36,253 nt of DNA from a virus. Each line of letters starts with the position of its first letter. Positions within the stretch are counted from its first letter, which is position 1. Positions 1-36,253 of the stretch are shown here, in pieces. The notes under the pieces are model-generated. The model saw only the letters and a list, made by a program, of their open reading frames with translations. It did no database searches and was not told the DNA's origin. The stretch covers positions 1 through 36,253 of IMG/VR virus record IMGVR_UViG_3300032291_003083; one strand, given 5' to 3'. Made by a program: the position numbers and the translations under genes.

Positions 1-123
1 TAAATCCGTGGTGGTATACTTCTGTTTTTAATATTTTTTGAACAACTCCATCACGCCACATTTTGTCGCCGTACACATTATCAACAAATTGTACATTTTT
101 TACGTAACTAGCTAATTTAGGAA
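1..123. repeat. terminal direct repeat, left copy
   Basis: These 123 bases are identical to 36131-36253. The leftward gene crossing the junction reads through without interruption when the two ends are joined, so the unit genome is about 36130 bp. The repeat is either an assembly overlap of a circular or circularly permuted (headful-packaged) genome or, less likely, a true short terminal repeat. P22-like TerL proteins usually package by headful, which favours the first reading. Confidence 0.95.
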
Positions 124-232
124 AATAATTATCCCCTATGGTTGTTATAGTGCCGCTTTTAAGATTGTCTAGCTTAACTGTGTAGCGCATTATGTTATTA
201 GTTAACTCTTTTTTTGATATTGTGATTGTCAT
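1..232 (-). CDS. small hypothetical protein, part 1 of a gene split by the contig ends
   Basis: The leftward ATG at 232 follows an AAAGGAGCTAAAAA ribosome-binding site. The frame stays open to base 1 and, joined to 36108-36130, ends at a TAA at 36108, giving an 84-residue protein. It starts MTITISKKELTN and ends HHGFKECEIID. It has no signal peptide or transmembrane segment, and is a mix of basic and aromatic residues that I do not recognise. It is one of a string of tiny leftward genes with near-identical ribosome-binding sites, probably early host-takeover functions. The break is an artefact of where the circle was opened. Confidence 0.85.
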   Translation of the reverse strand, partial: MTITISKKELTNNIMRYTVKLDNLKSGTITTIGDNYFPKLASYVKNVQFVDNVYGDKMWRDGVVQKILKTEVYHHGF

Positions 233-255
233 TTTTTAGCTCCTTTAGTTTTTTG

Positions 256-435
256 TTAAATTTTAAAAATAAAATTTTGCTCTTCTTCTGTTAAATAATC
301 CAAAATTGCTTCTTGTTTTGCAGAGTCATCCCCCGCTTTGTAGTATTTAAGCCTTATTGCCTGTAAAACTAGTGTTTTTCCTTTCTCAGACTCTTGCAAT
401 CGTATCGCGTCTATTAAATCGTAAATAGTTGTCAT
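256..435 (-). CDS. small hypothetical protein, first gene of the leftward early operon
   Basis: A 59-residue leftward ORF starts at ATG 435 behind an AAAAGGAGATAAAAA ribosome-binding site and ends at TAA 256. It begins MTTIYDLIDAIRLQESEKGK and is predicted mostly helical, with alternating charged and hydrophobic residues and no cysteine, signal peptide or membrane segment. It lies about 40 bases downstream of the start site of the leftward promoter at 482-510, which makes it the first gene of the operon running over the circular junction. I do not recognise the family. Size and position suit an early host-modulating or anti-defence protein, which is inference only. Confidence 0.8.
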   Translation of the reverse strand: MTTIYDLIDAIRLQESEKGKTLVLQAIRLKYYKAGDDSAKQEAILDYLTEEEQNFIFKI

Positions 436-481
436 TTTTTATCTCCTTTTTTATCGCGGCTTGATTGCTGCTGATGTCTGC

Positions 482-510
482 ATATTACACGTAATGATTA
501 CACGTTACAA
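482..510 (-). promoter_or_regulatory. leftward early promoter with direct-repeat operator
   Basis: Read leftward there is a -35 TTGTAA (505-510), a 17-bp spacer and a -10 TAATAT (482-487). The start site would be near 475, about 40 bases before the ATG at 435. The spacer and -10 are overlaid by two direct copies of ACGTGTAAT (leftward sense) 13 bp apart, the arrangement expected of a repressor or activator site. The -10 matches consensus at four of six positions, so the promoter is probable rather than certain. Confidence 0.5.
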
Positions 511-895
511 GTAATATTTGTAATTATTTTTATTTTACAATTATTAATGTATTTGTTTAATATTTGAACTTGTAATGATTGTTTAAGGGTTGTTTATATA
601 GTCCGCGCGATACTTGATAATGTCCGACATGTAAAGCGCTTATTGTTGTTTTTTGTGTGATATTAAACAACTGTAAGGGGGTTGACATAAATTAGAGTGG
701 GTTGTTGTGTTTTGCAATACCAATTAAAAAACCTATTCATCCACGCGCGATAGTTAATAAATAGTTAATAATACGATTTTTTAACTAAAGAAGATCAAAC
801 CCCTTGTTTTATAAGCAAAAACAATCTTATTTCTTTTATAAATCAATAAGTTAGATAGGTGATCAAACTGATGCGCTACTAATTTTAGCAATTAC

Positions 896-924
896 TTGTA
901 GCGTGTAGCGATATAGTGTATATT
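896..924 (+). promoter_or_regulatory. rightward promoter upstream of the 934 gene
   Basis: TTGTAG (896-901), 17 bp, TATATT (919-924). The predicted start site is at about 931, only a few bases before the ATG at 934, which would give an essentially leaderless mRNA. A perfect TATAAT also lies at 930-935 but has no matching -35. Confidence 0.4.
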
Positions 925-933
925 GTGCTTATA

Positions 934-1119
934 ATGACGACCGCATCGCAAAATATTACATATCAGTTTTGTTGCCAGTCCGCGTTAAGTAGTGATGTAG
1001 TATTGATGTTGCACAAAGATATAACGACAGATGACAGCGGCAACAGATTTCGCCGCGCATCATGCGCTAAATGCATTGCACACGATAACTGGATTAAAAA
1101 AATTTTAGAAGAAGATTAA
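934..1119 (+). CDS. small Cys-containing hypothetical protein
   Basis: A 61-residue protein beginning MTTASQNITYQFCC. The frame is open from ATG 916, but the promoter -10 at 919-924 overlaps that longer start, so 934 is preferred. No Shine-Dalgarno precedes either start. A CC pair near the N-terminus and C-A-K-C followed by H-D-N-W near the C-terminus could form a small metal site. It lies 6 bases ahead of the HTH gene and is probably co-transcribed with it. I do not recognise the family; it may be a regulatory partner of the HTH protein. Confidence 0.5.
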   Translation: MTTASQNITYQFCCQSALSSDVVLMLHKDITTDDSGNRFRRASCAKCIAHDNWIKKILEED

Positions 1120-1125
1120 AAAAAT

Positions 1126-1314
1126 ATGACAAATTTAGAATTTAAAAACAAAAGAAAGCTTTTAGGGCTGTCGCAACTTGCAATAGCAAAATATTTTGGA
1201 TTGTTATCTAATAATTCAATTTCCGAAATTGAATTAGGAAAGCGGCCGGTCCCTCTTAACGCGCATTGGATTTTTAAAAATTTAATGCGCGAATTAAAAA
1301 AAACGGATTATTGA
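1126..1314 (+). CDS. Cro/CI-type helix-turn-helix regulator (XRE family)
   Basis: 62 residues, essentially just an HTH_3/XRE domain. The segment FKNKRKLLGLSQLAIAKYFG is helix 1 and the start of helix 2, and the following NNSISEIELGKRPVP is the recognition helix with the typical S-I-S-E-I-E-x-G-K-R pattern. With no dimerisation or peptidase domain it resembles Cro or a short regulator rather than a full CI repressor. It sits between the divergent control region and the late promoter at 1311-1339, which overlaps its stop codon. It may bind the operator-like dyad at 1349-1362 or the repeats at 484-505. HTH assignment is firm; its targets are inferred. Confidence 0.8.
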   Translation: MTNLEFKNKRKLLGLSQLAIAKYFGLLSNNSISEIELGKRPVPLNAHWIFKNLMRELKKTDY

Positions 1315-1362
1315 CTTATCAAATGCGATCTTATATATTGCGCGTAGGATGTTGTTCAACAT
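1311..1362 (+). promoter_or_regulatory. late (virion operon) promoter with downstream dyad operator
   Basis: TTGACT (1311-1316), exactly 17 bp, TATATT (1334-1339): five of six matches in each hexamer, the second strongest sigma70-like promoter I see here. The predicted start site (about 1346) is followed at once by a near-perfect palindrome, ATGTTG-TT-CAACAT, at 1349-1362. The octamer AATGCGAT occurs in the spacer (about 1322) and again at about 1374. The position is right to drive 1415 onward. Confidence 0.6.
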
Positions 1363-1414
1363 GGATGTTTTACAATGCGATTAATCATTAATTTTGGCCT
1401 ATATTAATTAAAAT

Positions 1415-1690
1415 ATGTGGCCCAAAGAGCGCAAAAAAACAGTTAAAAAAAAGTCAAAAGCGACGTTAATTAGCGTCGTCATGAAAAAAATCACGCCGCA
1501 GTTTGTGTCATCTCCTGAGGGCAATATGTGGGCGGCCGCCCTACGCATTGCGTTAGTTGATTTAGCTCACCCGACCCACAAACATAGTGCCCTAAAATTT
1601 TTGCTTGGCCCAATGCCGCAGATGGAGTTAGCAGGCGTTGATCCCGACTGGATACGCTCTATCGTTAGACGCGCAGGACTAATAAACTGA
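1415..1690 (+). CDS. conserved-looking phage hypothetical protein upstream of terminase
   Basis: 91 residues. The first 22 are extremely basic (KERKKTVKKKSKATL). The rest resembles small proteins often found just before phage terminases: a W-A-A-A-L-R-I-A-L-V-D helix, then GVDPDWIRSIVRRAGL at the C-terminus, a pattern I associate with uncharacterised phage proteins of this locus. No Shine-Dalgarno is visible before ATG 1415. Its TGA stop overlaps the ATG of the terminase small subunit, so the two are probably translationally coupled. The basic N-terminus suggests nucleic-acid binding; a packaging accessory role is inference. Confidence 0.75.
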   Translation: MWPKERKKTVKKKSKATLISVVMKKITPQFVSSPEGNMWAAALRIALVDLAHPTHKHSALKFLLGPMPQMELAGVDPDWIRSIVRRAGLIN

Positions 1691-2118
1691 TGCAATCAGC
1701 TTTACAGATTGATAAGTTTATTGCTGCGTACATAAGCAATGGCGGCAAGCCGCGACTAGCGGCAATAGATGCTGGCGTGGAAGAAAAGCAAGCAAGTGTT
1801 TACGCAAGTCGCTGGCTCAAAAAAAAAGAAGTCAGAACAAAAATACAAAAAATTAAAGAAAGGGTTATGAGTAATCTTGTGATAACGCAAAATGATGTAC
1901 TCGTGCATTTGTGGGATATTGTTGTAAATAAGATTGACTACGAAACAAAAGACAGAATAAGCGCGGCAAAAGAAGTAAATCGCATGCTTGGCTTTTTAGC
2001 GCAACCAGACATTAATCAAACAACAAACAATAATACTGTTGTTGTACTGCCTAGCAACAGATTGGAAGACTATAGGGTTTTAAACGGCGAGCTTATAACA
2101 CAACAAGGAGATGATTAA
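1690..2118 (+). CDS. terS: terminase small subunit
   Basis: 142 residues. Residues about 8-55 form a typical terminase_2-like DNA-binding module: FIAAYISNGGKPRLAAIDAG followed by a second helix pair with ASVYASRWLKKKEVRTKI. Such proteins recognise the packaging initiation site and hand the DNA to the large subunit. A helical central region follows and the C-terminus is polar. It overlaps the upstream stop codon by one base, is followed by a GroES-like gene, and TerL lies 0.3 kb downstream, which supports the call. Confidence 0.85.
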   Translation: MQSALQIDKFIAAYISNGGKPRLAAIDAGVEEKQASVYASRWLKKKEVRTKIQKIKERVMSNLVITQNDVLVHLWDIVVNKIDYETKDRISAAKEVNRMLGFLAQPDINQTTNNNTVVVLPSNRLEDYRVLNGELITQQGDD

Positions 2119-2122
2119 AAAA

Positions 2123-2422
2123 ATGAAAAGCTACAAAACATACGGTAAAAAGATAATCGTTAAAGCGGATTATGGTGATACAACAAAAACAACAATCGCG
2201 ATCCCTGATAGTGTTAAAAGTGATTTAGTTAATCCAGGCAAGGTCTTAAAGTGCATAGTGCTAGCAATCGGTAGTGATGTAGCGTTTCACGTAAAAGAAG
2301 GTGATGTAGTGTATATTTCAAAAAATGCGGGAATTGATATAGCGACCGAAGAAAAAGCAAAGATTGAGAATTATGTTAGGGTCATATCTGAAACAGATTT
2401 ACTAATGACAGTGATTGACTAG
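2123..2422 (+). CDS. GroES-like co-chaperonin
   Basis: 99 residues from the ATG at 2123, close to the 97 of bacterial GroES. The frame is also open from ATG 2111, but AAGGAG (2105-2110) directly abuts that codon, so 2123 (12-base spacing) is preferred. Visible GroES features are the opening strand KKIIVK, a mobile-loop-sized segment around residues 18-30 (DTTKTTIAIPDSV), the GKVLKCIVLAIG turn, KEGDVVYISKNAGI matching the GD-x-V strand of GroES, and the C-terminal strand YVRVISETDLLMTVI. It would cap host GroEL and adapt it to fold a phage protein, as T4 gp31 does for its coat protein. The location between the terminase subunits and co-expression with coat genes suggest coat or TerL as the client. 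Confidence 0.85.
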   Translation: MKSYKTYGKKIIVKADYGDTTKTTIAIPDSVKSDLVNPGKVLKCIVLAIGSDVAFHVKEGDVVYISKNAGIDIATEEKAKIENYVRVISETDLLMTVID

Positions 2423-2434
2423 CAATTTAAAGTC

Positions 2435-3862
2435 ATGGATGACAATCAAAATCGCATCATAACGTCCGCTCAAAAACTATTGATGCCGCAGCCTGGCGGT
2501 CAAACAATGTTTTTAGCATCACCCGCTAAATTTACAATCTATGGCGGCGCGGCAGGTGCTGGCAAAACATACGGGATGGCTTTGGCCACTTTGCGAGGCT
2601 ACAGTACACCAGGTTTTGCAGCAGCAACATTTAGACGTCATTTAAAAGAACACAAGCAAGCGGGCGGCACGATTGACACAGCTCGTAACATATTCCAGCC
2701 ACTCGGCGCGGAGTTTAAAGTAGCAGAATCAAAGTGGGTTTTTAAGAGCGGCGCAATTGAAACATACGAAGGGCTCGAATCAGAAAATGATGTATACAGT
2801 CATCAGGGCGACCAAATCCCACTTCTAAAGTTTGACGAACTAACTCATTTTACAGAAAAACAATTTAGGTATTTATTTACTCGTAACCGTCCAGGCCCAG
2901 GCCTTCCCGTTAATTTTCCTTGTCAAATTTTAGCTAGTTGTAACCCAGACCCAGATTCGTGGGTCAAAAAATTTGTTGAATGGTATTTGAAAGAAGATGG
3001 CACACCCGACCACTTTAAACGTGGCGTTATTAGATATTTTGCAAGCAAAGGCGATGAGTTCTATTTTGGCGGTAGTCCGCAGATATTAGCTAAAGCCTTT
3101 GGGTTTGATGCAGACACAGACTGTCATAGCTACACGTTCATTTATGGGTCTTTAGCAGATAACAAGTATCGCAACACCGCAGACTACATAGCTAGTTTAA
3201 AAATGGCGGGCGACGCAGAAACTCAAGCTTTGCTCTACGGAAACTGGAACGTTAAACGCGCTGGCAAAATGTTCAGGCGAACAGATTTTGAGTTGTTTAC
3301 AACACCGCCGCCATACTACGATGCTAAAATAATGACGGTCGATACAGCTCACAAAATAAAGCAAATACACGATTACAGCGTTATGCAGGTGTGGGGTCTT
3401 TATCAAAATAAAGCTTATCTTATTGAGCAATTTAGAGACAAAGTTGAATTTGATATGCTGGTAACCATGTTTGTGGCAATGGCCACAAAGCACGCGGACT
3501 TAAGCAAAATCTATGTTGAGGACAAATCAGCAGGTACGCCGCTCATACAAGTGTGCCGCAAAGACATAAAAACCCCTATTCACGCGGTGCAAAGGGGTAT
3601 TGATAAATACACCAGGGCATGGGCCTCAAAACCCTTTATCTCTGGTGGATACATTTATCTAAACCCGTTGGCAGACTATTTTGTTGATTTTACAAATGAA
3701 ATGGTAGCCTTTGATGCAAGTATGAAACATGACCATGATGACCAAGCTGATTGCGTATTTGATATGATTGATATATTCTTTAGCAACCCAAGACAAGAGT
3801 TTGCGTCGCGAGAGCGTTCACAAACAAGGGTTACAAAAACTTTAAAACCTAAATATATCTAA
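2435..3862 (+). CDS. terL: terminase large subunit (ATPase-nuclease packaging motor)
   Basis: 475 residues with the complete two-domain layout. The ATPase has Walker A GGAAGAGKT at about 37-45, Walker B LLKFDE at 130-135 with catalytic E135, and coupling motif LASCNPD at about 166-172. The RNase H-like nuclease has its first acidic residue in MTVDTAHK (D303), the second in YVEDKSAG (E362/D363) and the third in HDDQAD (about D435-D439). It pumps DNA through the portal and cuts the concatemer. All key residues are present, so it should be functional. No clear Shine-Dalgarno precedes ATG 2435, so translation may be coupled to the GroES gene 12 bases upstream. Confidence 0.97.
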   Translation: MDDNQNRIITSAQKLLMPQPGGQTMFLASPAKFTIYGGAAGAGKTYGMALATLRGYSTPGFAAATFRRHLKEHKQAGGTIDTARNIFQPLGAEFKVAESKWVFKSGAIETYEGLESENDVYSHQGDQIPLLKFDELTHFTEKQFRYLFTRNRPGPGLPVNFPCQILASCNPDPDSWVKKFVEWYLKEDGTPDHFKRGVIRYFASKGDEFYFGGSPQILAKAFGFDADTDCHSYTFIYGSLADNKYRNTADYIASLKMAGDAETQALLYGNWNVKRAGKMFRRTDFELFTTPPPYYDAKIMTVDTAHKIKQIHDYSVMQVWGLYQNKAYLIEQFRDKVEFDMLVTMFVAMATKHADLSKIYVEDKSAGTPLIQVCRKDIKTPIHAVQRGIDKYTRAWASKPFISGGYIYLNPLADYFVDFTNEMVAFDASMKHDHDDQADCVFDMIDIFFSNPRQEFASRERSQTRVTKTLKPKYI

Positions 3863-3879
3863 CAGGAGGTTAGAGTAAA

Positions 3880-3990
3880 ATGCAAAAAAAGCCTATGAAA
3901 AAAAGCTATAAATCAGAAGAAATCAGGGAAGAGATGAAAGAAATGAAAGACGCAAAAAAACAAATTTCAAAAATTAAAAAGCGAAAATAA
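3880..3990 (+). CDS. 36-residue lysine-rich peptide
   Basis: An ORF starting at ATG 3880 with a perfect AGGAGGT ribosome-binding site ten bases upstream. The peptide is nearly all Lys, Glu, Met and Gln with no aromatic residue except one Tyr, and is expected to form a single charged helix. Its TAA shares a base with the next ATG (TAATG at 3988-3992). The strong initiation signal argues that it is a real gene. It may be a nucleic-acid or capsid-binding micro-protein; no family is recognised. Confidence 0.65.
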   Translation: MQKKPMKKSYKSEEIREEMKEMKDAKKQISKIKKRK

Positions 3991-4070
3991 TGTCAAAAGC
4001 GCATCTAGGCCTCAAAGCCGTTTAAAACAAAATTAAAAATGAAAGCTACTCAGCAGAATCTAAAATTTAA
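3990..4070 (+). pseudogene. probable remnant of a small conserved phage protein, interrupted by TAA
   Basis: From the ATG overlapping the previous stop the frame reads MSKAHLGLKAV, TAA, then NKIKNESYSAESKI, TAA. Small basic phage proteins near the packaging genes often begin with a very similar pattern (KLGFKAVQ-x-KI-x-x-x-x-G-x-S followed by an Ala/Ser-rich helix). A single C-to-T change from CAA to TAA at codon 12 would explain the break, and the C-terminal part is lost. The alternative is that only the 11-residue peptide is made. Confidence 0.35.
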
Positions 4071-4090
4071 ATAAACAAGGAGAAGATAAC

Positions 4091-4339
4091 ATGGAAGAAA
4101 ACGAAGTTAAAGAAAGTAAAGAAGTAAAATCATTTACCATCAAACAAGAAGAGTTAATGCATGATGTTATCTTTGCAATAGATACAATTCTTTATCCCGC
4201 AATTCGAAACGTTGTAGGCTCTGCTATTCATTCGCATTTTTTAAAAAAGGCGGGCGTTCAAGTGCCCCCCATTACTAATTTATGCGCTGCTAAAGAATGC
4301 GAAGCGGAAGAAAAACAAACACAAAATGAGGCTAAGTAA
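4091..4339 (+). CDS. hypothetical protein, acidic N-terminus and short amphipathic helices
   Basis: 82 residues with an excellent ribosome-binding site (CAAGGAGAAGATAAC before ATG). The N-terminal 18 residues are mostly Glu, Lys and Val. The centre (LMHDVIFAIDTILYPAIRNV) is a strongly amphipathic helix, followed by GSAIHSHFLKKAG. The C-terminus is charged and includes two Cys. Its TAA shares one base with the ATG at 4339. It lies between TerL and portal, a place for small assembly cofactors, but I cannot assign a function. Confidence 0.75.
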   Translation: MEENEVKESKEVKSFTIKQEELMHDVIFAIDTILYPAIRNVVGSAIHSHFLKKAGVQVPPITNLCAAKECEAEEKQTQNEAK

Positions 4340-4914
4340 TGGGACGACCAAAAAAAAGCAATGTGGCGGAAGATTGTATTGATGATTCTGTTGATGAAAA
4401 ATCAAGCGAACTAAGCTTTAATGATAAGTCAGAACTAAAGAATGAGAGTCATGATGTTGCTAAATCTTCAATCATGGAGTCTTTAGACCTTCTTCAGATA
4501 CCTTACAATAAAGATGACTCGCTCGAAAAGCTAAGTTTAACGCTTAAAAGCGGAACAGCGTCTATGATAAAAGATGGCTCAACCAATAAAACCGATTCAG
4601 ACTTTGAAATAAAAAGATGGGGCGGCAATACAGAAATCACCGACTTAGATTTTTTAAGACGTTTACGTAAAATGGGTATCGACGTGCGATTTATTCGTAA
4701 AATCATAAACCCGCGCGACCCTTACGCCCCTGCTCGTGTCATTTTAACAGATGAGCATCGTAAATTTACCGACAGGCAAATACACGCAATAATCAGGACG
4801 CAAGGGCATGGCGTAATCAATTACGATTTTAAAAAAGTTTGTCGAGAAGTTGGAAATCAACCGCCAACTAAAATAAATCACTCTTGTGGAATGGATAGAC
4901 ACCTTATTAAATAA
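4339..4914 (+). CDS. hypothetical protein with AT-hook-like N-terminus
   Basis: 191 residues. It opens with MGRPKKS, a GRP core flanked by basic residues as in AT-hooks. Residues about 10-85 are low-complexity and rich in Ser, Asp, Glu and Lys, probably disordered. The C-terminal half is compact: FLRRLRKMGIDVRFIRKI, then an INPRDPYAPARVILTDEHRK segment and a helix RQIHAIIRTQGHG. The arrangement suggests a disordered tether carrying a small basic folded domain. The stop overlaps the portal start, so it is coupled to portal expression. No family recognised. Confidence 0.75.
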   Translation: MGRPKKSNVAEDCIDDSVDEKSSELSFNDKSELKNESHDVAKSSIMESLDLLQIPYNKDDSLEKLSLTLKSGTASMIKDGSTNKTDSDFEIKRWGGNTEITDLDFLRRLRKMGIDVRFIRKIINPRDPYAPARVILTDEHRKFTDRQIHAIIRTQGHGVINYDFKKVCREVGNQPPTKINHSCGMDRHLIK

Positions 4915-7121
4915 TGGACAAAGCTAAAGAGCAAGGACGCTCTAAAAAGGCTTACAGTAAAGCTTCAATTTCTTTTAACCCAGAGGTAAAAGAAATTGAA
5001 GAGATGGCAGACTCTTGGGCGTCCGATTTTGCATCAAACAATCTTCGCGGTCATGATGCAATTGATTTTGCAATTCATTTTAAGCAATGGGATAGTCAAG
5101 TTTCTTCTAACCGCAAAATAGATGACAAAGAATGCCTTACCATTAATTACCTGATATCCTTGCTTGATAAGCTAATTAGTGCTTACCTCAAATATGACTT
5201 TAATTTAGACCTCTCTCCAATAAGCGAGCAGTTTACGGACGAAGCAGAGCTAAACTCTGCCCGCATGTTAATGCGTCACTTTTTTGATGCGCAGTCTAAG
5301 GCAGCTTTGATGGCCTGGATTAAATGCGCTCAGTTTGGCTATGCTTTTGTCGAATACGGCATAACGTACGAGAATAATAAAACTCTCGACAAAATTCCTT
5401 CACTCACATTCTACGAAGACCCAACTATTGCATTTTGGGATAGAGCGGCCAAAAACCCAAACAAAGAAGATGGGCTTTATTGCGGCATAAAAATAAAATC
5501 ATCTTATGATGAGCTTGTAGACGCTTACCCAGACATTGACCCCAGAAAATTTGACTTAAAAGAAAATAATGAAATAATTCGGTGCTGGTTTAGAAAAAAA
5601 GAAGCAGTTGATTATGTAATGGTAGAAGGTGGCTCTTATAAGCGTTTAGATTGTTTATCTGATGATGACAAAGTGTATTATGAAAATTATGCAGATGCAA
5701 AAACAAAACGCAGTACAAAAGATTGTATTTATTATTCTCTGATTATCAACAAGCACAAATATATTGACTGTGTAAAAACACCATTTGAAGATTTACCGCT
5801 GCTCTATCACAACATGCAAACAAGATGGAGTAAGACGGGAGAAATAACCTATCCGTTTACATATCGTTTTGAAGACGCTCAAAAGTTTTTAAACCTAGGT
5901 GTAGCCCAACTTGGCACAATGCTCAAAAAGTCTTCTGCCACTAAGTTTTTGTTAACTCCTGCTCATTTATCAACAGATGAACAAATTGAAACAGCAAACG
6001 AAATTAGTACACGTGATGGGGCTATTTTGCTTGGTGAAAACAGAGACGGCGCAGGCTCAGGGCGCGATCCAATTGTCGTGCCAGCCCCAGATATACCTAT
6101 GTCCATGTTGGAATCTGTGAGGCTTGGTAAACTTCAAATTGAAGACCTAGGCGGTTCTTTTATAAATACGCAGCAAGGGGGCAGGGTAGTTGTATCTGGT
6201 AAAGCGATGGAAACTTTTTCTGAAAATACTTCACTAAGCGAAAATTCAGTTTATATGCTTTCTTCTCAATTGGAATTCTTGGAGACAATCTGTAAATTTA
6301 ACCAAGTTGTAATCCCTAAAATCATTACAGAAACACGTTTAATCCCGATTAAGCAGCAAGACGGTTCAACCATGCATATTGGTGTGAATAGAGAGCTTGA
6401 AAGCGGCAAGGTTTTAAACGATATGCGTTTTATCTCTAATCAATTCCTTTATGAGGTTTCAGTGGGACCTTCTGGCGAACAGCAAAAACGTATTACGCTA
6501 CAAAACTTAATGGCGTACTACTCTGCGCCTAGGACGCCAGATTTTGAAAAAACAAAAGACATCTTCTCTAAAAATCTTAATATCTCGAACGCTAAAGAAT
6601 TTGAGATGCGTTTATCTGCTGATATGGATCAAGACTTAATTGATTATTCAAACGGAAAAATAAGCCTGGAAACTTATTTAACCAAAAAATCTCAACAACA
6701 GCAGGCAATGATGCAAAGCCAAATGCAGATGGCTCAGACTCAGGCGCAGATGCAGGCTCAAAATGACCCCGAAGCTAAAGCTAATCAAGTACTCGCAGAC
6801 GCTGAAACCGCCAAGGCGGCAGTCGATGGTTATCGCGCAGAAACAGACCGATATTCTGCCATTGCAAAAGCACAAGAAGCGACATTAAAAGCTTCTGTTG
6901 ATTTAACAAAGGCGACAAATCAACAAATGCTAGGGCAAGCTCAACATGAATTAAATGTAACCAATGCGGTTATTGATTCAACAATTAAAGCCGCGGCTGA
7001 TTCTATTCAAAACCCAGTTGCTGCTGCAGCGCAAAGACAGCAAATAAATCAAATGGCTCAAAATGGGCAGAAAGAACAGCCGCAACCTGAACAGGCGCAA
7101 CAACAACCATTAAATCAATAA
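4914..7121 (+). CDS. portal protein, P22 gp1-like
   Basis: 735 residues, close to the 725 of P22 gp1. Visible features are an N-terminal helix with HFKQWDSQ, the clip/wing core with LTINYLISLLDKLISAY and ALMAWIKCAQFGYAFVEYG, and a TFYEDPTIAFWDRAA segment of the kind seen in this family. Residues about 565-735 are Gln- and Ala-rich helices corresponding to the long C-terminal barrel of P22-type portals. Twelve copies would form the vertex ring for packaging and ejection. It starts by overlapping the upstream stop codon (TAATGG). P22-like assignment rests on length, context and the helical barrel. Confidence 0.85.
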   Translation: MDKAKEQGRSKKAYSKASISFNPEVKEIEEMADSWASDFASNNLRGHDAIDFAIHFKQWDSQVSSNRKIDDKECLTINYLISLLDKLISAYLKYDFNLDLSPISEQFTDEAELNSARMLMRHFFDAQSKAALMAWIKCAQFGYAFVEYGITYENNKTLDKIPSLTFYEDPTIAFWDRAAKNPNKEDGLYCGIKIKSSYDELVDAYPDIDPRKFDLKENNEIIRCWFRKKEAVDYVMVEGGSYKRLDCLSDDDKVYYENYADAKTKRSTKDCIYYSLIINKHKYIDCVKTPFEDLPLLYHNMQTRWSKTGEITYPFTYRFEDAQKFLNLGVAQLGTMLKKSSATKFLLTPAHLSTDEQIETANEISTRDGAILLGENRDGAGSGRDPIVVPAPDIPMSMLESVRLGKLQIEDLGGSFINTQQGGRVVVSGKAMETFSENTSLSENSVYMLSSQLEFLETICKFNQVVIPKIITETRLIPIKQQDGSTMHIGVNRELESGKVLNDMRFISNQFLYEVSVGPSGEQQKRITLQNLMAYYSAPRTPDFEKTKDIFSKNLNISNAKEFEMRLSADMDQDLIDYSNGKISLETYLTKKSQQQQAMMQSQMQMAQTQAQMQAQNDPEAKANQVLADAETAKAAVDGYRAETDRYSAIAKAQEATLKASVDLTKATNQQMLGQAQHELNVTNAVIDSTIKAAADSIQNPVAAAAQRQQINQMAQNGQKEQPQPEQAQQQPLNQ

Positions 7122-7128
7122 TTTAAAA

Positions 7129-8502
7129 ATGCCTTTTGCTCCTATATCAATAAACACAGGCACAGTACCCGATTGGAACACTCGTTTTGGGTTTCCTTCT
7201 CTTAGAAATATGTTTGTAGGTTCTAGTGGAAATTTATATAGCACGGCTGGCCTAGATTCAATTGCCAACTTGTCAGGCGTTAGATGTTTTTATGAAACAC
7301 AATACAATGGCGGTTCTTATTTTGTTGTCACTAAAAATCAAATTTTAAATATTACTTACGGCGGCTCTGTATCTGTAATTAGAAACATTTTAGATAGTAA
7401 TTTGCCTGTTCAAATTGATGAAAACTTAAAAAATCAAATTGTTATTTCAGATTGCGCAAATGGTTATGTTTACGACCAAAAAACATTCGCATTTACTACA
7501 TTATCTGCCGCCAATAATTTTGAAATAACAAACCCCGTCTCTGTAATTGTTGTTAATAGCTTTGCAATATGGCTAGATGGGAAGACAGGAGTTTGGATAT
7601 GGTCAAATCCTAATAATGCTATTTCTTATAACCCATTAAATCAAAATCAAATTGATAACAACCTTTCTATTGGCGTTGGCCTGGAAAAACTAGAAAGCAA
7701 TTTTTATATTTTTGGCTCAACGGGAATTGAAAGATGGCAGCCAACCTTAAGCAGCAATATATACATTTCTCCATTTCAAAAAGACACAAACTTTATGGTG
7801 GACTTTGGTGCTATTTCTACAGACTCAATCATAAACTCAGTTAATAAAATTTATTTTCTTTCATCTCGTTATTTACCGATGGAGATAACGGCTAGCGGTT
7901 GGAATTATTTGCCAAATTTATCACCAGATAGTCCTATTTGTGTTGGTATTTCAAAAATAATAAGTGAATATCCTGATGTTGAACGCTGTTATGGTTCATT
8001 TTATTCTTTCAGGGGTAACTTTTTTTATCATCTTTCGTTTTTGCAAAGTGGTATTGCGTGGGTATGGTGCGAGTCATCTCAAAAATGGGCATTAAGCGAT
8101 GATTTAATAGTGGGGGCATCACGTACAAGCGAATCAGTTGCGCTTGAAAGCGGAGTTTATTCTTTAACGTTGGCTCCTGCTAATATGAAAAGAGAGCTTA
8201 TTTTAAAAAGATTGTGTGAGAATAAAAAGATAGGGACTTTTAGAAATTTATTGAAAGGAGTTAGTCTTGATATTGTACAAGGATATTCTCAATTCAATTT
8301 AAACCATGTGCAATTGGCAATATCAAAAGATTCACGGCAGTGGCAAAACACAGTTAGCAGGCCAATAGGAAAGACTGGACAAACACAATGCCCTTTACAA
8401 TGGATGTGTGTTGTTTCATTTAGGCATGAAATAACACTTAAGTTTACATTTTATGGCGATTTAGATTTTGCTATAGAAAGTTGTGGTGCCAATATAAATT
8501 AA
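7129..8502 (+). CDS. packaged-DNA stabilisation (plug) protein, P22 gp10-like
   Basis: 457 residues against 472 for P22 gp10. It is beta-rich throughout, as expected for a propeller-like tail hub. Matching landmarks are the central IFGSTGIERWQPT (P22 has a comparable FGSSTIE-Y segment), the YFLSSRYLPMEI strand near residue 245, and the C-terminal RHEITLKFTFYG followed by a final C-G-A-N-I strand like the end of gp10. It closes the portal after packaging and contacts gp4 and the needle or adhesin. No Shine-Dalgarno precedes ATG 7129, eight bases after portal. In P22 this gene lies after coat; here it directly follows portal. Confidence 0.7.
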   Translation: MPFAPISINTGTVPDWNTRFGFPSLRNMFVGSSGNLYSTAGLDSIANLSGVRCFYETQYNGGSYFVVTKNQILNITYGGSVSVIRNILDSNLPVQIDENLKNQIVISDCANGYVYDQKTFAFTTLSAANNFEITNPVSVIVVNSFAIWLDGKTGVWIWSNPNNAISYNPLNQNQIDNNLSIGVGLEKLESNFYIFGSTGIERWQPTLSSNIYISPFQKDTNFMVDFGAISTDSIINSVNKIYFLSSRYLPMEITASGWNYLPNLSPDSPICVGISKIISEYPDVERCYGSFYSFRGNFFYHLSFLQSGIAWVWCESSQKWALSDDLIVGASRTSESVALESGVYSLTLAPANMKRELILKRLCENKKIGTFRNLLKGVSLDIVQGYSQFNLNHVQLAISKDSRQWQNTVSRPIGKTGQTQCPLQWMCVVSFRHEITLKFTFYGDLDFAIESCGANIN

Positions 8503-8516
8503 CAGGAGGAGATATT

Positions 8517-9260
8517 ATGTATCAGCAAGATGAGCAACAAATGCCAGAAGAGCAAGCTAACGAACAAATGCAAGAGCAAGAACAAGTGCCAGGGCAAGAG
8601 AATGCGACGCTTGAAAATGAAGGCAGCGGCGAACACAAAAGCAAAAAACTTCATTCTGCTGAGGAAGTTTCAGCAATAGTGCAGAAAAGAGTTAACAAAG
8701 AAAGAAAAGACAAGGAAGCTTTAGCTGCTGAAAATGCCGCGCTCAAAGAACTCTCCTTGCAAAAAGACGACTTGCTAAAAAAGGCTCAAGCGAATCAAAT
8801 TAGCCCCGAAGATTTTCAACAAGCAATGCATTATGTTAACAAAACTGCTGAACAAAAAGCGGCAGAGCAATACAACATGATGACACAAAAGCAAAACAAT
8901 GAAGCATTGGGCGCAAAACTTGAAAGCGCATGCAAGGAAGACCCTGAATTTGCGCAGTTGATTCAAGAGGCCGAAAAGACTCCTGATGACCACCGTGTGT
9001 TTAATGCTTTAGCGCAGATGAATTATATCCCTAATATTGCAGCAGTGGCTAAGCAGCTTTTATCAGACCAGTCAGATTTAGATATTGCCAGAGCGGCATC
9101 ACCTTTTGAACTTAAAAAATATATTAAGGAAGTAAGCGATAAATTAGCCGTTAGAAAGCCAGGGCCTAATCAATATAATGTTGAGCCAGTTATCAAAGGC
9201 TCTAATCAAACGTATGGTTTTGACAATAAATCCTACTTAAAAGAAAAAGGACTTATTTAA
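8517..9260 (+). CDS. capsid scaffolding protein
   Basis: 247 residues from the ATG at 8517, which follows the strong AACAGGAGGAGATATT ribosome-binding site. The frame is open further upstream but overlaps the gp10-like gene. The protein is almost entirely helical: a Gln/Glu-rich start, a coiled coil at about 45-90 (EVSAIVQKRVNKERKDKEAL), a long acidic helical middle, and a basic C-terminal stretch with KSYLKEKGLI, where P22 gp8 has its coat-binding helix-turn-helix. Position immediately before coat supports the call. It would direct procapsid assembly and exit during packaging. Confidence 0.8.
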   Translation: MYQQDEQQMPEEQANEQMQEQEQVPGQENATLENEGSGEHKSKKLHSAEEVSAIVQKRVNKERKDKEALAAENAALKELSLQKDDLLKKAQANQISPEDFQQAMHYVNKTAEQKAAEQYNMMTQKQNNEALGAKLESACKEDPEFAQLIQEAEKTPDDHRVFNALAQMNYIPNIAAVAKQLLSDQSDLDIARAASPFELKKYIKEVSDKLAVRKPGPNQYNVEPVIKGSNQTYGFDNKSYLKEKGLI

Positions 9261-9264
9261 ATAC

Positions 9265-9293
9265 TTGACATTTACGCTAACTATTGAAATAAT
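9265..9293 (+). promoter_or_regulatory. internal strong promoter for the coat gene
   Basis: TTGACA (9265-9270), 17 bp, AATAAT (9288-9293): perfect -35, five-of-six -10. The start site would be near 9300, giving a leader of about 155 nt before the coat ATG. With the terminator at 10782 this makes coat a separately boosted single-gene transcript inside the virion operon. Confidence 0.65.
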
Positions 9294-9380
9294 GCTTTTG
9301 ACCCCAAAGTCCATAAACTTGAGTATCGGTTTTAAAGTTTCAAGAAAACTATAAATTCTAACAGCTTTCATCGGCTCGTC

Positions 9381-9450
9381 TCCTCGACGTTAAAAGGTAA
9401 ATGATGAAGTTTGCATTAATAGCAATTATTTACTTTTTTAACTTCGAGGA
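9381..9450 (+). promoter_or_regulatory. long hairpin masking the coat ribosome-binding site
   Basis: TCCTCGACGTTAAAA (9381-9395) pairs with 9436-9450 (TTTTAACTTCGAGGA) with 14 of 15 Watson-Crick pairs (one C-T mismatch at 9388/9443) and two further G-U pairs toward the loop. The distal arm contains the coat ribosome-binding site (CGAGGA, 9445-9450). The 36-base loop contains ATG ATG at 9401, which opens an 18-codon leader in frame with coat. Folding would hide the coat start; ribosomes on the leader would open it. Confidence 0.55.
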
Positions 9451-9454
9451 TATT

Positions 9455-10762
9455 ATGACAGTCACATTAAACCAATCAGTAGTAACCAATTTCGTAGCTC
9501 GCCAAATGGGTGAGTTTCACGAGAATGCTTTTTCAATCCTTCGTACAGCAAACCGCAAATACGAAGAAATGTTTAACGATTCGCAATCAAAAGGATTCGC
9601 TCCAGGTAGCACCGTTAATATCAAAATTCCAGGATACCCAGGGGTTTCAACAGGTCTTACAGTAACAACGCCAACAGCAATTAACGATGTGGTTATTCCT
9701 TTTGTTATTACTGAAAACGATATTTACAACGTAACCTACCAATGGGATTTATACCAATACAAATTAAATTTGGTTGGCGGTAAAGATGCATTAACGGGTG
9801 ACATGGAGCGTGCGTTAGTCGATAACTATGCATACCCAGCTCACCAGGCGATGGCAACAGCTCAAGAACAAGTAGCGGCTTATCGCTTGGAAACTTCTGC
9901 TTTTTATTGCCATATCAACAGACCTTCTGAACTATCAAGCTTGACTAGTTGGTCAACCATTCAGCAAATCAACAAGAAAATGACTCGCTATGAGTTTCAA
10001 TTTCAAGACCGATTCATGCTGATGAATCTTGATGATGCGGCCAGCGTTGCTAGCTCGCTTCAAAATATGTTCAATCAACAAATCAATGAAAAAATTACCA
10101 AGACTGCTTATGTTGGCGGTGAGAAAAACGGTACATTATTGGCAGGATTGAACTTATTCCAATCTAACCAAATTAATGTTCACACTTCTGGTGCTTTGTC
10201 AGATGCAGTTGAATACCCAGCTATTACAGTTGGCAGTGTTTCTTCTGATGGCATGGAGATTACATTATCAGTTGGCGGCACTTCATCGGCTCAACTTGTT
10301 AATGCTGGCGACCTGTTCGCAATCCCTAGTGTTTACTTGCTAAAACCGATTGAATTTTCTCCAACTAATGACACTTTAGTCGTTACAGCGCAAGAAGATG
10401 CTTTTGGTGACGGCGCAGGAAACGTGACAATTAAACTTCCTTATCCGCTAATGATTACAGGTATGAATGCAAATGTTGAATCATTACCTGCTCCTGGTGC
10501 ACCTGTTGAGGCTTTCCCAGCTACCTTTAACAACAACTATTGCTATGTTCCTTCTGGTCTTAGCATGGTGCCTATTCCAATGGGTGAAGTTTATGGTGCT
10601 GATAACTCTAAAACAATTGGTCGCGGTAGCCCAAGCATTCCAGTTAGTGTTTATGCACAAGGTTTTATCCTTGAGCTTTCAAACATTTTCCGTATTTCAC
10701 AAATGCTTGGTATCTGTGCGTTTGCGCCTTACGTAATGCGCGTTCCAACACTAATTGTTTAG
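9455..10762 (+). CDS. major coat protein, P22-like HK97 fold
   Basis: 435 residues from the ATG at 9455 (430 in P22 gp5). The frame is open from 9401 and would add the hydrophobic MMKFALIAIIYFFNFEDI, but CGAGGA sits just before 9455 and the longer form looks unlike a coat N-terminus. Features are an N-arm (NQSVVTNFVARQMGEFHENA), an E-loop-like segment GYPGVSTGLTVTTPTA, a helical spine with QAMATAQEQVAAYRLE, a beta-rich insertion around residues 230-330, and the C-terminal ELSNIFRISQMLGICAFAPY, which resembles the corresponding P22 segment GLCRIALWYG. Sequence similarity is low, so the fold is inferred from context and pattern. Own promoter and terminator flank it. Confidence 0.85.
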   Translation: MTVTLNQSVVTNFVARQMGEFHENAFSILRTANRKYEEMFNDSQSKGFAPGSTVNIKIPGYPGVSTGLTVTTPTAINDVVIPFVITENDIYNVTYQWDLYQYKLNLVGGKDALTGDMERALVDNYAYPAHQAMATAQEQVAAYRLETSAFYCHINRPSELSSLTSWSTIQQINKKMTRYEFQFQDRFMLMNLDDAASVASSLQNMFNQQINEKITKTAYVGGEKNGTLLAGLNLFQSNQINVHTSGALSDAVEYPAITVGSVSSDGMEITLSVGGTSSAQLVNAGDLFAIPSVYLLKPIEFSPTNDTLVVTAQEDAFGDGAGNVTIKLPYPLMITGMNANVESLPAPGAPVEAFPATFNNNYCYVPSGLSMVPIPMGEVYGADNSKTIGRGSPSIPVSVYAQGFILELSNIFRISQMLGICAFAPYVMRVPTLIV

Positions 10763-10781
10763 TGCTTGTTTTATAAAAAAT

Positions 10782-10807
10782 AAAAGGGGGGCTTGTCTCT
10801 CCTTTTT
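10782..10807 (+). terminator. terminator after the coat gene
   Basis: AAAAGGGGGG (10782-10791), loop CTTGT, CTCTCCTTTT (10797-10806): ten pairs including two G-U, with a T-rich 3' arm. There is no long separate U-run, so termination is likely partial and would let some late transcripts continue while capping coat mRNA. Confidence 0.6.
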
Positions 10808-10825
10808 AAAAAAGAGGAATAATTT

Positions 10826-11737
10826 ATGAGCTACAATTCTATTTCAATAGCATCACCAAAAAATAACAATTATCCAAGTTATGCTGATTCTTTTAATCAG
10901 CTTTCAGAAAATACAAGTCCAGCATTTAATTTTACTTTAAATACTGATAATTTTTTACCCGTAGACGACGCTTCTTCTATTTTAAGAACAGTGCTCCCAG
11001 GAAATGGTTTGTGCAGTTTTCAAGGAAAAGTTTCACCGCTTAGCACAGATAATTTATTGCCGCTTGGCGTATTGCCTAGTAATTTAATTCCAAAACAAGA
11101 TTATTTTTTAAATATATCTTGTTTTAATTATGATATTGAACAAACTTATTCAAACACATTATGGGTTTGCCGTTCATCTTCATCAATTGAATCAATTACA
11201 GTTGAAAATCCTGGCGTATTTACAGCAATTCCTGGCGTTATTGTAACGGGAACTGGTTTTGGCGCAAAAGTTGACACTGTAACAATGAAAGCCGTTGGCG
11301 GAACTCTTAATAGTGGCTCTTCTGGTTATGGTGGTTATGTTGTAAACGAGCTAATAACCTTAACGGGCGGTACATTTTCAACTGCTGCCGTTATTAAAGT
11401 TAAAGCGGTTAATGCGGGTTTAATTACAGCATGGGAAATAATTACGCCTGGCAATTATTCTGTTTTGCCTTCCAATCCCGTTTTACAAGGATCAACAACT
11501 GGCGGTGGCACAGGAGCATCGTTTAATTTAACTTGGGGAATTCTTTCTGTTTCATTATTGGCAGGCGGAATAGGTTACGGCCCTAAAGTTACTGTACAAA
11601 CTTCAACAGGAAGCGGTGTTTTAAGCGCGGTTTTATCTAATCCAGTTAGCGGACAAATGATTCTTTTTAATGCGCCTAGCGATGAAAACGACATTATTTT
11701 TTTAGATACGCAAAGCTTTTTATTAGAAAGGTATTAA
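10826..11737 (+). CDS. Gly-rich beta-repeat structural protein
   Basis: 303 residues, good ribosome-binding site (AAGAGGAATAATTT). The N-terminal half is Ser/Asn-rich. From about residue 120 onward three or more approximate copies of a short beta unit occur, built on V-x-x-P-G-x-x-x-x-x-P and G-G-x-G-Y-G-P-x-V-T-V-x-x-x-x-G-S-G. This repeat is common in phage virion proteins of unknown role, such as decoration proteins and fibres. Its place between coat and the connector suggests a capsid decoration or head-tail component. Function is inferred from context only. Confidence 0.7.
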   Translation: MSYNSISIASPKNNNYPSYADSFNQLSENTSPAFNFTLNTDNFLPVDDASSILRTVLPGNGLCSFQGKVSPLSTDNLLPLGVLPSNLIPKQDYFLNISCFNYDIEQTYSNTLWVCRSSSSIESITVENPGVFTAIPGVIVTGTGFGAKVDTVTMKAVGGTLNSGSSGYGGYVVNELITLTGGTFSTAAVIKVKAVNAGLITAWEIITPGNYSVLPSNPVLQGSTTGGGTGASFNLTWGILSVSLLAGGIGYGPKVTVQTSTGSGVLSAVLSNPVSGQMILFNAPSDENDIIFLDTQSFLLERY

Positions 11738-11747
11738 AGGAAAAATA

Positions 11748-12434
11748 ATGCTAGTTGATTCTTTGGTTTCGTCATGTATTTCAAATGCAGGCTTGCAAGA
11801 TAAGCAACTCGAGCCTGCAATTGACGGCGGTGTACAACAAGAAACCCTAGACGAATTAAATTTATTGTTTGATTCGTGGCGTTCTTATATACCGTATGCC
11901 TCAGTATTTAACTTTACAAATTACGAACAATTAAAAAACACGCGATTTGTTAGCGTTGACATGGTGTCGTTTGTTTTTCCTGGCAAAACTGTTCAACAGC
12001 CATTGCGTCCTGTCGACTTAACAAAATGGGTTGAATTAACCTCGATAATAAATTTATCGGGAATTCCTCAAATTTATTATTTTGACCCGCAATATCAAAC
12101 CATCTTGGTTTATCCCGTACCTGCTGTTCCCAATTATGCCTTTACTGTATGGGGCAGGCCCGCTATCGGCCCGTTAGCCCTTGGGCAAGAATTACCACCC
12201 CAAGTGCCTAATTTTATGATTGATGCCTTGCAATATGAAGGCGGTTTTAGGATGGCATCTAAGTATCGCGTTGAATGGAGCCCAGAGCTAGAAAAGCTTA
12301 GGGGGGAGAGTTACAACACGCTTAAATCACAACGCGTTATTGCGCTTTCGCCACGTATAAATACAGTATTCAAAGCAAGAAATTCTAGTGGGTCTTTTCC
12401 TTTTCTTTATTTTGCTTCTGGCGGGAGGGCTTAA
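11748..12434 (+). CDS. head-tail connector / tail accessory factor, P22 gp4-like
   Basis: 228 residues. The helical N-terminus with ETLDELNLLFDSWRSYIP is typical of gp4-family adaptors, as are the central strand pair IYYFDPQYQTILVYPVP and the following FTVWGRPAIGPLALGQELPP. The C-terminal helix has ALQYEGGFRMASKYRVEWSPE. Twelve copies would extend the portal and receive the gp10-like plug. P22 gp4 (166 residues) is also reported to have muralytic activity in virions, but I see no definite catalytic motif here. Ribosome-binding site AAAGGAAAAATA; the stop overlaps the next ATG. Confidence 0.75.
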   Translation: MLVDSLVSSCISNAGLQDKQLEPAIDGGVQQETLDELNLLFDSWRSYIPYASVFNFTNYEQLKNTRFVSVDMVSFVFPGKTVQQPLRPVDLTKWVELTSIINLSGIPQIYYFDPQYQTILVYPVPAVPNYAFTVWGRPAIGPLALGQELPPQVPNFMIDALQYEGGFRMASKYRVEWSPELEKLRGESYNTLKSQRVIALSPRINTVFKARNSSGSFPFLYFASGGRA

Positions 12435-12754
12435 TGAGTTACAACATTAATCAACCGACCGCATTAGTTGCGCCCAGTGGTTCAGACCCGCAAGAAATAA
12501 AAGCGTGGATGTCAACGTTATGCACTTTTATTAACAATCAGATGGCCTCTGGTACGCAAGCCACTTTTATGACAACCGCAAAACTTGCAGAAATGGTTAC
12601 TAATAATGACCATTCGCAGGCAGGGAAACATTTTTTTAATCAAGAAACAAATAAACCAATGGTGTCTTACATCTCAAATGGAAATCTTGTGATTGCACCT
12701 ATTACAACATCTTTCGCGGAAAGAATTATGTCACAGGAGGTGAAAAATGTTTAG
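12434..12754 (+). CDS. hypothetical virion-operon protein
   Basis: 106 residues, with GGGAGG before the ATG, which overlaps the gp4-like stop. It opens NQPTALVAPSGSDPQEIKAW, then a helix MSTLCTFINNQMASG, and ends in a short beta region (VSYISNGNLVIAPIT). The final residues overlap the next gene's ribosome-binding site. By position it could be a needle-complex or ejection cofactor, but no P22 gp26-like coiled coil is present. I do not recognise it. Confidence 0.7.
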   Translation: MSYNINQPTALVAPSGSDPQEIKAWMSTLCTFINNQMASGTQATFMTTAKLAEMVTNNDHSQAGKHFFNQETNKPMVSYISNGNLVIAPITTSFAERIMSQEVKNV

Positions 12755-13442
12755 TGGAATTGGCAACGCAGTGATGGGACTTTTTGGAGACCAAAGTAAT
12801 GGATTTAATCATTACGCAGACCAAATGCGGCAACAATCTCAAGCCTATAACCCTTATATAAATAGAGGCAATGCAGCTGGAGACAGACAATCGTTTCTTT
12901 CAGACTGGCTTACAAAAAACCCAAACGCATTGCAAGATCAAATAGCCAGCGGCTTTCAAATGTCACCGTATCAAAATAATTTGTTAGACACCGTTACAAA
13001 CCGCATGAATATTAATGCGGCCAATACTGGAATGCTTCGCAGTCCTTTGGCTCAAAAAGCCTTAAACGATCAAGCGAACACAATGACGGGTCAATTTATG
13101 AATGACTACGTAAACAGAGGCGAAAACAATTTTGGTCTTGGAATGCAAAATTACGGAATGATGAACACCCTTGGCATGCAAGGACTCACAGGGCAATCAG
13201 ATTTGTTACAACAAGCAGCTGCCGCAAATTTAAAAGGCGACCAATCAAGACAAGGCGCAATCAATAGCATGTTAGGGCTTGGCGCAGGAATAGGTCTAAA
13301 CATGTTGATGCCAGGTGCTGGCACAGCAATGAGTGTTGCAGGCAGCTCAGGTGGATTTCAAGGGGCAGGCAGCTTAAACCCTAACGTGGGGGGATGGACT
13401 GGAACGCCTAGCTCATCAAGCATTATGAGAATGTTCGGATGA
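12747..13442 (+). CDS. ejection (DNA transfer) protein, P22 gp7-like
   Basis: 231 residues against 229 for P22 gp7, with strong ACAGGAGGTGAAAA ribosome-binding site. The layout is that of gp7: an N-terminal YADQMRQQSQAYNPYI helix, a mid-region LLDTVTNRMNINAANTGM, many Asn/Gln/Met/Gly residues, a long helix with QSDLLQQAAAANLKGDQSRQ, and a glycine-rich hydrophobic C-terminal segment (MLGLGAGIGLNMLMPGAGTA). These proteins travel in the capsid and form a trans-envelope channel for the DNA. First of three consecutive ejection genes. Confidence 0.75.
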   Translation: MFSGIGNAVMGLFGDQSNGFNHYADQMRQQSQAYNPYINRGNAAGDRQSFLSDWLTKNPNALQDQIASGFQMSPYQNNLLDTVTNRMNINAANTGMLRSPLAQKALNDQANTMTGQFMNDYVNRGENNFGLGMQNYGMMNTLGMQGLTGQSDLLQQAAAANLKGDQSRQGAINSMLGLGAGIGLNMLMPGAGTAMSVAGSSGGFQGAGSLNPNVGGWTGTPSSSSIMRMFG

Positions 13443-14878
13443 TGAATTCATACGCAAGATACGGTATTTGGGGGGAAAATCCTTATGGACCTTCTGTTGC
13501 AGATACCGCTTTTAAAACAAATAGTGCTATTAATGATTTATTTACCCAAAAAAACAATTTAGCCATGCAGCAATTGCAAAACCAGCAAGCGCAGCAAAAT
13601 TTAAAACTTGGCGATTTAGGGTATCAACAAAAACAAATGGAAGTAAACAACCTTCCTTTTCAGCAAGATATTGCGAATAAAATGTCGCAAATTGGACTTA
13701 ATTCCGCGCAATCAAATTTTGACTATACGCCACAGCAAAGAGCGATAGCAGAGCAAGCCGCGCGAGATAAAAGCAATCTTGAAAATGCTCAAGCTGCTTA
13801 TGCTCGTGCGCAATCTGGTGTTGATGCAACAAAAGACCCAACGGCTTATTTTCAAAGTGTTTTAGACAAATACAATGCGGCACCTCAAGGCTCTCCTCAG
13901 AAACTATTCTTTGGCCACTTGCTTGGCAATATGAGCGGCGATGATGGCAGCGTTATGTCTATGGCAATGCCAGGCGGTGCAAAAGGTGCAGCGGGTGTCA
14001 ATATGGCAATGGGTGGCGCAGGCGGTTCAACTGGCGCGGGCGGAGCGTTGAATGTGCCTCGAATTGGGCCAGGGGATTCTATTGTTAATCCAGGGTCAAT
14101 TAGTAAAAACTCAAACCGTGGAATGTCTTATTCGACAACTGACTCAAGCGGAAACCCCATTACGTACGAATCTCCCACGATGGCCAATTCAACGGCAAAT
14201 CAAGGACGGTTAGGCGCAGAACATGAAATATCTCAATGGTATGGCAATTTAGAAAATGGAATTGCGCCTTATCAAGGTGCATTAGGCTCTGGTTCTGTAT
14301 CGCTTGTAAAAGATAGCGTTTTATCTGCACTTGGAAATCAAAATGCAAAAAATAGATTAAATCAACTAGCAATTGCTCAGATGATTAAACCAGAAGTGGC
14401 AGGCGTTTCTGGCAGAATGACTAGCAACGGTGGACCAGTTGGCATTGAACTTGTAAAACAATTTGAAAACGCGCAAAACAAAGGCGTGCCTGCTAATTTT
14501 TTATTAAATAATTTAATACCGCAATCTTCATTAAACTATGCATCTCATGAATATCCAGAAATTCTTAAAAAAGGAGTAAATGCAGCTGCTGAATTTTCGC
14601 GCCAAAACAATCCCGTTGAAATGGGCGAAACACCTCAATATGCACAAACAACTCCAAAAAAACTTAGTTCTTTTGTAAGAAATGCAATGACACCAGAGCA
14701 AATTGCTCAGTATGAAGCTCAGAATTCTCAAGTTTTACAAAAGCAAGAAACAAAATCAAACCTTCCTTCTTACGTAACGGACGACAGCTTAAAAGCTTTA
14801 GCCGCCAAAAATGGAATTACCGTTGATGAAGCAAGAAAAAGAGCGGAAGCTTATTATTCCTCAAAAGGAGGCGTTTAA
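13439..14878 (+). CDS. ejection protein, P22 gp20-like
   Basis: 479 residues against 471 for P22 gp20. The first 130 residues are a Gln/Asn-rich coiled coil (QQLQNQQAQQNLKLGDLGYQ). Residues about 165-205 are Gly/Ala/Met-rich and flexible. A helical domain follows (NRLNQLAIAQMIKPEVAG) and the C-terminus is charged (ITVDEARKRAEAYYSS). It overlaps the previous gene by four bases (ATGA). Assignment is by position, length and composition, since ejection proteins diverge quickly. Start could be either of the two tandem ATGs. Confidence 0.65.
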   Translation: MMNSYARYGIWGENPYGPSVADTAFKTNSAINDLFTQKNNLAMQQLQNQQAQQNLKLGDLGYQQKQMEVNNLPFQQDIANKMSQIGLNSAQSNFDYTPQQRAIAEQAARDKSNLENAQAAYARAQSGVDATKDPTAYFQSVLDKYNAAPQGSPQKLFFGHLLGNMSGDDGSVMSMAMPGGAKGAAGVNMAMGGAGGSTGAGGALNVPRIGPGDSIVNPGSISKNSNRGMSYSTTDSSGNPITYESPTMANSTANQGRLGAEHEISQWYGNLENGIAPYQGALGSGSVSLVKDSVLSALGNQNAKNRLNQLAIAQMIKPEVAGVSGRMTSNGGPVGIELVKQFENAQNKGVPANFLLNNLIPQSSLNYASHEYPEILKKGVNAAAEFSRQNNPVEMGETPQYAQTTPKKLSSFVRNAMTPEQIAQYEAQNSQVLQKQETKSNLPSYVTDDSLKALAAKNGITVDEARKRAEAYYSSKGGV

Positions 14879-16863
14879 TGGCAAATAATTTTGAATCAGA
14901 TTTAGCTTCTTTTGACAGTCGAAATAGACCTGTTCAAATGCCTCAATCTGTTCTTAATTCTATTGGAAGTCAGCTTCAAAATAGGCAGCAAAAGGAGCCC
15001 CCATCTCTTACAAATAGTCCTTTTATGGGTCATTTAATGGGAATATTGGGCACTACGGGGGAACGGGCCTATAATAGCATTGCTTCACTTTCTGGCCTTC
15101 CCAAAGACAGCACTGATTATTATCAGCGTTGGGGAAACGTTCAACCAGGTGCGCTGGACAATATTGGAGAGTCCGCGCTTGAAATGATTCCAGCGTTTAA
15201 AGCCGCAAGAGCATTAGGGGCCGCTAAATTAGCCGCATCGCCTTTCTTGGGTGGTGTTGCTGAAAATGCCGCCGCTAGCGCAATTCATGGCGGCCTGTTT
15301 GGAAACGAGCAGGGCGATGACAAGCTGGCGCAAGGCGCAACAGAAGGACTTCAAGGCGCAGGTATTGGTGCTTTATTTGGAGCTTTAGGCGCAGCAGGCA
15401 AGCCAATAGGTACCTACATTGGCAATCGCGTTGTTAGTCCATTGCTTGAAAAGGTTGCTCCAACTATAAGAGATATATCAGAAAAGTTTCCTTGGTCAAA
15501 AACACAAGATGAACTCAAAGCAAATTATAAAACAGCCGCAGACAATACTACGCAAGCCTATAAAGATTTAAAAACGGCTAATAATGCAGCAGATAACACT
15601 TATCAGCAAGGCCTAAAAGAATGGGGAGCCACGCCAAACCAGCAAGAAATTCTAGCATCTAAATTAAATGCATCAAGACCGATTTTATATTCTGGTGGCC
15701 TAAAAAATAGCGGGATTAATTCTTATATCAGTGATTTACAATCTGGTATTGCGCCTGATACCAGCGACGTTGCAAATAAGTTTACAGCTAAAAATTTTTA
15801 TAACGCTGCGCGCTCTTCTATTCCTGATTTAGTTAAAGAAATGGACGGAAACCCTAATTTACAAAAAGCCTATGAGCCTGCTATAGGTGTCCTTCAAAAT
15901 GCAATAGAAAATACTCCTCAAACATTTTCAGAAGCGGCCGCTCGAGTAAAAGACATTAATGCTGCCATGAAATTGGCCAAAGTTGCCATGGGAACAAAAG
16001 ATGAACTTCTTAATGGAATTAGCGGCAATCTAAAAACCGCATTAAATGAAGACATTCGCTCTTCCAGCGTTAATACATTAGCCTCCAACCCATACGAAGC
16101 TTTGCAGAATGCAAATGCAGCCAACATTGCTAAAAAATCTTTTACTTCGATGCCTCAAGTTAGTGGGGCAAATAAAATAAACCCAACTTTAAAAGAGTTT
16201 TACTCTACTCCCAACAAAAGCAATCAAGCCGTTTTAAAAAGTTACATGCCAAAGGATGGAGATACGGGTACCGCGCGTCTTGAAACATTAGCAACCTCTT
16301 TAGGCGGAGATAAAGATGCCGCCGCAGGTGCTTTGCAAGGTCATATCTTCCAAAACTCTCTTGCAAATGGAGAGCCTGATTTAAGCAAAATACTTTCTCA
16401 GTATAAAAAATTCTCTCCAGAGCAAAGAGAGTGGATTTTTACACCAGAGCAAAAAGTATATCTCGAACATGCGGCAGAAATAAGCTCAAAATTAAAAAAC
16501 GAAAGCATTGGCAAAACAAACCCAGACTTGATGTCGCATGGCGTTGGGGCATTAATTGCTCATTCAATTTTTGGAATGCCTGGCTTAGTAGGCGTTGGCG
16601 CGTTATACGGGGCAAAACATGCTGCAAATTTAATTGCAAAAAAAATGGCAACCCCTGAGGGAATTAATACCCTAAAAAGCCTACAACAAAACGGTTTCCA
16701 ATTTGCAAAACCCGTTGGCCGCGCGGTAACGGCCGCAAGCTTAGTGGGAAGCAACCCAGCCATGAATGTTTCAAACAATAAAAATCAACCCGTGCAGTCT
16801 TCTAATAATCCTAATTTTGAAAATGATTTAGCAGACTTTGACAAGCAGATGAGAGGAATGTAA
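14878..16863 (+). CDS. ejection protein, P22 gp16-like
   Basis: 661 residues (609 in P22 gp16), ribosome-binding site AAAAGGAGGCGTTTA. It has two hydrophobic glycine/alanine segments: residues about 155-185 (AGIGALFGALGAAGKPIG) and about 555-585 (GVGALIAHSIFGMPGLVGVG), which could insert into the host inner membrane. A long helical middle has KANYKTAADNTTQAYKDLKT. The N-terminus NNFESDLASFD (residues 3-13) is echoed at the C-terminus by PNFENDLADFD (645-655), a symmetrical motif that may be a docking tag. It is the third and probably membrane-spanning element of the injection channel. Confidence 0.7.
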   Translation: MANNFESDLASFDSRNRPVQMPQSVLNSIGSQLQNRQQKEPPSLTNSPFMGHLMGILGTTGERAYNSIASLSGLPKDSTDYYQRWGNVQPGALDNIGESALEMIPAFKAARALGAAKLAASPFLGGVAENAAASAIHGGLFGNEQGDDKLAQGATEGLQGAGIGALFGALGAAGKPIGTYIGNRVVSPLLEKVAPTIRDISEKFPWSKTQDELKANYKTAADNTTQAYKDLKTANNAADNTYQQGLKEWGATPNQQEILASKLNASRPILYSGGLKNSGINSYISDLQSGIAPDTSDVANKFTAKNFYNAARSSIPDLVKEMDGNPNLQKAYEPAIGVLQNAIENTPQTFSEAAARVKDINAAMKLAKVAMGTKDELLNGISGNLKTALNEDIRSSSVNTLASNPYEALQNANAANIAKKSFTSMPQVSGANKINPTLKEFYSTPNKSNQAVLKSYMPKDGDTGTARLETLATSLGGDKDAAAGALQGHIFQNSLANGEPDLSKILSQYKKFSPEQREWIFTPEQKVYLEHAAEISSKLKNESIGKTNPDLMSHGVGALIAHSIFGMPGLVGVGALYGAKHAANLIAKKMATPEGINTLKSLQQNGFQFAKPVGRAVTAASLVGSNPAMNVSNNKNQPVQSSNNPNFENDLADFDKQMRGM

Positions 16864-19133
16864 TGACACCTAAAAAAAACGTAAGAGTTGTTCAGCAGGG
16901 TGACACAAGCCCATTACTTCCTTACACAATTAACACTCCCCTTAATAACTATTTTTTCTACAAAATTGGGCCAAAAATTGGCCAGCCATTGGTGGGCGGG
17001 ACTGTTGAATTTTTTGACAACTTTGCTCAAGAAGAACGTCTTGACACTTATTCGGATGTTTCAAATCCAGCGGCCCCCGTAGTCAATACCAATCCTATCG
17101 TTTTAGGTTCAGATGGCTCAACTGCTTCAAGCCCTTATCCATCCCCCGTAATTTACCTTCAAAGCGCATCTTATTTTATTGTTGTAAAAAGCGCAGAAGG
17201 GCAGGTTCAATGGACAATTCCTAATTACACAGGAGCAACTTTTGGAACGGGAACAAATCCAACGCCTTCTGGTGGAGTTTTAAATCTTTTGCCAGATGGT
17301 CAATTTAATTGGCCTATTAACTTTAGCTTACCAGGCACAACGCCAGTGGGATTAATTACAAATGCTTTTACTTCGGTATCGCTTGGCTGTTACTTTCTTC
17401 AAGACACTGGCACTAAAACAAACGTCATTACGTTTAATAACATTGCCAATCAAACGATTGAAGGGAATCCACAGCAAGAAATTGTCTTGGCTTCAACAGC
17501 AAATTTGCCAGAAACACTAAAAGATTTTGTTTGGGTTTATGGCGGCGTCTCTTCTTTTCAAGGAGAAAATTCAACGTTCTCAATTCAAATTGAAAACAAA
17601 CAAGTAGGCACAACGCCAATCACAATAATCCTTGAACAAAATTTTGGAGGAGGGGGCTCAGCTACAGTTTTTACAACGTTAGGAACATTTCAAGTAACAA
17701 ATACTAGAGATAAATTTATTTTAAATTTTATTATTCCATTGATTACAGGAAAAACGGTAGGCACAGGAAATTATGCCGCCATTCATCTTCGTGGAACGCT
17801 TGGCCAATTTTCAAATTTTGGTTTTACAAACGCTTTGATGCAAATTGGCTCCATTCAAAATCCTATCTATATTGGACAATCAAATTCAGATGAAAAAGCT
17901 CAAATCGTAGGAGAGATAACGGATTTATCTCAAGCAGGCTGGCAAACCGATTGGTTTAACATGATTATTCAAGGAGGATATATTTATCCTCTTACAAACA
18001 CAGGACAAATCATCACAGCTTCTACTTTAAATCCACCGCCAAACGGAATAAAACTTACGACATTACCTCAAAATTTTCCTGTAACTGGCAATATAAATGG
18101 AATAGCCAATGTTAGGCTTTATAACGCTATCGGAAATGCTGGTTCAAACGAAATTATAGCTACAGCAGCTGGCAACACTATAACAGTCACCTCAATTTAT
18201 GGGTTTACTGAATTTTCTGCTTATGCGGCTGGAACAGCACCTGTTGTTGTTACAAAAACAAAAACAGCTTTATTGGCTGGCGTGCAATGTGTATTGACTG
18301 CTCCAAATCAAGTAACAGTAACATTTCAAAATAATTTTGCACCAAATCCAACGCCAGCGCCTTCTAATACCAGCTCTGTTGGAAACATTCCTTCTGGAGC
18401 AATAGGGGCTTCATATAATAGAGCGTTTGGAACATCCAACTTTCCTGCTGGAAATCAAGCAATAATTCCAACTGTCATAAACACTGGCTCTCCTTCATCT
18501 CAATGCGTTGTTAATTTATCTTTTAATGCTACTATTATTTCAAATTATGCTACTTATTCAAATGGAGTTGAAAATCCAGGAGTAAGAATAGATTTTGCTC
18601 AATACAATACATTAGAATTTTCTTCTTTTACAAATCAAGTTTCGCGCGGAAATTACACAGGAAATAACGATGGGGGAACCACAATTTCTCCTAGAGCAAT
18701 TTTAATATCCGTAGACGGAAGAATGCCTATATATGGCAATTGGTCTGGAAGTAGAATTTATACTGCTTCTGAATATAGTGTTACCGTCCCGTTCTTATCT
18801 TCAAATACACTACCTCAAAACATTCAAACTTTTATTAAAGCAGTTGCAAACCCTTTCATCTACACAATCTTATTTTCTTCCGCTCCAACAGCAAGCCAAT
18901 ATTTTTTATTTTCGGACGCTACTGTAAATTATTACCTTTGGTACACCGTTGATGGTGTTGGAACAGACCCCGCAGTGGCAGGGCGCACAGGTGTGGTTTG
19001 CCCCATTTTATCAACCGATACAATACCCGCAATTGCCACAAAAACAGCTACAGCAATGGATTCATTGGTAGTTACATTGCCAGCAACAGCATGCCCCTAT
19101 AGTGCGCCATTTGCAGATTACATTTTACAATAA
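16863..19133 (+). CDS. tailspike/tail fibre with P22-tailspike-like head-binding domain
   Basis: 756 residues, GAGAGGAATGTA before the ATG. Residues about 30-125 match the head-binding domain type found in P22 gp9 and many short-tailed phages: GGTVEFFDNFAQEERLDTYS, then NTNPIVLGSDG, then VIYLQSASYFIVVKSAEGQV. The rest is beta-rich with Thr, Asn and Gly and several jelly-roll-like stretches; no glycosidase motif is obvious. It would attach to the tail hub and recognise a surface polysaccharide or protein. It is the first of at least three adhesin-like proteins. Confidence 0.8.
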   Translation: MTPKKNVRVVQQGDTSPLLPYTINTPLNNYFFYKIGPKIGQPLVGGTVEFFDNFAQEERLDTYSDVSNPAAPVVNTNPIVLGSDGSTASSPYPSPVIYLQSASYFIVVKSAEGQVQWTIPNYTGATFGTGTNPTPSGGVLNLLPDGQFNWPINFSLPGTTPVGLITNAFTSVSLGCYFLQDTGTKTNVITFNNIANQTIEGNPQQEIVLASTANLPETLKDFVWVYGGVSSFQGENSTFSIQIENKQVGTTPITIILEQNFGGGGSATVFTTLGTFQVTNTRDKFILNFIIPLITGKTVGTGNYAAIHLRGTLGQFSNFGFTNALMQIGSIQNPIYIGQSNSDEKAQIVGEITDLSQAGWQTDWFNMIIQGGYIYPLTNTGQIITASTLNPPPNGIKLTTLPQNFPVTGNINGIANVRLYNAIGNAGSNEIIATAAGNTITVTSIYGFTEFSAYAAGTAPVVVTKTKTALLAGVQCVLTAPNQVTVTFQNNFAPNPTPAPSNTSSVGNIPSGAIGASYNRAFGTSNFPAGNQAIIPTVINTGSPSSQCVVNLSFNATIISNYATYSNGVENPGVRIDFAQYNTLEFSSFTNQVSRGNYTGNNDGGTTISPRAILISVDGRMPIYGNWSGSRIYTASEYSVTVPFLSSNTLPQNIQTFIKAVANPFIYTILFSSAPTASQYFLFSDATVNYYLWYTVDGVGTDPAVAGRTGVVCPILSTDTIPAIATKTATAMDSLVVTLPATACPYSAPFADYILQ

Positions 19134-19145
19134 ACGGAGAACCCT

Positions 19146-19595
19146 ATGAGCTTATTAGAAGACATTAGAACAAGAGAAAGAACTTTAACAGGCGGTGCGC
19201 CAAATACTACGGCGGGAGATATTGATCCATTATCGCTTAATGACGACAACCCTTTACAAACAAGTCTTCAATGGCAATACACCGCTGATTTAGTTGACTC
19301 AAAAGATCAAAATAAACTTTTTCCATTTTCATGGATTAAGATTTATTACGATTCAGCTTTATTTGTAGGGCTTCCTCAGCTTGTAATTGAATATCCCAAT
19401 AATAATAATCTTGCTAGTGCAGTCACATTCGGCTGGAATGGTGATAAAGATTTTCACAAAGGCGTAAGAATTTTAAGCACGGGAATTGATAGGCTTGGAA
19501 GAACAATAAACAGTACGCCAATATGGGACGAAGAAAGTACTTTCGATCCCGTAACGCAAATAAAATACGTGTTCATTGGTGGTGGAGTTAGATAA
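19146..19595 (+). CDS. hypothetical protein linked to adhesin genes
   Basis: 149 residues, good ribosome-binding site (AAACGGAGAACCCT). A polar N-terminus (RTRERTLTGGAPNTTAGDID) precedes a compact mixed domain containing FPFSWIKIYYDS and ending IKYVFIGGGVR. No signal peptide or membrane segment. Its stop overlaps the next ATG region. It could be an adhesin chaperone or an adaptor between spike and hub; no family recognised. Confidence 0.7.
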   Translation: MSLLEDIRTRERTLTGGAPNTTAGDIDPLSLNDDNPLQTSLQWQYTADLVDSKDQNKLFPFSWIKIYYDSALFVGLPQLVIEYPNNNNLASAVTFGWNGDKDFHKGVRILSTGIDRLGRTINSTPIWDEESTFDPVTQIKYVFIGGGVR

Positions 19596-19816
19596 TGAAA
19601 AGAAAATTTATATTTTCTGTTAACCCATCAATATTTAATTCGCCAACACCGCCGCCTGTTGAAGAGTGCTTATTATCGCTTGGAAATGGAAGCTTATTAG
19701 ATCTTGGTAATAATACATTTTTAAAAGTTAATTGTGTAACGACTAATGATAATCTTTTTTCTGTAGCAGAAAATGAATTGCTTAGCGTTGGAACAGAAGA
19801 ATACATGACCGTTTAA
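19595..19816 (+). CDS. small hypothetical protein
   Basis: 73 residues, GGTGGAGTTAGATA before ATG. The start MKRKFIFSVNPSIF is basic then hydrophobic, followed by SPTPPPVEE and a beta-like stretch with repeated L-L-S-L-G-N / L-L-D-L-G-N / L-L-S-V-G-T motifs, that is, three short copies of an LLxLGx unit. This is reminiscent of very short beta-repeat adaptors. No family is recognised. Confidence 0.6.
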   Translation: MKRKFIFSVNPSIFNSPTPPPVEECLLSLGNGSLLDLGNNTFLKVNCVTTNDNLFSVAENELLSVGTEEYMTV

Positions 19817-19835
19817 AAAAAGAGGAAAAAAACAA

Positions 19836-20768
19836 ATGAGCAATCCAAATTTAAAACAAGTATATGAAGGGAACCCCTCGACAACATTGCCAGGGACAGC
19901 GTTAATGTATTCTTTTCTTTCTCCTTATGGCAGCACAGATTCAACAGGAATTTTAATTAGTGATTTAAAAACGCAATTTTCTATTTTTTCATCTCCAGAT
20001 CTTAATTATGCTGCTCAAATTGCAGTAAACAATATTGGAGAATTAAATTTTAATTCTGTGGGCGTTAATTCTCTTTCAAAAATTAAATTCAGTAACCCGT
20101 TAGATATGACTAACCACAATATTGATAATGCTCTTTGGGTAACTGCTTCAAATTTTAATACTCAAGGCATAATGACTTGGAACGAAAGTGGAGTGCGCGC
20201 TTTTACAGCAACAGCATCAGGTGGTGATTTAATTATTAATAGTAATGATGGAATTGGCGCAGTTTCTCTTACTTCTCATAAAATAATAAATTTAGCAAAC
20301 CCCACCAATGCACAAGACGGCGCAACAAAAAAATATGTTGATGACTCTGTTAATGGAACAGATACAACAGTTACATGTCAATTTAATGCTGGCTCGGCAA
20401 CTGGAACAACTGATTTTACAGCTGCTTTTATATTTAGAAAAGTAGGCAATTTAGTAACTGTTTTAATTCCCGCGGTTGGTTTTAATGTGTTAAACCCTTC
20501 TTTTTTTAGAACGGCTCTTTCTGCAAATCCTAATTGTATTCCAGTTCCGCTTAGACCATCAAAAACCGGATATGGATTTATTACAACAAACAGTAATGGA
20601 GTAGTTCCTCTTGGTTCACCAGGTTCTTTTGAAGTAACTAATGATGGAAATATAACTATTTATTTTCAAAATACTGGAGGAAATTTTCCAGCTTCTTTTT
20701 GGGGCGGAACTGGATTTGCTCAAAGTGGAGATGGCAGAATTCAACTAATGACATATTCTCTTACTTAA
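19836..20768 (+). CDS. tail fibre / receptor-binding protein A
   Basis: 310 residues, AGAGGAAAAAAACAA before ATG. Residues 1-65 (MSNPNLKQVYEGNPSTTLPG and following) are a paralogous adaptor shared with the next gene. The middle has FNTQGIMTWNESGVRAFTAT and a phage fibre repeat of the KIINLANPTNAQDGATKKYV type, which often precedes receptor-binding tips. The C-terminal 135 residues are a unique beta domain (TVTCQFNAG... to GDGRIQLMTYSLT), probably a jelly-roll tip. It likely trimerises through the middle and binds a host receptor. Confidence 0.75.
   Translation: MSNPNLKQVYEGNPSTTLPGTALMYSFLSPYGSTDSTGILISDLKTQFSIFSSPDLNYAAQIAVNNIGELNFNSVGVNSLSKIKFSNPLDMTNHNIDNALWVTASNFNTQGIMTWNESGVRAFTATASGGDLIINSNDGIGAVSLTSHKIINLANPTNAQDGATKKYVDDSVNGTDTTVTCQFNAGSATGTTDFTAAFIFRKVGNLVTVLIPAVGFNVLNPSFFRTALSANPNCIPVPLRPSKTGYGFITTNSNGVVPLGSPGSFEVTNDGNITIYFQNTGGNFPASFWGGTGFAQSGDGRIQLMTYSLT
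20145..20231 (+). repeat. fibre module repeat, copy 1
   Basis: An 87-base block that recurs at 21305-21391 with only two mismatches, while flanking parts of the two fibre genes have diverged. A weaker third copy lies at about 21755-21828. Confidence 0.85.
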
Positions 20769-20800
20769 TAATTTTATTACAAACATAAAGGAGCAAACAA

Positions 20801-22999
20801 ATGAGTAATCCAAATTTAAAACAAATTTACGATAGAAATCCTTCAACGATTTTACCTGAAACCGCGTTAATTTATTCTTTCTTGTCACCATTTAGCAACA
20901 CCGATTCAACAGGAATAACTATTGCAAATTTAAAACAGCAATTTTCTATTTTTTCATCACCAAATCTTAATTATAAAGTTCAAATTGTTTTAGATAATGA
21001 TGGAGATTTAAATTTTACTTCGGATGGCACAAACCCTATTAATTCATTTAAATTTTTTGGAAATATTTTTACAACACAAGCAATTTTAGCAACGCGTGGC
21101 GCGTCTTTTGGAGACGATGTTGCAATGTTAAACGGTAAAAAAATGGGGTTTTTTGGCCCTGGAAACGCTAATCTTGCAACAATCAATGTTCTTGGTTTTG
21201 GCGCAGGAGAAGGTAATCTTTCTTTTAATTGCGTTTCAAAATTTCAATTTAACAACGATTTAGATTTAACTAATCATAATATTGATAATGTTGTTTCAGT
21301 ATCAGCTTCAAATTTTAATACTCAAGGCATAATGACTTGGAACGAAAGCGGAGTGCGCGCTTTTACAGCAACAGCGTCAGGTGGTGATTTAGTTATTGCT
21401 AGTAATGATGCATTGGGATCAGTTTCTTTTTCAGGTTTAAAAATAACAAATTTAGGCGATCCAACTTTGGCAGAAGATGCGGTTAATTTAGATTATGTTA
21501 GCAATAATTTTTATGCAAACAATATAACGCTTGATGAAATTGCGTTAGCAAATGCAGACCTTTCTTTAAATTCTAAAAAGATAACAAATCTTTCTAACGG
21601 CGTTTCAAGTACGGACGCAGCGACAGTAGGGCAGTTGTCTGGTTATTTGCCAAGCACAACAAGTTTAAATTCTATTTCTGTTCCTACTGGCACAGTAAAT
21701 TTTAATAATCAAAATTTATCAAATATTGGCACATTAGATTCAAACAATCTAAATGCTCAAGGAATTTTAACGCTTAATCAAAGCGGAGTGCGTTTTTTTA
21801 CAGCAACAGCATCAGGTGGGGATTTAGTTATTAATAGCAATGATGCATTAGGATCAATTTCTGTTTCAGGTTTAAAAATAAAAAATCTTTCTAACGGCGT
21901 TTCAAGCACAGACGCAGCGACAGTGGGGCAATTACCTGTTATATCTGCATTAAATTCTGTTTACTATGTTTCAAAGACAGGCAATGATGCAACAGGTTCA
22001 GGTTCTCAATCTGCTCCCTACGCTACTGTAAATGCCGTTTTAAACTTAATTCCTTCAAACAATACAAATTATGTAACTATTTACATTGCGCCTGGTCTGT
22101 ACACAGAAAATATTGTAGTAAGCAAGCAACGCGTAAACATTGTTGGAATGCAATCGCCTTCCGCGCAACCTAAAGGCATTAAATTTCCCAGCATATCAAT
22201 TACAACAATAGGAAGCAACACAGGAAATTATGTAGACAATGGTGTGTCTATATCAAACATTACTTTTTATGCTCGATCTGGATTAGAAACTTATGCAATC
22301 TTGTATACAGCATCTAATTTATTTTTAAGTTTAAATAATGTGTTAATTAGTAATGACGCAAATATAAACGGAATTGGCATGGATGTTGCAGACAGCAGCA
22401 GATTGTATATAAATAATTCTTCTATTAATGTTTCTGGAACCGCAGTAGGACTAAGATTTATTAGAGGCGAATTGTGGGATTTTAGAAACAGTTCATGTTC
22501 AAGCGAAGCTGAATGCATTATTACAAACAGTAATAATGTTGTTATTTACTCCGCAATTAATAGTTCTTTTACTTCAACATCTCGTGTTTTTAATTTTACA
22601 GGTTCAAACAATAAAGGCGTTATTGGTACATTTAGTCAATGTTTAATTCAAGGTTCTCCAACGGGGACATCAACAACAGACGCAATGATTCAATTGGGCG
22701 CTTCATGTTCAATTAGTTTTAATAATTGTAGTTTGGTAAATGCAGGAGGAAACGCACAAGTAGGAAATGCAATCGTATATCTTGGTTCTTCTTCTGTTTT
22801 ATTGTTAACTTATTCATCTGTCAGCACAACAGCAACAAACAATTTATCGTTTATTCCGTTTAAGAGTCAAACAGCAAATAATAGTATTTTTCAATATTAC
22901 GGAAATGTTTTTTTAACAGCAGGTGCTAATACCTATGTAAAACCTGTTTCTGGAATCGGTGGATTTTTATTAGTTTCTAAAATGGCAACAGACAGTTAA
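20801..22999 (+). CDS. tail fibre / receptor-binding protein B with beta-helix tip
   Basis: 732 residues, AAAGGAGCAAACAA before ATG. The first 65 residues are paralogous to protein A. It then has two successive fibre modules (FNTQGIMTWNESGVRAFTAT and NLNAQGILTLNQSGVRFFTA) and two repeats of NLSNGVSSTDAATVGQL. From about residue 388 a right-handed beta-helix begins with YYVSKTGNDATGSGSQSAPY, a common pectate-lyase-like opening, and continues with many short N- and S-rich turns to the C-terminus. No catalytic residues can be named. It is probably the main polysaccharide-facing adhesin of the pair. Confidence 0.75.
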   Translation: MSNPNLKQIYDRNPSTILPETALIYSFLSPFSNTDSTGITIANLKQQFSIFSSPNLNYKVQIVLDNDGDLNFTSDGTNPINSFKFFGNIFTTQAILATRGASFGDDVAMLNGKKMGFFGPGNANLATINVLGFGAGEGNLSFNCVSKFQFNNDLDLTNHNIDNVVSVSASNFNTQGIMTWNESGVRAFTATASGGDLVIASNDALGSVSFSGLKITNLGDPTLAEDAVNLDYVSNNFYANNITLDEIALANADLSLNSKKITNLSNGVSSTDAATVGQLSGYLPSTTSLNSISVPTGTVNFNNQNLSNIGTLDSNNLNAQGILTLNQSGVRFFTATASGGDLVINSNDALGSISVSGLKIKNLSNGVSSTDAATVGQLPVISALNSVYYVSKTGNDATGSGSQSAPYATVNAVLNLIPSNNTNYVTIYIAPGLYTENIVVSKQRVNIVGMQSPSAQPKGIKFPSISITTIGSNTGNYVDNGVSISNITFYARSGLETYAILYTASNLFLSLNNVLISNDANINGIGMDVADSSRLYINNSSINVSGTAVGLRFIRGELWDFRNSSCSSEAECIITNSNNVVIYSAINSSFTSTSRVFNFTGSNNKGVIGTFSQCLIQGSPTGTSTTDAMIQLGASCSISFNNCSLVNAGGNAQVGNAIVYLGSSSVLLLTYSSVSTTATNNLSFIPFKSQTANNSIFQYYGNVFLTAGANTYVKPVSGIGGFLLVSKMATDS
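21305..21391 (+). repeat. fibre module repeat, copy 2
   Basis: Matches 20145-20231 at 85 of 87 bases, both differences silent or nearly so within the same protein motif. The conservation is higher than in the surrounding paralogous sequence and suggests gene conversion or selection as a recombination seam. Confidence 0.85.
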
Positions 23000-23002
23000 A
23001 AA

Positions 23003-23251
23003 ATGAATCTATTAGATAAAGCCATTGCTCGTTATCAATCAAGCACGCCCACAGAATGGAAAGCGATCGGATATGTTTTTTTAATTGTTTCACAAATAAT
23101 GAGTGGGTTTTCATATTGCACACAGCATGAAATTTTATCTGGAATAATTCTTGGGCTTGGATATTTAGCAAAAGAATGTACAAAATTAGCAGTACACAAA
23201 GAAAATTTAGAACACAACAAGGAGAGTTTAAGCAATGATAAAAAAGATTAG
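23003..23251 (+). CDS. putative holin
   Basis: 82 residues with a soluble N-terminus containing STPTEWKAIG, then two hydrophobic segments (about 22-38, YVFLIVSQIMSGFSY; about 46-60, LSGIILGLGYLA) separated by a short turn, and a strongly charged C-terminal tail (HKENLEHNKESLSNDKKD). This is the arrangement of small two-helix holins, and a T-P-x-x-W-K-x-I-G lead-in is common in holins of podoviruses. It lies directly after the adhesins, where lysis genes are expected. No Shine-Dalgarno is visible before ATG 23003. It could also be another inner-membrane protein. Confidence 0.55.
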   Translation: MNLLDKAIARYQSSTPTEWKAIGYVFLIVSQIMSGFSYCTQHEILSGIILGLGYLAKECTKLAVHKENLEHNKESLSNDKKD

Positions 23252-23348
23252 TTTGCACATTATTATTTTAACTTTATTTTTTACAACGGGCATTGATATG
23301 GCAATAGCGACAGGTTATGCCCCATCAAAATATTCAAGCACAGTATGA
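23235..23348 (+). CDS. 37-residue exported or membrane peptide
   Basis: ATG 23235 follows AAGGAGAGTTTAAGCA, a strong ribosome-binding site, and overlaps the putative holin by 17 bases. The peptide starts MIKKISLHIIILTLFFTTG, a classic positively charged plus hydrophobic signal sequence, with a probable cleavage after the A-I-A of MAIATGY, leaving about a dozen residues. It overlaps the next gene by four bases (ATGA). Too short for an i-spanin; perhaps a lysis accessory or a signal-anchor peptide. Confidence 0.5.
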   Translation: MIKKISLHIIILTLFFTTGIDMAIATGYAPSKYSSTV

Positions 23349-23503
23349 GATTTTTAATTTTTATTATAATTACAAGTTCGCTTTTTAACACAAGTTGCGC
23401 AATATTATCATCACCTCCTGTGACTTGTATAATTGGTAGCTTAGCCGCAGAATGTTTAAAAGAAGCAAAACGTGAAATAAAATATAGTCATCACGCCTAT
23501 TAA
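23345..23503 (+). CDS. 52-residue putative lipoprotein (o-spanin-like?)
   Basis: It starts at the ATG overlapping the previous stop (GTATGA). MRFLIFIIITSSLFNTSCAI is a signal peptide ending in a lipobox-like F-N-T-S-C, with Cys18 as the likely acylated residue, although Asn at -3 is atypical. The mature part has two prolines (SSPP), two more Cys, and a charged C-terminal helix (LKEAKREIKYSHHAY). Size, lipobox and position suit an Rz1-like outer-membrane spanin, but no matching i-spanin is seen. Confidence 0.5.
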   Translation: MRFLIFIIITSSLFNTSCAILSSPPVTCIIGSLAAECLKEAKREIKYSHHAY

Positions 23504-23559
23504 CAATGCGCAATTTTAATGACTTAAAACTTTTTTTAATGCTTAAATTTAAGAGTTAT

Positions 23560-23619
23560 TTACTCAAGAATTAAAGATAATATAAAAGCAATTCCAAGTA
23601 AAAGCGTTATTATAATCAT
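23560..23619 (-). CDS. 19-residue transmembrane micro-peptide
   Basis: The leftward ATG at 23619 overlaps the TGA of the upstream gene (ATGA) and has AAGAAGAT upstream. The product, MIIITLLLGIAFILSLILE, is a single perfect transmembrane segment. The coupled start and the composition argue it may be translated. It is the last gene of the long leftward operon and faces the rightward lysis genes; the palindrome CTTAAATTTAAG lies just beyond it at 23542-23553. Confidence 0.35.
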   Translation of the reverse strand: MIIITLLLGIAFILSLILE

Positions 23620-23861
23620 AAAAAACAAATCTTCTTTTCGTGTATTTTTATTTCATCAGCAAATCCTATACAGATTAAAAAAGTACGACTTAATCTTTTA
23701 GATGAAAGAATTTGAAACAATGATAATAGCTTTCCTGGCTCTTCCATTTTTAAAAATAGAGCCTGATTTTTTGATTTAACTTTTATTTTGCAATTTTCTT
23801 TTTCGTATTTTATTTCAACTGTACCCATGTCGATTGTTTTTTTTAAATATGAAACTTCCAT
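23616..23861 (-). CDS. small hypothetical protein
   Basis: 81 residues from ATG 23861, which follows TGAGGGGAAAC; the frame is open upstream to 23927 but that part overlaps the lipoprotein gene and has no ribosome-binding site. It is beta-rich with alternating Lys and hydrophobic residues (TVEIKYEKENCKIKVKSKN) and a C-terminal helix with LSLFQILSSKRLSR. No membrane segment. It lies 22 bases downstream of the lipoprotein gene. Unrecognised. Confidence 0.6.
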   Translation of the reverse strand: MEVSYLKKTIDMGTVEIKYEKENCKIKVKSKNQALFLKMEEPGKLLSLFQILSSKRLSRTFLICIGFADEIKIHEKKICFL

Positions 23862-23883
23862 GTTTCCCCTCAATGTTTTAAAA

Positions 23884-24069
23884 TTATTTATCAGCAATAC
23901 ATTCACGCACGTAATCATATTTTTCACCTTGCATGTGGTGAATGTCTTTCATCCAGTATGAATCTTGAGCTTCTTTTTTGTAAACAAGGTCGTCTTTACA
24001 AGAATATTGATAGGTTGTACCGCAACCTGATAGGGTGACGCAAATAGCCAGTATTAAAAATCCTTTCAC
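23884..24069 (-). CDS. small lipoprotein, possible superinfection-exclusion factor
   Basis: 61 residues starting at a GTG (24069) behind AAAAGGAGATAATAAA. The leader MKGFLILAICVTLSGCGTT has a textbook lipobox L-S-G-C with acylated Cys16 and no Asp at +2, so outer-membrane sorting is expected. The mature peptide is polar, with C-K-D near its start, Y-W-M-K-D-I-H-H in the middle and R-E-C-I-A-D-K at the end; the two Cys could form a disulphide. Small phage lipoproteins encoded away from the lysis cassette, such as T5 Llp, block the receptor against reinfection. That role is inferred; a second o-spanin is the alternative. Confidence 0.75.
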   Translation of the reverse strand: MKGFLILAICVTLSGCGTTYQYSCKDDLVYKKEAQDSYWMKDIHHMQGEKYDYVRECIADK

Positions 24070-24089
24070 TTTATTATCTCCTTTTGATT

Positions 24090-24175
24090 GTCCCGCTTAC
24101 TTATGCGGGGACTGAAATTTCATCAGCCAGCCTAGCTTTCTGTTTTCTTGTAAGTAGACACACCAGCAAGAAAAC
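24090..24175 (-). promoter_or_regulatory. two-hairpin leader upstream of the lipoprotein gene
   Basis: Two inverted repeats lie in the 117-base gap before the lipoprotein gene. GTTTTCTTG (24142-24150) and CAAGAAAAC (24167-24175) form a perfect 9-bp stem with a 16-base loop. GTCCCGC (24090-24096) and GCGGGGAC (24105-24112) form a 7-bp stem with one bulged G. Neither has a U-tail in the leftward direction, so they look like leader structures or mRNA stabilisers rather than a simple terminator. Confidence 0.5.
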
Positions 24176-24186
24176 AATGCAGCAGT

Positions 24187-24558
24187 TTACATTCTTTTTG
24201 AAAACATCAAATCAACGTGACATTTAAAATAATTATTTAGTTTTTCACTTAATTCTTGGTTTCTATTGTTCATAAAATGAAAAGCAATAGATTCTACAGC
24301 TGGATCATAAGAAAGTGCTAAAAGAATTCCATTGTTTAAAATGTCAATTCTAATAAGCGCGCAATTTTCCATTAATGCTGCCGCCAACCCTTCAAATTTG
24401 CAAGCGATTAACACGTCAGGCCACTTTGTGTTTTCTATTTTATCGTTGTTAATAAGATCATTCTCAATCAATATTAGCAATTCTTGAGCCAGATTTTTTA
24501 ATTTATGAATATCGTTTAAAAATTCTATATTTTTTTTTTTATTTTGTTCTGCGTTCAT
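24187..24558 (-). CDS. hypothetical helical protein
   Basis: 123 residues from ATG 24558, which follows ACGGAGAGAAAATAAA; the frame runs upstream to 24597 but without a start signal. A charged N-terminus (NAEQNKKKNIEF) leads into the helix LKNLAQELLILIENDL, then a mixed domain with WPDVLIACKFEGLAAAL and a strand pair RIDILNNGILLALSY. No motif or membrane segment recognised. It belongs to the leftward accessory genes downstream of the recombination cassette. Confidence 0.7.
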   Translation of the reverse strand: MNAEQNKKKNIEFLNDIHKLKNLAQELLILIENDLINNDKIENTKWPDVLIACKFEGLAAALMENCALIRIDILNNGILLALSYDPAVESIAFHFMNNRNQELSEKLNNYFKCHVDLMFSKRM

Positions 24559-24625
24559 TTTATTTTCTCTCCGTGTTGTTAAATTCCATACATCCAATTG
24601 TTGCTTTTTTATACTAAGTTTTTAA

Positions 24626-24649
24626 ATCCGATAATAAAATTTATCGGAT
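24626..24649 (-). terminator. hairpin after the 24654 gene, possible leftward terminator
   Basis: ATCCGATAA (24626-24634) and TTATCGGAT (24641-24649) make a perfect 9-bp stem with a 6-base loop, five bases past the stop of the leftward gene at 24654. Leftward the stem is followed by TTTAAAAACTT, a weak U-tract. Partial termination or mRNA end protection. Confidence 0.45.
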
Positions 24650-24653
24650 ATAG

Positions 24654-24893
24654 TTAATCATCAAAGCTTCCATGGACATCATTGCACACCCCTTTTTTAA
24701 ACAAAAAATGTAAAAGATCGCCATACGCTTGATCGGACTCTTCTTCTGATTCAAATCCAATTCTTTCTATTGTATTATCAAAAAACGTTATTTTTACACC
24801 ATTAAAATCATCGTCAGGTATTAGCTGAAGCTCTATATTCTTAACATAATTCAAATTTATAAGCTTTCCAGCCCCTTCAAAATCATAAAACAT
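24654..24893 (-). CDS. small acidic hypothetical protein
   Basis: 79 residues, AAAGGAGAAAAAGTAA before ATG 24893. It reads as a small beta-beta-alpha domain: NLNYVKNIELQLIPDDDFNG, VKITFFDNTIERIGFES, then a helix EEESDQAYGDLLHFLFKKG. Net acidic, rich in Asp and Glu, no cysteine cluster. Acidic small phage proteins of this kind can be DNA mimics, but nothing specific supports that here. Confidence 0.7.
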   Translation of the reverse strand: MFYDFEGAGKLINLNYVKNIELQLIPDDDFNGVKITFFDNTIERIGFESEEESDQAYGDLLHFLFKKGVCNDVHGSFDD

Positions 24894-25000
24894 TTACTTT
24901 TTCTCCTTTATTTTTGCATAGAGCCCTAAGCTACTGCAGGCAAATTTCTTTTCGTTTTTTTAGCGACAAATTGTGCATCTCTTAATCACCTAATTTAAAT

Positions 25001-25258
25001 TTATAACTTTTGCTCTGTTCTGTTTAACATTACCTGTTTCTGAATTCTATTATTCTCGCATTGCCTGGATTCATGATTATTATTATTTCTCTTTTGAGCA
25101 AGCTCTGTTAATCTTTGCAATTGTTCTTTAAAAAAATCATGCATTCTTTTACTTTTTCTCAACGATCGCCCAGCTTCGATAAAATAGCCCCATGTCCAGC
25201 CAATAAAAAAACCAAACAATATTGAAAATATTAAGTTAATAATTTCATAATTTCCCAT
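25001..25258 (-). CDS. single-pass membrane protein with coiled-coil tail
   Basis: 85 residues. Residues about 5-27 (IINLIFSILFGFFIGWTWGY) form one transmembrane helix, followed directly by many basic residues (RSLRKSKRMHDFF), which predicts N-out/C-in topology. The rest is a polar helix (KEQLQRLTELAQKRNNNN). The topology is opposite to an i-spanin. It could be a membrane anchor for a cytoplasmic phage function or an exclusion protein. Starts at ATG 25258 with GAGGG upstream. Confidence 0.65.
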   Translation of the reverse strand: MGNYEIINLIFSILFGFFIGWTWGYFIEAGRSLRKSKRMHDFFKEQLQRLTELAQKRNNNNHESRQCENNRIQKQVMLNRTEQKL

Positions 25259-25276
25259 TTAAAGACCCTCATTATT

Positions 25277-25468
25277 TTATGCTGCCATTTCTAAAAAAAC
25301 TTCTGAAGTTGATGGATTCGGCGAGTTATTAACAAGCGCATCCAAAAGATCTGCTGGAGCGCATTTACATGACCAATGACAAGAATTTTCTTCTTTTTTC
25401 AACCTAAACAATACCGACATTTTAAAATTACAAACTGGACAAACTGGTTTTTCTATTTCCTTATTCAT
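25277..25468 (-). CDS. zinc-ribbon protein
   Basis: 63 residues, CCAAGGAGAGAAGC before ATG. It contains C-P-V-C near residue 9-12 and W-S-C-K-C near 33-36, a two-knuckle zinc ribbon with about 20 residues between. The C-terminal half (ADLLDALVNNSPNPSTSEVF) is a short helix plus tail. The start overlaps the upstream gene's stop by eight bases. Zinc-ribbon micro-proteins are frequent in phage early operons, often binding host polymerase or nucleic acid; the target here is unknown. Confidence 0.7.
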   Translation of the reverse strand: MNKEIEKPVCPVCNFKMSVLFRLKKEENSCHWSCKCAPADLLDALVNNSPNPSTSEVFLEMAA

Positions 25469-25805
25469 GCTTCTCTCCTTGGGTTAATTTATTATTAATA
25501 TCTTGCACCATGTCTTGATAATGCGTAGAAGTTTTATCTAAAAACGGCATTATTTGTATGGCTTGCTCTATTGTGCAAGGCATAATATTTTTAGGTTTAA
25601 ATTCCATTAATAATTTTGATGCGCAAATATCAAAAATAATGTCTTCATGATAAGTTTTATTTTTAAATTTATTTTGCGTGTCAAAAATAATTTTAACAGC
25701 GTGCATTTTGTCTGTAAATTGTGGATAACAAGCGTTTATAACTTCCGCCAATTTTTTGCGAGCAGGAGAAAATATTCTCCCATGTATTTGATGCGCCAAT
25801 TCCAT
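25461..25805 (-). CDS. hypothetical protein
   Basis: 114 residues from ATG 25805; AGGAAG lies 12 bases upstream, a weak initiation signal. The N-terminal IHGRIFSPARKKLAEVINAC is basic and helical, the middle has FDICASKLLMEFKPKN and the C-terminus is helical and charged. A second leftward frame (25893-25693) overlaps its first 110 bases, so either the true start differs or this gene was truncated by a frameshift at its 5' end. Unrecognised. Confidence 0.6.
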   Translation of the reverse strand: MELAHQIHGRIFSPARKKLAEVINACYPQFTDKMHAVKIIFDTQNKFKNKTYHEDIIFDICASKLLMEFKPKNIMPCTIEQAIQIMPFLDKTSTHYQDMVQDINNKLTQGEKHE

Positions 25806-25900
25806 TTGACTGAACTACTTCCTGTAGTGATTTGAGGCAGCAGTTTAGTATCGAAAATGGTAGCGCGTCAAGCATCTTTTTTATTCCAAACAAACATTCT

Positions 25901-26188
25901 TTATGAAAAATAAGACATTGAATGCCGTTTTTTTAAAACTCGGGCTCTAGGTTTGCGAAATTTTTTAACTGGTTGAACTCCTTTAATTTTTTCTAACACT
26001 TCTTGTCCAACGTCACTAATTTCAAATTTTTGTTTATTGCGATGTTGAAGAATTATTTCTAAAATAAACATACACATATCATATCGGCCCTTCGAATAAC
26101 TAGAGGTCAATTTATCACGCTCAATTATTTGTATAAATTCTTTGGCGCAATCTTCAATTGCCTTTAAGCATTCTTCTTTATTGTTCAT
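25901..26188 (-). CDS. small basic hypothetical protein
   Basis: 95 residues starting at an ATG embedded in the end of the zinc-ribbon gene (11-base overlap). Mostly helical, with KAIEDCAKEFIQIIERDKL and GRYDMCMFILEIILQHRN, then a highly basic C-terminal tail (KKFRKPRARVLKKRHS) that probably binds nucleic acid. The ISDVGQEVLEKIKG segment could be part of a compact helical fold. No family recognised. Confidence 0.65.
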   Translation of the reverse strand: MNNKEECLKAIEDCAKEFIQIIERDKLTSSYSKGRYDMCMFILEIILQHRNKQKFEISDVGQEVLEKIKGVQPVKKFRKPRARVLKKRHSMSYFS

Positions 26189-26318
26189 TATTTTTTTCCT
26201 GTTTTACTATTTCTTGCTCAATCAAGTCACACTCTTTGCAACAATCAGACTCAGGCGTGTACTGATACCCTTCTCCACAGTTTTGACAATTTCCCGCTAA
26301 ATAATTATCGCTACTCAT
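26178..26318 (-). CDS. 46-residue zinc-ribbon micro-protein
   Basis: Leftward ATG 26318 to TAA 26178. The product has C-Q-N-C at 11-14 and C-C-K-E-C at 26-30, so two CxxC knuckles about 12 residues apart: a minimal treble-clef or zinc-ribbon fold, followed by a Gln/Glu helix. Its start overlaps the pentapeptide gene stop (8 bases) and its end overlaps the next gene, showing tight packing of a coupled operon. Confidence 0.65.
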
Positions 26319-26598
26319 TTATTAAAACTTCTTTTTTTGTATTGTTTAAATTAGCGCCGCTCAAATCCGCACCGCGCAAGTTCGCATAACGCAAATCTGC
26401 ATCATTCAAGTTAGCAAAGCTCAAATCCGCACCGATTAAGTTGGCACAACTTAAGTTAGCGCCGCTCAAATCCGCACCGAACAAATTTGCATTATGCAAG
26501 TCCGCACCGCTCAAATTGGCTTTAATTCCTTTTTTGCCCAACGATTCAATAAATTCTTTATGTTGAGCTAATATTTTTTTAAGTATTTCGGGATTCAT
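26311..26598 (-). CDS. pentapeptide-repeat protein
   Basis: 95 residues. After an N-terminal helix ([19 protein letters not shown]) come about twelve consecutive A(D/N)LXX pentapeptides, for example [20 protein letters not shown], ending [14 protein letters not shown]. The fold is a right-handed quadrilateral beta-helix of roughly three coils. Larger relatives (MfpA, Qnr) mimic DNA and bind gyrase; this one is shorter and less acidic, so gyrase binding is a possibility, not a call. No Shine-Dalgarno is visible before ATG 26598. It lies between recombination and accessory genes. Confidence 0.9.
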
Positions 26599-26603
26599 GT
26601 TTA

Positions 26604-26792
26604 TTATTTATTAGTTGCATTTTCATCAAGGTCTAAATCAAAGCTTGAAATCAAATTACACAATTTAATTATTTTAATTTTTGCTTCATTTTCTTCTAAA
26701 CTTAAAGCTTCTCTGTTGTCATCAATCATGTTTTCATAACAAGCTTTAAGGTCTAGGTAAGTGTTTCTAAATTTGCAATAATTCATGTTCAT
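26604..26792 (-). CDS. small helical hypothetical protein
   Basis: 62 residues, AAAAAGGTGTTTAA before ATG 26792. Predicted all helical: [20 protein letters not shown], then [20 protein letters not shown], ending in an acidic tail [13 protein letters not shown]. It lies just downstream of the ssDNA-binding protein in the recombination operon and may be a small regulatory or structural partner. Unrecognised. Confidence 0.65.
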
Positions 26793-26804
26793 TTAAACAC
26801 CTTT

Positions 26805-27245
26805 TTAAAATGGAATATCATCATCGGCAATTTCTTGAGCTTGTTTAACAGGCTTAACAAATTGCTGCTCATTTTGCCCCGAAAAAGGAAGGTATTCTTT
26901 TATTTGAAAATATTTTGAGTCTTCTTTTGTTTCTATGACGCATCTACCATGACCAGCCTTAATAATTTCTTCTGTTATTTTTCCGCCTTCATAAAGGTGT
27001 AATTTATCAATAGCAGCAAGTAATGATTTAATCTTCCAAACGGATTTATCTGAATTTAGCAAATAGTCTTTTAAATCCCCTGTATTTCCCGCCAAATCTC
27101 TTACAGACAAACTAATCTCAAGCATCTCATTACCAGCTTTTGACATTTTTTCAGTTGCATAGTTAATTCTAAAAAACGCTTCTCCTTTTTTTAAGGTTTG
27201 TTTTATATCTTGCATTTGTTGCTCCGTTAACGGGTTGTATTTCAT
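26805..27245 (-). CDS. DUF669-like single-stranded DNA-binding protein
   Basis: 146 residues, AAGGAGGAGTAAAAA before ATG. It matches the DUF669 pattern: M-S-K-A-G-N-E-M-L-E-I-S-L-S-V (about 34-48), then DYLLNSDKSVWKIKSLLAAI and a G-R-C-V-I-E strand. The C-terminus DDDIPF is the acidic tip used by SSBs to recruit partners. It lies directly after the annealase gene. It would coat ssDNA made by the exonuclease and cooperate with the Redbeta-like protein. Strong family and context support; binding itself is inferred. Confidence 0.8.
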   Translation of the reverse strand: MKYNPLTEQQMQDIKQTLKKGEAFFRINYATEKMSKAGNEMLEISLSVRDLAGNTGDLKDYLLNSDKSVWKIKSLLAAIDKLHLYEGGKITEEIIKAGHGRCVIETKEDSKYFQIKEYLPFSGQNEQQFVKPVKQAQEIADDDIPF

Positions 27246-27274
27246 TTTTTACTCCTCCTTGTTGATTTTAATAA

Positions 27275-28027
27275 TTAATTTTCTTTTGCCGATGCTATAA
27301 GCATAGCCGCTTTGCTCATTGTTTTATTTTCAACAACTGGCAAACCAGAATCAGATTCCGTTATATTTTTAGCTTCATCTTCATCATAAATTCCACCAAA
27401 ACCAAACGCATACCGCGCGCATTGTATCAGGGCTTTATGCCTAAGCATTCTAGCCGTGCATGTCTGCCAAGGTCCGCTTATCTTATAAGGCCCATTGCTT
27501 CCCTTGCCTTCAAAAGGCGCCCTGTACGTTTCTACCAAAAACTCCCTTACAACGGTTGGGAATTTTCTATCTTTTCTATAGATTAAGCAGTCAATCCATT
27601 CGTAGCATGGCTGACCGCCATTTAATGTAATTTTTTCATCTGAATATTTAAACTCTATACCGTCTAATTGGGGTTGTGAATTAATAATTCTGCTCCAACC
27701 ATCTACGCCAACCACAGGAACTATTCCATTTTTCTTGTCAGGAAAAGCATAAATTTCTTTAGTAAAAGGATTTAAGCCATATTGGTCCGCAACAACAAGT
27801 AATGCGGCCATTTGTTCGTTGGTAACTTGCTGTCCGTCGCGTTGAGAAAAAGCCGTATTTTTAAGTATGTTCATGAGATTGCTTGAATCTAATGTGTACT
27901 TTTCCGCAAATTTTTCAATCAAACTTATTCGCTTTTTTTCTACAACAGGGGCAATTTGTTTAGGTTGCTCGACCTTAACCTCTTCTTCAAATACGCCCTC
28001 TTCAATCAAGCCATTTTCGTCACTCAT
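27275..28027 (-). CDS. bet: Redbeta-type single-strand annealing recombinase (Bet)
   Basis: 250 residues (lambda Bet 261). The core is unmistakable: ADQYGLNPFTKEIYAFPDKK (81-100), the following GIVPVVGVDGWSRIIN (101-116), and the ARMLRHKALIQCARYAFGFG region (192-211). It anneals complementary ssDNA and drives recombination-dependent repair and replication. An acidic N-terminal extension of about 30 residues is unlike lambda. It overlaps the exonuclease gene by eight bases, GAGGG precedes its ATG. Works with the RecE-like exonuclease and the DUF669 protein. Confidence 0.95.
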   Translation of the reverse strand: MSDENGLIEEGVFEEEVKVEQPKQIAPVVEKKRISLIEKFAEKYTLDSSNLMNILKNTAFSQRDGQQVTNEQMAALLVVADQYGLNPFTKEIYAFPDKKNGIVPVVGVDGWSRIINSQPQLDGIEFKYSDEKITLNGGQPCYEWIDCLIYRKDRKFPTVVREFLVETYRAPFEGKGSNGPYKISGPWQTCTARMLRHKALIQCARYAFGFGGIYDEDEAKNITESDSGLPVVENKTMSKAAMLIASAKEN

Positions 28028-28886
28028 TTATAATTCCCTCATTGTTAAATTTACTTTCGGCGTATCCAGGCAATGGTAATACTTCAATAGCCTCGACGCC
28101 ATTTTTGCTCATCCAGGCTTGATGGGTTGTGTACCCTCTCCACTTCCCAAGTTGGCTGCAATCAACATAATATTTCAAAGCTTTTTGAAGCTGAAATTTT
28201 CCCATTTCTAGCTCAACATCCGTTATTTCATATCCTGACGTAACATAAGGCGGGGTCTTCTCAATCACAATGTGACATATTGAGCCAGGCTCTTTCCCTG
28301 TTAAAAGCCTTATAGCCTCCCATTGCATATAAGCTTGTATATGGTACTCATATGAAAACTTAGCCCTAGAGAATCCAGGACGAGAGCCATCTAATGCCGT
28401 TTTTAAATCAAAAATAATGCCAAAACGTTTATTATAAAAATCTGGACGAGATTTTAATAAAATTCCAGTCTCTTCATCCTTCCAAAATATTGACTGCTCT
28501 ATCATACAATCACCAGACAAGATTAATTCTGAGTTATCATAAGCTTTAAACGCTTCAGACATGCCTAGCATTTGATTGTATTCATCTTGTCTAAGTATTG
28601 TTTTTCCTTTGTTAATTTCCATTAGCTCTTTATAAGCATTAGAATTTTTTCTAGGCATCTCATTAAGTACAACATATTCATCTACAAATTTATCTGGCTC
28701 TAATAATAATGTATGAAGGCCGCTTCCAAATTTTAATGCTTCAGTACTGCCCTCGTTTTTATTGCCTAAAATATATTGCCAATGATATTTTTTAGGGCAT
28801 TTCAAAAGCAATTTAATGCCGCTAGCTGATATGCCTTCGCTAGCGTGATATTCGTCGTTTGTTAATTGTCGAATTTCAGCGTTCAT
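28020..28886 (-). CDS. RecE-like PD-(D/E)XK 5'-3' exonuclease
   Basis: 288 residues, similar to the catalytic part of RecE and to stand-alone phage exonucleases of the DUF3799 type. Motifs in order are LTNDEYHASEGISASGIKLL (8-27), GSGLHTLLLEPDKF (54-67) with H58, KSRPDF with D149, FDLKT with D160 and K162 (the PD-DxK core), and YHIQAYMQWE with Q184. It resects dsDNA ends to feed the annealase. It begins at an ATG sharing one base with the stop of a 23-codon micro-ORF. Pairing of a RecE-type exonuclease with a Redbeta-type annealase is a mix of the two E. coli systems. Confidence 0.93.
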   Translation of the reverse strand: MNAEIRQLTNDEYHASEGISASGIKLLLKCPKKYHWQYILGNKNEGSTEALKFGSGLHTLLLEPDKFVDEYVVLNEMPRKNSNAYKELMEINKGKTILRQDEYNQMLGMSEAFKAYDNSELILSGDCMIEQSIFWKDEETGILLKSRPDFYNKRFGIIFDLKTALDGSRPGFSRAKFSYEYHIQAYMQWEAIRLLTGKEPGSICHIVIEKTPPYVTSGYEITDVELEMGKFQLQKALKYYVDCSQLGKWRGYTTHQAWMSKNGVEAIEVLPLPGYAESKFNNEGIINE

Positions 28887-28957
28887 TACATTATTCCTCT
28901 TTCTAAGTAAGTAACGCTTACCTCATTCAACTCTTGTATTAATTCTTTAATTTTCAT
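28886..28957 (-). CDS. 23-residue micro-ORF coupled to the exonuclease gene
   Basis: MKIKELIQELNEVSVTYLER and three more residues. The ATG at 28957 follows CCAGGAGACGAGTA, a near-ideal ribosome-binding site, and overlaps the upstream stop (TAATG). Its own TAA overlaps the exonuclease ATG (TAATG). The exonuclease has only AGAGGAATAATG-like signals inside this ORF, so the micro-ORF probably delivers ribosomes to it. The peptide is an amphipathic helix and may also act itself. Confidence 0.55.
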   Translation of the reverse strand: MKIKELIQELNEVSVTYLERGIM

Positions 28958-29346
28958 TACTCGTCTCCTGGCTCATATTCTTCATAATCTCCGTTCTTAT
29001 ATTTTTTTTGAATAATTTCTAGTTTTGTTTCGTCGTCGTATTGTTCTTCTCCAAACATTTGTTCTGCAAATTTTTGAGCGCGGTCAAAAAAAACATAAGC
29101 AACGGAATCAGCTAATTGTTTGCAAACAGAGCTAGGCATAACATCAAGTACGCTTTGTAAAACAGATTTTAAAATAAAAGGGTCTACAAATTTAATAAGT
29201 AGCTCGGGGTGCATTTCGTTTAACATTTCTTTGTAAACAAATTTTTTGTCCGAATAATCTAATTCGCCAAAGTCGTTAAAGTTAATACTTAATTCCTTAA
29301 GAATTTCCCGAGTTACTGGGAAAGCCATTGTTGTATATACGCTCAT
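28957..29346 (-). CDS. hypothetical protein, head of the recombination operon
   Basis: 129 residues from ATG 29346, which follows GAGGTGATTAAA; a start three codons upstream is also possible. All helical with aromatic patches: LKELSINFNDFGELDYSDKK, HPELLIKFVDPFILKSVLQS, VAYVFFDRAQKFAEQMFG, and a strongly acidic C-terminus (GDYEEYEPGDE). The acidic end may be an interaction tail. It is the first gene after the promoter-operator at 29379-29406. Possibly a RecBCD or host-nuclease modulator, by analogy of position with lambda gam, but there is no sequence resemblance I can see. Confidence 0.7.
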   Translation of the reverse strand: MSVYTTMAFPVTREILKELSINFNDFGELDYSDKKFVYKEMLNEMHPELLIKFVDPFILKSVLQSVLDVMPSSVCKQLADSVAYVFFDRAQKFAEQMFGEEQYDDETKLEIIQKKYKNGDYEEYEPGDE

Positions 29347-29378
29347 TTTAATCACCTCATAGTTAATTACGAGTAAGC

Positions 29379-29406
29379 ATTATAATCAAATTTTTTGATT
29401 AATCAA
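29379..29406 (-). promoter_or_regulatory. leftward promoter with dyad operator for the recombination operon
   Basis: Leftward TTGATT (29401-29406), 16 bp, TATAAT (29379-29384, perfect). The spacer is filled by the palindrome TAATCAAA-TTT-TTTGATTA (29383-29401). A half-site TTAATCAAAA also occurs at 29611-29620 next to the neighbouring promoter. The dyad has no U-run after it, which argues for an operator rather than a terminator. Confidence 0.55.
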
Positions 29407-29594
29407 ACTCCTTTTTGTTGTTTTATTAAATATTCAAAAAACTCTAATCCTTTTTCTTGTTTGTCAAAACTTTGAGATATTTCGTACCCGTTTTTTAGTT
29501 TTAGCTTTACTTTTACAGGGTTTTTATCTAATAGCCAATATTTTTCAATTCCGCTTTCAACTAGCACTTTTCCATTGTGTTTGATTTTTATCAT
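29403..29594 (-). CDS. small beta-rich hypothetical protein
   Basis: 63 residues from ATG 29594, which follows AAAGGAGGACGTA; the frame extends to 29618 but the strong ribosome-binding site selects the internal start. It reads as a small antiparallel sheet plus helix: KIKHNGKVLVESGIEKYWLL, then VKVKLKLKNGYEISQSFD and a C-terminal helix LEFFEYLIKQQ. First gene of the leftward early transcript from the divergent promoter region. Unknown function. Confidence 0.65.
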   Translation of the reverse strand: MIKIKHNGKVLVESGIEKYWLLDKNPVKVKLKLKNGYEISQSFDKQEKGLEFFEYLIKQQKGV

Positions 29595-29629
29595 TACGTC
29601 CTCCTTTTTTTTAATCAAAAATATTGTTT

Positions 29630-29665
29630 ATTATAATTGACATCTTGTAATTTATGTAATAGATT
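29630..29665. promoter_or_regulatory. divergent early promoters
   Basis: Rightward: TTGACA (29637-29642), 17 bp, TAGATT (29660-29665); the start site would fall at about 29672, practically on the ATG at 29673. Its spacer carries TGTAAT twice, 9 bp apart (29646-29651 and 29655-29660). Leftward: a perfect TATAAT at 29630-29635, serving the gene at 29594; its -35 is poor, so it may need an activator. This is the counterpart of a lambda pL/pR region in compact form. Confidence 0.6.
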
Positions 29666-29672
29666 TTAAGTT

Positions 29673-29888
29673 ATGAATAACATTACAAAAAAGAAAATAC
29701 TAAATCTTTTTGGCACGCAAGCAGAATTAGCTAAGCGAATGAAAGTATCTCCAAACTTAGTGGGAAACTGGTTTTGTGGATTTTGTGAGTGTCCTGCAAA
29801 ACACGCGATAACAATTGAGTATTTAACCCGCGGAGCCGTGATGGCTTGCGATATACGTCCAGACATTTTTAGACCTGGAGTGGTTTAA
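29673..29888 (+). CDS. Cro-like helix-turn-helix repressor
   Basis: 71 residues beginning MNNITKKKILNLFGTQAELA. An HTH of the Cro/YdaS type is visible: helix 2 TQAELAKRMK, turn, recognition helix SPNLVGNWFCGFCECPAKHA, then TIEYLTRGAVMACDIRPDIF as in many Cro-like proteins where R-P-D-x-F closes the domain. It would bind the promoter region just upstream. No Shine-Dalgarno; the promoter start site almost coincides with the ATG, so the mRNA may be leaderless, as lambda cI is from pRM. Confidence 0.85.
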   Translation: MNNITKKKILNLFGTQAELAKRMKVSPNLVGNWFCGFCECPAKHAITIEYLTRGAVMACDIRPDIFRPGVV

Positions 29889-29904
29889 ACTTATAGAGAT
29901 TGGG

Positions 29905-29945
29905 TGGTTGCGGGAAAACATTTATGAGGTGATGACCCGCAACCA
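29905..29945 (+). promoter_or_regulatory. perfect 10-bp hairpin in the early rightward leader
   Basis: TGGTTGCGGG (29905-29914) pairs perfectly with CCCGCAACCA (29936-29945). The 21-base loop contains GAGGTGATG, that is, a Shine-Dalgarno next to an AUG, and the two-codon minigene ATG AGG TGA. There is no U-tail. Just downstream is a second dyad, TCACT-TGTTC-AGTGA (29953-29967). Together they fill the gap between the Cro-like gene and the 29992 gene. Confidence 0.6.
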
Positions 29946-29991
29946 GTGGAACTCACTTGTTCAGTGATAAAAAAAGCAAGTAGAGAATAAC

Positions 29992-30219
29992 ATGAACGGA
30001 TTTCAATTGAAAGACAATAGAGAAGCATTAAAGCTATCTGTAGAAGATTTATCAAAACGCCTTAAAAGATGTGTGCCAATAATTAAGTATTGGGAGTCTA
30101 TTAAAACAGACTCTATCCCGAGCGATGTTGAAAGATTTATGAGTGCGCAAAAATTACCAGCTGGTTTTCATTTTTTAGATAATGTAAACTCGCGCTCAAT
30201 TGATTGCGCGGCAAAATAA
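29992..30219 (+). CDS. small HTH-like protein
   Basis: 75 residues; the upstream AAGTAGAGAATAAC contains only a weak ribosome-binding site. The N-terminal 45 residues look like a degenerate XRE domain: FQLKDNREALKLSVEDLSKR, then CVPIIKYWESIKTDSIPSDV in place of the recognition helix. The C-terminus (HFLDNVNSRSIDCAAK) is short. It sits where lambda has cII. A CII-like activator role is possible by position only. Confidence 0.65.
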   Translation: MNGFQLKDNREALKLSVEDLSKRLKRCVPIIKYWESIKTDSIPSDVERFMSAQKLPAGFHFLDNVNSRSIDCAAK

Positions 30220-30245
30220 TTTTGTTGTATAAGATTTTAAGGTTC

Positions 30246-30272
30246 GGCTACAGAGTTTTTAATTCTGTAGCC
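30246..30272 (+). promoter_or_regulatory. leader hairpin ahead of the replication genes
   Basis: GGCTACAGA (30246-30254) and TCTGTAGCC (30264-30272) form a perfect 9-bp stem with a 9-base T-rich loop. The sequence after it (TAAAAG) is not a terminator tail. It lies 40 bases before a small leader ORF with a strong ribosome-binding site. Confidence 0.5.
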
Positions 30273-30312
30273 TAAAAGTAGCTTGGCGGTTACTTAGTAG
30301 GAGAATATTAAC

Positions 30313-30387
30313 ATGGATGATTTTCAAAATAAAGCAAAACTTTGCTTGCTTCCTTTGTTGCCGCCCTCCCCTACTCGAAATAATTAA
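30313..30387 (+). CDS. 24-residue leader peptide
   Basis: The ATG at 30313 follows TAGGAGAATATTAAC, one of the better ribosome-binding sites in this region. The peptide is MDDFQNKAKLCLLPLLPPSP plus TRNN. The PLLPPSP stretch contains a polyproline-type motif of the sort that slows ribosomes lacking EF-P help. It ends 76 bases before the replication protein. It may be a regulatory leader; a chance ORF is possible. Confidence 0.4.
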   Translation: MDDFQNKAKLCLLPLLPPSPTRNN

Positions 30388-30463
30388 GACTTTAATTAAC
30401 GGTTTTTAATTGCTGTTTTATTGTGTTCAAATTTTTAAAAAAAATAACTATTAGGAGGGTTTA

Positions 30464-31768
30464 ATGAGTCGTTACAGGAAAGTAGAAGTAAAACTCTGGT
30501 CAGATTTAAAGTTTAACAACATGACACCGCCACAGCCTTGTGGTCAGTCCTTATTTATTTATTTAATGACAGGATTGCACACTACTCAGATACCTGGCCT
30601 GTCACGAGTGAGCGAAGAAACATTGGCTTCAGAATTAAAATGGAGCCTGGAAGGCTTTCGGGAAGCCTTTCGGGAAGTCTTTCGGGAAGGCATGGCGAAA
30701 GCAAATTGGGAGGCCAAATTAGTATGGCTTCCGAACGCTTTTAAGTACAACAAGCCAGCCTCCCCCAACGTTGTCAAATCCTGGAGTCTGGACATAGATT
30801 TGCTCCCAGATTGCGACTTAAAAAGCGAGGCTTTATACAAGCTTTCTGGAGAGTTAAAAGTGATGGGAGACGCTTATTTTAAAGTGTTTAAACCGTTTCT
30901 TGATAGATTACCAAATTCGATAAGTAAGCCTTTCGACAAGGCTTTTGATAAGCCTTTGCTAAAGCCTATCGATAAGCCTTTGGCAAAGCCTATCGGGAAG
31001 CCTATGCCTAATCAGGAACAGGAACAGGAACAGGAATTAATAAACCCCTTTAACCCCCCTTTGAAAAATTTTGAAATTGAGGCCGATGCGCCTCGAGGTT
31101 TAAATTTACTCGAACAACCCATTTTTGATTTTTGGAAAATTGAACTTGGTCACCCCGATGCCGTGATGGATAAACACTTGACCAGGACAATTCGTGAGGC
31201 GGTATCGCTGCACGGTAGCGCAAAATGCAAAGAAGCAATCCAGGGGTGCAAGCTTGACCCGTGGTGCAACGGCACAGATCCAAAATCAAACGGCATAATC
31301 CACGACGGGCTAGGGATGATTTTGAAAAACGCGGAAAGTGTCGAGCGATACGCATCAATCTTTAAAAACAGGGATAAAATCAAAGTACAGCCGCAAAAAA
31401 TTGCGGAAGATATTGCTGCAAAACAAAAAATAAAATGGCAGAAAGAACAGCAGGAAAGAAAAAATGAGGCTGAAAAAGAAGCTGCCAGGGTCGCAACTGA
31501 AAAAAGATGGAAAGAAAATTATCCGAACGAATTTTTATTTGAAGGTGAGCAGTTAAGCTTTATTCAAAAAATCGAACGACGCATCAAAGCCCACGAAAAT
31601 TGCGCTGAATACGACAAGCAAGCAAGCAAGAAAAACATTATCGAAATCGATGATAAAACGCTTGAAGAAAAATACCCCGATATTTTTGATTATGAAAAAA
31701 GCAGGCTTACTTATTACAAGGCATTAAAAAAAGCAAGAAGAATTTTTAAGGACAGTCAAAAAGTTTGA
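30464..31768 (+). CDS. replication initiator, lambda O-like
   Basis: 434 residues, TTAGGAGGGTTTA before ATG. The N-terminal 120 residues resemble phage replication proteins of the O type: MSRYRKVEVKLWSDLKFNNM, then GLSRVSEETLASELKWSLEG and WLPNAFKYNKPASPNVVKSW. A repetitive linker follows (KPFDKAFDKPLLKPIDKPLA, residues about 156-180; QEQEQEQE at about 182-190). A middle domain (FDFWKIELGHPDAVMDKHLT...) is of the kind that contacts host helicase machinery. The C-terminus is a long charged coiled coil. With no phage polymerase, primase or helicase, it would recruit the host replisome. The linker DNA is itself a set of iterons. Confidence 0.75.
   Translation: MSRYRKVEVKLWSDLKFNNMTPPQPCGQSLFIYLMTGLHTTQIPGLSRVSEETLASELKWSLEGFREAFREVFREGMAKANWEAKLVWLPNAFKYNKPASPNVVKSWSLDIDLLPDCDLKSEALYKLSGELKVMGDAYFKVFKPFLDRLPNSISKPFDKAFDKPLLKPIDKPLAKPIGKPMPNQEQEQEQELINPFNPPLKNFEIEADAPRGLNLLEQPIFDFWKIELGHPDAVMDKHLTRTIREAVSLHGSAKCKEAIQGCKLDPWCNGTDPKSNGIIHDGLGMILKNAESVERYASIFKNRDKIKVQPQKIAEDIAAKQKIKWQKEQQERKNEAEKEAARVATEKRWKENYPNEFLFEGEQLSFIQKIERRIKAHENCAEYDKQASKKNIIEIDDKTLEEKYPDIFDYEKSRLTYYKALKKARRIFKDSQKV
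30648..30695 (+). repeat. iteron array 1 (4 x 12 bp) inside the replication gene
   Basis: Four tandem 12-bp units: TGGAAGGCTTTC, GGGAAGCCTTTC, GGGAAGTCTTTC, GGGAAGGCATGG. They encode the repeated F-R-E-(A/V/G). The core is AAGCCTT or its complement. Probable initiator binding sites forming part of the origin. Confidence 0.7.
30923..31006 (+). repeat. iteron array 2 (7 x 12 bp), probable replication origin
   Basis: Seven tandem 12-bp units, for example AGTAAGCCTTTC, GATAAGCCTTTG, CTAAAGCCTATC, GCAAAGCCTATC, each with the core AAGCCT-W-T (one has AAGGCTT). They encode (D/A/G)-K-P-x repeats. Four copies of the hexamer CAGGAA follow at 31013-31036 and then an AT-rich stretch with CCCC tracts (31037-31070) that could be the unwinding element. 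Position inside an O-like gene matches the lambda origin. Confidence 0.7.
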
Positions 31769-31988
31769 AAAATTTGTTATTTTTGTAAAATTGATTATTT
31801 TATTGAATTAAAAGTACTCAAAATATTGAATCTGAGAGCCTTGGTTTGATTATTTTGTGATTTTAGTGGAAAGGGTAGGGCGTAAGAATAATTATTGAAT
31901 TTATAGTATTTAAAATAGGAATTTTGTCTGTTATCATAAATGCTATTTTTTGAAATCTAAACACAAATAAAAATTTGAGGGCAGGGCG
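31769..31988 (+). other. AT-rich intergenic stretch
   Basis: 220 bases between the replication protein and the GTG-started gene at 31989. Very AT-rich with many TATT/TTGAAT words; two GC islands (GGGTAGGGCGT at about 31876 and GGCAGGGCGG before 31989) share AGGGCG. No convincing promoter, hairpin or ORF. It could serve as replication-unwinding sequence. Confidence 0.4.
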
Positions 31989-32210
31989 GTGAGCATTCGA
32001 ACTGACAGATTAAAAAAATTAACAGTACAGGAAAAAATAATCTGGAATCTTTACAAAGAAATAAAAATTGTTAAAAAACTTTTAAAACAAGTTGAAAAAG
32101 ACATGCTTGGTTCTAAACACAATAATTATCATCATAGTAGCGTTGCAAGCAATTTAAAAACAAGATGGAAAACCCTTTTAAACAAAATTAATTTTTTAAA
32201 AAATGAATGA
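31989..32210 (+). CDS. small basic coiled-coil protein
   Basis: 73 residues from a GTG start at 31989 behind GAGGGCAGGGCG. Almost entirely a basic helix: RTDRLKKLTVQEKIIWNLYK, EIKIVKKLLKQVEKDMLG, a short H/N/S loop (SKHNNYHHSS), then NLKTRWKTLLNKINFLKNE. A nucleic-acid-binding helical hairpin is likely. It overlaps the nuclease gene by eight bases, so the two may act together. Confidence 0.6.
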   Translation: MSIRTDRLKKLTVQEKIIWNLYKEIKIVKKLLKQVEKDMLGSKHNNYHHSSVASNLKTRWKTLLNKINFLKNE

Positions 32211-32586
32211 ATGTAAACACAAATGGGCGTACGCTTCAATTTTACACATGACAATTTGTGAAGTTTGTCACAAGCAAAAAACTGAAAAAGAAAACAAGTA
32301 CGGCGCAAAGCGTACAACGTATAACGATAAAGAATATCATTCAACGAAAGAAGCAAAGTATGCAGCCAGGCTTGATTTAAAAATAAAGGCGGGGATTGTG
32401 CTTTACTATTTAGAGCAGGTGCCACTACGTTATAAAGGGGGGGGGAAGCTTATAATTGATTTTATTGTGTTTAATGTTGATAGGACTGTTGAATACATAG
32501 ATGTTAAAGGTAGTATCACAGCAATGTATCTAGCAAAAAAACGCATAGTAGAAGCGACGTATCCAATAAAGATAAAAGAGGTTTAA
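32203..32586 (+). CDS. DUF1064-type PD-(D/E)XK nuclease (resolvase-like) with zinc finger
   Basis: 127 residues. It starts with a C-K-H...C-E-V-C element (residues 4-22), a plausible zinc finger. From residue 32 it matches DUF1064 phage nucleases: NKYGAKRTTYNDKEYHSTKE, the KLIIDFIVF strand with D86, VEYIDVKG with D100 and K102, and the closing AKKRIVEATYPI helix. Such proteins are thought to resolve Holliday junctions or branched DNA before packaging. A run of nine G (32437-32445) encodes K-G-G-G-K just before the catalytic strand, a frameshift-prone site. Overlaps the previous gene by eight bases. Confidence 0.8.
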   Translation: MNECKHKWAYASILHMTICEVCHKQKTEKENKYGAKRTTYNDKEYHSTKEAKYAARLDLKIKAGIVLYYLEQVPLRYKGGGKLIIDFIVFNVDRTVEYIDVKGSITAMYLAKKRIVEATYPIKIKEV

Positions 32587-32592
32587 TTAATC

Positions 32593-32955
32593 ATGCACAT
32601 TTTACAAAAAAATTATACTACCGTTAATATTAGAGATATTTTTATTTCGTTTCCTAAGGGTTTTATAGACCCATTCCCAGCAAGCAAGAAAAAAAATAAT
32701 GACTATTATTATTTTGAATTTGAGCTTCAGAATGACATTATCGTAATGGTTGAACATTTTAAAGGAAGGTTTAGTGCTCAATATTTTGTTGTATCGGATT
32801 TGAATTCAAAAGAAAGAACATTGTCAATAAAAACTAGATACATGCCCTGTCATGAATTAATTGTTATCTTAGAGGCGCTTAATGAAGCTAGTGTTGAGAT
32901 GCCACGATTAAAGGAGTCAAATTCGACCCCTTTGTTTAAAGATTCCTATTTTTGA
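32593..32955 (+). CDS. hypothetical protein
   Basis: 120 residues beginning six bases after the nuclease stop with AAAGAGGTTTAATTAATC ahead of the ATG. Beta-rich core: YYYFEFELQNDIIVMVEHFK, then GRFSAQYFVVSDLNSKERTL, and a helix HELIVILEALNEASVE. No catalytic motif or membrane segment. The 3' end overlaps the convergent leftward gene by 39 bases. Unknown function, end of the rightward replication operon. Confidence 0.7.
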   Translation: MHILQKNYTTVNIRDIFISFPKGFIDPFPASKKKNNDYYYFEFELQNDIIVMVEHFKGRFSAQYFVVSDLNSKERTLSIKTRYMPCHELIVILEALNEASVEMPRLKESNSTPLFKDSYF

Positions 32956-33186
32956 TTCAAGAATTCCAACCGCAAAATTTGGTTCACAATCCCACGCTAC
33001 AAAATAAAGAATAATACCGTCATGATAAATACTGCCTAACACAATGCCTGTTTCTCCGTCCTTGTGTGCATCCCCAGGCTCTGAATTTTTTTTATAAATC
33101 ATTAGCCCGTTTTTAAATGCGCCAGGGTGTTCGTTTTTAGTAAATGCTCCTTTGTAGGGCGGATGTTCTTTTAGCTCTATTTCCAT
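32917..33186 (-). CDS. hypothetical protein
   Basis: 89 residues. Opens EIELKEHPPYKGAFTKNEHP, a Pro/Gly/His-rich segment, then strands GETGIVLGSIYHDGIILYFV and WDCEPNFAVGILESKIGIFK: probably a small SH3-like or OB-like barrel. No Shine-Dalgarno before ATG 33186, which overlaps the end of the previous gene, so translation is coupled. Its 3' end is antisense to the end of the rightward operon. Confidence 0.65.
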   Translation of the reverse strand: MEIELKEHPPYKGAFTKNEHPGAFKNGLMIYKKNSEPGDAHKDGETGIVLGSIYHDGIILYFVAWDCEPNFAVGILESKIGIFKQRGRI

Positions 33187-33428
33187 TTTAATTTTTCAAG
33201 TTTGTTAATTTTTAAAACCATATCTTGAGAATCTGAGGAAGGAAAGTTTTCAATTTGTATCGCGTCTAACATGTATAAATTACCAACGGCTATAATAACT
33301 GTAAAAATGTCAAAGTAAGACTGCTTTGCAAGCCATTTGAGGTTACAAGTTAAAGCGTTATCATCTCCTATCAGATTTTGAATTACGCTTAACAAGCATG
33401 CTTGTATAAGTTTATCTTCTTGGATCAT
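33177..33428 (-). CDS. hypothetical protein
   Basis: 83 residues; ATG 33428 overlaps the TGA of the winged-helix gene (ATGA). Helical: EDKLIQACLLSVIQNLIGDD, a middle NLKWLAKQSYFDIFTVIIAV, then SQDMVLKINKLEKLKWK. Moderately hydrophobic but no clear membrane helix. Middle gene of a three-gene leftward operon; unrecognised. Confidence 0.65.
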   Translation of the reverse strand: MIQEDKLIQACLLSVIQNLIGDDNALTCNLKWLAKQSYFDIFTVIIAVGNLYMLDAIQIENFPSSDSQDMVLKINKLEKLKWK

Positions 33429-33775
33429 GATTGTTCAATTTCTTGATTTTCAATTTCAATAGATTTTTTTTTGTTTTTTTGTTTTTTAATCGGGTTTGTA
33501 TTTAATATAAACACACCTGATTTTGCGCCTGCACTTGATAATATCCCTAGGTTAACTAAACTATAACAAATTCTTGCCGCAAGTTTTCTGCTGATTTGTT
33601 TTCCGTATCCTCTGTACGCGCCAATGATTAATTCATTTAACGACAATTCTTTTTTAATTTCAAACATTTCTTTAAAGATAGTAGCGTATTCACCTTTTTG
33701 TTCTTTTAATTCTTTTGATACTTCTTCGGGTATTTCTTCTAAATTTGTTGTATTAAAAATTGACTCATCAATCAT
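33425..33775 (-). CDS. winged-helix-like putative regulator
   Basis: 116 residues from ATG 33775, which follows AACGGAGATAATC; an open frame upstream to 33865 covers the promoter region and is rejected. The acidic N-terminus (MIDESIFNTTNLEEIPEEVS) leads into a probable winged helix: KELSLNELIIGAYRGYGKQI, SRKLAARICYSLVNLGILSS, then the wing AKSGVFILN. The C-terminus is basic (KKQKNKKKS). It has its own promoter and operator, fitting an autoregulated transcription factor. Family not certain. Confidence 0.65.
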   Translation of the reverse strand: MIDESIFNTTNLEEIPEEVSKELKEQKGEYATIFKEMFEIKKELSLNELIIGAYRGYGKQISRKLAARICYSLVNLGILSSAGAKSGVFILNTNPIKKQKNKKKSIEIENQEIEQS

Positions 33776-33829
33776 GATTATCTCCGTTTTGTTTTTTATT
33801 TTATAAAAGTTTTTAATTGTTTCAATCCA

Positions 33830-33893
33830 CGCGCTAAAATTAAGCGCGAAACTTGCGAAAATCAATAGTATTACGTATTACTATAATACACAA
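33830..33893 (-). promoter_or_regulatory. leftward promoter, GTAATAC repeats and leader hairpin
   Basis: Leftward TTGTGT (33888-33893), 17 bp, TACTAT (33865-33870). Inside the spacer, leftward GTAATAC occurs twice in tandem, and TAGTA (33866-33870) and TACTA (33879-33883) form a dyad around TTACGTAT. The 83-base leader carries a hairpin CGCGCT (33830-33835) / AGCGCG (33843-33848). The -35 is weak, which suggests activation. Confidence 0.5.
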
Positions 33894-33896
33894 TGC

Positions 33897-33924
33897 AAAA
33901 AGCGAGATTTTATGTCTCGCTTTT
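33897..33924 (-). terminator. terminator of the leftward early operon
   Basis: A perfect 10-bp stem: TCTCGCTTTT (33915-33924) with AAAAGCGAGA (33898-33907), loop of seven bases. Leftward the stem ends in five T residues, a standard intrinsic terminator 21 bases past the last gene (33945). Rightward it is followed by TTTTGCTATTTTTT, so it could work both ways. It abuts the next promoter. Confidence 0.8.
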
Positions 33925-33944
33925 GCTATTTTTTATAATGTACT

Positions 33945-34142
33945 TTAAATGTGTAGATTTGTTTTAGACCTATCGCCGTATAATCCAAAATAATTTATAT
34001 TTCTTTGTATTGTTAATGACTCTATTTCTTCTGGCTTTACATTTTCTGTAATTGCTGTAAATAACACGCCGCGAGACAAGCTTTTAACTTGTTGTATAAA
34101 GTTTTGCTTGTCTAATTGTTTCATCCATTCATTTTCTATCAT
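33945..34142 (-). CDS. small hypothetical protein
   Basis: 65 residues, GATGAGGTGATGAA before ATG 34142, which overlaps the preceding gene by four bases. Helical N-terminus (ENEWMKQLDKQNFIQQVKSL), then SRGVLFTAITENVKPEEIES and a short C-terminal strand (NINYFGLYGDRSKTN). Last gene of the leftward early operon. Unrecognised. Confidence 0.6.
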   Translation of the reverse strand: MIENEWMKQLDKQNFIQQVKSLSRGVLFTAITENVKPEEIESLTIQRNINYFGLYGDRSKTNLHI

Positions 34143-34462
34143 TTCATCACCTCATCATTGATTATTGATTGTTTTTTATTTATCCACATACCTCCCCTTT
34201 TTTCTGCAAGCACGTTTTCAAGTTGTCCGTTTTTGTCAACAGAATCACCTACTTGCAAAATCTTTATTCCATAATCGTTTAATCCTAGAATTTTTTTTGC
34301 TTCTTTAATATCAATTGCTTCTATCGTTTCTGCTTTTATAATTTTTGGCCCTTCGTATTTATTAATATTCTTAAAACTTTTGCCGATATAACTTGGGTAT
34401 ATTGCATAATAAAATTTTTTACAGATTCCGTCACAATTTTTGTTCATTTTATAATTGCACAT
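34139..34462 (-). CDS. hypothetical protein
   Basis: 107 residues. The N-terminus has three Cys (MCNYKMNKNCDGICKK), possibly a metal site, followed by FYYAIYPSYIGKSFKNINKY and a mixed domain with EAKKILGLNDYGIKILQVGD. There is no Shine-Dalgarno before ATG 34462; starting at the second Met removes one Cys. Unknown function, leftward early operon. Confidence 0.6.
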   Translation of the reverse strand: MCNYKMNKNCDGICKKFYYAIYPSYIGKSFKNINKYEGPKIIKAETIEAIDIKEAKKILGLNDYGIKILQVGDSVDKNGQLENVLAEKRGGMWINKKQSIINDEVMK

Positions 34463-34469
34463 TCTGTTT

Positions 34470-34652
34470 TTATTTTAGTGCATTTAATACTTTAGAGTAA
34501 GCGGCCATCGCGCCCCCTGATTCTGATATTAATTCTATTTTATTTTTTTCTTCCAATTCATTGGCTGGATTTATTTTTATCGCTTCTTCAAGCCGTCTTT
34601 TCTCTTCAATTATTTCTTTTAGTATGTATTCCTTAACTTCTTTATTGGTCAT
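34470..34652 (-). CDS. small helical hypothetical protein
   Basis: 60 residues, TAAGGAGATTAAAAA before ATG 34652. One long charged helix (NKEVKEYILKEIIEEKRRLE), a proline break, then a second helix with ELISESGGAMAAYSKVLNAL. Typical of early phage host-interaction proteins in size and charge; no family recognised. Confidence 0.65.
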   Translation of the reverse strand: MTNKEVKEYILKEIIEEKRRLEEAIKINPANELEEKNKIELISESGGAMAAYSKVLNALK

Positions 34653-34664
34653 TTTTTAATCTCC

Positions 34665-35012
34665 TTAATTTATAACCTCAACATTATCATTACCCCATAA
34701 TTTGCCCGCACAGGTCATGCCATCAAAAACAATTTCTTTTTTTTGATTAAGTCCAATTATGCGCCCAACACCCTTTGAAATGTCTCCATGTACTTTGTGA
34801 TACGAGACTACATCCTTTTGATAATCCGATATTATCTTATCTTGTTCTCGTTTTAATTGATTTTGTTGAGCAATACCCTGATTTGCAAGAGCTTTGTTAG
34901 AAATAAACTTAGTAATAGCCTCTAATTTTTTGCACATTATGCTGTTATATCTAAGAGATCTATACTCGTTAGAAGAAATGGGTAAATCATAGCTTAATTT
35001 AATCGTTATCAT
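34665..35012 (-). CDS. hypothetical protein
   Basis: 115 residues, ATAAAGGAGACTAAAAA before ATG 35012. A beta start (MITIKLSYDLPISSNEYRSL), a long polar helix (ANQGIAQQNQLKREQDKIIS) and a C-terminal beta segment (GVGRIIGLNQKKEIVFDGMT). Soluble. Unrecognised. Same initiation cassette as its neighbours. Confidence 0.65.
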   Translation of the reverse strand: MITIKLSYDLPISSNEYRSLRYNSIMCKKLEAITKFISNKALANQGIAQQNQLKREQDKIISDYQKDVVSYHKVHGDISKGVGRIIGLNQKKEIVFDGMTCAGKLWGNDNVEVIN

Positions 35013-35083
35013 TTTTTAGTCTCCTTTATTTTAAGTTATTTCAATTTTTTAATTGTTTCTATTTTATTGCATTGTTTAGTTAG

Positions 35084-35302
35084 TTATTCGCCGTCTAAAA
35101 TTTCTATTACGTCGAACGAATAAAATTCTCTTATTTCGCCATTATAATAATCAAAGGAATCACGCACGCGCTGCACAATTGTTTTATTTCCCGTTTTCGC
35201 CTCGTTTTCTTCCGCTAGTTTTTTGGCTAAATCATAACCACTTGCAGTGGTGAAGCTGCCCATGTGTTCGCCGTCCTTTATATTTTTTATTAAGTTTTTC
35301 AT
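35084..35302 (-). CDS. small hypothetical protein
   Basis: 72 residues from ATG 35302, which follows AAACGGAGACTAGAA; an open frame up to 35356 overlaps the next gene and lacks a ribosome-binding site. It reads MKNLIKNIKDGEHMGSFTTA, a helix YDLAKKLAEENEAK, strand TIVQRVRDSF, and ends EFYSFDVIEILDGE: a small alpha/beta domain. Unknown function. Confidence 0.65.
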   Translation of the reverse strand: MKNLIKNIKDGEHMGSFTTASGYDLAKKLAEENEAKTGNKTIVQRVRDSFDYYNGEIREFYSFDVIEILDGE

Positions 35303-35343
35303 TTCTAGTCTCCGTTTTTTTAAATTTAATTTATACCTGTAGG

Positions 35344-35541
35344 CTATATAAGGCATTCTGACAATTCGACAACGCGGCCATTAAGATAGTTAATGTCAAT
35401 TTCTTGCATTTTGTGCAAACATTTTAGAGCCATATCGTAGTTTCTGTGTTTGTGCCCGCAACAATCTTCATAAAAATGTGTAGAAGATTCTGATAATTTA
35501 TTGTTCCATGACTTGCAAGCCGTGTATTTTTCTCTGTTCAT
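35344..35541 (-). CDS. small Cys/His-rich protein
   Basis: 65 residues, TTAAGGAGACTAAAAA before ATG. Contains C9, H22, C27-C28, H30, H32, C41, H43 (EDCCGHKHRNYDMALKCLHK), a plausible zinc-binding cluster with C2H2-like spacing. Starts four bases inside the preceding stop. Likely nucleic-acid or protein-binding; target unknown. Confidence 0.65.
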   Translation of the reverse strand: MNREKYTACKSWNNKLSESSTHFYEDCCGHKHRNYDMALKCLHKMQEIDINYLNGRVVELSECLI

Positions 35542-35867
35542 TTTTTAGTCTCCTTAAAACATTCATGCGTTTTTAACCTAGCTTCTTTTGCAAATTCAAT
35601 CGCTAAAAAAATAATTTCATTTACATTTTTAAATCTAGTTTCATCTATGTTTAAAATTAATTCCCCAAGCCAATTTATTAATAACGTTTCAACCTGATCC
35701 GCGTTTAATTTTGTACCGCCTGTCCGAAAACCCCCCATCTCAGGATTAAGACATTTAAAATCAATATAAATATGCCGATAACCTTTTTCAGCAAGTTTTT
35801 TATAATTTGGAATTTCTGATTTTAAAAAAAATTCATATTGCCCAAATTTTTTATTTAATATTTCCAT
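35538..35867 (-). CDS. hypothetical protein
   Basis: 109 residues, AAGGGGGTTAAAAA before ATG 35867. N-terminal alpha/beta portion (GYRHIYIDFKCLNPEMGGFR), a Gly/Thr turn (RTGGTKLNADQVETLLINWL), then a C-terminal helix with EIIFLAIEFAKEARLKTHEC. Soluble; no motif recognised. Leftward early operon. Confidence 0.65.
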   Translation of the reverse strand: MEILNKKFGQYEFFLKSEIPNYKKLAEKGYRHIYIDFKCLNPEMGGFRTGGTKLNADQVETLLINWLGELILNIDETRFKNVNEIIFLAIEFAKEARLKTHECFKETKK

Positions 35868-35883
35868 TTTTTAACCCCCTTTT

Positions 35884-36090
35884 TTATGATTTCGATTTAA
35901 AATAATCGTCTAGTATTTCGTATTCTTTTCTTCTGATGCGGTCTAAAAAAGTGTCTACCTCATCCATGTTTGAAGGAAAAATATAAAACGCGTCATCTCT
36001 AACCCAGCTTACAACCGCGTGCCCGCTTATTTCTTGATATTTGCAATAGGCACAATTTACTTTAATTACTTGATATTCGTCCAATTTCAT
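35884..36090 (-). CDS. small hypothetical protein
   Basis: 68 residues, AGTAAAGGAGACCAAAAA before ATG 36090. YQVIKVNCAYCKYQEISGHA gives a C-x-x-C near the N-terminus; VVSWVRDDAFYIFPSNMDEV and a charged helix follow. The single CxxC could be a half zinc site or redox pair. It follows the gene split across the circular junction. Unrecognised. Confidence 0.65.
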   Translation of the reverse strand: MKLDEYQVIKVNCAYCKYQEISGHAVVSWVRDDAFYIFPSNMDEVDTFLDRIRRKEYEILDDYFKSKS

Positions 36091-36107
36091 TTTTTGGTCT
36101 CCTTTAC

Positions 36108-36253
36108 TTAATCAATGATTTCACATTCTTTAAATCCGTGGTGGTATACTTCTGTTTTTAATATTTTTTGAACAACTCCATCACGCCACATTTTGTCGCC
36201 GTACACATTATCAACAAATTGTACATTTTTTACGTAACTAGCTAATTTAGGAA
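36108..36253 (-). CDS. small hypothetical protein, part 2 of the gene split by the contig ends
   Basis: C-terminal part of the 84-residue protein whose start is at 232. The TAA is at 36108-36110; the last residues read KECEIID. Bases 36131-36253 duplicate 1-123, so within this window the gene is represented by two overlapping fragments. Confidence 0.85.
   Translation of the reverse strand, partial: PKLASYVKNVQFVDNVYGDKMWRDGVVQKILKTEVYHHGFKECEIID
36131..36253. repeat. terminal direct repeat, right copy
   Basis: Identical to 1-123; marks circularity or terminal redundancy of the genome. Confidence 0.95.

Follow-up and report, generated by a model that had tools for sequence, protein, structure and literature searches.

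Tailed phages depend on making coat subunits by the hundred, with proper timing and in due proportion to the scaffold. Why, then, would the message for a major capsid protein hide its own Shine-Dalgarno sequence in a long hairpin, and how could such a message be translated? The question is raised by the coat gene of an uncultivated phage, IMG/VR virus record IMGVR_UViG_3300032291_003083, which was analysed over positions 1 to 36,253 (36,253 nt, hereafter the window).

A P22-like phage with few close relatives

From its gene content, the window reads as a P22-like podovirus: it encodes a small and a large terminase, a P22-type portal and a P22-type coat, together with a gene in the scaffold position that matched no family in searches of the window and owes its name to position alone. 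Only two close relatives, L001 and L002, were found in IMG/VR, with coat proteins 96% identical to that of the window, and a terminase search for closer ones returned, besides L001, only matches of 26-44% identity. Among named phages, the closest in which a coat relative could be detected is Rhodoferax phage P26218 (about 23% identity); its P22-type coat gene follows a scaffold-like gene, as in the window, but with about 30 nt between them and no long leader.

Several other features of the window were recorded. Two short predicted repressor-type transcriptional regulators (1126-1314 and 29673-29888) hint at a temperate or formerly temperate phage. A GroES-like co-chaperonin gene (2111-2422; phrog_3188, E 1e-6) lies between the small and large terminase genes. 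A pentapeptide-repeat-like ORF (26311-26598) matches several offset places in L006 (2013-2543), suggesting repeat expansion, and the stretch 195-572, with no clear gene, has short conserved pieces in L006 (3452-3927).

The coat gene as a separate unit

The first-pass annotation had described the coat gene as an isolated unit, with a TTGACA promoter upstream and a terminator downstream, and both signals are present (Table 1). The promoter has a TG before its second hexamer. No other site in the 36-kb window, on whichever strand, reaches 11 of 12 matches, and both hexamers of the promoter, TTGACA and AATAAT, are present also in L001 and L002. The terminator of L001 stands at the same place after the coat gene, with a 12-pair stem whose sequence is unrelated to that of the window, which is good evidence that termination after the coat gene is selected. 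A promoter and a terminator of its own thus support the idea of an isolated coat unit. The gap between the scaffold and coat genes is 194 nt in the window; it is at most about 85 nt in those distant relatives whose P22-type coat genes were readable, and none of the 72 distant genes of this type that were read has a comparable leader.

Table 1. Features of the coat locus (window coordinates unless another record is named)
Feature	Position	Strand	Remarks
Divergent L001/L002 block: scaffold gene plus coat leader as far as the stem loop	L001 601-1600 (about window 8619-9410)		
Sigma-70 type promoter, TTGACA-17-AATAAT	9265-9293	+	11/12 matches
Coat leader	9300-9454	+	about 155 nt if transcription starts near 9300 (inferred start)
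Upstream element	9333-9397	+	about 63-65 nt; overlaps 5' arm of long stem; single in window and L001, tandem in L002; four copies aligned
Small helix AGRA / UYCU	9343-9359	+	9343-9346 with 9356-9359; overlaps a GUUU/AAAC alternative; one pair A-U in 2 copies, G-C in 2
Small helix RGCY-6-GGCY	9363-9376	+	fully paired (100% of cells) across the 4 copies, with one compensatory change
Small hairpin CGUC-UCCUC-GACG	9377-9389	+	anti-Shine-Dalgarno-like loop; identical in all four copies
Long stem, 5' arm	9381-9406	+	25 pairs to 9423-9450 (predicted fold)
Long stem, 3' arm	9423-9450	+	includes coat Shine-Dalgarno GAGGA (9446-9450); predicted fold
Leader ORF MMKFALIAIIYFFNFEDI	9401-9454	+	18 codons, in frame with coat; own Shine-Dalgarno-like AAAAGG at 9392-9397
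Coat (major capsid) gene, P22 coat family	9455-10762	+	PF11651, E 1.1e-8; phrog_283 major head protein, E 6.5e-22
Intrinsic terminator 3' of coat	10782-10807	+	10-pair stem with T run

A long stem over the coat Shine-Dalgarno sequence

A recount confirmed the pairing from which the lock had originally been proposed: 9381-9395 (TCCTCGACGTTAAAA) and 9436-9450 (TTTTAACTTCGAGGA), the latter including the coat Shine-Dalgarno sequence, form 14 of 15 Watson-Crick pairs, the mismatch being C9388/T9443. Folding predicts that this helix is part of a longer stem, made of 7 pairs, one mismatch and 18 further pairs with single unpaired bases, which reaches 9406/9423 and is followed by an apical extension of 3 pairs; the fold of 9290-9480 is more stable than all 200 shuffles (z = -3.7). 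The start codons of the leader ORF had been placed free in the loop. This was wrong, since both of them (9401 and 9404), together with the AAAAGG motif, are paired inside the predicted stem.

Opening the coat start region would take 14.2 kcal/mol; when the leader was shuffled 200 times, the cost was 6.4 +/- 2.1 with a maximum of 13.4. Among 45 starts of the window the coat start ranks joint second, and only two others (25805 and 12434) cost as much or more, the latter overlapping the end of the preceding gene. Hairpins with 14 of 15 pairs and a loop of up to 60 occur only twice in the entire window (mean 0.33 and maximum 2 in 40 dinucleotide shuffles): such a hairpin is not very rare somewhere in 36 kb, but one placed exactly on a Shine-Dalgarno sequence is rare. 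The other hairpin of this kind (4962-5002) lies inside the beginning of the portal ORF, where it encodes SISFNPEVKEIEE; it is weaker in the relatives (-10.4 versus -18.8 kcal/mol) and may simply be coding sequence.

Conservation of the stem and of the leader frame

The window and L001 are identical from 9358 to 9450, while neighbouring 50-nt stretches show about 6 differences (roughly 12%). In L002, the outer 7 pairs and the inner helix of the stem are retained, and a U to C change at the equivalent of 9390, opposite A9441, breaks one pair; opening the coat start would cost 14.1 kcal/mol in L001 and 9.6 kcal/mol in L002, the lowest of the three. The pairing is thus kept in L001 and mostly kept in L002, in support of a hairpin that buries the coat Shine-Dalgarno sequence. 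Compensatory changes, which were also sought in the two arms, were not seen across the three phages, in an alignment with few changes in which the arms of the window and L001 are identical and L002 contributes one pair-breaking change.

The leader ORF, put forward at first as an 18-codon hydrophobic leader in frame with the coat gene, stands in part. It is present in the window and in L001, where E replaces D, but one inserted base in L002 shifts the frame to give MMKRCINSNYLLF followed by a stop, this TAA lying 13 nt before the coat start and just before the coat Shine-Dalgarno sequence. Both the frame and the hydrophobic character are lost there, so a hydrophobic in-frame leader does not hold as a conserved feature, and the extended, membrane-seeking coat that had been suggested is rejected as such. 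As the L002 frame is shifted by an insertion while the pairing of both arms is mostly retained, the structure appears to be kept better than the leader reading frame across these relatives.

A three-hairpin element upstream of the stem

The leader also contains an upstream element of three small predicted hairpins, the last of which shares bases with the 5' arm of the long stem, so that the two would be mutually exclusive. In L002 the element occurs as two adjacent copies (4814-4876 and 4877-4941) that are about 18% different in their first half. This duplication could be an assembly chimera; for a simple read-duplication artefact the copies are too divergent. Across the four copies, 97.9% of the cells in the small helices are paired and two pairs are changed on both sides. 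The covariation score of the element was reached by 30 of 500 shuffles, and the covariation is taken as suggestive only. The CGUC-UCCUC-GACG hairpin is invariant even in that L002 copy which lacks a neighbouring 3' arm, and the fold predicted with 9436-9450 kept free contains part of it.

Between L001 and L002, identity is about 99% over most of the other sequence compared, whereas one block, running from the scaffold gene into the loop of the leader stem, is strongly different; it seems that this block, scaffold gene and leader alike, was exchanged as a whole.

Searches for related RNA elements

The leader did not group with a riboswitch or another curated RNA family: it had no Rfam match at the gathering score, and the matches far below that score were at chance level, mostly to microRNA and snoRNA families. 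In viral contigs, pattern scans for the upstream element returned the same two phages only. A looser hairpin pattern gave 45 stretches in viral contigs, and of 12 others scored with a sequence model none matched. Genome contigs gave five pattern matches, none scored by the sequence model, and the two that were read are GC-rich and look like coding DNA. The pattern scan of plasmids gave no match, and the search of phage records gave short chance matches only.

Known types of control were considered as well. A CsrA site was rejected: GGA is found in the small-hairpin loop of L001 and of the second L002 copy but is absent in the window. An RNA thermometer was also set aside, as the stem would be too stable. 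Scanning for a T4-style internal promoter that would remove only the 5' arm revealed none of the sigma-70 type (the scan does not recognise phage-specific promoters); the stem contains a single sigma-70-like site (9429-9456, 9/12 matches), from which transcription would begin inside the coat gene. A search of the available literature on autoregulation by the P22 scaffold found nothing relevant.

How the coat message could be opened

Our preferred reading, which we hold tentatively at a probability of roughly 45%, is that the coat mRNA carries a translational lock in cis, in which a stem buries the Shine-Dalgarno sequence and is actively opened, likeliest by RNase III, with the upstream hairpins biasing whether the lock forms. 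The message transcribed from the strong promoter of the coat gene would start with the leader of about 155 nt, the 3' half of which would fold into the stem of about 25 pairs, so that the free message would be poorly translated. Cleavage by RNase III of this stem, two helical turns long, would trim the message to a short 5' end on which GAGGA is accessible, in the manner of adhE and lambda cIII, and ribosomes reading the short leader ORF may contribute to the opening. The three upstream hairpins, the last by using bases of the 5' arm, would delay or bias lock formation. The length of the stem fits RNase III cleavage, its 25 predicted pairs being above the 22-nt double-stranded minimum used for picking RNase III targets in PMC5371410. 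In the predicted ensembles, the locked state (-42.3 kcal/mol) is favoured by about 16 kcal/mol over the state with the 3' arm free (-26.1 kcal/mol), making an equilibrium two-state switch unlikely. Against a lock, it can be said that holding back the late protein in greatest demand is of no obvious use where RNase III acts all the time, and that the long stem is without compensatory changes in the three phages, L002 having both a broken pair and the lowest opening cost.

The paradox of a strong lock on the most abundant protein would disappear if the stem were a stabiliser of the mRNA 5' end or a processing site with little effect on translation, being readily opened by ribosomes or helicases. 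Stable leader stems can indeed protect phage and bacterial messages, e.g., those of E. coli ompA and the T7 gene 10 leader. We nevertheless find this explanation improbable, because a stabiliser need not cover the Shine-Dalgarno sequence itself, as the stem does here, at an opening cost well above that of nearly all other starts of the window. Somewhat better placed, while still doubtful, is the proposal that ribosomes starting at 9401 or 9404 unzip the stem, yielding a longer coat or freeing the coat start for others. AAAAGG stands 6 nt before the ATG at 9404 and both are present in all three phages; the stop codon of the L002 leader creates a layout suited to coupling; and the equally costly start at 12434 overlaps the gene before it at that gene's end, a setting in which coupling would open it. 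However, the Shine-Dalgarno sequence and start codons of the leader are themselves within the predicted stem, and L002 conserves neither frame nor peptide. Leader translation, which fits the L002 layout, is awkward in the window and L001, where it can yield extended coat only; every ribosome initiating at the leader would make it, which argues against the leader start as the normal route. Moreover, an open frame of 18 codons is unremarkable in such AT-rich DNA (roughly one in four by our estimate), and the hydrophobicity of AT-rich codons follows from composition.

The upstream element could, alternatively, be the sensor of a true switch, in which a phage protein (e.g., the scaffold) or a small molecule stabilises the CGUC-UCCUC-GACG hairpin and thereby frees the coat Shine-Dalgarno sequence, or the reverse. 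The tandem arrangement in L002, whose two copies have an unaltered shared hairpin, and the retention of the small helices with two compensatory pairs would agree with this, and a scaffold gene and leader that differ as one block between L001 and L002 are what would be expected if they worked together. We consider such a switch unlikely: the element is known from four copies only, with a covariation score that 30 of 500 shuffles reach, the locked state is far more stable, Rfam offers no match at the gathering score, and a block exchange has many other causes. There is a slim chance that the leader represents a phage regulatory RNA not described so far, a three-hairpin sensor that decides whether the capsid message is locked and is perhaps read by the co-travelling scaffold protein, balancing the synthesis of shell and scaffold.

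Comparison with known systems

Short leader ORFs ahead of a main start are known from integron attI1 ORF-11 and other cases of leader-ORF coupling. The leader described here differs in sitting within the predicted stem and in sharing, in two of the three phages, the frame of the coat gene.

Hairpins that bury the ribosome-binding site are already known from T4 late genes and homing endonuclease genes (soc, e, I-TevI, mobE; PMC2988022). As in T4, the hairpin predicted in the window covers the Shine-Dalgarno sequence of a phage gene that, from its function, should be late. In T4 (I-TevI and the like), messages from the late promoter lack the hairpin, whereas the only strong sigma-70 promoter of the window lies upstream of both arms. 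The window thus departs from T4 in its target, a major capsid gene whose own promoter precedes both arms, and in the element ahead of the stem, of which L002 has two copies. The preferred reading, a lock opened by RNase III, has its closest parallels in adhE and lambda cIII, where the ribosome-binding site is occluded until RNase III cuts (PMC5371410). The coat leader resembles these in its long predicted duplex over the ribosome-binding site (25 pairs, 9381-9406/9423-9450), within the length range of RNase III; it differs in the gene concerned and in the added three-hairpin element, and its cleavage is a proposal.

For an RNA lock on a major capsid gene, which it seems to be, the coat leader stem is unusually long. 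If this holds, a lock of this kind on a stand-alone capsid gene, combined with the upstream element that L002 has in two copies, would provide this phage with a compact control of timing, and if only RNase III opens the lock, the yield of capsids would depend on a host enzyme.
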